Shown: positions 1 through 48,789 of the stretch, piece by piece
Layout: each line of letters starts with the position of its first letter
Position numbering within the stretch: position 1 is the stretch's first letter
Origin: Nitrososphaerota archaeon
Lineage (GTDB): Archaea > Thermoproteota > Nitrososphaeria > Nitrososphaerales > Nitrosopumilaceae
Direction: 5' to 3'
Length of the DNA stretch: 48,789 nucleotides
Assembly: GCA_016872015.1 (NCBI GenBank)
Contig: VHBK01000008.1
Span: 1 to 48,789, forward strand
Made by a program: the position numbers and the translations under genes
The notes under the pieces: model-generated
Databases searched by the model: none
The model's input: only the letters and a program-made list of their open reading frames with translations
What the model was told of the DNA's origin: nothing

Positions 1-618
1 ATCATCAAAGGATATAGTTGCATATGGCGTGATCAGTGAGGTCTGGTACACATAGTCCCTGATTTTAGATCCTGCCTTGGAATAGTCACCTTCTAGTGTG
101 ATGGAGACGTTTAGTCCTTTTTTGCCAGTCTCTTTTGTTGTGTGCTTTAGTATGACTGGCTTGTTTTTCTGAATGTCAAGCATCATTGAATATTCATGTG
201 AAGTCTGGCCATCAACTGAGCTAGACACCACAACTGGCTTGTTTGTGGTGATTTGCCCGTACAAAATTGCCATTGTAGCACCTAGGCCGAACATGCCTCG
301 TGCCTGCTTTAGGCCGAATTTAGAGCCATACAGTACAGTTCCAAACGCAAGTGGGATTTGCTTAGAGTCCATTCCTGGGCCATTGTCCTTAACAGTTAGG
401 ATGTATGGTTTTGGGTCTGGCTTTTCTGGGTCTACTGCTTGAATTATCAGTTTTACATCTGGCAGTATGCCTCTTTGGTCACAGGCGTCCAGTGCGTTTT
501 CTACAAATTCTCTAACAGCAGTATATAGTGAGCGGGTAGGATTTGAGAATCCGGCAAGGTCTCTATTTCTATAAAAGAACTCACTGGGTGAAATCTGACT
601 AAAGGTTTCCTTAGACAT
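1..618 (-). CDS. top6B: Type IIB DNA topoisomerase VI subunit B, N-terminal part (cut by window edge)
   Basis: The frame stays open from an ATG at 618 to the left edge (206 codons), so the C-terminal part is missing. Subunit B is the ATPase of topoisomerase VI, which passes one DNA duplex through another together with subunit A. The GHKL ATPase motifs are readable in order: an N-box (EFVENALDACD, about residues 38-48), DNGPGM (about 80) and a glycine-rich lid ending FGLGAT (about 110). The start overlaps the stop of the KH-protein gene by 8 nt, suggesting co-transcription with the ribosome-biogenesis genes upstream. Identification is firm; length and the transducer domain cannot be judged. 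Confidence 0.95.
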   Translation of the reverse strand, partial: MSKETFSQISPSEFFYRNRDLAGFSNPTRSLYTAVREFVENALDACDQRGILPDVKLIIQAVDPEKPDPKPYILTVKDNGPGMDSKQIPLAFGTVLYGSKFGLKQARGMFGLGATMAILYGQITTNKPVVVSSSVDGQTSHEYSMMLDIQKNKPVILKHTTKETGKKGLNVSITLEGDYSKAGSKIRDYVYQTSLITPYATISFDD

Positions 619-1177
619 CTTTGTTTTCCCACAATTGCATTCGCTCTATTTTTTGCCTTCTCTTGTTTGCTTCCAGCTTACCATAGACAGAACCATGTTT
701 GCTGCCAGCAGAAATTGACGATATTGCAGAGACTGCCAACTTGATCTGAATCGGTTCTCCAATTATTGAAACTGTTTTTCCATAAACGCAGATACTGGTA
801 TTGGTTAAATTTTCCATGTTTGCTCTTGCTCTACCTCCCTCTCCGATTATTCTTCCTTTTATCCTTTCAATTTGCTGCTGGGACTTGCCGGCAAAGTCTC
901 TTAGATCCATTACATGCAAAACATAATCTTCTCTCATTAGCTTAATTGCATTTTCTGGTGAGAATCCGCGGCCTATTGCGGTGACTAGTTCTACTGCCTT
1001 GAACGGCTGGATCTGATCTATTTGGCCATCCGTCACTATTTCTACTTCTCCTGTCTCGCTGTCTATTTCTAATTTAACAAAACATGTTTTTTCTATCTGG
1101 GTTTTGACTTTGCCTGATTTACCAATTAGTGCGCCTACTCGGTCCACTGGAATTCTTACTAGTTTATCAAAGCTCAT
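611..1177 (-). CDS. KH-domain RNA-binding protein, archaeal Dim2/Pno1-like
   Basis: This 188-residue protein has two KH-type regions. The first carries a GxxG loop in VGALIGKSGKVK (about residues 15-26), the second in IIGEGGRARANME (about 111-123). The length and layout match archaeal relatives of Pno1/Dim2, which bind the 3' end of small-subunit rRNA during ribosome maturation; that role is known for the family and inferred here. The start codon overlaps the stop of the RIO1 kinase gene in an ATGA arrangement, and RIO kinases act in the same late 40S/30S maturation step, so the two are probably translationally coupled. Confidence 0.9.
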   Translation of the reverse strand: MSFDKLVRIPVDRVGALIGKSGKVKTQIEKTCFVKLEIDSETGEVEIVTDGQIDQIQPFKAVELVTAIGRGFSPENAIKLMREDYVLHVMDLRDFAGKSQQQIERIKGRIIGEGGRARANMENLTNTSICVYGKTVSIIGEPIQIKLAVSAISSISAGSKHGSVYGKLEANKRRQKIERMQLWENKDV

Positions 1178-1968
1178 GATGTTATTGTGTGAAGGACATC
1201 AGCTGGATTTGTGACTGTTAGTCCTCTTTTTGCAAAAAAGTATGACATGTTTTTAATGTCTCTTTCAAGAAAGTTTTGAGCATTTGGGTGTATTGTGTCA
1301 ACTGCTGATCCAAAGTCAAAAACGACTAGGCCACCTTCTGTCTTGAATACGTTATACTCTGAAAGATCGCCATGGACTAGCTTTGCCTTTTTGTAGAGTT
1401 TTGTGATAAAATCAATGATTTGTGCATAGTCACTTTCGTTAACTTCGGTTTCATGCAGTGTTGGTGATGGGACTCCGGCTTTGCCGATAAACTCCATTGC
1501 AAGGACATTTTTTGAAACATGGAGCGGTCTTGCCACAGGTAGTTCATGGCGGATGCATTGCTTGAGGTTTTTGAACTCTTTTTGGGCCCAAAGATACACC
1601 ATGTTTCGTGTGCCCTTTTTGAGATGAGAAAATCTCGGATCACCCAGAATGTATGGTGCTCGTTTTTTAAAACTCGAAGTGGACGTCAGGTATACTTTGA
1701 GTGCCACATCCTTTCCCTCTGGGTCGACTGCCCAAAACAGGGCAGACTCTTTTCCTGCCTTGACTATGCCGTTTACGTATGAGATTATCTTGGCGTTTAT
1801 CATCTCATACATGGTAAACATTGTAGTCTTGTCAAGGACCTGATTGACTACTTTGTTGTTTTTGAATCCATCTTGGGGCTTGCGCCGTTTTTGCTTTGGA
1901 AAAATTTTTTCAAATTTAGAGTCATAGTCTTCTATTTCTTCTATTCCAGAAAAATCGTCTTCAGACAA
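1174..1968 (-). CDS. rio1: RIO1-type serine protein kinase
   Basis: The 264-residue protein has the reduced kinase core of the RIO family: an ATP-binding lysine in the VALKVYLT strand (about residue 91), the catalytic loop HGDLSEYNV (about 198-206) and the metal-binding FDFGSAV segment (about 217). Archaeal RIO1 is thought to act as an ATPase/kinase in small ribosomal subunit maturation. The start is TTG at 1968, 12 nt after the aIF1A stop, so this gene likely belongs to an aIF1A-RIO1-KH transcript. The acidic N-terminus (about residues 1-20) lies outside the kinase fold. Confidence 0.95.
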   Translation of the reverse strand: MSEDDFSGIEEIEDYDSKFEKIFPKQKRRKPQDGFKNNKVVNQVLDKTTMFTMYEMINAKIISYVNGIVKAGKESALFWAVDPEGKDVALKVYLTSTSSFKKRAPYILGDPRFSHLKKGTRNMVYLWAQKEFKNLKQCIRHELPVARPLHVSKNVLAMEFIGKAGVPSPTLHETEVNESDYAQIIDFITKLYKKAKLVHGDLSEYNVFKTEGGLVVFDFGSAVDTIHPNAQNFLERDIKNMSYFFAKRGLTVTNPADVLHTITS

Positions 1969-1980
1969 TTCTGTACATCG

Positions 1981-2292
1981 TTAGAATTCTTTTGGTAAAT
2001 GACCGTTGTTTTTGAGCCAGTCTACCTGAGATAACGTGAATCTCCAAGTAATGTCACCACGGTCGTCTTGCTTGAAGTCCCATGGCGCAATTATTACAAC
2101 GTCATTGTCTCTAATCCAGATTCTGCGCTTAAGTGTTCCACGAATTCTTCCTCTTCGGATTTTCTCATCGGTGCATTTTACAAGCACTTGATCACTTCCT
2201 AAAAGTTTGATGACCCTACCCAACATCTCACCTTGTTGTGGCAGCTGGATGTCTTTTAGCTCACTTTCGTTTAGAACTTTGCGCTTTCCCAA
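1981..2292 (-). CDS. Translation initiation factor aIF1A
   Basis: This 103-residue protein is an S1/OB-fold factor that binds the ribosomal A site during initiation. Typical aIF1A features are visible: LPQQGEMLGRVIKLLGSD near residues 18-35, the VKCTDEKIRRGRIRG strand region and RRIWIRDNDVVIIAPWDF. Length fits the family (about 100-115 residues). The start is a TTG at 2292; a TATA-like ATTATATA lies about 28 nt upstream on the minus strand, indicating a leaderless message. It heads the aIF1A-RIO1-KH-top6B run. Confidence 0.95.
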   Translation of the reverse strand: MGKRKVLNESELKDIQLPQQGEMLGRVIKLLGSDQVLVKCTDEKIRRGRIRGTLKRRIWIRDNDVVIIAPWDFKQDDRGDITWRFTLSQVDWLKNNGHLPKEF

Positions 2293-2330
2293 TGGTATTG
2301 GGTTGAAATTTTTGTATATAATTGTGTGTA

Positions 2331-2627
2331 TTACATTTTGAATACTATCAAAAATGGAATGCCATCTATTGTCTTGACTCCTTGTTGTGAGCCAACTTTT
2401 AGGCGAACCGACATTTGTATTGTGTTTGCACCAACCAGATTCAAAATTGAGCAGTTTTGTAGTAGTGTTTCTGCTTCCTCTTTTTCTACTAGTCTTTGGC
2501 CATAGTAGCTTTTGCTTATGTTGATTTGTAGTTTGCCGTTTTTGATTATTCTACCAAGCAAGTCCTCGTCGCACATGTTTAGCATGTTACTGCTTTGATA
2601 GTTTGATGTCTTGACGAAAAATCGCAT
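2331..2627 (-). CDS. DUF424 family protein
   Basis: A 98-residue protein resembling the archaeal DUF424 family: a short beta strand at the start (MRFFVKTSNYQ), a central IIKNGKLQINISKSYYGQRLV segment with the recurring YYG(Q/x)RLV pattern, and a hydrophobic C-terminal strand (PFLIVFKM). No function is established for the family that I can state. Its ATG overlaps the last base of the aIF2-beta stop codon, so it is almost certainly co-expressed with aIF2-beta, in keeping with a translation-related role (inference). Confidence 0.8.
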   Translation of the reverse strand: MRFFVKTSNYQSSNMLNMCDEDLLGRIIKNGKLQINISKSYYGQRLVEKEEAETLLQNCSILNLVGANTIQMSVRLKVGSQQGVKTIDGIPFLIVFKM

Positions 2628-3049
2628 TATGCGTATTTACCTTTGAGTGATGATTTTGCACCGCATGCCTCACATATCAAAAAGGTGATTCTGTTTTCTC
2701 TCTCTATTTTGGTATCTGGGCTCTTGCAAGTTGGGCATTCAAGATAATCCTTGACGTAAATGTTAAGCAGATTCACAAAGTCGTGCGGCTCACGTCTTCC
2801 AACAAAGATTGCCTTGTCCCCGCTTCGCTCAGCAGGTGTTGCAAATTCCTTTGCCAGATATTGTAGGACCTTGTCCGGGTCGCGTCTTAGCTTTTTTGCA
2901 AAATCCATGAAATTGTGCAATATAGTGCGTTGTCCCTCCCACATCACATTGGGTGATGGAAGCTCAAACCTCTCCCCAGTATCAGTCTGTTTTTCAGAAA
3001 TCTTGTCTTGGATTCGCTTTAGGAGCTTTTCATAGTCTGCCTTAGTCAA
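2627..3049 (-). CDS. Translation initiation factor aIF2 subunit beta
   Basis: This 140-residue protein matches aIF2-beta: an N-terminal helix, a central region (FELPSPNVMWEGQRTILHNF, about residues 28-47), and a C-terminal C4 zinc ribbon with CPTC (about 114-117) and CEAC (about 131-134). The beta subunit is part of the heterotrimer that brings initiator tRNA to the small subunit. The start is a TTG at 3049. A CATATAGG box sits about 30 nt upstream on the minus strand. The gene begins the DUF424-containing operon. Confidence 0.95.
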   Translation of the reverse strand: MTKADYEKLLKRIQDKISEKQTDTGERFELPSPNVMWEGQRTILHNFMDFAKKLRRDPDKVLQYLAKEFATPAERSGDKAIFVGRREPHDFVNLLNIYVKDYLECPTCKSPDTKIERENRITFLICEACGAKSSLKGKYA

Positions 3050-3109
3050 TATGAAATAGAGACGGCTCTACCTATATGAGCTTAAGTCAAAAAGAAAGAG
3101 TGGTTTAGC

Positions 3110-3253
3110 TTAAGCAGCGCCGATTCTAAAGACGTTGGTACCACATTTTGGACAAACGCCCTTAACAGCTGGACGACCATTCTTTAGCTTTGTTGGTTTA
3201 GGATCTTTAATTTCCCTTTTTGCTCTGCATTTTACACAGTAAGCTTGAGCCAT
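3110..3253 (-). CDS. DUF5679-like zinc-ribbon small protein
   Basis: A 47-residue basic protein read from ATG at 3253. It begins MAQAYCVKCRAKREI and carries CVKC and CPKC pairs about 25 residues apart, a zinc-ribbon arrangement, followed by a short tail. This pattern matches the small DUF5679 family, which is common in archaea. Function is unknown; a nucleic-acid or ribosome association would be a guess from its size, charge and neighbours (aIF2-beta downstream on the same strand). Confidence 0.85.
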   Translation of the reverse strand: MAQAYCVKCRAKREIKDPKPTKLKNGRPAVKGVCPKCGTNVFRIGAA

Positions 3254-3490
3254 TGTGATTGGTCTACAATATGCGTGTATTTAGCAAGAAACGGTAAAAA
3301 TTATTTTACTATACGATGGACTAGTCTGCATTTGCAATATGTAGTTAATTGCGAATTTCGATCCATTTTGAGTCGGCTGCTTTTTTGCTAATTATACCAT
3401 CAAACCAGACAAAATACAAAATTTTGGCAAAAATTATACCGATTTTTTGTGGATTTCAATTATATTATAGGATATGATTTTCGGATCAAG

Positions 3491-3988
3491 TTGAAATCAA
3501 AAAAGGGATTCATCATAACTGCAGGAGTGCTAGCTGCCATCACGGTGGCAAGTTTTGCAGTTTGGTTCATTCCGCAAAACAACCAGTCCAGCATTATGAT
3601 TTCAAATCCCAAAGACGAGCTTGATGCACTAATTGATCAGCAAAAGGTAATCTCAGAATCTGACAAGATAGAATTTGACAAAATGCTATCAGGCGAAATC
3701 ACACCAGAAAACTATATCGTAATTGCGGAAATATCATCAGGCCAGATTCGCTCCATGATAATTACCATAATGGAGCCGGACGTGCCAGAACAATGGACGC
3801 AAAGCTATTCTGCACTTGTAGACTCGCTTCGAGCATACAACACCTACCTAAGAGAGACAACAGTCATTGCCGAGAAGCTAAAGGCAGACCCAGCATCAGA
3901 CATAACAGCAGACAAGGCAAACCTAGAGCAATACCTAACCCAGGCACAAGACTCACTTGCCGCATCAAATAATGCACGCCCAGCCTAG
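3491..3988 (+). CDS. Single-pass membrane protein with extracytoplasmic helical domain
   Basis: From a TTG at 3491 this gives 165 residues: a positively charged start (LKSKK), one hydrophobic helix (about residues 6-25, ending FAVWFIP) and a hydrophilic, mostly helical domain of about 135 residues. The frame is open back to a GTG at 3449, but a TATATTATAGG element at about 3462-3472 lies 20-28 nt before the TTG and would fall inside that longer version, so the TTG is favoured. I do not recognise the domain. The topology suggests an N-terminal anchor with the rest outside the cell. The gene stands alone between divergent and tandem neighbours. Confidence 0.75.
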   Translation: MKSKKGFIITAGVLAAITVASFAVWFIPQNNQSSIMISNPKDELDALIDQQKVISESDKIEFDKMLSGEITPENYIVIAEISSGQIRSMIITIMEPDVPEQWTQSYSALVDSLRAYNTYLRETTVIAEKLKADPASDITADKANLEQYLTQAQDSLAASNNARPA

Positions 3989-4065
3989 ACGAGCCTAGAT
4001 TCCTATTTGTAATAATTTGAATTGTTGGAAATCGTTAATAGGCAATTTTGCAAGATAAAGTGGTA

Positions 4066-5214
4066 ATGTCCTTAGACTCTAAAATAGAAAAGAAACTAGA
4101 TACGCCACTGACTAGGCTGCTTGTAATTTGTGTAGACAGGGACAATGATGTTGGCGATAAAGCCGGTGTTCTGACTCCAGTAGTTGGCAGAAACGCATGC
4201 ATTGAAGCTGCACAAAAGCTTGCACTGCAAGACCCAGAGGATGCAGATGCAAACTCTATTTTCTATGCAATAAAGACGTATGAAGACCTAATCAGTAAAG
4301 GCTACCAAACAGAGGTAATCGTTGTTGCAGGAGTCACCGATAGAGGTGTTCAGGCAGACGAAAAAATAATTCGCGAAGTAAAGTCGGTTTTGTACAGCTT
4401 TTCAGCAAATGGCGCAGTCATTGTATCAGACGGCGAAGACGACGAAAGTGTTATTCCCATAATACAAAATGTGGTGCCGATTGTTTCTGTCCAAAGATGC
4501 GTTATGCGGGTTAGTAGAAGTGTCGAGTATTCCTATGCAGTCTTTGGAAAATATCTAAAGATGATTGTTTATGATTCAAAATATTCAAAGTTCTTTTTGG
4601 GATTGCCTGGAATTCTATTACTAATTGGCGGAATCGGCACCATATCTGGATACACGCAAGAAATCTTTGCAGTCCTAGTCAGCATACTTGGCGGCGCATT
4701 TTTGATTCGCGCATTTGATGTTGACAGGGCATGGGCCAACTGGGCAAAGCCTACACCTGCGGGATTGATTCGAATGTTCACAGTGGTAACTGGCATTACA
4801 ATTGCACTGGCATCAATATTGTCTGGATTTTCTGCGATTCACACAAATATTTTAGATCCCCAAGTTTTGGGTTCTGGTGTTCCAAACATCTTTGCAGACA
4901 AAGTAACACTAGGTCAGTTCATTGCGGGTGCATTACCATTTTTGTGGATGGGAATAGGCGCAATATTTGGAGGAATTCTGATAAGCAATTGGCTAAAGGG
5001 AAGCCTCAGGCAAATTACTGACATTTTACGCATGATTGTGCTAGTTTCAGTATATCCAACGGTATACCAGTTTACAAATCTGCTAGTAAATGACGAGAGC
5101 TCCTTTACCATGATTCCGCCATTTCTGGCAGGCCTGGCAATAACACTGATATCTGCTACCTTCTTATTCCGAAAATACAGGAAAAAGAAGGGAGGAGAAG
5201 TCTTATCGGAATAG
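4066..5214 (+). CDS. DUF373 family membrane protein
   Basis: The 382-residue product starts with a soluble domain containing LLVICVDRDNDVGDKAG (about residues 18-34) and GRNACIEAAQKLA, typical of DUF373, followed by about six membrane helices from roughly residue 170 to the basic C-terminus (RKYRKKK). The ATG at 4066 is preferred because a TTAATAG box ends about 24 nt before it; an in-frame TTG at 4048 is too close to that box. Function is unknown. The last codons overlap the first codons of the cis-prenyltransferase gene, and a GGAGGAG motif lies inside its 3' end, so the two are probably coupled. Confidence 0.88.
   Translation: MSLDSKIEKKLDTPLTRLLVICVDRDNDVGDKAGVLTPVVGRNACIEAAQKLALQDPEDADANSIFYAIKTYEDLISKGYQTEVIVVAGVTDRGVQADEKIIREVKSVLYSFSANGAVIVSDGEDDESVIPIIQNVVPIVSVQRCVMRVSRSVEYSYAVFGKYLKMIVYDSKYSKFFLGLPGILLLIGGIGTISGYTQEIFAVLVSILGGAFLIRAFDVDRAWANWAKPTPAGLIRMFTVVTGITIALASILSGFSAIHTNILDPQVLGSGVPNIFADKVTLGQFIAGALPFLWMGIGAIFGGILISNWLKGSLRQITDILRMIVLVSVYPTVYQFTNLLVNDESSFTMIPPFLAGLAITLISATFLFRKYRKKKGGEVLSE
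5191..5197 (+). promoter_or_regulatory. Strong Shine-Dalgarno-like GGAGGAG inside the DUF373 3' end
   Basis: GGAGGAG lies 14 nt before the DUF373 stop codon begins and 7 nt before an ATC codon at 5205 in the cis-prenyltransferase frame. Most genes here lack such a motif, so it probably marks internal translation initiation of the downstream gene. It is the main evidence for placing that start near 5205. Confidence 0.6.
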
Positions 5215-5993
5215 AAAAAGCAAAACCGTTTCTCTCCTATTTTTACAAACTATACACGCAAAGACTCGAAAATGAGATCAAGCGTAGCGCCATTCCAAAC
5301 CACATTGCAGTAATACTGGATGGGAATAGAAGATGGGCAAAAAAAGCGCTGACAATGTCAAAGAATGGACACTTCAAGGGTGCAGATGCAGTAGAGAACT
5401 TTTTGGATTGGTGTGAAGAACTAGACATCAAAATCATCACACTGTATGTTTTATCTACAGAAAATCTTGACCGCAAGGACAATGAGCTGGAATATCTGTA
5501 TGAGCTTATCAGGCAAAGACTAGAAAAATTGTATGTCGATCCGCGAATTCACAAAAACAAGATGCGCGTCAAGGCAATGGGAAGAACCGAACTATTGCCA
5601 GATTCCATAAATGACGTTCTCAAAAGACTAGATGATGCCACGCAGGGATACGACAGTCATTATCTGAACATTGCAATTGCGTACGGAGGACAAAATGAGT
5701 TGGTAGATGCAGTCAAAAAGATTGCCGCTAGAATCAAGGATGGTAGCATTGGTGTCAACGACATCAATAAAGACGTAATAGAGGCAAATCTGTATACTGC
5801 GCACTTGCCCCAACAGTCACCGGATTTGATATTGCGCACGTCTGGCGAGCAGAGAATGAGTGGATTTTTGCTCTGGCAGGGAGCATACAGTGAGCTGATT
5901 TTTATGGATATCTTATGGCCTGAATTCAGAAAGATTGATCTGCTTAGAGCAATCAGGACATTTCAGAAAAGAAATAGAAGGATTGGAAAATAA
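5205..5993 (+). CDS. uppS: Isoprenyl diphosphate synthase (cis-prenyltransferase, UppS family)
   Basis: This enzyme condenses isopentenyl diphosphate units in cis to make a long polyprenyl diphosphate, the lipid carrier for glycosylation. The catalytic aspartate motif (VILDGNRRWAKK, Asp at 5319-5321) is followed by FLDWCEELDIKIITLYVLSTEN and the C-terminal RTSGEQRMSGFLLWQ signature. The first ATG in frame (5355) would remove the catalytic Asp. No ATG, GTG or TTG exists in this frame between that Asp and at least 5109, so I place the start at ATC 5205, 7 nt after GGAGGAG. That gives 262 residues, a normal family length. Identity is firm; the start is inference. Confidence 0.85.
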   Translation: MGIEKAKPFLSYFYKLYTQRLENEIKRSAIPNHIAVILDGNRRWAKKALTMSKNGHFKGADAVENFLDWCEELDIKIITLYVLSTENLDRKDNELEYLYELIRQRLEKLYVDPRIHKNKMRVKAMGRTELLPDSINDVLKRLDDATQGYDSHYLNIAIAYGGQNELVDAVKKIAARIKDGSIGVNDINKDVIEANLYTAHLPQQSPDLILRTSGEQRMSGFLLWQGAYSELIFMDILWPEFRKIDLLRAIRTFQKRNRRIGK

Positions 5994-6415
5994 TGCAAGA
6001 AGCATCTGAGAGATCCGCAGGAATTGTCTTATTTAGAAAAGACGGAAACAGAAAACTGTTTTTGCTTTTGCACTATCCATCAGGCCACTGGGACTTTGTC
6101 AAGGGCAGAATAGAAAAGGGCGAAGACGAAAAGCAAGCAGCAATTAGAGAGGCAAGAGAGGAAACCGGAATTACAGACGTAGAGTTTATCGACGGCTTTG
6201 AGGAAAAAATCCATTACACGTACCAATATGACGGCAAGCTAGTCAAAAAAGAAGTAGTGTTTTTCTTGGGCATAACAAAAACAAGCGACGTTACAATATC
6301 TCATGAACACTTGGATCATGTTTGGCTTGAATATGATTTGGCGCATTCCAAGACAACATACCAGAATGCAAAAAATTTATTGCAAAAATCAAAATCCCTA
6401 GTTTTTGCAAGCTAG
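5993..6415 (+). CDS. NUDIX hydrolase (Ap4A hydrolase-like)
   Basis: A 140-residue NUDIX protein with a full Nudix box, GRIEKGEDEKQAAIREAREETGI without internal gaps (about residues 38-60), including the REAREE metal-binding glutamates. The opening SAGIVLFRKDG and HYPSGHWDFVKG resemble diadenosine tetraphosphate hydrolases, so dinucleoside polyphosphate or other nucleotide clean-up is likely. The ATG overlaps the TAA of the upstream prenyltransferase (TAATG), so translation is coupled. The 3' end overlaps the convergent pyrF gene by 18 nt. Confidence 0.92.
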   Translation: MQEASERSAGIVLFRKDGNRKLFLLLHYPSGHWDFVKGRIEKGEDEKQAAIREAREETGITDVEFIDGFEEKIHYTYQYDGKLVKKEVVFFLGITKTSDVTISHEHLDHVWLEYDLAHSKTTYQNAKNLLQKSKSLVFAS

Positions 6416-7138
6416 ATCTGCCATTTCTTTGGCAGTCTGCACCGGATTTTTTGAGCCAAGAATTGTTCTGCCTACAATCAGATAGTCAGAGCCTGCAGAT
6501 ACAGTATTGGAGATGTCTCCGCCTTGCGTGCCGATTCCTGGTGAAAAAACATTTAGCTTGCCACAGCTTTGTTTTTTGCAGTATTGTATGATATTTGGAA
6601 ATGTTGCGCCAACAATAATTCCGTCTGCAGACATTTTTGTTGCCCATTCTAAGAACAATTTGTAGAGCTGTGTGTTCTTTGAGCCTAGTTTTACGCCTAG
6701 CTCGTACGTTACCTTGGCTTCAGGGGAGCTCATGTGGCACAGTGAAATGACACCTTTTTTGTTCTTGTGAGACAATTCAATTAGTTTTTGGAGGTTTCCT
6801 GGGCCCATCATTGGATTTACTATTATACAATCAAAGCCCAAATCCCACAATGTTTGGGCCGCAACAAGGTTTGTGTTTCCAATGTCGTTTAGCTTTATGT
6901 CTGCAATTACTTGGAGGCCGTTTTGGTGCGCCGCTTTTGTGATTTTTGTTATTTGTTTTTCTCCTAATGGTAACAAAACATGAAAGTTGAATTTGATTGC
7001 GCAGAGATAATCAGAGAGTATCTTGATGTTTTTTAGGGTTCGCGATTCCAGATTTTTTTTATCGTCATAGTCATTTGCTAAAATAAGCGGGCTTTTTTGT
7101 CGAGCTAGTTTTTTGATTTGCTCTGAAAAATTATTCAT
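6398..7138 (-). CDS. pyrF: Orotidine 5'-phosphate decarboxylase
   Basis: The enzyme converts OMP to UMP, the last step of UMP synthesis. The 246-residue TIM barrel shows the first active-site region ILANDYDD (about 19-26), the lysine strand CAIKFNFH (about 46-53) and the catalytic DIKLNDIGNT (about 80-89), whose D-K-D pattern is diagnostic. The phosphate-binding end includes SPGIGTQGGD (about 199-208) and YLIVGRTIL (about 220). The start overlaps the stop of the upstream uncharacterised gene by 8 nt on the same strand. Confidence 0.95.
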   Translation of the reverse strand: MNNFSEQIKKLARQKSPLILANDYDDKKNLESRTLKNIKILSDYLCAIKFNFHVLLPLGEKQITKITKAAHQNGLQVIADIKLNDIGNTNLVAAQTLWDLGFDCIIVNPMMGPGNLQKLIELSHKNKKGVISLCHMSSPEAKVTYELGVKLGSKNTQLYKLFLEWATKMSADGIIVGATFPNIIQYCKKQSCGKLNVFSPGIGTQGGDISNTVSAGSDYLIVGRTILGSKNPVQTAKEMADLACKN

Positions 7139-7790
7139 AGTGGATTAGTGGATGTGTTTCTACTAGCTTTATTATTTTGATATACGAATAGCCATGCTCA
7201 TTTAGGTTGTCTGTAAAGACAGGCGCATTGCCATTGAACATTGAATATTTCAAAAATGGTTGCGTTGGCTCGGAATCAATTGTCACATGGCAAAAATACG
7301 AAGGTCCGTCTTCGTTAAAGTTCATGAAGACTCCAATTAGCCACTTGTTCTCGCGCGGAAATGAAAACAATGGGAATGGTGCTTCTTCAAATCCATGACT
7401 AATTTTTGCAAGGCTTGCTAGATCTTCAAGCTCGATTAGCTCGTACTTTTCTAATTGTTCATCAGAGTGTTGTCGCAGCGATGGTGGTAGCTCCTTGATT
7501 TTTACTATAGGTGAGTACAGCTTTGTCGGCTCCGATACTGCATCAACTACAGATGTTTCCTCTTTGCCGTTTTTGAAGCCATATGCCAGATAATGGCCGT
7601 TTTTGTCTAGCGGCACATAGTAAATTATTGGGCGCTCTTTTAGCAGGTCCATCTGAATTGCAAGGATTTTTTTGCCGTCGTGCTCGTGCATGAATGAGAC
7701 GCGTGGAACTCGCTCTAATGCTGAAACTAGGCGTGAGAATTCTAATTGTGAGGCTAGTTGAATGTATTTAGGAGATTTTGGTTTTTCCAC
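7131..7790 (-). CDS. Conserved hypothetical protein upstream of pyrF
   Basis: A 219-residue soluble protein starting from GTG at 7790; a CTTTATTTT element about 27 nt upstream supports this start. The sequence alternates beta-rich segments (KILAIQMDLL, IIYYVPLDKNGHYLAYGF, KWLIGVFMNF) with a charged middle, and has no membrane segment or Cys cluster. I recognise no family. The 8-nt overlap with pyrF indicates an operon but gives no functional clue. Confidence 0.8.
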   Translation of the reverse strand: MEKPKSPKYIQLASQLEFSRLVSALERVPRVSFMHEHDGKKILAIQMDLLKERPIIYYVPLDKNGHYLAYGFKNGKEETSVVDAVSEPTKLYSPIVKIKELPPSLRQHSDEQLEKYELIELEDLASLAKISHGFEEAPFPLFSFPRENKWLIGVFMNFNEDGPSYFCHVTIDSEPTQPFLKYSMFNGNAPVFTDNLNEHGYSYIKIIKLVETHPLIHYE

Positions 7791-7843
7791 GAGTCCAGTA
7801 AAACAATTGGCAAAATAAAGTTTAGCAAAAATTATCCAAACAA

Positions 7844-8845
7844 TTATTCTCTCAAATCAATAATGTCAGTAACGCCTGGGCCTGTGCCGATGAGCGTGAC
7901 TGCCACGTCTGTTTTGTCTTCTATTTGTGTGATGAATTTTTTTGCCGCTGCGCTCAAATCTTCAAATGAATTTTTGTGCGCACATTCTGGGAATAATACA
8001 TCTAGCTTTGTGAGCGCAATTTGTGTTGCGGAATTGAGCATGACTGCACGCTTGGCAAGCGCAAAATCAAATTCGGCTGCACGTCTTTGTCTGCCAGTTA
8101 CTGTGCCTACCTCCGACCAGCCACGTTTTGCCACCTCATCCATCGGAAGCTCACCGTCAAGCGTGCCTGTGCCCACGCGTGTAACATAAGACTTGAAGAC
8201 TACCATGACGTCGTCGACATTTTTTGGCCCAAGTCCAATGTCTGCACATATTCCTGAGGCCGTAACATCTTTTGATGTGACAAACGGGTATGTTCCATGC
8301 CAGAGAGACAGAAATGTCCCTTGCGTGCCTTCAACTAGGACGTTTTTCTCTGCATCTAGTGCTGTGTGCAGTTCCTGCGCTACATCAATCAAGTATGGCT
8401 TGAGTGAGGGAATCTCTTTTGCCATCTTTAGCGTACGCATGGCTCGGTCTGCATTTGCAGGACCCGTGCCAGAGCCTGTGCTTCCGATTTTTTCCTTTAG
8501 TCTGCCTCCACCATCTGCATCTGTATGAGTTTTTTCTATTATTCCACAATTATTATCAACAAATGATCTCTTGGCTGCTCCGAATTCCTCAATTTCCTTG
8601 TGCAAAACATCTGGATTTACCACAACGCCTGGGCCAATCATCAGTCTTGCCTTTTTGTTCAAAAATCCACTGGGCAGCATTCGGACCTTGTATTTTTTGT
8701 CGCCATCCTCTATTGTGTGGCCTGCGTTTGGTCCTGCCCCTCCTCGAACTACAATGCTTGGATTGTCGTTTTGTGCCAAGTATGAGATGATTTTGCCTTT
8801 TCCTTCATCTCCAAAAAATCCACCAACTACTACAGTCGAGGGCAT
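7844..8845 (-). CDS. purA: Adenylosuccinate synthetase, short archaeal form
   Basis: This enzyme joins IMP and aspartate using GTP on the path to AMP. The start MPSTVVVGGFFGDEGKGKI contains the GDEGKGK phosphate loop, followed by GPNAGHTI and MLPSGFL. The later GTGTLDGELPMDE region and the KLD motif (TKLDVL, about 289) fit the family. At 333 residues it matches the short archaeal type rather than the roughly 430-residue bacterial form. ATG 8845 follows a CTTAAATTAAAG box by about 25 nt; a TTG one codon upstream is also possible. purB, for the next step, is at 24103. Confidence 0.95.
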   Translation of the reverse strand: MPSTVVVGGFFGDEGKGKIISYLAQNDNPSIVVRGGAGPNAGHTIEDGDKKYKVRMLPSGFLNKKARLMIGPGVVVNPDVLHKEIEEFGAAKRSFVDNNCGIIEKTHTDADGGGRLKEKIGSTGSGTGPANADRAMRTLKMAKEIPSLKPYLIDVAQELHTALDAEKNVLVEGTQGTFLSLWHGTYPFVTSKDVTASGICADIGLGPKNVDDVMVVFKSYVTRVGTGTLDGELPMDEVAKRGWSEVGTVTGRQRRAAEFDFALAKRAVMLNSATQIALTKLDVLFPECAHKNSFEDLSAAAKKFITQIEDKTDVAVTLIGTGPGVTDIIDLRE

Positions 8846-8933
8846 CAATGGGTGAGATTTTGAGCTTTAATTTAAGCCAAGTTATGGAATTGCGATCTAA
8901 ATTTTTAATGCCCCAATGTAAATTGACTTTTGA

Positions 8934-9395
8934 TTGTCGCATCCAAACTTTGCAGGAAACATCATAGTAAATTTGGCAAACCTGCCGGACTTTTTGCGAA
9001 AGCCAATACTCAAAAAAAGAATGGAGGAGTTCTTCACACTATCTGCACCCGATCAGTTGGAGATAATCAATAATGCACTAGAGGCAGGCCCCACAATTCC
9101 GTTTCCAAACTTTGCCAAGCTTTTTGCGACATGGCTAGAGATCCTATCTGCAATGCCTGAGGAAAAGCGAATTGGCCTTGCGTCTGCCTATGTGCTCGAA
9201 GTCCTCAGAAACCCGCAAAAACTGATTCTCTTTAACCTAGATGGGATTCTCGAAGTGTTCCTATCCTTGGACAAATCCAATCAGGACTCTATAGTAGGAT
9301 CTGTCCAAAAGATATTCTCGGGATTAACCGAGCAGCAAAGAAAGCAATTATTCCTGATTATACCAAATAGTGCCAAGGAAAAACTTGGTCTTTAG
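8934..9395 (+). CDS. Helical conserved hypothetical protein
   Basis: A 153-residue protein from a TTG start at 8934, with an AATTTTTAATG box about 28 nt upstream. It is almost entirely helical with repeated leucine-rich blocks (LPDFLRKPILKKRMEEFF, LEILSAMPEEKRIGL, FSGLTEQQRKQLFL). These blocks superficially resemble the helical repeats of MgtE N-terminal or FliG-like domains, but no specific motif supports an assignment. Its stop overlaps the convergent 92-residue zinc protein gene by 4 nt. Confidence 0.72.
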   Translation: MSHPNFAGNIIVNLANLPDFLRKPILKKRMEEFFTLSAPDQLEIINNALEAGPTIPFPNFAKLFATWLEILSAMPEEKRIGLASAYVLEVLRNPQKLILFNLDGILEVFLSLDKSNQDSIVGSVQKIFSGLTEQQRKQLFLIIPNSAKEKLGL

Positions 9396-9670
9396 TCCTG
9401 CGGCTTGTCTGGCTTGCGGTTATCCTCATTGGAATAGTCAATTACATCTCCCTGAGGAGACAATACCCCGACGAAGATCTTTTCGTTCTTTTTGAGCAGT
9501 TTTCTGTGGTCTGGCAGAGACATGTCCAGCCTTAGCTCGTTCATGACCATTATTCGATATGTCTTCCATTCCTCCCAGCACTTGGCACAGCATGGATATG
9601 TTCCACCCACTGCGTCAAGCTGCTCAGAGTCTGGTATCTCATTTTTGCATTTTGTGCAAACTCGTGCCAT
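9392..9670 (-). CDS. Zinc-ribbon protein with a YggX-like (Fe(II)-trafficking) segment
   Basis: The 92-residue protein opens with a four-cysteine cluster (CTKC at about 5-8 and CCAKC at about 27-31). It continues with WEEWKTYRIMVMNELRLDMS and PDHRKLLKKNEKIFVGV. That second part follows the pattern of the bacterial YggX family (W-x2-W, a conserved M-x-N-E-x2-L-x-M, then H/R-K-L-L), which is linked to iron handling and protection of Fe-S clusters. The relationship is my own pattern match. The ATG at 9670 has a GAATAAATT box about 25-30 nt upstream. Confidence 0.78.
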   Translation of the reverse strand: MARVCTKCKNEIPDSEQLDAVGGTYPCCAKCWEEWKTYRIMVMNELRLDMSLPDHRKLLKKNEKIFVGVLSPQGDVIDYSNEDNRKPDKPQD

Positions 9671-9744
9671 TGGATTTGCTCAATTTGTAGTCAATTTATT
9701 CTTTTTTTGGCAATGAATAATAACAGAATTAGAGTACAATTTGT

Positions 9745-9954
9745 GTGAAGATCAAGTGCCCAAAATGCAAAGGCAATGCAGATCTGGCACCAGACTTTAC
9801 TCTAGTGACATGTCAAGACTGCAACTTGGAAATGTCATATGGTGAATATGTCAAGTATGTTGCGCACAATGATGTGACATATTCTGATATTTTGGGTGAC
9901 TATGCCGGCTCTACTGAGGGGCAGACTGCCGGAACGCTTGATGAATGGGACTAA
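9745..9954 (+). CDS. Small zinc-ribbon protein
   Basis: A 69-residue protein from a GTG at 9745. CPKC (about 4-7) and CQDC (about 23-26) form a zinc ribbon, followed by an acidic, Gly/Thr-rich tail without regular structure (ending GTLDEWD). A TGAATAATAAC element about 20-28 nt upstream supports a leaderless start. Similar short ribbons can act as transcription or translation accessory proteins, but nothing here fixes the role. Confidence 0.75.
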   Translation: MKIKCPKCKGNADLAPDFTLVTCQDCNLEMSYGEYVKYVAHNDVTYSDILGDYAGSTEGQTAGTLDEWD

Positions 9955-9985
9955 CTTTTAAAATCAAATATCCAATACAAAACAC

Positions 9986-10627
9986 ATGGAAGTATTTTTT
10001 TTAGAAAGCATTTTGAATTTGGTAGGATTTGCAGTAGGAATCACAATAGGCATACTGTCATACATTGGATTTAGAAACACAGGCAGCCCAACTCTGTTCC
10101 GACTGACACTGGCGTTTTTCTCAATTGGAGTTGGTTTTATGATAATGTGGCTAGGCATAACACTTGATGCGTATGTCTTTGATCCAAAAGAGCCGCAGAG
10201 ATGGATTCAAACGCTTGGAATTGCGGTGCAGACACTAGGATACTTTTTCATTGCATTCTCCCACACAATCAAGTCGTTTTTCCCAAGATCAAATTATCTG
10301 AGATCAGTTGGAATACTGCCACTGTTTTTGATTTCATTTATTTCAATAGAAAACGTGATTCGTTCCATTTCGTTTATTCTGCTGGCATATGGCGCAATTG
10401 AAACAATGATGTCGTATTTTGAGAGCAGGCGAAAGACTGCCATTTTCGTAGCTGCTGGCCTTGCAATGTTAGGATTTGGGGAATTTTTGGGTTGGTATTA
10501 TTTTGTATTTCCACAATCCATACTGAATGTAGTGTCAATTTCCATCAAGATTACCGGACTGGGTTTGCTCTTTATTCCAGTAACCAAAGTGCCACTGACA
10601 AAGATAAAGTTCGATGAAAATCTCTAG
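9986..10627 (+). CDS. Polytopic membrane protein, about seven helices
   Basis: The 213-residue product is dominated by hydrophobic helices, with charged loops such as FDPKEPQRW (about residues 67-75) and SRRKTA (about 147-152) between them, and a short charged C-terminal tail. The spacing suggests seven transmembrane segments with the N-terminus outside. No catalytic or ligand motif is evident, and I cannot place it in a family. An ACTTTTAAAATC box about 25-32 nt before the ATG supports the start. Confidence 0.8.
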   Translation: MEVFFLESILNLVGFAVGITIGILSYIGFRNTGSPTLFRLTLAFFSIGVGFMIMWLGITLDAYVFDPKEPQRWIQTLGIAVQTLGYFFIAFSHTIKSFFPRSNYLRSVGILPLFLISFISIENVIRSISFILLAYGAIETMMSYFESRRKTAIFVAAGLAMLGFGEFLGWYYFVFPQSILNVVSISIKITGLGLLFIPVTKVPLTKIKFDENL

Positions 10628-10658
10628 CTCAGGCTCAAATTTAGCTCAATGACATTAT

Positions 10659-10721
10659 TTTGTCAAAAAATCTTATCCTGCCAATATATTCAACAATAAT
10701 TTTACAAAAAATTTGTCAAAA
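10659..10721 (+). promoter_or_regulatory. Pair of TTTGTCAAAA direct repeats around the 10721 promoter
   Basis: The ten-base sequence TTTGTCAAAA occurs at 10659-10668 and again at 10712-10721, the second copy running into the ATG of the winged-helix regulator. The first copy also ends an inverted TGACA...TGTCA pair. Copies upstream of and at the start of a small DNA-binding protein gene could be autoregulatory operators. This is a pattern observation only. Confidence 0.3.
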
Positions 10722-11008
10722 TGCAAGTATACAGAACCCACATGAAAATAATCGGAGATATTCTCACTACTACTCGTGACGACTTGCCAGACGAGCAAGG
10801 AGCAAGCATCACATACCTGATAAGAAAGGCAAACATCCCCCATGGAAGAATATCAAAGATCTTGGGCACTTTGGTGTCTCAAGGATTACTAGAGCAGACC
10901 AGCTCCGATGGAGCATGCAAGTACAAAATAAGCAGCACCGGGCGAGATTTCCTGCAAGCATACAACACATTTAACAAATTCGCAGACAGCTTTGGTCTGA
11001 CTATCTAA
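10721..11008 (+). CDS. Winged-helix transcriptional regulator (small, HTH_45-like)
   Basis: A 95-residue protein consisting of a single winged helix: MQVYRTHMKIIGDILTTTRD, a recognition-helix region (ASITYLIRKANIPHGRISKIL), a wing (LEQTSSDGACKYKISSTGRDFL) and a dimerisation helix. It is a clear paralogue of the protein at 17266-17547, sharing the YRT-x-M-xI opening, the LV/LTxxGLL wing entry and the F-x2-x-FGL ending. Such minimal regulators are abundant in these archaea; the target is unknown. Its end overlaps the convergent 29-residue acidic ORF. Confidence 0.88.
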   Translation: MQVYRTHMKIIGDILTTTRDDLPDEQGASITYLIRKANIPHGRISKILGTLVSQGLLEQTSSDGACKYKISSTGRDFLQAYNTFNKFADSFGLTI

Positions 11009-11094
11009 TCAAAATCCTCATCTTCTATTTCTTCATCTTCAAGATCTTCAAAGTCGTCCTCAAAGTCGTTTTCAAGATCAGGCTCTGTGCTCAT
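11005..11094 (-). CDS. Very small acidic protein (29 residues)
   Basis: An ATG at 11094 opens a 29-codon frame made almost only of Glu, Asp, Phe and Leu (MSTEPDLENDFEDDFEDLED and so on, ending EDFD). A TTAAATAAAG element lies about 20-28 nt upstream on the minus strand, as for other genes here. The composition is far from random translation of AT-rich DNA. It could be an acidic chaperone-like or RNA-polymerase-binding peptide, but that is speculation. The stop falls inside the 3' end of the convergent regulator gene. Confidence 0.45.
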   Translation of the reverse strand: MSTEPDLENDFEDDFEDLEDEEIEDEDFD

Positions 11095-11157
11095 GATATT
11101 AGTACAGGATTTCTTTATTTAATTTTTAATCAAGCTAAATATGTACTGGATTTTAGC

Positions 11158-11688
11158 TTGTACTCATTGAATGTTCTAGTTACTTGTGCAAGACACTTTG
11201 AGGGTGAAACTACAGACGAGATAAAAGAATTATTGTCTGAGCTTGGCGACGATAATCCCCAGATTTCCATGACAGAGTTTTCCGGGATTTTGTATGTGGA
11301 TACTACTTCAAGCCCGTTAGATCTGATAAAGAAAATCCGGGAAAAGCTGGAAGACGAGCCATGGTCTATTCGATATACAATGCGCGCAATCCCAATATTT
11401 GCAGTAACAAAGACGGATGTGACAGAAATTGTAGATACTGCAATGAAACAATCAGAAAAAATTGCACAAGGCCAGACATATCGCATAACAGTAGAGAAAA
11501 GAAATTCTGAGATTTCATCTGGTGAAATAATCAGTCAAATAGCAAATAAAATTCCAAACAGGGTCTCACTTGAAAAATACGACTGGATTGTTCTAGTCGA
11601 GATTTTGGGTGTAATTACTGGCGTATCTGTACTCAGAGACGAGGATGTTTTGAGCATACAGCGAGAAAAGCGCGGCTCACTGGAATAG
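11158..11688 (+). CDS. THUMP-domain protein (Tan1-like)
   Basis: The 176-residue protein starts at TTG 11158, with a CTAAATATG box about 20-25 nt upstream. The first half (LNVLVTCARHFEGETTDEIKELLSEL) is typical of the N-terminal region of archaeal THUMP proteins. The second (about residues 60-170) includes IRYTMRAIPIFAVTKTD, YRITVEKRNSEISS and IGVSVLRDEDVLSI-like strands of the THUMP RNA-binding fold. Tan1-type proteins assist tRNA acetylation at C12, so a tRNA-modification role is likely but inferred. It converges with, and overlaps by 12 nt, the Cgi121 fusion gene. Confidence 0.85.
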   Translation: MYSLNVLVTCARHFEGETTDEIKELLSELGDDNPQISMTEFSGILYVDTTSSPLDLIKKIREKLEDEPWSIRYTMRAIPIFAVTKTDVTEIVDTAMKQSEKIAQGQTYRITVEKRNSEISSGEIISQIANKIPNRVSLEKYDWIVLVEILGVITGVSVLRDEDVLSIQREKRGSLE

Positions 11689-12447
11689 TACTGCTGCCTT
11701 TTCTACTACCAAGTCTTCAAGTGGATTCTTGGAATCAATTACACCCAGATGCTTTTTTGTTATCTTGAATTGTTTTTGAATATGTGAAATATTCTTGGAA
11801 TAATTCACATCTACCAAGTGTTCTTCGAGATGTGAGTGCAGTCTCTCAAGATGAGACTTTGGGCCTAGTGCAACTATGGTAAATGTGTCTGTTTTCTCAA
11901 TGCCTACTAGATTTATTGCAGCTAGGATCTGCGTTGTTGCCGCAAATCTAAGCAAGATGTCTGTCTCGAATTTTTTTGATAATAACAGGTTGTTCTTTTT
12001 TGCATACAGTGATACGCCTAGTATTTTTTTGATATGCAGTATGCTTGCTATTTCCTTTGAAGAGATTCCCTCCATTGTTATGTATGGGAATTTTTTTCTC
12101 AATGCACTCAGATAGTCATAGTTTTTGCCCTTTTTGTTTTTGACATTGAACATCTCGACATTTTTTGATTGTATGATAAACTGGATTCTTGAGCCGCCAT
12201 GTATTACCGGTATTACACTCACTATATCTCCCGAGTGCAGTATTGTGTCATGGCCTTGCAGTGCAGACGAGTCTGCCCCATTTACCGCAATTAGGACATT
12301 TTTGGTGTCTAGATCCAGTGTGTTTGCCGGCTTTATCGATAAGAGATAATCTAATAATTTTGAAATGGAAACATTGTCAAGCTCTGCCTGAATTAGGTCC
12401 TTGCCAAACGACTTTTTTGCACCACCTAAGAGCTTGATTGTAATCAT
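11677..12447 (-). CDS. Fusion of a MoaD/ThiS-like ubiquitin-fold domain and KEOPS subunit Cgi121
   Basis: Residues 1-84 form a beta-grasp domain like MoaD, ThiS or archaeal SAMP: MITIKLLGGAKKSFG, then a VLIAVNGADSS strand, ending SVIPVIHGG. The rest (about 86-256) resembles Cgi121, the KEOPS subunit that recruits tRNA for t6A synthesis. Its core is KKFETDILLRFAATTQILAA (about 157-176), followed by a hydrophobic IVALGP strand and a C-terminal VEKAAVLF helix. The frame is continuous. The Gly-Gly, which is C-terminal in free sulfur carriers and modifiers, is internal here and directly precedes the Cgi121 part. The fusion could simply scaffold, or could be processed. The ATG follows a CTTAAGC box by about 28 nt. 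Confidence 0.82.
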   Translation of the reverse strand: MITIKLLGGAKKSFGKDLIQAELDNVSISKLLDYLLSIKPANTLDLDTKNVLIAVNGADSSALQGHDTILHSGDIVSVIPVIHGGSRIQFIIQSKNVEMFNVKNKKGKNYDYLSALRKKFPYITMEGISSKEIASILHIKKILGVSLYAKKNNLLLSKKFETDILLRFAATTQILAAINLVGIEKTDTFTIVALGPKSHLERLHSHLEEHLVDVNYSKNISHIQKQFKITKKHLGVIDSKNPLEDLVVEKAAVLFQ

Positions 12448-12471
12448 TGTATAATGACAGAAAGGTATTGC

Positions 12472-12804
12472 TTAAGATTCTTCGCCGGACTCTATTGTGA
12501 TTTCTTGAGGAATCTCGGATTCTTGTGTTTCTGATTCTGGTATGGTTTCCTCTTCAGCTGCTTCTACTTGTGTTTCTTCAACTTCTTCTAATTCTTCCTC
12601 TTCAACTGGTGCTTCCTTTGATGAGAGATAGTCTTTTTCACGCTTGAGAAGCTTTGTGATGTAGCCGGCCATCTCGTTTTTGAGGCCTTTAGAGCGTACA
12701 ACTGCTAGTTGGTCTAGAATTTTTTTATTGTCTGCAAAGTCTACTGAGAACTTGTCTTTGTGTTGATCAAGGACTTGCATTGAGAGTCTCTTTATTCTAT
12801 CCAC
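12472..12804 (-). CDS. rps17e: 30S ribosomal protein S17e with acidic C-terminal extension
   Basis: The first about 65 residues match S17e: MDRIKRLSMQVLDQHKDKFS, then DFADNKKILDQL and the conserved KGLKNEMAGYITKLLKRE. The remaining about 45 residues are a Glu-rich tail (EEEELEEVEETQVEAAEEE) that most archaeal S17e proteins lack, making this protein 110 rather than about 65-80 residues long. The start is GTG at 12804, with an ATAATATA box ending about 22 nt upstream. That box lies just inside the 3' end of the upstream TatD gene. Confidence 0.93.
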   Translation of the reverse strand: MDRIKRLSMQVLDQHKDKFSVDFADNKKILDQLAVVRSKGLKNEMAGYITKLLKREKDYLSSKEAPVEEEELEEVEETQVEAAEEETIPESETQESEIPQEITIESGEES

Positions 12805-12834
12805 GACAGGAATTCCTTTGGGGGTATATTATAC

Positions 12835-13584
12835 CTATATTCCCAGATATTGTTTTGAATTTGTTTCCAGCATATCTTCAGCCTCATTGTATGATATTCC
12901 AAGTATTTTCGATATGCAAAACACTACACTTGGAATAAAGCTTGGATGAGCGGACTTCATATCAAAGCAGCGAGAAAATCTTACTGGTCCGTCTGTTTCT
13001 ACTAGGATTTTGTCTTTGTTTGTAAGAGAGATCAGAACTTGCTTGTCCTGCGAATACACCGATACTGGGCCATAGGAAACATAACATCCAAGATCCATTG
13101 CTTGGCCTAGCTGCTTTTTGCTTCCTGCAAACCAGTGCAGCAAGAATCCAGGAATTTTGTAAGACGGCATGATTTGAAATATTTCATCCAGTGTTGCGCG
13201 CGAATGTACTGATACTGGTTTGTGGTACTTTTCTGCCATTTCTAGTAGTTTAGTGAAAACCTGTTTTTGCCTTGCAAAGTCTTCATCAGTTTTGGTGTAG
13301 GTCTTATCAAGTCCTATCTCCCCTATTCCGGAGAGTGTTTTTGCGTTTTGCTCAATTAGTGATGTCATCGAATCCAGATCATCTGATGCCTTTTCTGGGT
13401 GAATCCCAATGAACGGTAGGACGTGGTTGCTTTTTTTGGCAAGATTTAGTGTGACATTAGACGACTGGACATCCATTGATACTGCGCATGTTTTGATGCC
13501 GATTTGGTGCATCGAGTTGATTACTAAGCCTATTTCGCTTTCATACTCTGGATCCGATAGGTGAATATGCGCATCATAGAGCAT
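12835..13584 (-). CDS. TatD family metal-dependent DNase
   Basis: The product is a TIM-barrel hydrolase of about 249 residues. Metal ligands are in order: DAHIHLSD (about 4-11), HPEKASDD (about 62), GEIGLDKTY (about 86), SVHSR (about 126), LHWFAG (about 151) and ETDGPV (about 200). The open frame extends to 13629, but ATG 13584 directly precedes the metal motif as in relatives, and CTTAAGTATA sits 24-33 nt before it, so the shorter start is favoured. TatD enzymes degrade DNA or repair 3' ends; the physiological role here is unknown. Confidence 0.92.
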   Translation of the reverse strand: MLYDAHIHLSDPEYESEIGLVINSMHQIGIKTCAVSMDVQSSNVTLNLAKKSNHVLPFIGIHPEKASDDLDSMTSLIEQNAKTLSGIGEIGLDKTYTKTDEDFARQKQVFTKLLEMAEKYHKPVSVHSRATLDEIFQIMPSYKIPGFLLHWFAGSKKQLGQAMDLGCYVSYGPVSVYSQDKQVLISLTNKDKILVETDGPVRFSRCFDMKSAHPSFIPSVVFCISKILGISYNEAEDMLETNSKQYLGI

Positions 13585-13688
13585 GGTTTTTGGGAAATTT
13601 TCTGTATACTTAAGTGTGCAGAAATCCATTAGTGTGTGGAATTTTTTAGCTCATAATCCTTTATCATACAAAATGGTCAAAATTTGAT

Positions 13689-13907
13689 ATGAAGTCGTCT
13701 GAATTGGGCCTGTCTGCCATGTACAGGATACTCAAAAAGGCAGGCGCTGATCGCGTAAGCGACGAGTCGGCAGACGAGTTAAGGCGTGTCCTAGAGGAGA
13801 TTGCAACCACAATAGCAAAGAGCGCAGTTGACATGTCAAATCATGCTGGGCGTAAAACAATTCGCGGTGAAGACGTCAAGCTTGCTTCAAAGACGTTTAT
13901 CAAGTAA
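13689..13907 (+). CDS. Archaeal histone
   Basis: A 72-residue single histone fold: LGLSAMYRILKKAGADRVSD (about 7-26) for helix 1 and loop, a long central helix (ADELRRVLEEIATTIAKSAV) and NHAGRKTIRGEDVKLASK for loop 2 and helix 3. The RKTIRGEDV element is the standard DNA-binding loop. It forms dimers that wrap DNA. It is divergent from the TatD gene and followed after 36 nt by tRNA-Cys. A TTTATCATAC box lies about 20-28 nt before the ATG. Confidence 0.96.
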   Translation: MKSSELGLSAMYRILKKAGADRVSDESADELRRVLEEIATTIAKSAVDMSNHAGRKTIRGEDVKLASKTFIK

Positions 13908-13943
13908 AGAGTTTAATTCTGTTGGATTTGGTTTTTTTCTGTT

Positions 13944-14015
13944 GGTGAGGTGGCAGAGCGGCTATGCGTTCGCCTGCAAAGCGAATCTATAGGGGTTCAA
14001 ATCCCTTCCTCACCT
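13944..14015 (+). tRNA. tRNA-Cys (GCA)
   Basis: The acceptor stem GGTGAGG pairs with CCTCACC. The anticodon stem TTCGC/GCGAA holds the loop CTGCAAA (anticodon GCA), and the T arm contains TTCAAAT. The discriminator is T and no CCA is encoded. No intron is seen. The 3' end abuts the stop of the convergent cupredoxin gene. Confidence 0.95.
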
Positions 14016-14016
14016 C

Positions 14017-14448
14017 TTAATTTACAATTATGGTTCCTTCCATCCACGGATGCAGTCTACAGTAATAATGGAATTGTCCCGGCGTATCAAAAGTAAATGA
14101 AAATTTGTCCTCGGGTGCTATTTGCCCGCTTTCTATCATTCCATCTGGTGTGTCATAATATCCTGTGGTGACAGTGTGCAATCCCCTGTCTTGATTTACC
14201 CAAGTTATTGTCTTGCCGGAATCAACTGTAATAGTTGTTGGAAGATAGCATCCTGTCGTTTCGCATCCTGGCCTTGAAGACAGCATTACAATAGAGACAG
14301 TGTTTTCCGGCATGATTTCTTCAATAGGAGTCCCTTGTGGTGCCTGCTCAGAGCTGGGCTGACTATACGTTAGCGCAAAACCTATGATTATGGCAACTAT
14401 TGCAGCTCCGATCAAGACGAGATATTTTTGCACAAGTCGATTTGGCAC
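14017..14448 (-). CDS. Membrane-anchored cupredoxin (plastocyanin-like blue copper protein)
   Basis: The 143-residue protein starts with a hydrophobic anchor (YLVLIGAAIVAIIIGFALTY, about 9-28) and a Pro/Gln-rich linker, then a cupredoxin domain. Type-1 copper ligands are visible: His in GLHTVTTG (about 97), then Cys, His and Met in YYCRLHPWMEG (about 128-138). A second cysteine pair (GCETTGC, about 61-67) may form a disulfide. Such proteins are expected electron carriers in ammonia-oxidising archaea, and this one faces outside. The start is GTG 14448; its promoter is not clear. Confidence 0.93.
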   Translation of the reverse strand: MPNRLVQKYLVLIGAAIVAIIIGFALTYSQPSSEQAPQGTPIEEIMPENTVSIVMLSSRPGCETTGCYLPTTITVDSGKTITWVNQDRGLHTVTTGYYDTPDGMIESGQIAPEDKFSFTFDTPGQFHYYCRLHPWMEGTIIVN

Positions 14449-14533
14449 AGTGATTATTTTTGCCTACGCATGAACACATCAGGTCATTATACAATAACCT
14501 GCCATTCTAAAGCCAGTACTCTCATACCATACC

Positions 14534-16288
14534 ATGGCAGAGAGAAGTAATGGCCTGCTAGAATACATTCCAGGCTCGCAGTCATTGCTGATTCAAAAAA
14601 AGGCAGAGCAGCCACTAGAGGGATTTTCTGAGAACATCAAAGACAGCATAATAGAATATGCCGAAAGTGGAAAAAGCGACGTAGAAAAAGGCTACAATTT
14701 CCTGCACTGGGTTTTGACTAGGGTGTACGAGGCAACAGAAGACGATGCTGCAGATTCGATTGTCGATGGTGCAAACGATCTTGGAATTGACGCTTATTTG
14801 CCGGTTGATTTTTCAGACAACAAAATAAGATTATTCCAGTCAAAATATGGCACTGCCCATTCTGAGGAGGCAATTGCCAAATTCAAAGAAGACGTCAGAA
14901 GACTACTAACCAAAGACATTACCAAGATGAGACCTGAGCTTGCAAACTTAGTAACAAAGATCCAAGAAAAAAACCTCAAAGTCGAATGCTGCTATGTCAC
15001 AAATCAGCCAGTAAACTATGACGGCGATGATACACTAGAGATAATTGGTTTGGATAAAATTGTCAAGTCTCTCTGGGATCGAATAAAAAAGCCTGCAGCA
15101 GGAAAAAAATCCAAGATACGGCTAGAAGAGAGAATTCGCTACAAAAACACCGTAGTCGGCATACTAAAGCTTCGAGAGCTGACAGACTTTGTTATCAAAA
15201 ACAGGGACTATGTCTTTGAGTCAAACATCAGGCAGTGGATGCAGTTCAAGACAAACGTAAACAAGGGAATTCGGGACACACTCCAAAACTCTCCTGACAA
15301 ATTCTTTTACTATAACAATGGAATTACTATAGTAGTTAGCAATTTTGAAGAGCTGGAAGACAACACGCTAGTGTTGCATGCACCACAAATAGTCAACGGC
15401 GCTCAAACATCAAACTCTATTTTAGATCATGCCAAGAGAACTAACAATCTAGATGGTAGCATCACAGTTACCATCATACGAGCAGATGATGAGCTGGACC
15501 AAAATAATATCACAAAATACAGAAACTCGCAAAATTCCGTTCGAGGAAAAGACCTAGTATCGCTGATGGACTTTCACAAGTCTGTAAAATCCCAGCTTGA
15601 AAACCACGGATATTTTTACGAAATACAGGCAGGCTCGTTTGACTCCAAGACAAAGTCGCAGCAAGGCGAATTCAAGGGAGATGCCACATACAACAGGTAC
15701 CTTCCCGATAATCACAAAAAAGTAATTGTTGCCAAAGACGCAATACAAGCTTTGGTTGCAGGAATTGAGCAGAGGCCAACTGAATCATACAGCTCGCCTG
15801 CACAGTTTTTGCCTCGCGGAAGCAAGTACGATGATGTATTCAATGAAAATCTAAAGGACGACTATAGGTTGCTCATCTATCCATATTTGGTAAAAGAATT
15901 TGCTAAAAAATCACTAGGCTATGGAAAACGCGGAGGGCACAAAACCAAACGATATGCGACATTGTTTTTTGTTGCAGTGTATTTTAGAATAATTCACAAA
16001 AGCATCCTCAGTACAAAGGGGGATTTCAAAGAAGACATTGCCAAAGTAGAGCCAATCTTTAAGAGCTCCAAGCTCAATGAGCGCATCCTCAAACTAACAG
16101 ACGGTGTTGTGACAAGATTCCTCGAAGATACCGTAGTCGAAGACGAAATAGAGCTGGCAAACACCAAGCACAATTTCTTTTCCCATCACGTATGGAATGA
16201 GGCAATGTTGCGCGTAGTAGACAAGAAAATACGCCAAGAGGAAGAGGAAATCGAAAGTATTAGAAAACTAGTCAACAGTTTATTGTAA
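14534..16288 (+). CDS. AIPR-family protein with PD-(D/E)XK-like N-terminal segment
   Basis: The 584-residue protein has the AIPR (abortive infection phage resistance) signature: KFFYYNNGITIVVSNFEE (about 256-273) followed by PQIVNGAQTSNSI (about 284-296). The N-terminal part contains NDLGIDAYLPVDFSD and, after the next strand, LFQSKYG (about 81-106), the D...QxK layout of Mrr-like nuclease cores. The C-terminal half is mostly helical. AIPR proteins are tied to phage defence in bacteria; here no partner methylase or helicase is adjacent, so it appears to stand alone. The TTCTAAAGCC element before the ATG is a weak promoter. Confidence 0.85.
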   Translation: MAERSNGLLEYIPGSQSLLIQKKAEQPLEGFSENIKDSIIEYAESGKSDVEKGYNFLHWVLTRVYEATEDDAADSIVDGANDLGIDAYLPVDFSDNKIRLFQSKYGTAHSEEAIAKFKEDVRRLLTKDITKMRPELANLVTKIQEKNLKVECCYVTNQPVNYDGDDTLEIIGLDKIVKSLWDRIKKPAAGKKSKIRLEERIRYKNTVVGILKLRELTDFVIKNRDYVFESNIRQWMQFKTNVNKGIRDTLQNSPDKFFYYNNGITIVVSNFEELEDNTLVLHAPQIVNGAQTSNSILDHAKRTNNLDGSITVTIIRADDELDQNNITKYRNSQNSVRGKDLVSLMDFHKSVKSQLENHGYFYEIQAGSFDSKTKSQQGEFKGDATYNRYLPDNHKKVIVAKDAIQALVAGIEQRPTESYSSPAQFLPRGSKYDDVFNENLKDDYRLLIYPYLVKEFAKKSLGYGKRGGHKTKRYATLFFVAVYFRIIHKSILSTKGDFKEDIAKVEPIFKSSKLNERILKLTDGVVTRFLEDTVVEDEIELANTKHNFFSHHVWNEAMLRVVDKKIRQEEEEIESIRKLVNSLL

Positions 16289-16446
16289 AGCGATAGTTGC
16301 TAGCCACGGTAAAAATTGCAGGAGATTTACAATGGCCAGACAATCTACCGCAGCTTTTTCTTGGATGCACCATTATTTAACAAATTTTTTGATCACACCA
16401 AAAAATGGCCATGATTTTTATATAGACATAAAAAAATTCACATTGC

Positions 16447-16614
16447 TTGGCTGACGCAGACAAATGCGCATTATGCAAGGGATCAGTTCCATACAAGTAT
16501 GTAGCAATGCCTGAATGGAATATCAAAGGAGTTTTGTGCGGCAAGTGTTATTCGCAAAAGATCTACGAGCATTATCCTGGCGAACACGTCCGAGTCAGCA
16601 TGGATAAAAAATAG
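16447..16614 (+). CDS. Small zinc-finger protein (55 residues)
   Basis: From TTG 16447 the frame encodes MADADKCALCKGSVPYKYVA, then an MPEWNIKG stretch and a second pair, CGKC, about 25 residues after the first CALC, and a basic/acidic end. The two CxxC pairs indicate a zinc ribbon. A TTTATATAG box lies about 22-30 nt before the TTG, matching the leaderless pattern. Its stop is adjacent to the stop of the convergent Cys-cluster gene. No family assignment. Confidence 0.75.
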   Translation: MADADKCALCKGSVPYKYVAMPEWNIKGVLCGKCYSQKIYEHYPGEHVRVSMDKK

Positions 16615-17181
16615 CTAGGCAGAATTTTTGTACTTGTTCACATAGAGGCAATTCCATGCAATTGAATCGTCCTTGACGTCTTTTTCCTCTAGGAATTTAA
16701 TGTCAGTTATTGTTTTCTTTTTCTTGAATAATCTAAGCTCAAATGTTTGGAACTGCTCACAGTTGCATCCATCAATCTGACATGCTCCCTCGTGATCTTC
16801 TTTGGTGTGGGAACAGTTGCACACTGCATCACCTTTGACGTCTTTTTCCTCTTTTTGCGAGTATGTTGCAAATCTAAAGTACGCCTCACCCAGGTGTCCC
16901 TTTTTGAATCGGGCGTAATGTGCAGACATGGGCAACATCTTGAAAAATGCCATGTTGTGATCTGGTCGTCTAGTCTCGGATGCGATGATAAACCAGTAAT
17001 GGTCGCCTGTCTCTACGAATCTCAGTTTGATGTCGTGGTCACTCCACCAGTGGACATATTCGTTCCAAATGTCGGTTGCTTTTTTTCGATCAGAGAACAG
17101 CGGGACCACATTCATTCGTAGATCAAAATATCTATAGGCCACGCCAAGAAAATCATCATACCAAGTAATAGTACTGGACAC
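16615..17181 (-). CDS. Conserved hypothetical protein with C/H metal cluster
   Basis: I place the start at GTG 17181, giving 188 residues, because a TTAATAAC box ends about 22 nt before it; the longer open frame to 17292 would overlap the divergent regulator gene and its promoter. The N-terminal two thirds is soluble and aromatic (TWYDDFLGVAYRYFDLR, VETGDHYWFIIASE). At about residues 121-141 there is C-x-C-x-H-x4-H-x3-C-x4-C-x-C, likely a zinc or other metal site. The function is unknown. Confidence 0.78.
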   Translation of the reverse strand: MSSTITWYDDFLGVAYRYFDLRMNVVPLFSDRKKATDIWNEYVHWWSDHDIKLRFVETGDHYWFIIASETRRPDHNMAFFKMLPMSAHYARFKKGHLGEAYFRFATYSQKEEKDVKGDAVCNCSHTKEDHEGACQIDGCNCEQFQTFELRLFKKKKTITDIKFLEEKDVKDDSIAWNCLYVNKYKNSA

Positions 17182-17265
17182 TTTGTTCGGGGGTTTGCGT
17201 TTGGTTATTAAGCAATCGTGAGAAAGGTTAATACCCTTATATTTTAGAATTATACTCGAAGTACA

Positions 17266-17547
17266 ATGGCCACATATCGCACCAGTATGCAAATAGTAGC
17301 AGATCTGCTAACAGCTACTGAACAGTGTGGACAAGAAGGAATCAAGGTAACTTCACTTCTAACACAGGCAAATCTGTCACATTCTCGACTAGCCAAGTTC
17401 ATTGAAAACTTGACTGGTGCAGGACTAATCAACAAAATCGAATTTGATGGAAAGAACACCTATGTAATCACACCAAAGGGAAAGCAATACCTAGAATCTT
17501 ACAAGCGATTCCATGATTTGGCACAAGGCTTCGGTCTAGATCTTTAA
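17266..17547 (+). CDS. Winged-helix transcriptional regulator, paralogue of 10721-11008
   Basis: A 93-residue single-domain winged helix: MATYRTSMQIVADLLTATEQ, recognition region TSLLTQANLSHSRLAKFIEN, wing LINKIEFDGKNTYVITPKGK, then a C-terminal helix ending FGLDL. The same layout and end occur in the protein at 10721. A TTATATTTTAG element about 20-30 nt before the ATG supports the start. It is divergent from the Cys-cluster gene at 17181 and separated by 84 nt, so it could control that gene; this is inference. Confidence 0.9.
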   Translation: MATYRTSMQIVADLLTATEQCGQEGIKVTSLLTQANLSHSRLAKFIENLTGAGLINKIEFDGKNTYVITPKGKQYLESYKRFHDLAQGFGLDL

Positions 17548-17549
17548 GA

Positions 17550-17723
17550 TTACTTTTTAGAACTTTTTCGAGTTCTTCGTTCCTTGTATGTGGAATATCC
17601 GACTATGATGAATGCTCCTGCCAGTTGCGCATAAAACAATTCCAGGCTAGGCGGTTCCTTGAAAATGGCAAATCCCATTCCCATGGTCAGAACGATTAGC
17701 ATCATTAGAAGATACTTGTCCAC
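17550..17723 (-). CDS. Small membrane protein (57 residues)
   Basis: A GTG at 17723 opens VDKYLLMMLIVLTMGMGFAI, a first membrane helix, then FKEPPSLELFYAQLAGAFII with a second helix, and a basic tail (ERRTRKSSKK). The arrangement is a two-helix hairpin with the C-terminus likely inside. A GATATATTG box lies about 28 nt upstream. It overlaps no other gene and is convergent with the regulator at 17266. No family is recognised. Confidence 0.65.
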   Translation of the reverse strand: MDKYLLMMLIVLTMGMGFAIFKEPPSLELFYAQLAGAFIIVGYSTYKERRTRKSSKK

Positions 17724-17773
17724 AGTATCAGATTACAAACAAACAATATATCTTTTCGATTATTCTGCCTCTT

Positions 17774-17944
17774 ATGAGCAAGATTCTTGAGCTAATCGGA
17801 TTTGCACTAATTGGCGGGACGATCTATTCTTTTCTAGGGATGACAAATGATCCGCTTCGATGGCCGGTGTTTTGGGGATGTGCCGGTGGCGCACTTGCAA
17901 TCATAATTTACAATCGCGCAAAAAGAAAACAAAAACAAGCTTAG
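17774..17944 (+). CDS. Small membrane protein (56 residues)
   Basis: ATG 17774 gives MSKILELIGFALIGGTIYSF, a Gly-rich helix, a loop (MTNDPLRWP), a second helix (GCAGGALAIIIY) and a strongly basic end (RAKRKQKQ). This is a second two-helix hairpin protein lying next to, and divergent from, the 57-residue one. The region between the two starts (17724-17773) is AT-rich and holds promoter-like elements. No family is recognised. Confidence 0.62.
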   Translation: MSKILELIGFALIGGTIYSFLGMTNDPLRWPVFWGCAGGALAIIIYNRAKRKQKQA

Positions 17945-17945
17945 C

Positions 17946-17973
17946 TGATCAGTGGATCATGCTGTACTGATCA
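17946..17973. promoter_or_regulatory. Inverted repeat TGATCAGT...ACTGATCA
   Basis: Eight-base arms (17946-17953 and 17966-17973) are perfectly inverted around a 12-base spacer, starting one base after the stop of the 56-residue protein gene and ending about 12 nt before the CTATAAAG element of the next small ORF. It could be a hairpin at the transcript end or an operator. Function is inferred from position only. Confidence 0.35.
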
Positions 17974-18021
17974 CAAACCGACAGATCTATAAAGGAGCAT
18001 TTTATGATATTTTTGGGGAGT

Positions 18022-18099
18022 ATGACAGAGCAGACTAACAAATGGTGGGAAGGTCTCGCCAAAGAACTTGAAGTCGACATCGAAACCCTTGATGAATAA
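18022..18099 (+). CDS. Very small soluble protein (25 residues)
   Basis: ATG 18022 encodes MTEQTNKWWEGLAKELEVDI plus ETLDE. A CTATAAAG box is about 30 nt upstream, fitting a leaderless transcript. An in-frame ATG at 18004, preceded by GGAG, would add six residues. The Trp-Trp pair and amphipathic helix look protein-like, but such short frames can occur by chance. Confidence 0.4.
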   Translation: MTEQTNKWWEGLAKELEVDIETLDE

Positions 18100-18114
18100 T
18101 TTTTGATTGTGTAA

Positions 18115-18188
18115 AGCCTCGAGTGGGATTTGGACCCACGACCTAAAGTTTACGAAACTTTCGCTCTACCAGGCTGAGCTATCGAGGC
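18115..18188 (-). tRNA. tRNA-Thr (CGT)
   Basis: On the minus strand the acceptor stem GCCTCGA pairs with TCGAGGC. The anticodon stem AAAGT/ACTTT holds the loop TTCGTAA (anticodon CGT), and the T arm is GTGGG/CCCAC around TCCAAAT. The discriminator is T; CCA is not encoded and no intron is seen. Its likely TATA box is shared with glmM (see 18211-18220). Confidence 0.95.
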
Positions 18189-18210
18189 ATGGAGGGCAGT
18201 GTTATCAGAG

Positions 18211-18220
18211 TTTATAAAAA
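18211..18220. promoter_or_regulatory. Symmetric TATA box shared by tRNA-Thr and glmM
   Basis: TTTATAAAAA contains the palindrome TTTATAAA centred at about 18214.5. The 5' end of tRNA-Thr (18188, minus) and the TTG of glmM (18241, plus) are each 26-27 nt from that centre, the normal TATA-to-start distance in archaea. No second TATA-like element lies between the two genes. Confidence 0.65.
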
Positions 18221-18240
18221 GCATTTCAGGTTTCTGACCA

Positions 18241-19533
18241 TTGAAAAAATCCATTTCTGGAATTCGCGGAATTGTCGGAAACGATCTAACACTTACAGAT
18301 GTTTTGGAATTTTGTAGGAACTTTGCCCATACAATACCATCAAAAAAGTGTGTCATAGGACACGACACTAGGCCATCAAGAGAGATTGTAAGTAGTGTTG
18401 CAGTAGCTGCCCTACTAGAGTGTGGAATCGACGTGTACAATTTGGGGATGGTTCCAACACCGGCGGTATTCAGAGATGCAAGAAAGTATGGTGCAGGCTT
18501 GATTATCACATCATCTCACAATCCACTGCAATGGAATGGCCTCAAATTCATCATAAATGGTCGCGGGCCAAATGAGCGAGAATTTGCCAATATAATTAAG
18601 AAAAAACAATGCAAAATTGCAAAGTTTGGTACAGAACACAAAATCATATCTAGTTATGTGGATGATGCGGCAAAAATTATTGGCAAAATAAGACACTCAC
18701 CTAAGATAGTAGTGGATATTGGCGGAGGAGCTGCCGTAAATGTTGCCCCTCTGCTTTTAAAAAAGCTAGGATGTCAAGTCCGCATTATTAATGAAAAATC
18801 TGCCAGTCGTGGCCCAGACCCAACAGTGGACAAGCTCACACAGCTAGTTTCTGCAAGCAAAAAGTGCGACATTGGATTTGCCTTTGATCTTGATGGAGAC
18901 AGACTAGTAGTGGTAAAAGATGGCATAAAGCAATCACCAGACACTACACTTGCGTTAGGTGTGATCAAAGCACTAGAACTAGGATACAAAAAATTCTGCC
19001 TCAGTATTGACACTAGTATCGCAGTTGAAAAATACATCAAAGAGCACGGCGGATCAGTAGTTCGCTCAAAGGTAGGAGAGGCAAACGTCATTGATACGAT
19101 GTTAAAGCAAAAATGCCAAGCGGGAGGAGAGGGGAGCAGTGGCGGATTTATCCTGCCAGAGTTTAACATGTGCCGGGACGGAATTTTGACATCAGGACTG
19201 ATTGCCGCAATGACTGGCAAAAAAATAATTGATGAGGTAATAGAATTTGTCTCTAGCTATTACCAGCTTCGAACCAAAATTGATGTTGAAGCACACCTAC
19301 ACGACAAGACACTTTCCATACTAGAAAAGAAACTAAGACAGAAATTTGGAAAAACAATCACCATAGATGGAATCAAGGTTACAATAGATGATGACACTTG
19401 GGCATTGGTTAGAAAATCAAACACCGAAGACATTATCAGAATATCGGTAGAGTCAAATGATTTTGATAAAGCGCAGCAGATTCAAAAAGAGATTACCGCT
19501 CTAACAAAACAAAGCCATGACCAAGCTAGATGA
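18241..19533 (+). CDS. glmM: Phosphoglucosamine mutase / phosphohexomutase
   Basis: A 430-residue alpha-D-phosphohexomutase. It starts KKSISGIRGIVGNDLT with the sugar-binding SGIRG, has the phospho-serine loop TSSHNPLQWNG (about 93-103), the metal loop FDLDGDRLVV (about 218-227) and a sugar-specificity region GEGSSGGF (about 299-306). The order and length fit archaeal GlmM-like enzymes making glucosamine-1-phosphate for cell-surface glycans; glucose or mannose mutase activity cannot be excluded. The TTG start follows the TTTATAAAAA box. The 3' end overlaps thiL by 17 nt. Confidence 0.9.
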   Translation: MKKSISGIRGIVGNDLTLTDVLEFCRNFAHTIPSKKCVIGHDTRPSREIVSSVAVAALLECGIDVYNLGMVPTPAVFRDARKYGAGLIITSSHNPLQWNGLKFIINGRGPNEREFANIIKKKQCKIAKFGTEHKIISSYVDDAAKIIGKIRHSPKIVVDIGGGAAVNVAPLLLKKLGCQVRIINEKSASRGPDPTVDKLTQLVSASKKCDIGFAFDLDGDRLVVVKDGIKQSPDTTLALGVIKALELGYKKFCLSIDTSIAVEKYIKEHGGSVVRSKVGEANVIDTMLKQKCQAGGEGSSGGFILPEFNMCRDGILTSGLIAAMTGKKIIDEVIEFVSSYYQLRTKIDVEAHLHDKTLSILEKKLRQKFGKTITIDGIKVTIDDDTWALVRKSNTEDIIRISVESNDFDKAQQIQKEITALTKQSHDQAR

Positions 19534-20461
19534 AAAAAAGATAATTTCCATTTTACAGAAAAATCTAGTCACAACTACTAATGAAGATGTGGAAATATTT
19601 CACCTAGGCAAAAACTTTGGTGTAATTAAAACAGACACACTTGTGCAAAGCACAGACGTTCCACCACAGATGAGTCCAGAGCAGATTGCCAAAAAAAGCA
19701 TGGTTGCCCCACTAAGCGATTTTGCATCAAAGGGAGTAAGGCCAAAGCACGGAATCATTTCTGTATCGCTGCCACGCAACTATCCAAGGACAAAACTAGT
19801 AAGACTCGCATCAGGATTTAGAGAAACATCAAAGCAATTTGGTGTAAAAATTCTTGGCGGAGACACAAACGAGGCGAAGGAGATCGTGATTTCAGTCATG
19901 TTGTTTGGCGTTGCCAAGAAAATAACTCCACGAAGTGGCGCTAAAGTAGGCGACATCATAGTTACAACTGGAAAATTTGGCAAGACAGGTGCAGGCCTGA
20001 GTATTTTGCTAAAAAAGAGCAGATCTGGCGGTAAATTCAGAAAAGATGCAATTAATTCTGTACTAGAACCAAAACCACAGCTGAAATTTGGCATTTTGGC
20101 CTCAAAATATCTTGATTCCTCAATGGATTCTAGTGACGGACTGTCAACTACTCTGACAGAGATTGCAGGCGCAAGCAAGAAAAAATTCATCATAGATACC
20201 ATACCAAAAGAAAACGGACTGGATGAATTTGCAAAGACAAATAGAAAAAACTCACTAGATCTTGTGTTTAATTCCGGAGAAGAATATGAAATAGTTGCAA
20301 CCGTTTCCCAAAAAAACCTGCCAAGACTGGAAAGGATTGCCAAAAAGTGCAAGATCAATCTGATTCAGATTGGCCATGTACAAAGCGGTAAAGGTGTCTT
20401 TTTGCAATCTGGAAAAAGGCAAACTCCAATCAAAAACAAGGGATGGCAGCATTTTGCGTAA
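19517..20461 (+). CDS. thiL: Thiamine-monophosphate kinase
   Basis: The 314-residue enzyme phosphorylates thiamine monophosphate to the active diphosphate cofactor. Family features are VIKTDTLVQSTDVPPQMS (metal and substrate loop, about 36-53), the Ala-Pro-Leu-Ser-Asp turn (VAPLSDFASKG), ILGGDTNEA (about 113) and MDSSDGLSTTL (about 204-214). It overlaps the end of glmM by 17 nt, implying co-transcription, with no metabolic link apparent between the two. Confidence 0.9.
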   Translation: MTKLDEKKIISILQKNLVTTTNEDVEIFHLGKNFGVIKTDTLVQSTDVPPQMSPEQIAKKSMVAPLSDFASKGVRPKHGIISVSLPRNYPRTKLVRLASGFRETSKQFGVKILGGDTNEAKEIVISVMLFGVAKKITPRSGAKVGDIIVTTGKFGKTGAGLSILLKKSRSGGKFRKDAINSVLEPKPQLKFGILASKYLDSSMDSSDGLSTTLTEIAGASKKKFIIDTIPKENGLDEFAKTNRKNSLDLVFNSGEEYEIVATVSQKNLPRLERIAKKCKINLIQIGHVQSGKGVFLQSGKRQTPIKNKGWQHFA

Positions 20462-20517
20462 TTTGTCGCTCAGTAAGTTGACATAGCTTTTTAAAACCAC
20501 CAAACTTTGGGTAACCA

Positions 20518-20916
20518 ATGTCAGAAGTACAAGTCGACAAGTGGGGTATTGCTCACATTTACAGTAGTTACAACAATACCATAGTACACATGACTGACCT
20601 TACTGGCGCAGAAACCGTGGCAATCAGCTCCGGCGGTGTGCACGTAACAGCTGACAGGTACGAATCGTCTCCATTTGCTGCAATGAAGTCATCAAACGCG
20701 GTAGTAGAGGCAGCAAGAGCAAAAGGCTTTACTGGCTTTCACATACGAGTGCGAGCAGTAGGCGGTGTAGGCTCTAGAGTCCCAGGACCTGGTGCACAAG
20801 CAGCCATTAGAGCACTGGCAAGAGGCGGATTCAAGATTGGTCGAATCGACGACGTTACACCAATTCCTCATGATACCACACGAAAGAAGGGTGGAAAGAG
20901 AGGAAGAAGAGTCTAG
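20518..20916 (+). CDS. rps11: 30S ribosomal protein S11
   Basis: A 132-residue S11, universal component of the small-subunit platform: [20 protein letters not shown] at the start, [15 protein letters not shown] in the middle and [19 protein letters not shown] near the end, with the usual basic C-terminus. It stands alone rather than in a ribosomal-protein operon. A CTTTTTAAAACC box lies about 25-30 nt before the ATG. The stop codon shares a CTAG with the convergent gene at 20913. Confidence 0.97.
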
Positions 20917-21227
20917 GTATCAATCAGCTTTACTTTGGTTTTACAGCCTTTGGCTAGAAAATAATCCGCAATAAAAAAAGTAAATTTTTCTTCAGGCTTG
21001 CCTTTGTATCTTCGGATCATATCATCGAATTTTTGGTTTATTGCAGATTGCAAGTTTGGCCTTATCCATAATTTGAAAAATGTCCAGCCAAATCTTGATG
21101 TCGGCTCGCCAAACACAAAGTCATTTGGCAGGCCAAATTGTGATGCCATGTCTGCCAGTGCATTGTTGATCAGGCGCTTGTCTTCTAAAAAATCAGTCGA
21201 GCTTACTTCAAAGATTTTCATGGTCAT
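20913..21227 (-). CDS. Conserved hypothetical protein in the rtcB-PDCD5 operon
   Basis: A 104-residue soluble protein (102 if the second Met, at 21221, is used). It is rich in aromatics and basic residues ([35 protein letters not shown]), has no Cys pairs or membrane segment, and is not recognised. The start overlaps the PDCD5 gene by 20 nt, and PDCD5 in turn overlaps rtcB, so all three are one transcript. A role near RNA ligation or nucleic-acid binding is only suggested by this context. Confidence 0.75.
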
Positions 21228-21609
21228 CAGTATTACTTAGCTTGTCCGATAGTGAAACGAATTTTCCGTCCTGCTCTATGTTGATCTTGGTTTGCATTCG
21301 CACGTAAATTCCAACTGATCTGAACAATGCCAAGAGTTGGCCACCGTCGATTTCTTCGTTGATTTCGCCAGTCTGGAACAATTGCCCTAGTCTTTCAATT
21401 ACCATTTTTGCCTCATTTGGAAATTGGGATTCGGCATTTTGCAGTACCTCCATTCCCCTATACCCAAGATGAGAAATCACGATTTCTCTATACGATGGTG
21501 GGGCCGCTGTCTCTGTTTTTTCTTGTTTTTGAGATTGAGATACAATATTTTTTCTCATCTCTGCTAGGCGCCTTGCCTTGAGTGCTTCTAGTTCTCTGTC
21601 TTCGCTCAA
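21208..21609 (-). CDS. PDCD5-like DNA-binding protein
   Basis: This 133-residue protein matches the archaeal PDCD5/TFAR19 family: an N-terminal helix (ELEALKARRLAEMRKN), a low-complexity linker, and a three-helix core ending near the family motif IDGGQLLALFRSVG, with KINIEQDGKF behind it. Family members bind double-stranded DNA non-specifically. The TTG start (21609) overlaps the TGA stop of rtcB as TTGA, so it is coupled to rtcB. Confidence 0.88.
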   Translation of the reverse strand: MSEDRELEALKARRLAEMRKNIVSQSQKQEKTETAAPPSYREIVISHLGYRGMEVLQNAESQFPNEAKMVIERLGQLFQTGEINEEIDGGQLLALFRSVGIYVRMQTKINIEQDGKFVSLSDKLSNTDDHENL

Positions 21610-23054
21610 CCCTTTATCACGCCAATTGGGACTAGCTTTGCTACCTTGGTTGCAATTCCTAATTCATGTGATACGTTTACTACTGCATCCACGTCTTTGT
21701 ACGCCTCTGGTGTCTCTTCGACTACGCCATCCCTAGTCAATGATTTTATGAAAATTCCTTTATCACTTAGTGATTTTTTTACCTGCTCTTCTGTAAAGTC
21801 GCGCCTTGCCTTTGAGCGAGACATCATTCTTCCTGCACCGTGTGCGGTAGAACCAAAGCTTAGGCTCATCGAGTTTGGCTTGCCAAGCAGAATCCAACTT
21901 CCAGTTCCCATTGAACCAGGAATTAGAACTGGTTGGCCCAAGTCTCTGTACTTTAATGGTATTTCATCCCGGTTTGCAGGAAACGCTCTTGTTGCACCTT
22001 TGCGGTGAACTACAACTGATTTTTCTTTGCCGTCGATTTTGTGTTTTTCAACCTTGGCAATATTGTGTGCGACATCGTATACTAGTTTCATGTCCAAGTC
22101 TGCTTCTGTGCTCTTGAAGACCCGCTCAAACGATTTGCGAGTCCAATGAGTCAGCATCTGTCTATTGCTCCAGGCAAAATTCAATGCGGCAAACATTGCC
22201 TTTCTATAGGATTCTCCTTCTTCTGATGTGTTCGGCACGCATGCAAGTTCTCTGTCTGGCAAACTAATGTTGTATTTTCGCAAAGCTTGCTCTGATACTC
22301 GCAGATAGTCAGAGCAGATCTGGTGTCCGAATCCCCTAGAGCCGCAGTGAATCAATACAGTAACGTTTCCTTCTTGGATCCCCATTCTTTTTGCTGCTTC
22401 TTCGTCATAGATTTTGTCTATTTTTTGCACCTCAAGAAAGTGATTGCCAGAGCCAAGGCTTCCTAGTTGTGGTGCTCCTCTTTTTCTTGCAGTGTTGGAT
22501 ACTTTGTTCGGATCTGCGTTTTTTATTTGGCCATTTTCTTCGCATACGTCTGCATCGTCTTTGGTTCCATAACCATGATCAATTGCCCAGTTCACGCCGC
22601 GAACCAGAACCTCGTCTAATTGAGAATAGTTTAGTTTTATTGCGCCTTCAGAGCCAACGCCTGAAGGAATTGAGTTGAAAAGATCTGTTACCAATTCTTT
22701 TAGTTTTGGTCGAACTTCTTTTTCTGATAAATTCATTCTTAGTAATCTGACACCACAATTGATATCATAGCCGACGCCCCCAGGACTAATCATTCCCTCT
22801 TCTGCATCCATTGCTGCAACACCGCCCACTGGGAATCCATATCCCTCGTGTCCGTCTGGCAAAACCACTGCACTGCCTTGGATTCCAGGTAAGGTTGCCA
22901 CATTCATTGCCTGAGATAAAGTTCTGTCAGTCATCATTTTTGCAATTAGTCCTTCGTCTGCGTAAATTGTGACTGGCACTTTCATTCCCTTGCTGGAATC
23001 AGCATCTATTTGGTATACGTTATCTCGAATTTTTTTTGGTGTAATACCTGACAT
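21606..23054 (-). CDS. rtcB: RNA-splicing ligase RtcB
   Basis: The 482-residue ligase joins 2',3'-cyclic phosphate and 5'-OH ends, as needed after archaeal tRNA intron excision. Active-site elements: DINCGVRLL with the Mn-binding Cys (Cys100), HCGSRGFGHQ (about 238), SMGTGSWIL (about 384) and HGAGRMMSR (about 407), which carries the guanylated His. There is no intein in this copy. GATTTAAATTGC lies about 25-30 nt before the ATG. Three intron-bearing tRNA genes in the same window (Trp, Ile, Leu) are direct substrates for this pathway. Confidence 0.97.
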   Translation of the reverse strand: MSGITPKKIRDNVYQIDADSSKGMKVPVTIYADEGLIAKMMTDRTLSQAMNVATLPGIQGSAVVLPDGHEGYGFPVGGVAAMDAEEGMISPGGVGYDINCGVRLLRMNLSEKEVRPKLKELVTDLFNSIPSGVGSEGAIKLNYSQLDEVLVRGVNWAIDHGYGTKDDADVCEENGQIKNADPNKVSNTARKRGAPQLGSLGSGNHFLEVQKIDKIYDEEAAKRMGIQEGNVTVLIHCGSRGFGHQICSDYLRVSEQALRKYNISLPDRELACVPNTSEEGESYRKAMFAALNFAWSNRQMLTHWTRKSFERVFKSTEADLDMKLVYDVAHNIAKVEKHKIDGKEKSVVVHRKGATRAFPANRDEIPLKYRDLGQPVLIPGSMGTGSWILLGKPNSMSLSFGSTAHGAGRMMSRSKARRDFTEEQVKKSLSDKGIFIKSLTRDGVVEETPEAYKDVDAVVNVSHELGIATKVAKLVPIGVIKG

Positions 23055-23119
23055 TATCGATTAAGCTGTTTGGTTGCAATTTAAATCATAAGCGACAGTG
23101 CAAGTAGGCATCTACGATA

Positions 23120-23969
23120 TCATTGGATATAGGACAGTGCTTTGATAACGTCAGTTTTGCTCAAAATTCCGATGATGTTTCCTGCTCCAGAGATGACGCC
23201 GACTCCGTTGATTTTGTTATCCAGAATAATTTTGCAGGTCTTTGCCAGATCCTCATCGTATCGCACTGTGATGATTTTTTTGCTCATGATGTCACGCGCC
23301 AGTTTCTTGTTTGGAATATCTGAGATCTGTTTTGGGTCAAACTTTTTTGGAAATATTGTACGAAATGACTCTTCGGTGAACTCGACTTGGCCCTTTGTCG
23401 GATCCGCAATTGTCAGCCTTACAAGATCAGTCAGAGTTATGATTCCAGCAGGAATCTCGCTTTGTGTTCGCAGTATGAGACGTGTGATGTTTTCTTCATA
23501 CAGCTTTCGTATCATGTCATAAATTGAGGCATCATCATACAGCCAAAAATAATACGGCGACATGTATTCTCCTACGGATTTTCTTCCCACATGATGTGTT
23601 GCAAAATATTTTACCAAATCGGTCTTTGTGACAATTCCAGATATTTTGTTTGAAGATAGCACTCCCAGTGAACCAAACCCATTTTCCAGCATCATTCCAG
23701 CACATTCCCTAATCGATGCGGTCTCATCAATTGAGACGACGGGAACCGCAACTTCACTTATTGGAATTTGTGTCATATTCCTATCAGATCTATCATAAAG
23801 AAGGAAAAACACCACATCCCTCATTGTCGCAATACTTAGATATGACGCCATTTTCTGAGATCAGGATCCTGTTGAAATTGTTAAACAGCATTTTTTTCAT
23901 CGCATGATCCAGTGGAAGGTTACCCTCAATGGATATTGGTGCGTGCATTATTTCCTTGATAGAACTCAA
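23120..23969 (-). pseudogene. Four-CBS-domain protein interrupted by a one-base frameshift
   Basis: A leaderless-type TTG at 23969 (TTTATATGG about 21 nt upstream) begins SSIKEIMHAPISIEGNLPLD and continues to RILISENGVISK. The next part of that CBS motif, IATMRDVVFFLLYDRSD, is in the adjacent frame. Removing one base near 23834 joins them as ISK-IATMRDV with normal CBS spacing. The rest (to 23120) carries three more CBS motifs: VSIDETASIRECAG..., SPYYFWLYDDASIYD... and IITVRYDEDLAKT.... CBS pairs bind adenosine nucleotides. The C-terminal frame can start at ATG 23851 and may still be made. Mutation, sequencing error and programmed shifting are all possible. Confidence 0.75.
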
Positions 23970-24102
23970 GCAACCAGATTCCTTGTTCCACCATATAAAA
24001 AACAAAACATAATTACTAAACTTGAAAACACAATCAAATTTTTCTATTGGAAAGACAGTCAGCTGTGTCACATCTTGTCCGTCACATTTATTTTTGATAC
24101 AG

Positions 24103-25479
24103 ATGCCAAGTCAATTATTGCCTATTTTACCAATTGACAGTGGCCGATACGGCACGGAGGAGATGCTTGCAGTCTTTGATGATCAGAAAAAAATAGACTA
24201 TCAATTACAAATCGAGGGAGCTGCTGCCATGTCACAGGGAGAAATCGGCATGATTCCAAAAAAATCTGCCCAAAACATTTTTGCCGCATCAAAATCTGGC
24301 AAGATCTCTGCTACTAGAGTGAAACAGCTAGAGGCAAAATCAGATCACGACACTGCTGCCCTAGTAGAGGCACTAAGTGAGAAGTGTCAAGTTGGTGCAA
24401 GGCCATGGATTCACTATGGCCTAACAAGCAACGATTTGGTCGATACCAGCACGTCAATGCAAATGAGAGACGCATTATCCATCATAGAGCCCAAAGTGGC
24501 AAGTCTTGCTCTGCTTTTGGCAAAAAGAGCAACAGACTACAGAGAGGTTCCTGCAGTTGGACGAACACACGGTCAGCATGCAAGCATCATTTCATTTGGA
24601 TTAAAGTTTGCAAACTGGGCATCAGAGATGGCAAAACACGTAGAGCGAATCGAGGAAATAAAGAAAAGAATTCTGATTTGCAAAACACTCGGAGTGGTTG
24701 GAACAGGCTCATTAATGGGTGCAAAGGCAATCGATGTCCAAAGACGAGTTGCAAAAAGACTAGGACTATTCCCAGCAGAGGTAACTACACAAATCATTCC
24801 GCGTGAGCGATATGCAGAATATGTCTTTCAGCTGGCACTAATTGGTAGCACACTGGAAAAAATTTCAGTAGAGATTAGAAATCTGCAAAGAACCGAAATC
24901 GGCGAAGTTGCAGAGCATTTCAAGGAAGGTCAAATGGGAAGCAGTGCGGTTCCAGTAAAAAGAAACCCAATCAAAAGCGAGCGAATATCATCACTATCAA
25001 AGCTATTGCGCAGCCAGATGAGTGCATCATTTGAAAACATTCCCCTATGGCATGAGCGAGACCTCTCAAACTCGGCAAATGAGAGATTCACAATACCAAT
25101 GTGTTCCATTTTGCTTGATGAAATGCTAGAGACGATGCTCAGAATCATTGACAAGTTACGAGTAAACACGGAAAAAATAGAACAAAACCTCTATATCACC
25201 AAGGGACAAATCTTTGCAGAATTTGTCTTGGAGGCCTTGATCAAAAAAGGAGTTCCAAGATTTGTTGCGTACAGAGATGTCCAGCGAGTCGCATTTGAAG
25301 CCCACGACAAGGGAATTGATTATTCCGACGCAATCAAAAACGACAAAACCATCTCATCAAAACTGACAGAAAGTGAAATAGACGAAATATTCACACCGCA
25401 AAGCCACCTGGGTGCAGCGCCTCAAATAATCACAAACGTAAACAAGACAGTAAACAAAATCTGCAAAAAATTCATCTAG
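24103..25479 (+). CDS. purB: Adenylosuccinate lyase
   Basis: The 458-residue enzyme acts twice in purine synthesis (SAICAR to AICAR and adenylosuccinate to AMP). The start MPSQLLPILPIDSGRYGTEE matches family N-termini, so ATG 24103 is chosen over an in-frame upstream ATG at 24022. The signature GSSAVPVKRNPIKSE lies at about residues 284-298, with the histidine region GRTHGQHAS (about 153) and LTSNDLVDT (about 107) earlier. It complements purA at 7844. The end overlaps the convergent ATPase gene by 8 nt. Confidence 0.96.
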   Translation: MPSQLLPILPIDSGRYGTEEMLAVFDDQKKIDYQLQIEGAAAMSQGEIGMIPKKSAQNIFAASKSGKISATRVKQLEAKSDHDTAALVEALSEKCQVGARPWIHYGLTSNDLVDTSTSMQMRDALSIIEPKVASLALLLAKRATDYREVPAVGRTHGQHASIISFGLKFANWASEMAKHVERIEEIKKRILICKTLGVVGTGSLMGAKAIDVQRRVAKRLGLFPAEVTTQIIPRERYAEYVFQLALIGSTLEKISVEIRNLQRTEIGEVAEHFKEGQMGSSAVPVKRNPIKSERISSLSKLLRSQMSASFENIPLWHERDLSNSANERFTIPMCSILLDEMLETMLRIIDKLRVNTEKIEQNLYITKGQIFAEFVLEALIKKGVPRFVAYRDVQRVAFEAHDKGIDYSDAIKNDKTISSKLTESEIDEIFTPQSHLGAAPQIITNVNKTVNKICKKFI

Positions 25480-26221
25480 ACTTTAGTAGTGCTTTGTGAA
25501 TCATTGTACCATACTGTAATGCCTTTTTTCTTGCATTTGCAGACAATTCTGGAACGCCTACCTCAAGCGCAAGTCGGCGTATGATGTGCTTTCTTTGCAG
25601 ATCATTTTCGTCTATAATTTTCTGATCTATTGGAATGGTCTTGGCAAATTTGATAAAATCCTCAGACAGTAACGGCTGGACTATTTTGACGCCAAATTCT
25701 GAGCAGATTTGGTTTATTGCCTTCATCATCTTGATTTCATTGTCTAGCTTGGCATCCATTAGTGCCATTACTGCATCATTTCCTTGCTTTATTGCGTCCC
25801 GGTATCCATTATAGCCACAAAACAGCTCATCAATTCCATTTGCCGTCACCACCACATCCAATCCAAGGTTGTGTGCAAGCTTGGACACATGATAATACGC
25901 AATGCTGTTTTCATTCCATGATAGATTATCGGTGTTTATTGTGATGTTGATTTTTTGTGAAATAGAATCAAATTCGTCTGGATTTATTTCTAGAATTCTG
26001 TGCGGCAGATTCAGAAATTCGTTTACTTGTTTTGCAAATTTAATGTCATGTGAATCTGCAAATCCTATTGTAAGTAATATAACATCATATTTCATATCAT
26101 GACACATCTTGGCAATCAGAGTACTGTCAACTCCACCAGAGAAAGCAATTCCGATTTTTTTAGCTTGTACAGTTTGTGTTATTGCGGATTGAATTTTTTC
26201 CAACAACACATCAAGATTCAT
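25472..26221 (-). CDS. Asparagine synthase-like PP-loop ATPase, lacking the glutaminase domain
   Basis: A 249-residue N-type ATP pyrophosphatase: IGIAFSGGVDSTLIAK (PP-loop, about 24-39), VVVTANGIDELFCGYNGYRD (about 124-143, like the DELFGGY of AsnB) and a C-terminal RKKALQYGT segment near LSANARKK. The N-terminal glutamine amidotransferase domain of AsnB is absent, so it may use ammonia or a carrier, or adenylate another carboxylate. The substrate cannot be told from sequence. It is convergent with purB and divergent from the pterin genes. Confidence 0.85.
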   Translation of the reverse strand: MNLDVLLEKIQSAITQTVQAKKIGIAFSGGVDSTLIAKMCHDMKYDVILLTIGFADSHDIKFAKQVNEFLNLPHRILEINPDEFDSISQKINITINTDNLSWNENSIAYYHVSKLAHNLGLDVVVTANGIDELFCGYNGYRDAIKQGNDAVMALMDAKLDNEIKMMKAINQICSEFGVKIVQPLLSEDFIKFAKTIPIDQKIIDENDLQRKHIIRRLALEVGVPELSANARKKALQYGTMIHKALLKSR

Positions 26222-26297
26222 GTTTTTGCAGTAATACCCCCATACAAAGAAGTTGCTATTGGTAAAGACTATTATCCAATCATGATATCATATTGTA

Positions 26298-26582
26298 ATG
26301 AGACCAATGTCACTATCTGATGAGCAAATTAAAAACGAACTACAATCATTAAGCGGTTGGACAGTAAAAAACGGCAAACTGCACAAGGATTTTGCATTTT
26401 CTGATTTTGCTGAAGCGTTTTCTTTTATGACCAAGATTGCCTTGCATGCAGAAAAGATGAACCACCATCCAGAATGGTTCAATGTGTATAACAGAATATC
26501 AATAGACCTAATGACTCATGATGCTGGCGGCATTACACAAAATGATGTTGAGCTTGCCAAGTTCATCGAGTCTGTAATCTAG
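26298..26582 (+). CDS. Pterin-4a-carbinolamine dehydratase
   Basis: A 94-residue PCD/DCoH-type protein. The motif [20 protein letters not shown], with L-T-H-D-x-G-G-I-T following, is diagnostic and contains the active-site histidines. PCD recycles hydroxylated tetrahydropterin after aromatic amino acid hydroxylation, or assists in molybdopterin chemistry. The nearby PTPS-like gene 45 nt downstream suggests a shared pterin pathway. The start may be ATG 26298 or the second Met (26307). Confidence 0.93.
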
Positions 26583-26633
26583 GCTCAGCCAGCTCTATTG
26601 AATATATAGGCACAAAACAGAGGCAATTTGCAA

Positions 26634-27455
26634 ATGACACTTGCCAACTCTACAATACTGGATTCGGATTTTAGATACATTGACAAAAATGGCACTCTTC
26701 TAAAATCAAGAACTGAATTATCCATTGCACAGATGCTCTCGTTTTTGGGAACATCATACGAGTACCAACACAAGATGACACTGTCAAGTGGGAAAACAGT
26801 ACTGGTTGATTTCAAAACAAGTGACGGCAAGCTAATCGAGGTAATCGATTCTGAATCAGACATTACAAAATACAAGGAGATAAAATCCGACAACCACACT
26901 ATTATGGCAATAGGCCATCCACAGTTTGCTGCAAAGCTCAAAGAGCTAGAAGAGATCGTATTCTATGATACCAAGGATGCCCAGTCCGGCTCTATCTTCA
27001 TTGAGGACCCATCATTTGCATTTGACTATGCGCATATTTTGCCACTAGTAGAAAAATGCTCTATTTTGCACGGACACACCTCAACTGTTCTAGTGGAACT
27101 AGTAGGCGACATGAAAAACAATTTGCTAATTGATTTTGGCGAGGCAAAGAAAATCATCAAAGAAGTGATTGGAATTTTGGATCACAAGTTTTTCATCAAC
27201 AGAAAATATCTCAAAACAGAAGACCAGTCACATTACAGAATATCATTTGAGGGGCCAAAGGGAATGTTTGACATGCAGGTGCCAAAAAATACCACATTCC
27301 TCCTAGAAGGAGAAGCCACAGTGGAGAATCTCTCTACAGAGATAATCAAGCTTCTAGTACCCAAGCTTCCAAAGAACATTGAAGCAGTTGGCGTATACAT
27401 TTACGAAGGATACAACAAGGGCGCGCATCTAATTTCTAAGATTTCCAAGTACTAG
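26634..27455 (+). CDS. 6-pyruvoyl-tetrahydropterin synthase/QueD-like protein with N-terminal nuclease-like domain
   Basis: From about residue 128 it is a PTPS/QueD fold: SFAFDYAHILP (His zinc ligand), CSILHGHTSTVLVEL (catalytic Cys and two His ligands), LIDFGEAKKIIKEVIG, then DHKFF and a C-terminal VYIYEG glutamate. The first about 110 residues contain SRTELSIAQMLSFLGTSYEY, TVLVDFKTSDGKLIEV and a hydrophobic strand, the layout of a PD-(D/E)XK core, but the lysine of ExK is replaced by Ile (EVI). So it may bind nucleic acid or be a relic. ATG 26634 or TTG 26628 are both compatible with the GAATATATAGG box. ValS follows after 2 nt. Confidence 0.85.
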   Translation: MTLANSTILDSDFRYIDKNGTLLKSRTELSIAQMLSFLGTSYEYQHKMTLSSGKTVLVDFKTSDGKLIEVIDSESDITKYKEIKSDNHTIMAIGHPQFAAKLKELEEIVFYDTKDAQSGSIFIEDPSFAFDYAHILPLVEKCSILHGHTSTVLVELVGDMKNNLLIDFGEAKKIIKEVIGILDHKFFINRKYLKTEDQSHYRISFEGPKGMFDMQVPKNTTFLLEGEATVENLSTEIIKLLVPKLPKNIEAVGVYIYEGYNKGAHLISKISKY

Positions 27456-27457
27456 TC

Positions 27458-29773
27458 ATGGAACCAAAAATCAAAGAGACTGCGTGGAATCCAGAGCTTG
27501 AAGCAAAGATCCTAAAACAATGGGTAGATTCCGGCCTGTACGATTTTGTGCCTGAAAACAAGAACTTTGTCATAGACACGCCCCCTCCATATCCGTCTGG
27601 CAGGCCTTGGCACATTGGAGCTGCAGCTCACTATTCTCAGATAGACATGATAGCTAGAACCGCTCGAATGAATGGAAATCACGTGTATTTTCCAATTGGT
27701 ATAGACAGAAACGGACTGCCAGTGGAACTCTACACAGAAAAAAAGCACAATATTCGAATGCAGGAAACAGAACGAAGCAAATTCCTAGAGTTGTGCAAGA
27801 GTTCTCTGGACGACCTAGAAGCAGAAATGCTACAGATAATGAAGAGTCTTGGTCTGTCTGGAAATTTCTCAAACTATTACAGAACAGATTCTGAGGAATA
27901 TAGAATCCTGACACAAGCAACATTTATTGAATTATGGAAGCGCGGAACGATCTACAAGGCAACTCGCCCAAACAACTACGACTGGGTTTCAGGTACCACG
28001 ATTGCGGATGCAGAGATCCAGTACCAAGACATTCCAACCAAGCTGGTATACATGAAATTCAAAATCAAAGATTCCAACAGAGAAATCGTCATAGCTAGTA
28101 CTAGACCGGAACTGCTCTGCGCATGCCAAACAGTAATAGTAAATCCGGATGATTCAAGATATCAGGATATAATTGATAAAAAAATCATTGTTCCAGTAAT
28201 AAACAGAGAAGTTACAATTAGAACACATCACTCTGCTCAAATGGAATTCGGTTCTGGTGCAGTCATGGTCTGCTCGTATGGTGACCAAAACGATGTTGCT
28301 CTATTTCGAGAAATGAAGTTAGAAGAAATTGTTGCAATCGGGATGAATGGTTTGATGACAGAGTCTGCTGGAAAATATGCAGGACTCAAAGTCAAGCAAG
28401 CAAGAAACCAGATAATCGAAGACCTACAAAATGCCGGCCTAGTTGAGAAAATAGAAGAAATTACGCACAGAACACCGGTTTCTGAGCGCAGCAAAATCCC
28501 AATTGAAATCATACCCATGGAGGAATATTACGTAAAGCAGATTGATGCTATAGAAAAGATTCGCGAAATCGGACAGAAAATCACATTCTATCCAGACATG
28601 CACAAGCAAATTCTGATGAACTGGCTGGATTCAATTTCAATTGACTGGCCCATATCCAGACGCAGATACTATGGAACAGAAATCCCAATCTGGTACTGTA
28701 AGGCTTGCTCTGAACCACATGTTCCAACTCCTGGAAAATACTACAAGCCATGGACTGATCCTGCACCCTTTGACAAATGCACAAAATGTGGAGCTAAAGA
28801 GTTTGTTGGGGAAACTAGAACATTTGATACCTGGATGGACTCGTCAGTATCACCATTATTCATCTCAAAATACAACAAGGATTCCGAATTTTTCAAAAAA
28901 ACCTATCCGGCAACCCTTAGACCACAAGCTAAAGACATTGTACGCACTTGGCTGTACTATACAATACTGCGATGTGAACAGCTGACGGGTTCTAGTCCAT
29001 GGTCTGAGGCATGGATAATGGGATACGGCCTAGATGAGAAGGGAATGAAAATGTCAAAGAGTAAAGGCAATGCAGTAGACCCACTACCAATAATTGAAAA
29101 ATTTGGTGCAGATACTTTTCGATTCTGGAGTGCATCGGAGATCAATCACGGTTATGATTTTAGATGCTCTGAGCAAAAAATAGAGGCAACAAAAAAGTTC
29201 CTATCCAAACTTTGGAATGTATCTAGGTTCATCTCTAGCTATGATATTATAGAAAATGCAGAACCGACTGCAACTGACAAGTGGATCCTATCAGAATTGG
29301 ACAGAGTCATTGCAGAATGCCAAAAGGGCTATTCAGAATACAACTTTTTTGTGCCTGCAATAGCAATTCGTGAGTTCACTTGGAATCTGTTTGCAGCCCA
29401 CTATATTGAGATGGTAAAGGCTAGAGTATATGGGGAAGGATTCACAGAGCAAGAAAAAAATGCGGCAATCTATACATTGCACAGGGTATTGTCTACGATT
29501 CTTGTTTTGCTTGCACCAATTTCTCCATTCAGCACTGATCATTTATGGCAGGAGCTATACTCTAAGGAGACAATCCATAAGCAAAAACATCCAAAACCAG
29601 AGAATTTGCCAGATATGAGCCAGTTTACCAAAGAGATTGAGGAATTCAATTCCAAAGTTTGGAATGAAAAGAAATCAAAAGGACTATCGCTAAAAGATTC
29701 TATAATAATTGAAATTCCAGAATCGCTCAAACAATTTGCAAAGGATTTGATTCCAATGCATAGAATTCAATAA
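27458..29773 (+). CDS. valS: Valyl-tRNA synthetase
   Basis: Class I synthetase of 771 residues. The HIGH-type motif is PYPSGRPWHIGAAAHYSQ (about 45-62) and the KMSKS motif is MKMSKSKGNAVDP (about 528). Between them are the editing domain (ASTRPELLCACQTVIV, about 213) and a zinc-binding segment with CKAC and CTKC (about 413 and 444). Val, rather than Ile or Leu, identity rests on the GRPWHIG form and length. It begins 2 nt after the PTPS fusion gene, suggesting a shared message. Confidence 0.95.
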   Translation: MEPKIKETAWNPELEAKILKQWVDSGLYDFVPENKNFVIDTPPPYPSGRPWHIGAAAHYSQIDMIARTARMNGNHVYFPIGIDRNGLPVELYTEKKHNIRMQETERSKFLELCKSSLDDLEAEMLQIMKSLGLSGNFSNYYRTDSEEYRILTQATFIELWKRGTIYKATRPNNYDWVSGTTIADAEIQYQDIPTKLVYMKFKIKDSNREIVIASTRPELLCACQTVIVNPDDSRYQDIIDKKIIVPVINREVTIRTHHSAQMEFGSGAVMVCSYGDQNDVALFREMKLEEIVAIGMNGLMTESAGKYAGLKVKQARNQIIEDLQNAGLVEKIEEITHRTPVSERSKIPIEIIPMEEYYVKQIDAIEKIREIGQKITFYPDMHKQILMNWLDSISIDWPISRRRYYGTEIPIWYCKACSEPHVPTPGKYYKPWTDPAPFDKCTKCGAKEFVGETRTFDTWMDSSVSPLFISKYNKDSEFFKKTYPATLRPQAKDIVRTWLYYTILRCEQLTGSSPWSEAWIMGYGLDEKGMKMSKSKGNAVDPLPIIEKFGADTFRFWSASEINHGYDFRCSEQKIEATKKFLSKLWNVSRFISSYDIIENAEPTATDKWILSELDRVIAECQKGYSEYNFFVPAIAIREFTWNLFAAHYIEMVKARVYGEGFTEQEKNAAIYTLHRVLSTILVLLAPISPFSTDHLWQELYSKETIHKQKHPKPENLPDMSQFTKEIEEFNSKVWNEKKSKGLSLKDSIIIEIPESLKQFAKDLIPMHRIQ

Positions 29774-29796
29774 AGATCTCAGGCATTATTTTACAA

Positions 29797-30363
29797 TTAT
29801 TTCCTAGATAACAGTGCAAAAATTCCGCCCATTGCATACGATATTGCAATCAATATTCTAGACAAAAATACCGCAAACGGCTGATTGTGCAAAAATATTG
29901 TATTATCAATTTGTATTGCAACTGCAACAAATACCAGTGATACGGAACCCACCATCAATTGCTCGTTGTTTGCCAGTCCACTAAACTTTCGCATAAAGAT
30001 GTATGTAGAAAGATTTCCAAGGCCTATTCCAAATAATATTAAGTATTGGATCATCGATGGAAATATCCCAATTAGCGCAAACGGCAGAGCCCAGCACAGG
30101 CCATTTACTGCTTTAACTGGTATGGGCCAGCTAACACTATTTTTCATTCGCTGTCGAATCATCATCAGTTTTGCTCGAGATTTTGCAAAATACGCACCAA
30201 AAGGAATGCCAAATGAGGCAATCCATACTATAACATACCAAAACATTGGATAGTTTTGTAGTGAAATCATCAGGCTAAGTGTAGATGCGACAGATACTGC
30301 AACTGACACCAAAACAAAGAGAATGCCAAATGCTCGTCTTATTTGTAATAGCTGATCGTCCAA
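29797..30363 (-). CDS. Polytopic membrane protein, about six helices
   Basis: A 188-residue protein from TTG 30363 (AATATTG box about 29 nt upstream). It has a short charged start (DDQLLQIRR) then hydrophobic segments such as ILFVLVSVAVSVASTLSLMI, FWYVIVWIASFGIPFGAYFA and ALPFALIGIFPSMIQYLIL. A positively charged loop (KSRAKLMMIRQRMK) lies between. No motif identifies transport or enzyme function. Confidence 0.78.
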   Translation of the reverse strand: MDDQLLQIRRAFGILFVLVSVAVSVASTLSLMISLQNYPMFWYVIVWIASFGIPFGAYFAKSRAKLMMIRQRMKNSVSWPIPVKAVNGLCWALPFALIGIFPSMIQYLILFGIGLGNLSTYIFMRKFSGLANNEQLMVGSVSLVFVAVAIQIDNTIFLHNQPFAVFLSRILIAISYAMGGIFALLSRK

Positions 30364-30402
30364 CTATTCACTACAAAATCTAGAACAATATTATCGATGA
30401 GA

Positions 30403-31107
30403 TTATTTTTTGTTGTTTTGCGGTTTGGGCTTTGAATTTTGCTGCTTTGGTTTTTGGTTGTTTTGTTTGGGTTTTTGGTTTTGCTGCTTTTGGTTGTTTT
30501 GCGGCTTTATCATGGAGACAAAGTATCTATGCCATGAAACATCGCCAGTCAACTCTGGATGAAATGCAACGCCCAAAATGTTTCCTTGTTTTACTGCAAC
30601 CACTTTTTCATTAAACTTTGATACTGTCTGAACGTCCTTGCCAATCCCTTCAATTGATGGGGCTCGAATAAACACGCCACGGGATTTTGGAATTCCTATT
30701 GGCTGTGCAGTTATTTCCGCCTCAAATGAGTCGCGTTGTCGACCAAATGCGTTTCTCTCCACTCGTACATCCAGTAATTCCAATAATGGCTGGTCCATTT
30801 TGCCAACAATTCTATCCTTGGCATTTTTGGACAGCAAAATCAGTCCAGCACATATCCCAAAAACGGGCATTCCTTTCTGAATTTTGTCCTTGATTGTCTT
30901 AATTGCGCCGTTGACTAGCGACATTTGGCCCATCATGGTGCTCTCGCCGCCTGGCAAGATCAATGCGTCTAGCTTTGAAATCTCCGAAGGAGTTTTGACC
31001 TGTCGTACAGTACCCTTAATTCCTGCTCGTCCAAGGGCTGCACGAGTTGCTGCAATGTTTTCTGCAACATCTCCCTGCATTCCCAAAACGCCAATGTTTA
31101 CGCTCAT
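30403..31107 (-). CDS. pdxT: Pyridoxal 5'-phosphate synthase glutaminase subunit, with Q/N/K/P-rich tail
   Basis: PdxT supplies ammonia from glutamine to PdxS for vitamin B6 synthesis. Family motifs: [13 protein letters not shown] (about 5-17), [13 protein letters not shown] (about 49-61), [10 protein letters not shown] with the nucleophile Cys (about 83-92) and AFHPELTGD with catalytic His/Glu (about 181-189). After about residue 200 there is a tail of roughly 34 residues composed almost only of Q, N, K and P ([18 protein letters not shown]...), absent in normal PdxT (about 190-200 residues). The start overlaps the pdxS stop (ATGA). Confidence 0.95.
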
Positions 31108-32072
31108 GCCGTGCTACCACGCTCTTGCATTCGTAGCTCCAAATTCTTTACATCAAGGCCTAGCATCGATTGTCGCTCATCTATCATTCTCTGAGCCTCT
31201 TTAACTTTGTCTGCGTCCTCCCAGAATGTAGTAGCAAGTACAATTGCTCGCGCTCGCTCTTTAGCATCCTCCGCCTTGAATATACCAGAGCCAACAAAGA
31301 TTCCATCACATCCAAGTGACATTAGATATGCAGCATCTGCCGGTGTTGCAATTCCGCCTGCTGCAAAATTCACAACAGGCAATCTGCCAATGCGAGCAGT
31401 CTGCTCTACTAGATCATATGATACTTTGAATTCTCGTGCAATTCGAACCAAGTCCTGATGATCTCCAGAATCATAAACTGATTTGATTAATCGTAATTCG
31501 TCATTTACTTTTTTGATGTGGGTTACTGCTTCTGCAACATTTCCAGTTCCTGGCTCTCCTTTTGTTCTAATCATTGCAGCGCCTTCTTCTATTCTTCGCA
31601 ATGCCTCTGCCAGAGATCGTGCGCCATTGACAAATGGTGTGGTATAGTCCCATTTCCAGATATGATGGGTTTCATCTACAGGTGTTAGGACTTCGGATTC
31701 ATCAATCATATCCACGTTTGTCTCTTCTAGTACGCGAGCCTCATAGACATGGCCTATTCTGCACTTTGCCATGACAGGAATTGTTACCGCATCCATTATT
31801 TCTTGAATTACTCGTATGCTTGCAGTTCTTGCAACTCCACCTGCCTTGCGCACATCTGATGGAAGTTTATCTAAAACCATTACAGATACAGCGCCTGCTT
31901 CTTCTGCTATTTGGGCCTGCTCTACTGTTGTGACATCCATGACTACACCGTTTTTGAGCATGTGTGCAAATCCACGTTTGAGTGTAGATGTTCCGCGTAC
32001 TGTAGAAAACGCACCTACTCGCTCACTTCTCTTGCCCTTTGCGCTAGGCAGGTCGCCAGAAAGTGGAATCAT
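31104..32072 (-). CDS. pdxS: Pyridoxal 5'-phosphate synthase subunit PdxS
   Basis: The TIM-barrel synthase makes PLP from ribose 5-phosphate, glyceraldehyde 3-phosphate and ammonia. Motifs: [20 protein letters not shown] (about 26-45), [17 protein letters not shown] (substrate lysine, about 57-73), [15 protein letters not shown] and [12 protein letters not shown] (about 210-245). ATG 32072 gives 322 residues and has TATTATAAATA about 25-32 nt upstream; an open frame to 32135 would pass through that promoter. It is followed by pdxT in the same transcript. Confidence 0.96.
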
Positions 32073-32127
32073 AGAGGAAATGGCTGAATTTGCATATTTA
32101 TAATACGCGACACAATCAGCCCAAAAA

Positions 32128-33360
32128 TCACACAACAGACAATTCAGAGTTGGTGTTTTTCATTGCGCGATGAATCATTCTGACGAACAAAAACATACCT
32201 GCAAGTATTACAAATCCAGATATTCCAAATATTACAAAAGGTTGAGGAAAAGACCCAGCACTAATAATTACATCACCAATTGTTCTAATTGCGATTGCAG
32301 AGATTATCAAAATCAATGGAAGATGATTAAAGTCCAAAAACCTAATTGATTTTTCCAGTATTGGTGGAATCATAATTGGTAGATACAACATTATTGTTAT
32401 ACCAATAAAGCCGATTGCGATATAGTGTATTGTCAGATCATACAGCGCAAAGTTTGTTATATTTGTAGCGTGAGTTGTGCCCAGAATCAGCCCCGCAAGT
32501 AAAAACCCGTATGCAATTCGTGAGTGCAAAATTATTGTGTGATATCTTTTCTTTTTCTCACCAGATATCAGCTTGAGAATCTCTGTATTATCAAATCCCC
32601 CAAAAATATACAAAGACAACACAAAGCACGACACTGTTGCTATCAGAGATACGTTAAACGCAACATCCAAAATCACAGATGAAAAGATTCCAGATGCCAA
32701 CACAAGTCCACCAGAGACAACTGTCAAACCAATAGACGCAACAACTAGCATCCTTTTTGGCCGAATAAAGCCCAGAAATGACGGCAGAGTCTTGTATTGA
32801 ATGGCAAATATCATCAAAATTGGAAAAAACAGCCACATTTGTTTTTGAATCAGAATGTTTTGTTGCACATCAAATAACGACATTACCTGAGATGCAACAA
32901 GTAGCGAAATTGAAATTGCAATAAAATAATCAGATTCACGCAGTAATTTTGGCGAAATGCGCAGCATGTAAAACATCAACCCTCCAAAAATAGAAACACC
33001 AATCAGTCTCAGTATTGTTGCAATATCGGAATAATCACTAGATGCAAAACTGCCAACAAAATCAACTACTATTGAGGATATAATAAAGAGATATGATACC
33101 TTGGCAAGCTTGTTAGACGGCGTAAGCATATTTCGCATTCTAGGTATTATCATGTAGCCAATTCCCATTATCATCAGCGTGACAAAGCCATTTAGCTGAA
33201 AAATTCTGTGCACCGAAAAGATTGGCGTCATCTGTTCTGGCATTGCGATTCCAAAAAATCCAAGCATCCAGACAGAGCCAATCCCGGTTCCAATAAACGA
33301 CAAGATAACACCAGTCACCAAAAACGGCTTGCTAACAGGTGTGTAGTTGATTGTGCTCAA
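32128..33360 (-). CDS. Polytopic membrane protein, about twelve helices, possibly NnrS- or oxidase-subunit-like
   Basis: The 410-residue protein has about twelve hydrophobic helices. One early segment reads [20 protein letters not shown] followed by IPRMRN, reminiscent of heme-Cu or NnrS-type membrane proteins, in which a helix begins with a His and ends at a PR(x)R turn. Histidines recur at helix ends ([22 protein letters not shown]), which could bind heme or metal. The family call is weak. The ATG overlaps the stop of the anchored protein upstream (ATGA), indicating a two-gene unit. Confidence 0.75.
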
Positions 33361-33893
33361 TTCTGTTTTGCGTAATCTATGAGCTTTTCAAGCTCTAGCT
33401 CCACATTTGATATCAGAGGTGGAACAAATGTCGATGTTGCATTTTGCTCTGCCCACTGGATGTGCTTTGTTTTGCCGTTTAGTGTTACTTTGAGTGAGAA
33501 CTTTGTAAACTCGGTTTGCGATTCGTCTGCTGATATATTGTCAATTGGTAATTGCATAAAGCCAGTCTCTTTTACCAGCGCGGTAAGCTTAGTCACATTT
33601 CCCTTTGGCAAGATCAAGCTTTTCTCCACTGGTGAAACATCGGGCACAGTCAAAGTATATCTGAGTGCGCCATCGTCAGATATAGTCAGGATTTCGGATT
33701 TTTGGGGCGCAAGCCTGTCAGTTACTCCAAGCGAGGTTTTTTTGAGATCATATTTTATCAATTCTATGTTGATTTTATCGTCAGCGTTTGCAGCAGAAAA
33801 TGGAATCTGTGGATTCATAATCATGGGTATTGCAATCAAAATGGCAAAAATCACTGGAATTGATGCGCCGATGATAAGAATGGGTTTTGCCAT
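33357..33893 (-). CDS. Membrane-anchored extracytoplasmic protein
   Basis: From ATG 33893 the product has 178 residues: an N-terminal helix (PILIIGASIPVIFAILIAIP, about 4-23), then a beta-rich domain with ELIKYDLKKTSLGVTDRL, TISDDGALRYTLTVPD, KFSLKVTLNGKTKHIQW and a C-terminal helix. The longer open frame to 34070 crosses the tRNA-Trp gene, and TTATAAATT lies about 20-28 nt before 33893, so the shorter start is favoured. It is translationally coupled to the polytopic protein and probably acts with it. Confidence 0.78.
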   Translation of the reverse strand: MAKPILIIGASIPVIFAILIAIPMIMNPQIPFSAANADDKINIELIKYDLKKTSLGVTDRLAPQKSEILTISDDGALRYTLTVPDVSPVEKSLILPKGNVTKLTALVKETGFMQLPIDNISADESQTEFTKFSLKVTLNGKTKHIQWAEQNATSTFVPPLISNVELELEKLIDYAKQN

Positions 33894-33981
33894 TACACAG
33901 TGAATTTTTGAATTTATAATAAATCTAATTTTTTGGCAATACCAGTTAGAATAAATCCAAGTCTGAATTTGTGTAATTCGT

Positions 33982-34134
33982 GGGGTCGTAGCCCAGCCTG
34001 GCAAGGCGACTATGATTGACAAAGTCATCGCTAGAGGCTCCAGAAGTAATACAATCCAAACTGATTTCACAAGATGATGTGAGTTTGGAGCTGCAGTGAC
34101 CTGTAGATCGCCGGTTCAACTCCGGTCGGCCCCA
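33982..34134 (+). tRNA. tRNA-Trp (CCA) with two introns
   Basis: Exons: acceptor GGGGTCG/CGGCCCC, D stem GCC/GGC, T arm GCCGG/CCGGT around TTCAACT, discriminator A, no CCA. Removing 34011-34034 and 34044-34098 gives the anticodon stem ACAGG/CCTGT with loop CTCCAGA (anticodon CCA) and a 74-nt mature tRNA. Intron 1 (24 nt, between positions 28 and 29) forms a bulge-helix-bulge: GGCG/CGCT helix, bulges AC|T and AG|A, inner helix ATGA/TCAT. Intron 2 (55 nt, canonical 37/38) has an internal TCCAAACT/AGTTTGGA hairpin; its central helix CTCC/GCAG has one C-C mismatch, so that boundary is slightly less certain. Confidence 0.88.
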
Positions 34135-34136
34135 CG

Positions 34137-34706
34137 TTATAATGATTTTAGATTTTGGATTGTTTTCTTCCAATCTGTTTTTGAGAGTTGTTCTGAATAG
34201 ATTTGGAGTAACTTGTCCCAAGCCTTTTGCAGATCTGTTTTGAATTGTTCATAGTCCTTTTCATTTGACAAGATCATGATTTTTTCTTTCTTGTATTCCA
34301 CTTTGGTGTTTATGCTGTGCATTAGTCCGTTTCTTACCTCAAAGAGCCTCGACATGCTACGGGTAAACTCTTCATCAAATATCTTCCAATCAAGAAAAAG
34401 GCGTATTTTTCTGTTAAGTGGAATTAGATTTAGGATATACAGTAATTTTCTGCTTTTATCATCGTGATTATGGCCGGCTATCAGAAAGCGGATCAGTTCA
34501 TCAAAGAGAAATCCCATCTTTGAATAGATTGACAGTATTTCATCCCGGTCATTTTTTATTGATTTGTATTTTGGTTGAGAAAAGCCAGGCTCAACGGCTC
34601 CGTCATTGATAAAAATGTGATTTTTTTCCAAAATCAGATAAAGTCTGAGATTTTGAGGGATCTTTTTTCTTTTTGCCAGAGTCTTCAGCTGCACAAGCAC
34701 ATCCAT
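34137..34706 (-). CDS. HEPN-like hypothetical protein
   Basis: A 189-residue, largely helical protein. Near residues 121-131 it reads LFEVRNGLMHS, matching the RN-x3-H (Rx4-6H) motif of HEPN ribonuclease-type domains; an earlier helix (FLFDELIRFLI) fits the family's four-helix core. HEPN proteins act in RNA cleavage, toxin-antitoxin or defence systems, or in tRNA/rRNA binding. No nucleotidyltransferase antitoxin is adjacent. The stop codon is 3 nt from the end of tRNA-Trp (convergent). The HEPN call is mine from the motif and helix pattern. Confidence 0.72.
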   Translation of the reverse strand: MDVLVQLKTLAKRKKIPQNLRLYLILEKNHIFINDGAVEPGFSQPKYKSIKNDRDEILSIYSKMGFLFDELIRFLIAGHNHDDKSRKLLYILNLIPLNRKIRLFLDWKIFDEEFTRSMSRLFEVRNGLMHSINTKVEYKKEKIMILSNEKDYEQFKTDLQKAWDKLLQIYSEQLSKTDWKKTIQNLKSL

Positions 34707-34781
34707 GACAGGCAGTCACACATAGAGCAATTAAGAATTTCTTTAATTTTCAACTCAGGATTTCATATATGGATCAAAGCA

Positions 34782-37052
34782 TTATTTGGATTTGTTTCTC
34801 AGTACGTTTAGTGCCGAGCCCTGTCTGAACCACTCAATTTGCGAAGAATTGAATGTGTGGGATAGGAGAATTCCTTCTTTGTTTCCGTCTGCATGAGTTA
34901 TCATACATCGCACTGGCTTTCCCTGTTCTAGCTTGCCCAAGTCTACCAGACTCAGTCTGTCTGTTTCCTGGACTTTGTCATAATCAGCAGGATTTGAAAA
35001 TGTCAATGCGAGCAGTCCTTGTTTTTTGAGGTTTGTTTCGTGTATTCTTGCAAACGATTTTGCGATTACTGCACCACACCCTAGAAATCTTGGAGTCAGT
35101 GCTGCATGTTCCCTACTGCTTCCTTCCCCATAGTTTGTATCGCCAATTATTACCCATTTGAGACCTTTGGCCTTGTATTTTCTTGCAATATTTGGAAAAG
35201 ATTCTACGATATTATCCAGTGTATTTTTGCCCTTGCCTACCTCGCCAGAAAATGCGTTTACTGCGCCCAAAAGCAGGTTGTCACTCAGCTTATCCAGATG
35301 TCCTCGGTATGATAGCCAGGCACCTGCAGGGGAGATGTGATCAGTTGTGCACTTACCCTTTGCCTTGATCATTATCGGCAAGTCGACATAGTCTTTGCCG
35401 TCCCATGGAGCAAATGGCTCTAGTTTTTGCAGTCTTGAGCTGTTTGGATCAATTACCACATTAACAGAATCAGGGTTTTGCGACGGTCCAACATAGACAT
35501 CCACTCCAGCCTTGAATCCGTCCTTTGGAACATCCGGTGCAATTTCTGGCGGCGCAAGTTTGAATTTTGTTCCGTCTTGCGCGGTAAGCTCATCAGTGAT
35601 TGGATTGAATGATAGTCTTCCGCCAAGTGATAACGCAATTATCAGTTCAGGACTGCCAATGAAATTCATCGTGTTTCTTTTTCCGTCGTTGCGTCCTGGG
35701 AAATTTCGATTAAACGAAGTGATTATAGTATTTGGGTTGTCGTTTTTGAGCTCAGGTCTGCTCCACTGTCCAATGCATGGACCACATGCGTTTGCAAGAA
35801 CTGTAGCTCCAATGTCATCTAGCATTTGCATTTGTCCATCGCGCTCTATTGTTGCACGGACTTGCTCAGAGCCAGGTGTCACTAATAATGGAATCTTTGA
35901 CTTAACTCCTTTTTGTTTTGCCTGCTTTGCAACAGATGCTGCACGCGACATGTCTTCGTATGAAGAGTTGGTGCAGCTGCCAATCAGGGCAACAGAAATG
36001 TCATCGACATAGTTGTTCTTTTTGACATCCTCACCTAGTTTTGAAATAGGCCTTGCCAAGTCAGGCGTGTGGGGACCTACAATGTGTGGCTCTAGTTTTG
36101 AGAGATCAATTGTTATCACCCTATCAAAATATTTATCAGGATTTTTCACCACATCATCATCTTCTGTTAGAATGTCTTTGTGTTGATTTGCAATCTCTGC
36201 AAGCTGTCCACGGCCGGTGGCTCGCAGATAGTTTGCCATCTTTTCATCATATTCAAAAATAGAACATGTTGCTCCGATTTCTGCACCCATGTTTGTTATG
36301 GTTGCTTTTCCAGTGCAGCTTATTGTCTTTGCACCTGGGCCGAAATATTCGATAATTGCATTAGTTCCACCAGATACGGTTAGCTGGCCTGCAACATACA
36401 AAATGATGTCTTTTGGTGCAGTCCACCCACTCATCTGTCCTGTGAGGTATACTCCTATTCTTTTTGGATACAACAGCTCCCAAGGCATTCCCGCCATGAC
36501 TTCTGCTGCATCCATTCCACCAACCCCCACTGCTATCATTCCAAGGCCTCCCGCGTTCGGTGTGTGTGAATCGGTTCCAATCATCAATCCACCCGGAAAT
36601 GCATAGTTTTCCAGCACTACTTGGTGTATGATGCCAGCACCCGGCTTCCAGAATCCAGCACCGTATTTTTTGGCAGCAGACTCTAAAAATGTGTAAACCT
36701 CATTATTTTCATAAATTGCAAGTTTGGTGTCTTCCTTTGCACCAATCTTTGCCTGAATCAGATGATCACAGTGAACAGTGGTTGGCAATGCAACTTGCTT
36801 TAGTCCTGCTTGCATGAATTCCAGCATCACAGTTTGCCCTGTTACGTCTTGCAGTGCGACTCTGTCTGGTTTCAAAAAGACATAGCTTTTTCCACGCTCT
36901 GACTCCTTTCCATCAAATTCCGCCAAGTGCCCTACAAGAATTTTTTCAGACAATGTCAGTGGACGATTGACAGCATTTCTAAATTTGGAAATGTTTTGTT
37001 CTAGCTTTTCATAAACAGCAGTTACAAGTTTCGGTGTTGTTTCTATTTCCAC
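34782..37052 (-). CDS. acnA: Aconitate hydratase
   Basis: The 756-residue enzyme interconverts citrate and isocitrate with a [4Fe-4S] cluster. Cluster ligands appear in GSCTNSSYEDM (about 358) and ANACGPCIGQW (about 424-434). Substrate-binding parts include GTDSHTPNAGGLGM (about 158-171), NRNFPGRNDGK (about 449-459) and the C-terminal swivel region GDTNYGEGSSREHAALTPR (about 638-656). The start is GTG 37052. It stands alone, with a TTTATAACT promoter element about 30 nt upstream. Confidence 0.96.
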   Translation of the reverse strand: MEIETTPKLVTAVYEKLEQNISKFRNAVNRPLTLSEKILVGHLAEFDGKESERGKSYVFLKPDRVALQDVTGQTVMLEFMQAGLKQVALPTTVHCDHLIQAKIGAKEDTKLAIYENNEVYTFLESAAKKYGAGFWKPGAGIIHQVVLENYAFPGGLMIGTDSHTPNAGGLGMIAVGVGGMDAAEVMAGMPWELLYPKRIGVYLTGQMSGWTAPKDIILYVAGQLTVSGGTNAIIEYFGPGAKTISCTGKATITNMGAEIGATCSIFEYDEKMANYLRATGRGQLAEIANQHKDILTEDDDVVKNPDKYFDRVITIDLSKLEPHIVGPHTPDLARPISKLGEDVKKNNYVDDISVALIGSCTNSSYEDMSRAASVAKQAKQKGVKSKIPLLVTPGSEQVRATIERDGQMQMLDDIGATVLANACGPCIGQWSRPELKNDNPNTIITSFNRNFPGRNDGKRNTMNFIGSPELIIALSLGGRLSFNPITDELTAQDGTKFKLAPPEIAPDVPKDGFKAGVDVYVGPSQNPDSVNVVIDPNSSRLQKLEPFAPWDGKDYVDLPIMIKAKGKCTTDHISPAGAWLSYRGHLDKLSDNLLLGAVNAFSGEVGKGKNTLDNIVESFPNIARKYKAKGLKWVIIGDTNYGEGSSREHAALTPRFLGCGAVIAKSFARIHETNLKKQGLLALTFSNPADYDKVQETDRLSLVDLGKLEQGKPVRCMITHADGNKEGILLSHTFNSSQIEWFRQGSALNVLRNKSK

Positions 37053-37204
37053 GAATTAATAATTCCCTGCCAATTAGTTATAAATCGTATCAGGTATTTT
37101 TGTTTGAAAATTTAGTTATTCCCAACAGTTATAAGCAAAAAGCAGCTTTATCATATAGGTACGGGGCATGATTCATTGTATTATTTCCAAGGGAGTTCAT
37201 CTGC

Positions 37205-37840
37205 ATGGTCAATAAGGGATTTCCAAGCTTCGGCATGTCGCAAGCAGGCTCGTACATTGCCGCACTCAAAAACTATAATCTGCCTGATTTTATTTTGAAA
37301 AAAATTGCCAAAGAATGTGATTCAAATCTTTTAGAGCGAGGTCGTCTTGATGACAGACTTCAAAGCATGAATGACACTGCTCTTGTCATGTTGCACCGAA
37401 TTTTTATTGACTGTGAAAGCGATGATGCAGGCAAGTTTGCCGACTTTAGATTTTATGCATATGTAGCAAGCATGTACCACAAGTGCGATATTTTGATCAA
37501 CGAAACAATTCCTGGCGTCTCTGGCAAAAACCACAAGGTGCCAGTTGCAGTCAAAAACAACGGCATGTATATTGCAGTTGCATTCAACAAGTCCACTGGC
37601 ACGCCAGTCCAAAAAAGAGAGGCAATCAAGTTTTATGGCATAATAGATGACGTCAAAAAGGGCGACCATGGAACTATGCTGACTGATGCAATCTTTGGCA
37701 CATCTGTTGGCTTCAAGGGCGACTCGCTAGTCGAACTAGAAAATCTCAGCAAGTCAAGAAAGTCAGACGCCGAAAACAGGCTAGAAATCAAGACTGCAAA
37801 CTTTGAGAATCGAATCTATTCTGTGACCAAGTGTAGCTAG
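37205..37840 (+). CDS. Conserved hypothetical protein
   Basis: A 211-residue soluble protein without recognisable domain. An N-terminal helical part (SYIAALKNYNLPDFILKKIA) is followed by an alpha/beta region whose strands alternate (KVPVAVKNNGMYIAVAFNKS, AIKFYGIIDDVKKGDHGTML) and loosely resemble a restriction-fold core, but catalytic residues are not clear. Unusually it may have a leader: the nearest TATA-like ATCATATAGG is about 50 nt upstream, a 15-codon ORF begins at 37168, and AAGGGAG precedes the ATG. The stop overlaps a convergent zinc protein. Confidence 0.75.
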   Translation: MVNKGFPSFGMSQAGSYIAALKNYNLPDFILKKIAKECDSNLLERGRLDDRLQSMNDTALVMLHRIFIDCESDDAGKFADFRFYAYVASMYHKCDILINETIPGVSGKNHKVPVAVKNNGMYIAVAFNKSTGTPVQKREAIKFYGIIDDVKKGDHGTMLTDAIFGTSVGFKGDSLVELENLSKSRKSDAENRLEIKTANFENRIYSVTKCS

Positions 37841-38055
37841 ATCCACTGGACGTTTTTGCTTTCATAGTATTTTGTCTTGGCACGCGAGTGTCTGGGCCTC
37901 ACATGTAAGACAGACTTGCAACAGGGGCATTTGATTTCCTGGATTTTCAGATAAACATCACATGTGCCGCATCTTTTCTGCCCGCTGTATTTTAGCGAAA
38001 ACTCACCCAAGTGTTCTTTGTATTTTGTCTTGCAATATCCCCTGCAAATTAGCAC
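37837..38055 (-). CDS. Zinc-ribbon protein (72 residues)
   Basis: A small basic protein with three cysteine groups: LICRGYCKTKY (about 3-8), RCGTCDVYL (about 29-32) and KCPCCKS (about 43-46), followed by a basic tail (LHVRPRHSRAKTKYYE). The second and third groups, CGTC and CPCC about 14 residues apart, make a compact zinc ribbon. Basic tails like this often bind nucleic acid, though this is inference. It converges with the 211-residue gene, overlapping by 4 nt. Confidence 0.72.
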   Translation of the reverse strand: MLICRGYCKTKYKEHLGEFSLKYSGQKRCGTCDVYLKIQEIKCPCCKSVLHVRPRHSRAKTKYYESKNVQWI

Positions 38056-38100
38056 AATATCATTGCAAATCTGGACGGATTAAAACAGCGGGTGATTATA

Positions 38101-38664
38101 TTATGACCGAAGCTCGGACGCATCGAGTGTCATAAAGTATGGCTGTGAGGTATTGCGTTCAGAGTTTTTTCCATATTGCTCAAACGGCAAGTCCTTGAAG
38201 AGATGTTTTGACCAAACATCATGGACCATTTCGTATTGCTTTTTGGATTTTTTTTGGCGTAGCAATTCGTGTGATATCTCATGCGACACTACGGAGCAGT
38301 TTTTCTGACACATCGACAAAAACTCGTCTTCTTTTGGCTTGACCCACAATACCATTGCAAAGTTTTCCGCATAGTATCCCTCACATGTACAATCAGTCCA
38401 CATTGGCCTAAAGTTTGCCAAATAGAAATGAAATGTGTCATTGTCACGGGATTTGTGGTCTTCAACCAGTACTGCAGTGTCCAGTCTTCGAATCAGGCTC
38501 TGCTTTGGCACTATCATCTGGTCGCATTTCACATCATATTCCAGAGAAAATGTGTCTTTGATCCATTTTTTGTAAAATTGCGCCATTTGTTCAACGTACT
38601 CAAATTCCTTGGCCCTAGATTCTAGATCTTCTTTGGTAACCAAGAATATGAAATGTAAAAGCAT
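38101..38664 (-). CDS. HExxH-containing zincin-like protein
   Basis: A 187-residue protein with VVSHEISHELLRQ (His128, Glu129, His132), the zinc-binding HExxH core of metallopeptidases. Downstream His residues (MVHDVWSKHLF, about 147-155) could give the third ligand. An upstream DCTCEGYYAENFAMVLWV region gives an edge strand before the helix. It carries no signal peptide in the chosen frame, so it would be cytoplasmic; short length suggests a minigluzincin-like protein. A CTTAAACAC box is about 29 nt before the ATG. Confidence 0.75.
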   Translation of the reverse strand: MLLHFIFLVTKEDLESRAKEFEYVEQMAQFYKKWIKDTFSLEYDVKCDQMIVPKQSLIRRLDTAVLVEDHKSRDNDTFHFYLANFRPMWTDCTCEGYYAENFAMVLWVKPKEDEFLSMCQKNCSVVSHEISHELLRQKKSKKQYEMVHDVWSKHLFKDLPFEQYGKNSERNTSQPYFMTLDASELRS

Positions 38665-38688
38665 GACACAAGAAAAAGAGGTAAGTGT

Positions 38689-38928
38689 TTAAGACTGACC
38701 CTCAATACCCATCAGGGTTAATGTAGATCGGATTTTCTCTATTTTTCGAATCTTCCATGTAATGGTCTCACGTAGTGCCTCTACTGTTGGGGATTCGATT
38801 TTGGCCAAGATGTCGTATGCACCAAAAGTGCCGTGAACCTCTTTTACGCCATCAAGTGACTTTAATTGCTTGATTATGGCTTCTTCTGAACCTAGTTCAC
38901 AGTTTATCAAAACGTATGCTGTTGCCAT
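38689..38928 (-). CDS. Stand-alone Lrp/AsnC ligand-binding (RAM) domain protein
   Basis: From ATG 38928 the protein has 79 residues and only the effector-binding domain of Lrp/AsnC regulators: ATAYVLINCELGSEE, then IIKQLKSLDGVKEVHGTFGA, YDILAKIES and a C-terminal IRSTLTLMGIEG strand. No helix-turn-helix is present, so it likely senses an amino acid or partners with full-length regulators. The frame is open to 38958, but a TTGATATATCC box about 30 nt before 38928 favours the shorter start. Confidence 0.9.
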   Translation of the reverse strand: MATAYVLINCELGSEEAIIKQLKSLDGVKEVHGTFGAYDILAKIESPTVEALRETITWKIRKIEKIRSTLTLMGIEGQS

Positions 38929-38976
38929 GACTAAAGTATACACCCCGGGATATATCAATAAACCTATTGCCAGTTT

Positions 38977-39384
38977 CTATTTCTGTGAAATTTTCAATAT
39001 TTCGCTCCAGATCTGAGTGGGGACTGGCATAACAGAGAGCCTCGATATTCGCAATAGCTCCCAGTCCTTGAATTTTGAATTTGTCTTGATCTGCGCTAGC
39101 GTTACTGGATTTTCCAGTCGCTTTTTGTATTTTACATCAACTACAACAAATCTCGGATTCTTTTCTTTTGGGTTTGGATACGGATTGGATGTTATTTCCA
39201 TGACACCAACAATTTGTTTTTCATCACCACTGTGATAGAAAAACGCCTGATCGCCTTTTTTCATGGAATTGATGTGCTTTATTGCCAGGTTGTTGTGGAC
39301 TCCATCCCAGGCAGTGGTTTTTTCTTTTTGGGGCAAATCCATGTTGTAGGTGGATGGCTCTTGCTTGCACAGCCAGTAATTCAT
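38977..39384 (-). CDS. EVE domain protein (PUA-like)
   Basis: A 135-residue protein consisting of one EVE domain: MNYWLCKQEPSTYNMDL, WDGVHNNLAIKHINSMKKGD (about 27-46) and FFYHSGDEKQIVGVMEI (about 49-65). EVE domains are PUA-like folds that bind modified nucleobases in DNA or RNA, and they are linked in many prokaryotes to RNA modification or restriction. The gene starts 28 nt from an AATATT element at 39409-39414. Confidence 0.92.
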   Translation of the reverse strand: MNYWLCKQEPSTYNMDLPQKEKTTAWDGVHNNLAIKHINSMKKGDQAFFYHSGDEKQIVGVMEITSNPYPNPKEKNPRFVVVDVKYKKRLENPVTLAQIKTNSKFKDWELLRISRLSVMPVPTQIWSEILKISQK

Positions 39385-39433
39385 GATATTGTCAGAATTC
39401 GCAAATCTAATATTTTTTTGCTAGAATAATGTA

Positions 39434-39534
39434 CCCCGGCACTGACTCACACATTCTCACAGGTCTTTAGCCTATTTCCTCAAACATGCTCTGTGACCGG
39501 GGTAGCCCCATGTCGCATACCTGGGTGGACCCAG
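39434..39534 (+). ncRNA. Candidate structured RNA (GC-rich hairpin cluster)
   Basis: In an otherwise AT-rich 250-nt intergenic region, CCCCGG (39434-39439) pairs with CCGGGG (39497-39502), extended by CAC/GTG around an A bulge. GGGG-TAG-CCCC at 39499-39509 offers a competing hairpin. A third hairpin, CTGGG-TGGA-CCCAG, lies at 39521-39534. An AATATTTTT element at 39409-39417 is about 20 nt before the first stem. On the minus strand the long stem is followed one base later by ACA, as in archaeal H/ACA guides, so strand and class are uncertain. No known RNA family is recognised. Confidence 0.42.
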
Positions 39535-39633
39535 AAATCATGTTTAAGCATCATATCATTCTAGTCCGTCTGTATGCCTTTGTTAGGGCAAAAACAGTAG
39601 CAATTCTCTCAAATATTAAGTCAGACCCAGAAT

Positions 39634-41268
39634 CTACAGAACAAAATCAGACAATACCAGCTCATAGCCGCTTACTGGAACGCGGATCTTAAAGTTCTCA
39701 ATCACCTCATGGTTGATCTCCCCTACAATTCCCACTTTTTTGCCTCCCACCAAAACATCGGCAGTCTTGCCCTTTGCAAACATTGAGTTTTCTGAAGTTT
39801 TGGTACGGCATTCAATGTTGGAATCTGTTTTCAGAAGAGATTGCAACACGGACTTGATTTCCGTATAACCAGAGTCCTTGTGTGCAGAAACGCATGCAAG
39901 ACTAATTGATTCTGTGATTGGAGAATTCCCAGAAAAGACAATTCCTGTTTCAAACAGTTTTTGCGGATATTGCTCGTGAATGTTTTTTGATAGATTCTCT
40001 AGCAGCCCAGGCAGAATAGAGTCTCGCAGTACTGTGTGTTCTTGGCTTTTTGATTCTGCAACCTCGATTAGTTTTGCAGAGTCGCGTTTTGTGTTATCAT
40101 ATAGGACTTGCTTGCTTGTAAGTGACGAGTTTAATGCTTCAGTATAGCCTAGGCCAATCATGATTTGTCCTAGCTGGTCCAGCTTGAGTGTTGTTTTGCT
40201 TTTTTGTCCAACTGAAACAGATGATGGAAGTGTTGGGGAGAGATTTGCAATTCCATATCCTAGTGCCACTTCTTCTACTATATCCATTGGGCCAAAAATA
40301 TCAAAGCGATAGCTTGGAATTGTGCAAGAGATTTTTTTGCCTCTGGCCACTGCATCCAGTCTGCATTTTTGCAGCATGTTGCAGATTTGCGCAGATGACA
40401 GATTCAATCCCAGAGTCTGATTTACCAAACTAGAATCAAGTAGGATGTTTCTTGTTTTTAGCGACTCGACTGAGCTTTTCTTGTCTGTTTTCATATCATA
40501 TAGAGTAAAGCCCAAGCCCTGCAGTACAGATGCAACAACAGATAGTGTATCAGATACTGCACCAGAGTCATTTCCTGTTACTTCCACTAGTAGACTAGTA
40601 GTAGATGTGGTGACTGTGGTTAGTGCAGAGTTGATTATTGGTGGAAAAGAGACGGTGTTTTTTTGTGCGTCCAAAATCATTGGCACGCTAGAACTGTTCC
40701 CAAGTATTGCGGAATAGTCCTTGCCAACATCTATGGTGTCCAGGATTTGCAATACAGTCATTTCCTTGTCCGTGGCAAGTGGCACAAACTTGTGGTCTTT
40801 TGGTTTTACAGTGTACAATAATGGCAGTGTTATGGCATCAAGGTTGTGGATTCCAATTGATGCCTTTTTGCGCTTTCTTCCAATTCCAAAGTGAAGGTCT
40901 TCTTGTAGCGCAATTAGCTGTCGTATGATTTCATCGTCTAGCTTGCCGCCTTTAGCAATCAATCCCAAAACATACGGTCGGATCTTTTTTACTGCAGGAT
41001 CTGTCTTGATTGAATAATTTTTGTCAGCTTTTTTGATTGTTAGCTTGGCAATTCCTTTTTTGATTCCAAGCAGTCCTTGGAGGCCAGTAGCAATTCCAAC
41101 ATCTGTTGCATAATCTGGCCTGTTTGGGCTGTATTCTACTCGGATATACTTGAATGTCTGCTCTTCGATATCAAGGCCTAAAAACGGCAATGCGTCAATT
41201 ATCTTGCTTTTGTTTGCCTTGCCTACCAGCTTTTGCAGTCGTGAAATATACAGTGTGACTACTGGCAT
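39634..41268 (-). CDS. pheT: Phenylalanyl-tRNA synthetase beta subunit
   Basis: The 544-residue subunit matches archaeal/eukaryotic-type PheT: MPVVTLYISRLQKLVG, VEYSPNRPDYATDVGIATGLQ (about 45-65), RKRKKASIGIHNLDAI (B3/B4 region, about 127-142), and a later VPSYRFDI-like segment CTIPSYRFDIFGPMDIVEEV (about 317-336). It lacks the bacterial N-terminal tRNA-binding and C-terminal anticodon-binding extensions. The start overlaps the end of pheS by 10 nt; both subunits form the heterotetramer. Confidence 0.95.
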   Translation of the reverse strand: MPVVTLYISRLQKLVGKANKSKIIDALPFLGLDIEEQTFKYIRVEYSPNRPDYATDVGIATGLQGLLGIKKGIAKLTIKKADKNYSIKTDPAVKKIRPYVLGLIAKGGKLDDEIIRQLIALQEDLHFGIGRKRKKASIGIHNLDAITLPLLYTVKPKDHKFVPLATDKEMTVLQILDTIDVGKDYSAILGNSSSVPMILDAQKNTVSFPPIINSALTTVTTSTTSLLVEVTGNDSGAVSDTLSVVASVLQGLGFTLYDMKTDKKSSVESLKTRNILLDSSLVNQTLGLNLSSAQICNMLQKCRLDAVARGKKISCTIPSYRFDIFGPMDIVEEVALGYGIANLSPTLPSSVSVGQKSKTTLKLDQLGQIMIGLGYTEALNSSLTSKQVLYDNTKRDSAKLIEVAESKSQEHTVLRDSILPGLLENLSKNIHEQYPQKLFETGIVFSGNSPITESISLACVSAHKDSGYTEIKSVLQSLLKTDSNIECRTKTSENSMFAKGKTADVLVGGKKVGIVGEINHEVIENFKIRVPVSGYELVLSDFVL

Positions 41269-42665
41269 TTTGGAGTGCTCCTCAGCCAGCTTAGATTGTT
41301 GTTGTAAAATTCACGAACATCGTTTAGTCCATACTTTAGCATTGCAATTCTCTCAATTCCTCCACCCCATGCCAAAACAGGGCGTGTGATCCCAAATGGC
41401 CTAGTCACCTCTGGTCGGAATATTCCCATTCCAAATAGTTCAATCCACTTGTCTAGCTTTTCATTGTACACCATTGTTTGTAAGGATGGTTCGGTGTATG
41501 GGAAAAATGTAGGCCAGAATTTTATTTTATTCAGGCCTAGCTTTTTGTAAAATTGTGTCTGGATTCCCATCAGGTCTCGTAGTGAGACATTTTTTCCAAC
41601 TACGATTCCCTCCACTTGATTAAATTCCACTAGATGCTTGTAGCTGACCTTTTCATTTCTGAATACACGTCCCAGTGAAAACACTCGGGCTTCGCTTGGT
41701 TTGTTTTCTGCGAGATACTTGATTGTGACACATGTAGTGTGTGTTCGCAAAACCATTTTTCGTGCAGCATCCAAATTCCATGGATATTTCCATCCCTTTT
41801 TGTGAGAGGCAGAAACCGAGTTAATCTGGGCTTGGGTTGCAAAGTTTTGCGCAAGCTTGTCTTTGATGTAAAATGTGTCCTGCATTTCCCTGGCAGGATG
41901 GTCCTGCGGGGTGAATAATGCGTCAAAATTCCAGAATCCAGGCTGTGCTAGATTGCCCGCAATTTCTGTAAAGCCAAGGCTGACAAATATTTCGCGAATT
42001 TCGTTAATTGTGTCTTTGAGTGGATGAGTCTTTGCCGCATAAATCATTGGTACATCTGCTTCAACATCAATTGCCCCAGAGTCAGCTGCATCAGTATCAA
42101 TTGATTTTGCCTGCTCGGATAGTGACAGTGTCTTGGTTTTGACTGATTCTAGTATGATATAGTCAGGTCTTTTTTTGAGTGACTCCAGTGTGGCAGAGTC
42201 TTTGATCTGGTCTTGCGCAATTTTGCTCTCACCTATTTGTGCCAAAATTTTTTCCTCACTTGTTTGGTCTGGATTTGTTTTTAGTGAAACAATACTTGCA
42301 GAATTATTTTTTGTTATTGTTATCCAGTCGTTTTTCTTGGCATTTGCTATTGCCACATTCATCTCATCTAGTAGTTTTTTTCGCAGATCATCAAACGGTA
42401 CTGGTCCACCAGACACCAAATTTACCAGTCTTCTTTCTGGCAGTCCTTCCTTGTTTGCTGCTAGCCCGTTTTTGCCCAAAGTGAGAAACAATTGTTCTGA
42501 TTCTTGCACCACTGCCAGATTCTTTAGTCGAAGCCATTCTATTCCGCGCCTTGTCTGGTCCGCAGAAAGTTTAGCTTTTTCTATGATTTGTGATTCTGTA
42601 AGATTTTTTTCAGATTGTAATAGTTTGATTATTGTTTTCTCAATTGGATGGAGAACTTGAGACAA
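41259..42665 (-). CDS. pheS: Phenylalanyl-tRNA synthetase alpha subunit
   Basis: Catalytic subunit, about 468 residues from TTG 42665, with class II motifs: motif 2 in RVFSLGRVFRNEKVSYKHLV (the arginine region) and motif 3 in FGITRPVLAWGGGIERIAML near the C-terminus. The N-terminus is helical winged-helix-like (LHPIEKTIIKLLQSEKN). The open frame extends to 42743, but that would run through the promoter and past the start of divergent trpS; TTTTTAAA at 42688-42695 sits 27 nt from TTG 42665. TTG 42671 is an alternative two codons upstream. Confidence 0.93.
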   Translation of the reverse strand: MSQVLHPIEKTIIKLLQSEKNLTESQIIEKAKLSADQTRRGIEWLRLKNLAVVQESEQLFLTLGKNGLAANKEGLPERRLVNLVSGGPVPFDDLRKKLLDEMNVAIANAKKNDWITITKNNSASIVSLKTNPDQTSEEKILAQIGESKIAQDQIKDSATLESLKKRPDYIILESVKTKTLSLSEQAKSIDTDAADSGAIDVEADVPMIYAAKTHPLKDTINEIREIFVSLGFTEIAGNLAQPGFWNFDALFTPQDHPAREMQDTFYIKDKLAQNFATQAQINSVSASHKKGWKYPWNLDAARKMVLRTHTTCVTIKYLAENKPSEARVFSLGRVFRNEKVSYKHLVEFNQVEGIVVGKNVSLRDLMGIQTQFYKKLGLNKIKFWPTFFPYTEPSLQTMVYNEKLDKWIELFGMGIFRPEVTRPFGITRPVLAWGGGIERIAMLKYGLNDVREFYNNNLSWLRSTPKCQ

Positions 42666-42687
42666 CAGCAAAACGACCCGAAAAGAC

Positions 42688-42695
42688 TTTTTAAA
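42688..42695. promoter_or_regulatory. Symmetric TATA box shared by pheS and trpS
   Basis: TTTTTAAA is centred at about 42691.5. The pheS TTG (42665, minus) and trpS ATG (42718, plus) are each 26-27 nt from the centre, the standard distance. The 52 nt between the starts contain no other TATA-like element. One box therefore appears to serve both synthetase genes. Confidence 0.7.
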
Positions 42696-42717
42696 CCTTA
42701 ACCTAACTTGACCATGA

Positions 42718-43830
42718 ATGCCTTCTGATGATTTCATTGTCACTCCCTGGCACGTAGAAGGAGAAATCGACTATGACAAGCTCATCAAACAATTTGGCAC
42801 AGAAAAGATCACACCAGAAATTCTAAAAAAAATCGAAGCTGTGACTGGCGATATTCACTTTATGCTCAGGCGCGGCATCTTCTTCTCACATAGAGACCTA
42901 GTGCGAATTCTCTCAGATTATCAAAAGGGGAAAAAGTTCTTTTTGTATACGGGACGAGGTCCTTCTGGCCACACCCATATTGGGCATTTGGTTCCATGGG
43001 TTTTCACAAAATGGTTGCAGGAAAAATTTGACACGAATCTGTACTTTCAGTTAACAGATGATGAAAAGTTCTTTGCAAAGCAGGACCTGACACTGGAACA
43101 AACAAGCAAGTTTGCCTATGAGAATGCGCTGGACTTTATCGCACTAGGATTCAAGCCAGAAAAAACAAAGATAATCATCAACACAAAAAACATCAAAACT
43201 CTATATCCGATTGCATCCCAAGTTGCAAAAAAGATCAACTTTTCCAACACCAAGGCAGTCTTTGGCTTTACAAACGAGACAAATGTAGGCATGATATTTT
43301 ACACATCGCTCCAGTCAGCCCCGTGCTTTATTGAGGACAGGCCTGTTCTTATTCCTCTTGGCGTAGACCAAGACCCGCACTTTAGAATAACGCGCGATGT
43401 TGCACCACGAATAGGCAAAGAAAAACCAGCACTAATCCACAATATAATGATTCCTGCACTTTCAGGTCCTGGTGGAAAAATGTCAGCATCCGAAGAATCC
43501 GGCACAATATACACAACTGACACACCGGAGCAGATCAAGAAAAAAATAAACAAGTATGCATTTTCCGGAGGCCAATCAACAGTAGAAGAGCATCGCAAAA
43601 TTGGCGGAAATCCAGACATTGACGTATCGTATCAATACCTGAGAATCTTTTTTGAGCCAGACGACAAGAAACTAAAGACAATATACGATGACTACAAGTC
43701 AGGCAAAATGCTCACAGGTGAGCTAAAAGCAATCCTAATTGAAAAGGTGACCGAGTTTCTGGTCGCACATCAGCAAAAAAGGGAAAAAGCCAAAGACCAG
43801 ATTGACAAATTCCTCCTAGAAGACAAATGA
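42718..43830 (+). CDS. trpS: Tryptophanyl-tRNA synthetase
   Basis: Class I synthetase of 370 residues, archaeal/eukaryotic type. The HIGH-type motif is TGRGPSGHTHIGHLVPW (about 78-94) and the KMSKS-type motif is GPGGKMSASEESGTIY (about 250-265). The substrate-specific IPLGVDQDPHFRITRDVAPR (about 210-229) region is also clear. It is divergent from pheS and overlaps the downstream 93-residue gene by an ATGA, indicating a two-gene transcript. Confidence 0.96.
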   Translation: MPSDDFIVTPWHVEGEIDYDKLIKQFGTEKITPEILKKIEAVTGDIHFMLRRGIFFSHRDLVRILSDYQKGKKFFLYTGRGPSGHTHIGHLVPWVFTKWLQEKFDTNLYFQLTDDEKFFAKQDLTLEQTSKFAYENALDFIALGFKPEKTKIIINTKNIKTLYPIASQVAKKINFSNTKAVFGFTNETNVGMIFYTSLQSAPCFIEDRPVLIPLGVDQDPHFRITRDVAPRIGKEKPALIHNIMIPALSGPGGKMSASEESGTIYTTDTPEQIKKKINKYAFSGGQSTVEEHRKIGGNPDIDVSYQYLRIFFEPDDKKLKTIYDDYKSGKMLTGELKAILIEKVTEFLVAHQQKREKAKDQIDKFLLEDK

Positions 43831-44108
43831 AGACACAAGTAATCTGCCAGGACAAACACGAAGCGTCCAAGCTTGCAAGCCTTATTTTCATTCGAGATGG
43901 TAAGGAGACATTCATCTCATCAATTCTAAATGTCTACGACAATGAAGTGGTAATTGCACTAAAGGACAAGTCTGCTCATTCCATTGTTCTAAAGGACACA
44001 ATCCAGGTCAACATTTTTGTAGATTTTATCCAGTCTGTTTTGGATAACGTAAATCAAATAACAGATACCAAAACCATCATAGAAACAGTAGAGATCACAA
44101 AGTGCTAG
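43827..44108 (+). CDS. Hypothetical protein coupled to trpS
   Basis: A 93-residue soluble protein with beta-rich segments (TQVICQDKHEASKLASLIFI, FISSILNVYDNEVVIALKD, SIVLKDTIQVNIFVDF) and a C-terminal strand region. The ATG overlaps the trpS stop codon as ATGA. I recognise no domain. The close coupling suggests a function linked to translation or amino acid supply, but only by context. The stop overlaps a convergent gene by 4 nt. Confidence 0.75.
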   Translation: MKTQVICQDKHEASKLASLIFIRDGKETFISSILNVYDNEVVIALKDKSAHSIVLKDTIQVNIFVDFIQSVLDNVNQITDTKTIIETVEITKC

Positions 44109-44434
44109 ACTAGTGACTTGTCCATTTCATTAGATAGTGTCTCTTCTACTTTGAGAAAATACAACTTTGTGGATGTGGGCATTTTGTGCAGATTATTATC
44201 CACTGCCATCATGAAATAGCGAACCGCTCTTTTTGAAATGTCCAAGTTGAACTTCATTTGTAAGATAGGATCCTGTTTTACGTTGATTTTATCCACTAGC
44301 CAGGATGGCGCCATTTCCTTTGCTTCTTTGATTACCACACCATACCAAAATGCAAGGCTTTCTGGATGAAGGCCTTCCTGCAAGCCCTCTACATCGTTTT
44401 TGAACTTTTTCGACATGTGGTTAATCAGAGTCAA
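44105..44434 (-). CDS. Conserved hypothetical helical protein
   Basis: A 109-residue protein from TTG 44434; an AAAATTTCC element about 20-25 nt upstream fits, and an internal ATG at 44416 is the alternative. It is largely helical (NDVEGLQEGLHPESLAFWYG, KRAVRYFMMAVDNNLHKM), with no Cys cluster or membrane segment. The repeated helix pattern gives no family clue. It is convergent with the trpS operon. Confidence 0.7.
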   Translation of the reverse strand: MTLINHMSKKFKNDVEGLQEGLHPESLAFWYGVVIKEAKEMAPSWLVDKINVKQDPILQMKFNLDISKRAVRYFMMAVDNNLHKMPTSTKLYFLKVEETLSNEMDKSLV

Positions 44435-44495
44435 GCATGGAATTCTTGGAAATTTTCGTTTTATCCAGACGACTCAAAAAGTCAATAACATTTTG

Positions 44496-44966
44496 TCAAC
44501 TTTGAATCAGGTTTCCCTGAGTGTCAATCTCGGAATTTCGAATCCTAGTGGTGGAAATTCGCTTGCCGTCTTGGGCCAAAACCATTGGAACTATTACGGT
44601 TTTGACTGGAGCTAGTTCTCTTTGTGCTCGCAGCTTGTTTAACACCTCTCCTTGGTGTGCGGTTTCATCACTTACAACCAGTGCTTGGACATTTCCCTCA
44701 ATTACTGCTGGGCCAAAATCATTGTCAAGCTTGCTAATTGTGTATGATTTTCCTAGGAATTTTTTTTCTATTATCTGCTTTAGAGTGTCTAGTCTTTGCA
44801 AATAGTCATGGTTTAGCTTTTTGCCCTTTTTTTTGGCAAGCTCATCGCTTGTCAGACCAATTATGACATTATCTGAAACAGAAAATGCTCCCTGCAATAA
44901 CGCGAGATGGCCCTTGTGTATGATATCAAATGTGCCACCCATTGCAACTAGGGAAAACTTTGCCAT
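44496..44966 (-). CDS. coaD: Pantetheine-phosphate adenylyltransferase, archaeal type
   Basis: A 156-residue nucleotidyltransferase of the archaeal PPAT type (coenzyme A synthesis). The N-terminal VAMGGTFDIIHKGHLALL (about 7-24) holds the HxGH motif, and the C-terminal ISTTRIRNSEI (about 137-147) is the second ATP-binding motif. The middle GLTSDELAKKKGKK matches eukaryote-like PPAT rather than bacterial CoaD. CATAAATTC lies about 25-30 nt before the ATG. The gene stands alone. Confidence 0.93.
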   Translation of the reverse strand: MAKFSLVAMGGTFDIIHKGHLALLQGAFSVSDNVIIGLTSDELAKKKGKKLNHDYLQRLDTLKQIIEKKFLGKSYTISKLDNDFGPAVIEGNVQALVVSDETAHQGEVLNKLRAQRELAPVKTVIVPMVLAQDGKRISTTRIRNSEIDTQGNLIQS

Positions 44967-44990
44967 ACTACCAAATACACAAAGATGAAT

Positions 44991-46064
44991 TTATGGTGTT
45001 ACCAGTATTACCGATATTGTCTTGCTTGGAGCTGCAAGTGCCACTGCATCCAGATCCCAGACATATGTCTCAATGAAGAATCCCCCCTCACTTTGCGGTG
45101 TCCAACTGACTGTTGCTACTTGTGAGTCTGTCGAGTCAAACTTGCCTTCGGCAAATCCCAAGAACTCTACCTGTGATTTTTCTCCAAACTGTCTCACTTG
45201 GACATAATACACATAGTCTTGCTCTGGATTCTCAGATGCGGTAAATATTGAGAGATTGCTCGAGACATCTACAGTTTGGCCAATCTTGATTTTGGATATT
45301 CGCTCTCCATCAGAGTCCAACACGTCAACATCATTTATTGTAATTAGTCTAGTTGGCGACTCTAGCGATATTTCGTCCACGTTTGTCATTTTTGATTGTG
45401 AGTTATCAGATTCTACAATTATCTTAAACGATGATGCTCTGTTGTCCATTACAGTATCAAACGATACTTCTCCTGTTTTCTGTGATGCAATGTCATCCAA
45501 TAGTATGGTTTGGATTCCAACAATTCTTGGTGGACTGAACACATCATATCCGATTAGGTGTGCCCTGATGTTTTCTGCAGGATTCGCACCGGTGTTTGTG
45601 ATTTGCGCATCAAGTGTAATTGTCTCTCCAATGATTAACGCACCTGGCTCTACTTCTAGGAGTTGCTGCTTTTGGGTAGCAGCGTTGAATCCTAGGACAT
45701 TTATTGTTACTTCGGTAATTTCTGGGTCTGGCGTTTCAGACTTGATAATAAATGGGGATTTACCCTTTGCTGGAATTACCTCTAAAAGGCTGGTGCCAGT
45801 TACTGTCTCCAGTGGGGTTTCTCCAGCAGTGCCTGCCGCCTTACCAGAGAAAAAACCAACCCAAACCTTGACATTATTCACTGGAAAGCTCTTTGTGTTC
45901 TCTACCTCACCGATTACAACTGTGTATCCTTCATCGTCTTTGTAGACAAATGGTGCCGTGTTTGTCAGCTTGACTCCAAGCGTAGACTGTGTGTCAGTTA
46001 CCTGAGCAAATACAGTAGTTATAGGAAAAAGCAGGAACAATAGCGTAAATAATACTATTTTCAT
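44991..46064 (-). CDS. Secreted multi-domain beta-sandwich protein
   Basis: From ATG 46064 the protein starts with a signal peptide (MKIVLFTLLFLLFPITTVFA) and has about 335 mature residues. The mature part contains at least three beta-sandwich-like repeats: TAPFVYKDDEGYTVVIGEVE near the N-terminus, LIIGETITLDAQITNTGAN (about 140-160, CARDB-like) and KIKIGQTVDVSSNLSIF (about 255-275). Such layouts occur in cell-surface and adhesion proteins. It ends in a hydrophobic strand rather than a clear membrane anchor. The first ATG in frame is 18 nt upstream. Confidence 0.82.
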   Translation of the reverse strand: MKIVLFTLLFLLFPITTVFAQVTDTQSTLGVKLTNTAPFVYKDDEGYTVVIGEVENTKSFPVNNVKVWVGFFSGKAAGTAGETPLETVTGTSLLEVIPAKGKSPFIIKSETPDPEITEVTINVLGFNAATQKQQLLEVEPGALIIGETITLDAQITNTGANPAENIRAHLIGYDVFSPPRIVGIQTILLDDIASQKTGEVSFDTVMDNRASSFKIIVESDNSQSKMTNVDEISLESPTRLITINDVDVLDSDGERISKIKIGQTVDVSSNLSIFTASENPEQDYVYYVQVRQFGEKSQVEFLGFAEGKFDSTDSQVATVSWTPQSEGGFFIETYVWDLDAVALAAPSKTISVILVTP

Positions 46065-46108
46065 TTCATTTTTCCTACACAAGAGGCATTAATCACATGA
46101 GGAATTAC

Positions 46109-46124
46109 ACATTGTAAACAATGT
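46109..46124. promoter_or_regulatory. Palindrome ACATTGT-AA-ACAATGT
   Basis: Perfect 7-base arms (46109-46115, 46118-46124) are centred about 52 nt upstream of the secreted protein ATG (46064), just beyond its TTAATG TATA-like element. A dimeric regulator site (activator or operator) is the simplest reading; no binding protein can be assigned. The small membrane-protein gene at 46176-46289 ends 51 nt away. Confidence 0.45.
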
Positions 46125-46175
46125 AGACTAGAAGGTTTTACAAAAATTAAGAATAAAAGATAAGAAATAGAATGC

Positions 46176-46289
46176 CTACTTGGATTTTCTGGCAGTAATT
46201 GCCATCCAATATACAAGTCCTGGTACCAAACCAACAATTAGTGGTATGAATACACCTATTGCGTTACTATGGTAAGCTGTTATTTCCAT
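46176..46289 (-). CDS. Very small membrane protein (37 residues)
   Basis: ATG 46289 gives MEITAYHSNAIGVFIPLIVG, a helix through LVPGLVYWMAI and a basic end (TARKSK): a single membrane helix with the basic C-terminus inside. GGATTTAAATATG sits about 25-32 nt upstream, a strong TATA match. The size and topology resemble accessory subunits of respiratory complexes, but there is no sequence proof of that. Confidence 0.62.
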   Translation of the reverse strand: MEITAYHSNAIGVFIPLIVGLVPGLVYWMAITARKSK

Positions 46290-46358
46290 ATTCAAAAACC
46301 CTCATTTGTCATATTTAAATCCATCTCCCATGCCCAGACTTGCAAAAAGATCGATGTA

Positions 46359-46430
46359 TGGACTGAAGGGGATTTGAACCCCTGACCTCTCGCGTGCAAG
46401 GCGAGCATTCTACCCCTGAACTATCAGCCC
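46359..46430 (-). tRNA. tRNA-Ala (TGC)
   Basis: On the minus strand, the acceptor GGGCTGA pairs with TCAGTCC, the anticodon stem CTCGC/GCGAG holds CTTGCAC (anticodon TGC), and the T arm contains TTCAAAT. The discriminator is A and CCA is not encoded. No intron. A CAATTAAAATC element lies about 25-30 nt upstream. Confidence 0.95.
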
Positions 46431-46516
46431 TTAGAGAGTTGCTTCGTTGTGCAGATTTTAATTGTTGTCCTTGATTTAGGCAAGAATTTTTATTTGTAAA
46501 ACAAATTGCGCACAAC

Positions 46517-47068
46517 ATGGTCGTAATGGAATCCCAAGTAGTCCTCAAAAAGGGCGACTCTGCTCCAGACTTTGAGCTTTTGGGAGTGGACGACAAAAAG
46601 CACTCACTCGCTAGCTTCAAAGACTATGATGCGCTTCTTGTAATTTTCATGTGCAACCATTGTCCATATGTCAAGGCAAAAGTTGATGCAATAAACGAGG
46701 TCCAAAACAAGTTCAAAGGAAAGCTGGCAGTAGTTGGAATAAACAGCAATGATGCAGTCGCGTATCCAGACGACAGCTTTGATAGCATGAAGGGATTTGC
46801 AAAGCAGCAAGGAATCTCATTTTGGTATTTGGTAGATGAAACACAACAGGTGGCAAAAGAGTACGGCGCGGTCTGCACACCAGATCCGTTTTTGTTCAAC
46901 AGAGAACGCAAGCTAGTGTTTCATGGAAAAATAGACAATGCTATGAAGCCTGAAGACAAGGCTACAGAAAAAACAATGGTTGCGACTGTAGAAAAATTAC
47001 TGGCAGGCCAATCAATTCCAAAAGATTTTGATCCTTCAATTGGTTGCTCCATAAAATGGAAGAACTGA
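46517..47068 (+). CDS. Thioredoxin-fold protein (AhpC/TSA-TlpA-like)
   Basis: A 183-residue protein with a thioredoxin-like fold: KGDSAPDFELLGVDDKKHSL, then the active site VIFMCNHCPYVKA (Cys-Asn-His-Cys, about 46-49) and a cis-Pro region (CTPDPFLFN, about 119-127). The CxxC form with AhpC-like flanks is common in cytoplasmic thiol-disulfide reductases or thioredoxin-like peroxidases; no signal peptide is visible. ATG 46517 follows an ATTTTTATTT box by about 25 nt. It lies between tRNA-Ala and tRNA-Ile. Confidence 0.9.
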   Translation: MVVMESQVVLKKGDSAPDFELLGVDDKKHSLASFKDYDALLVIFMCNHCPYVKAKVDAINEVQNKFKGKLAVVGINSNDAVAYPDDSFDSMKGFAKQQGISFWYLVDETQQVAKEYGAVCTPDPFLFNRERKLVFHGKIDNAMKPEDKATEKTMVATVEKLLAGQSIPKDFDPSIGCSIKWKN

Positions 47069-47106
47069 CCACACACTTTTAAGTCCGTTTTATTTGGATT
47101 TTTTTA

Positions 47107-47200
47107 GGGCCGGTAGCTCAGCTTGGCTGGAGCGTTCGACTGATAAAACAACCTTTCAGACATCGAAAGGTCGAGAGTTCGAATCTCTCTCGGCCCACCA
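47107..47200 (+). tRNA. tRNA-Ile (GAT) with a 16-nt intron
   Basis: Exons give acceptor GGGCCGG/TCGGCCC, discriminator A (47197) and an encoded CCA (47198-47200), unlike the other tRNAs here. The anticodon stem is TTCGA/TCGAA and, after removing 47146-47161, the loop is CTGATAA (anticodon GAT). The intron is at 37/38. Its bulge-helix-bulge is perfect: helix CTGA/TCAG with bulges TA|A and AC|A. Confidence 0.95.
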
Positions 47201-47202
47201 TT

Positions 47203-48084
47203 TTACAGAACAGAGATAGAATCTATCCATTGTATTACTGCTTCTAGTTTTTCGCTTGCAAATTCAGCCTTTGCGCTTTGCTTTTGTGCTCTAGAGTGAA
47301 CCACAATATGGAGGTTTTTGCCAAACTTGGGCTTGATAGAACTTGCAGATTCTGAAAAGAATTTTGCACCTTCTTCTGTTGCGGAAAATATTGCGATTAT
47401 CATTGCCCCTTGTTTTTGCTTCCAAATTTTTGTGATAAATTTCTGCAAGTCGAGATCATAGAGGACCCCAATAGAATCAGACACATCACCAATCTGCCAA
47501 ATTTGCCATCCCTTTGATGCAAGTGCAGCAGACGCTGCCTGTGAATAAAGAACGCTTGAAGTGTCTGCTGAGAGCAAGACTATGTTTCTTTTTGTGTCTG
47601 GCGCGTCATGTGAATTTAGAATTTGTATTGAATTCGCAATTATTCCGCGAAGCATTTTTGCCTCAGATGTGCCAATTTTGGCTTTCAGGTACAAGTCCTC
47701 TACTGACACAATTGCTGGCAAAATTACCTCATTTATCAGAGTTGTAATGTCTGCCCCAGAATGAAATGAGTTTCGAATTAATTGGTATGTTTGGTGTTGC
47801 TGGTTTGCAATTAGATGCTCTAGGAATTTTTCTTTGACTCGATAGTAATCCGCAGGAAACTGGAGTGTTTCTGTTCCAAAGTCTACAAACCACAGATTTG
47901 CATTGCCGATGTTTTTTTGGCGAACTATTCCTTCTGCTGCAAAAACATTGAGATATTTTGCCATTGTTGCGCGATTGACTTTGAGTCTTTCTGCAATCTC
48001 TACTCCAGATAGTCCAGTCTTGGAATCTGACAAAGCCTCGATTAGTTTTTCTTGTATTTCTTGTAATGAATAGCCCTTTGCCAA
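47203..48084 (-). CDS. Winged-helix regulator with degenerate B12-binding-like domain
   Basis: A 293-residue protein. Residues 1-75 are a winged helix (LIEALSDSKTGLSGVEIAER, NRATMAKYLNVFAAEGIV). From about 90 there is a four-helix cap like the methylcobalamin-binding cap (INEVILPAIVSVEDLYLKAK), followed by a Rossmann-type domain (IVLLSADTSSVLYSQAASAA... WQIWQIGDVSD). The D-x-H-x2-G cobalamin motif is not present (ADTSSV instead), so B12 binding is unlikely; another ligand or light-independent sensing is possible. The TTG start has ATAAATAA about 25-30 nt upstream. It may control the divergent gene at 48194. Confidence 0.82.
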   Translation of the reverse strand: MAKGYSLQEIQEKLIEALSDSKTGLSGVEIAERLKVNRATMAKYLNVFAAEGIVRQKNIGNANLWFVDFGTETLQFPADYYRVKEKFLEHLIANQQHQTYQLIRNSFHSGADITTLINEVILPAIVSVEDLYLKAKIGTSEAKMLRGIIANSIQILNSHDAPDTKRNIVLLSADTSSVLYSQAASAALASKGWQIWQIGDVSDSIGVLYDLDLQKFITKIWKQKQGAMIIAIFSATEEGAKFFSESASSIKPKFGKNLHIVVHSRAQKQSAKAEFASEKLEAVIQWIDSISVL

Positions 48085-48122
48085 AGTCGCTTTTATTATC
48101 AGGTCTAATTATTTATGCTATC

Positions 48123-48139
48123 AGCGTGAATTTCACGCT
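48123..48139. promoter_or_regulatory. Palindrome AGCGTGAA-T-TTCACGCT, likely operator
   Basis: A 17-base palindrome (8-base perfect arms around one T) lies just upstream of the ATAAATAA box of the regulator at 48084 and 55 nt before the ATG of the divergent RHH-like gene at 48194. Its place in a short divergent promoter region suggests the regulator, or the RHH-like protein, binds here. Confidence 0.55.
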
Positions 48140-48193
48140 CACAAAAAACGTTAAATAATAGAGTACCTTAAAGTACGGTAATAGGTAAGTAAA

Positions 48194-48580
48194 ATGCCAA
48201 AAGCAGGTTTCAAATCCATTACAGTCTCCGAAGAAGTATACGACAAGTTCTTTGACGTATTTGAAAAGAACAAGTCCGAATTAGTAATGAAGGGTATTAA
48301 CAGCTTTTCAGGCTATGTGACTTACATGTTAGAGCAGACAATGCAAAAGGACAAGACCTTTGCAAGATATGCTCCAAAGATAGAAAAAGTTGCAGTTGAT
48401 GATGATCGAGTCGTACTAAAAGACAACATCAAAAACAGAATTGCCGAAGTCGCAATTCAAAAGGGTGAGCTGTTCTGCCAGCTTTGTGAAGAAAAGGATT
48501 GCGTCCATATTGGCTATGTGTTTTCATTACCAGATGTTTACGAAGTTTTGAATTCTCGCGGAATCAAACATCCTAAATAG
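48194..48580 (+). CDS. Ribbon-helix-helix-like DNA-binding protein
   Basis: A 128-residue protein. Residues 1-55 (GFKSITVSEEVYDKFFDVFE, then a loop and SFSGYVTYMLEQ) fit a strand-helix-helix RHH/CopG-like DNA-binding unit. The C-terminal half has two Cys in FCQLCEEKDC plus a His nearby, perhaps a metal site, then a helix (LPDVYEVLNSRG). TTAAAG about 24 nt before the ATG, and TTAAATAA further out, are candidate TATA boxes. A second inverted element, GTAC-CTTAAA-GTAC, overlaps the nearer one. Confidence 0.75.
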   Translation: MPKAGFKSITVSEEVYDKFFDVFEKNKSELVMKGINSFSGYVTYMLEQTMQKDKTFARYAPKIEKVAVDDDRVVLKDNIKNRIAEVAIQKGELFCQLCEEKDCVHIGYVFSLPDVYEVLNSRGIKHPK

Positions 48581-48587
48581 AAAAAGG

Positions 48588-48712
48588 TGCAGGAGGTGGG
48601 ATTTGAACCCACGAACCCCTAAGAGACGGGATCACCCATTATTAGATCTTAAGTCCCGCGCGTCCAAAAGCAATTTTTGTTGCTTACTTTGGCCAGGCTC
48701 GGCGACTCCTGC
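48588..48712 (-). tRNA. tRNA-Leu (TAA) with two introns
   Basis: On the minus strand the acceptor GCAGGAG pairs with CTCCTGC, and the T arm is GTGGG/CCCAC with TTCAAAT. Removing 48662-48686 (25 nt) and 48633-48647 (15 nt) gives D stem GCC/GGC, anticodon stem CGGGA/TCCCG, loop CTTAAGA (anticodon TAA), a long variable arm and an 85-nt tRNA. Intron 1 lies in the D arm: bulge-helix-bulge CCAA/TTGG with bulges AG|T and AC|G and inner helix AAGCAA/TTGCTT. Intron 2 is at 37/38: helix CTTA/TGGG, bulges AG|A and TG|A. CCA is not encoded. Confidence 0.93.
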
Positions 48713-48789
48713 AAAATAGCTAAATTCTGGCTGAAATTTAACAGTTGATGTTTTTACAGATTATCTCAAGTAAGTATAATTAGGATTTG

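Follow-up and report, generated by a model that had tools for sequence, protein, structure and literature searches.

The window, by which we mean the whole analysed stretch of 48,789 nucleotides from a Nitrososphaerota archaeon (contig VHBK01000008.1), carries on its minus strand an intact open reading frame of 256 amino acids with an ATG start. Judged by its profile matches, this gene joins a Urm1-like ubiquitin-like (Ubl) domain to the KEOPS subunit Cgi121. An initial annotation had placed it at 11677-12447, which is exact, and had described it as a MoaD/ThiS/SAMP-type beta-grasp domain followed by Cgi121, with which we agree: both Pfam matches lie over their cut-offs, and both halves match solved structures by profile. 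The locus comprises the following features.

11158..11688, plus strand: THUMP-domain protein (Pfam THUMP, E 2.4e-6), convergent with the fusion and overlapping it by 12 nt
11677..12447, minus strand: Ubl-Cgi121 fusion open reading frame, 256 aa (Pfam, NCBIfam, homologue alignment)
11680..12192, minus strand: Cgi121 domain, residues 86-256 (Pfam CGI-121; profile match to 2k8y/3enh/7kjt; residue mapping)
12193..12201, minus strand: codons of His83-Gly84-Gly85, with the putative cleavage point right behind Gly85, at the boundary of window bases 12193 and 12192 (HGG in 91/91 fused homologues)
12193..12447, minus strand: Urm1/ThiS-type beta-grasp domain, residues 1-85 (Pfam ThiS; profile match to Urm1/SAMP structures)
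12472..12804, minus strand: ribosomal protein S17e, 24 nt upstream of the fusion and co-directional (Pfam, E 1.3e-16)
12835..13629, minus strand: TatD-family nuclease, upstream of the fusion and co-directional (Pfam, E 5e-51)

The assignment of the two domains draws on several kinds of profile. Namely, Pfam ThiS matches residues 7-85 at E 3e-8, over its cut-off, Pfam CGI-121 matches residues 126-252 at E 2.7e-8 (34.5 bits against a cut-off of 25), and the NCBIfam equivalog "KEOPS complex subunit Cgi121" (NF011465) matches the fusion at E 2.1e-28 (99.3 bits against a cut-off of 40). With a profile of 19 relatives, the first half resembles the solved Urm1/SAMP-type structures 4wwm, 2k9x, 2ax5 and 2g1e, and the second half the solved Cgi121/TPRKB structures 1zd0, 3enp, 2k8y, 3enh and 7kjt. 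AlphaFold, run on three input sequences, gave an uninformative model of the whole fusion (pLDDT 32) and a low-confidence model of the Ubl half (pLDDT 54), with which Foldseek returned no significant match, the best being 1v8c, a MoaD-related protein, at E 1.4. Since these predicted structures are too weak, the fold assignments of both halves rest on the sequence profiles. The best profile match to the Ubl half, 4wwm, is an archaeal Urm1, and the window's domain shares its HGG tail, as it does that of Saccharolobus Urm1 (PMC12625751), the difference being that archaeal Urm1 is a free protein, whereas here the Ubl domain is fused.

Both halves keep conserved residues outside this tail, among them N56, D59, S60 and D74 in the Ubl half and R117, R167, Q173, I174 and E249 in the Cgi121 half of the fused homologues. 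In mjCgi121, Gln71-Ile72 touch the CCA tail of tRNA (PMC7718258). With mjCgi121 numbered by its PDB sequence, this pair maps to Q173-I174 of the fusion, invariant in 91/91 fused homologues, while Lys56 corresponds to K158 and Met60 to T162, i.e. a Thr instead of a Met. Because the CCA-contacting pair is invariant, the second half looks like a functional, tRNA-binding Cgi121, and it differs from the solved Cgi121/TPRKB proteins (2k8y/3enh/7kjt; 1zd0), with which it shares the profile match and the Gln-Ile pair, in carrying an N-terminal Ubl domain. The window's genome also encodes Kae1 (TIGR03722, E 2e-124) and two Pcc1-type genes. A profile search of this genome found no second Cgi121, i.e. 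not the separate intact copy that the initial annotation had regarded as contrary to its reading.

That said, the fusion itself is already known, although the initial annotation had implied its novelty. Makarova & Koonin described it in 2010 as conserved in all then-sequenced Thaumarchaea, beside S17e, and proposed for it KEOPS regulation by SAMPylation, or a coordinated function (PMC2948915). The same paper noted a Ubl-E1 fusion in Thaumarchaeota and a Ubl gene adjoining S17 in Sulfolobales. The window's gene has the same domain combination and the same S17e neighbour, with no architectural difference. A keyword search of the text of PMC2948915 turned up no passage on cutting the Ubl-Cgi121 fusion, and we found no follow-up on the thaumarchaeal Ubl-KEOPS fusion since 2010 in the literature searched. 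What is new here is the invariance of the HGG motif, together with the comparison of fused and split genes, as comparative evidence that points to cleavage.

Our comparison covers 150 genomes of the class, in which the window's family (f1) contributes 90 loci. The fusion, whose distribution the initial annotation had proposed to follow, is full-length in 88/90 of these loci and also in G106, G129 and G133, which belong to another family, while two genomes of the class (G047, G032) have shorter fused frames. A scan of genome contigs with the single protein as query returned two close relatives only, and a scan of viral contigs found no relatives of the fusion. The neighbourhood is conserved as well: S17e lies on the same strand and in the same neighbourhood as the fusion in 87/90 family loci, as it does at the majority of outgroup loci, and the TatD nuclease is on the fusion's strand in 83/90. 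The THUMP gene, correctly reported at the outset as convergent and overlapping, is convergent in 90/90 family loci, with an overlap of 8-15 nt in 86/90 (12 nt in the window, 11677-11688).

At the junction between the two halves of the window's fusion, Gly85 directly abuts the Cgi121 part, whose first residue is Ser86; the absence of a linker had thus been rightly noted. Cleavage had been placed "after Gly84", but the di-glycine is Gly84-Gly85, so the cut would fall after Gly85, before Ser86. Every one of the 91 fused homologues keeps H83-G84-G85 unchanged. At the same time, their reading frames draw on all four Gly codons for the two glycines, and almost every pairing occurs; in other words, these sites have changed often in the DNA, with the protein unchanged. 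The stretch right after HGG is variable in sequence, with length differences of as many as about 6 residues, and at the first position past the motif (P1') 44 of the 91 have Ser, 27 Ala and 6 Thr. A fixed HGG, a variable stretch behind it and split versions that end at it make up the pattern that a processing site predicts, and for which a plain hinge would predict otherwise. We also considered, and rejected, an internal start that would yield free Cgi121 as a general feature: an in-frame ATG, GTG or TTG within 15 codons past HGG is present in only 32/91 fused genes, and the window's fusion, with GGCGGC at its Gly-Gly, has by eye no ATG before residue 99.

Other relatives have the two parts as adjacent separate genes (e.g. 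G135, G118, G079, G074 and G134). Elsewhere, Cgi121 does not adjoin the separate Ubl gene, which is followed instead by a KH-domain-like protein, as read by eye (e.g. G067, G090 and G111), or by another gene (e.g. G005, G013, G017 and G001). One genus, g22, holds both states in one gene neighbourhood, fused in G106, G129 and G133 and split in G135 and G118. The split Ubl genes in the S17e/TatD context, several of which have Cgi121 next, mostly end exactly at HGG-stop (G079, G135, G118, G004, G067, G090, G137, G134, G111, G112, G124, G149, G097 and others). Exceptions are genus g17 of family f2, where HGGC is followed by at least one further residue, and two genomes whose Ubl genes end in HGGS (G069) and HGGMVGV (G109). 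As a separate observation, the f2 Ubl genes at loci L115-L118 end in HGGC(L/I) or HGGCLRYDGEVE, and in this respect resemble short pro-peptides, which would have to be trimmed as well.

Two splits lie within the window's family. In G028, which belongs to the window's genus, a TGA stands one codon past HGG and the Cgi121 frame follows directly, and in G103 the split is consistent with a single base inserted into a run of A. These may be real or may be single-base sequencing faults, and the case for cleavage does not rest on them. At the G028 locus (L010), a Shine-Dalgarno-like GGAGGT arises from the HGG codons (CATGGAGGT) and stands a few bases 5' of the TTG that heads the Cgi121 frame.

Would such a lineage have a modifier if its fusion were never cut? 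Apart from the fusion, a profile search of the window's genome found no second ThiS domain. The 24 single-contig genomes of the family essentially always have two ThiS/MoaD domains (PF02597 ThiS; TIGR01687 MoaD_arch), one in the fusion and one in a Ubl-E1 protein, and both carry an internal Gly-Gly. Namely, the family's E1 is about 440 aa long, and its N-terminal Ubl ends in AVAGG directly before the E1 domain (...AVAGG-SELSSKEIDRYSRQ...). At the relatives' E1 loci (L136-L153), the Ubl-E1 layout is the same as that of Ubl-Cgi121. No free modifier was found in these 24 genomes with PF02597 and TIGR01687, the main possible exception being a weak 68-aa candidate in G070 (TIGR01687, E 0.02); since TIGR01687 scores the fusion's own Ubl as weakly as 0.025, a strongly divergent modifier might escape this search. 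If these two domains are all there is, only a cut would give either of them a free C-terminal glycine, and the canonical use of either Ubl would need its release.

Of the partners that the initial annotation had wished to see, both exist, the JAMM protease in the window's own genome and the E1 among its relatives. In particular, E1 is found in 24/24 single-contig family genomes, including G025 of the window's own genus, although the window's own assembly, fragmented into 64 contigs, yielded none. About 16 family genomes without a full E1 keep HGG nevertheless. We considered E1 loss as a sign of an E1-independent role of HGG and rejected it, because these absences occur only in multi-contig assemblies and are distributed over the tree no differently from shuffled labels (15 changes, shuffle mean 15.0), the one in G114 being simply a gene cut by a contig edge. 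As for proteases, the window's genome encodes two JAMM proteins with an intact H-x-H-x7-S-x2-D motif, HSHPHSEASPSSTD and HSHPSGSAEPSVTD, the first of which has a haloarchaeal desampylase model as its best match (E 2e-18, short of the curated cut-off). JAMM proteins occur in 143/150 genomes of the class, and, being nearly universal, do not discriminate by their presence.

There are precedents for cutting such proteins. MoaX, the MoaD-MoaE fusion of Mycobacterium tuberculosis, is cut between Gly82 and Ser83, and the cut is required for activity (PMC4326299). Like the window's protein, MoaX has an N-terminal beta-grasp carrier fused directly to its partner across a Gly-Gly-Ser junction; unlike it, the partner is the molybdopterin synthase MoaE, not a KEOPS subunit, and the cut is proven for MoaX and predicted for Ubl-Cgi121. 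In vitro, HvJAMM1 of Haloferax volcanii severs a linear SAMP1-MoaE fusion exactly behind the Gly-Gly; it also cleaves this fusion in vivo, and no cleavage was detected with the Gly-Gly deleted (PMC4443979). Here, too, a linear Ubl-enzyme fusion is cut by an archaeal JAMM, of which the window's genome has a desampylase-like representative, the differences being that the Haloferax fusion was made ectopically and that its partner is MoaE rather than Cgi121. What is more, CsJAMM of Caldiarchaeum cuts CsSAMP precursors (PMC6043591).

Taken together, the initial observation of the fusion is confirmed, and its interpretation is partly supported. The idea that the Gly-Gly serves as a cleavage site has good comparative support in the invariant HGG, the split genes that stop at it, the lack of a free modifier among the single-contig family genomes searched, the JAMM proteins and the precedents; these suggest release by cleavage, and from them we infer the cut itself. 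We consider it probable that the fusion is a precursor and that cleavage behind Gly85 yields a free modifier and a free Cgi121, with the protease and the role of the modifier as putative as the cut. Namely, a Urm1/SAMP-type modifier would be translated as the N-terminus of the KEOPS subunit, and a desampylase-type JAMM metalloprotease would cut the peptide bond after Gly85 post-translationally. One product would be a modifier of 85 residues ending in the Gly-Gly that E1 requires for adenylation, to be used as a sulfur carrier and/or a protein modifier. The other, Cgi121, would join Kae1-Bud32-Pcc1 and grip the CCA tail of the tRNA for the synthesis of t6A. Both products would depend on a single mRNA through the fusion, which may in addition gate KEOPS or the supply of modifier.

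Some points count against this reading: the near-universal JAMM proteins do not discriminate, the retention of the fusion in 88/90 family loci could also be explained by a stable tether, and, as the window's assembly shows no E1, the freed modifier could have no activator. HGG might, moreover, be kept for a non-covalent contact. One could accordingly picture a stable two-domain protein, in which the Urm1-like domain stays on Cgi121 within KEOPS as a docking or regulatory module in cis, its internal HGG making a specific contact and never becoming a C-terminus; the Ubl domain may, for example, bring CCA-bound tRNA to thiolation enzymes or to E1. The fusion's retention, which extends to part of genus g22, fits this picture, as do the conserved residues that both halves keep outside HGG and the PP-loop thiolase family in 149/150 genomes of the class. 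We nevertheless find it unlikely. A mere hinge would not need the exact preservation of HGG, and the picture explains neither the invariance of HGG beside a stretch of variable length nor the exact stop of the separate homologues at that motif, both of which count for cleavage; it would also leave the closed genomes without a modifier that can be activated at its C-terminus.

A different proposal accepts the cut and shifts its purpose. Namely, the Ubl domain could block or alter Cgi121, and a JAMM cut would then turn t6A synthesis on, the freed Ubl being of little use. This has a parallel in MoaE, which is inhibited by covalent SAMP1 and relieved by HvJAMM1 (PMC4443979), and recalls the regulation of KEOPS by sampylation proposed in 2010 (PMC2948915). 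However, the split relatives make a free Ubl with a mature HGG end, which implies that its own function is kept, and we consider this proposal quite improbable. Finally, the adjacent separate genes of several relatives might raise the suspicion that two neighbouring genes were merged by assembly or gene calling. The same uninterrupted frame in 88 family assemblies, many of them single-contig, and the independent publication of the fusion from other genomes (PMC2948915) refute this, and we give it practically no weight.

Returning to the processed precursor, if it is correct, the Urm1-like modifier and the KEOPS subunit that recruits tRNA would both come from one polypeptide, and two pathways that run separately elsewhere would be obligately linked. 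A broader version, which we put forward tentatively as plausible but a little short of probable, is that in the family, whose members are ammonia-oxidiser-like archaea, every Urm1/SAMP-type modifier is made only as a precursor, Ubl-Cgi121 or Ubl-E1. JAMM cleavage would then be obligatory and would couple the supply of modifier to that of the tRNA-binding subunit, linking modifier or sulfur chemistry with t6A formation. The predicted tryptic peptide would end in ...VIPVIHGGSR in the uncut protein and in ...VIPVIHGG in the cut one.

Elsewhere in the window, positions 14534-16288 on the plus strand encode an AIPR-family protein (Pfam, E 6e-56) that also matches the PADLOC AbiU model (E 1.4e-48) and is a possible phage-defence gene, and positions 611-3049 on the minus strand hold, consecutively, a KH-domain PNO1/KRR1-like protein, a RIO1 kinase and an eIF2-beta/eIF5-domain protein, i.e. 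a translation and ribosome-assembly cluster.
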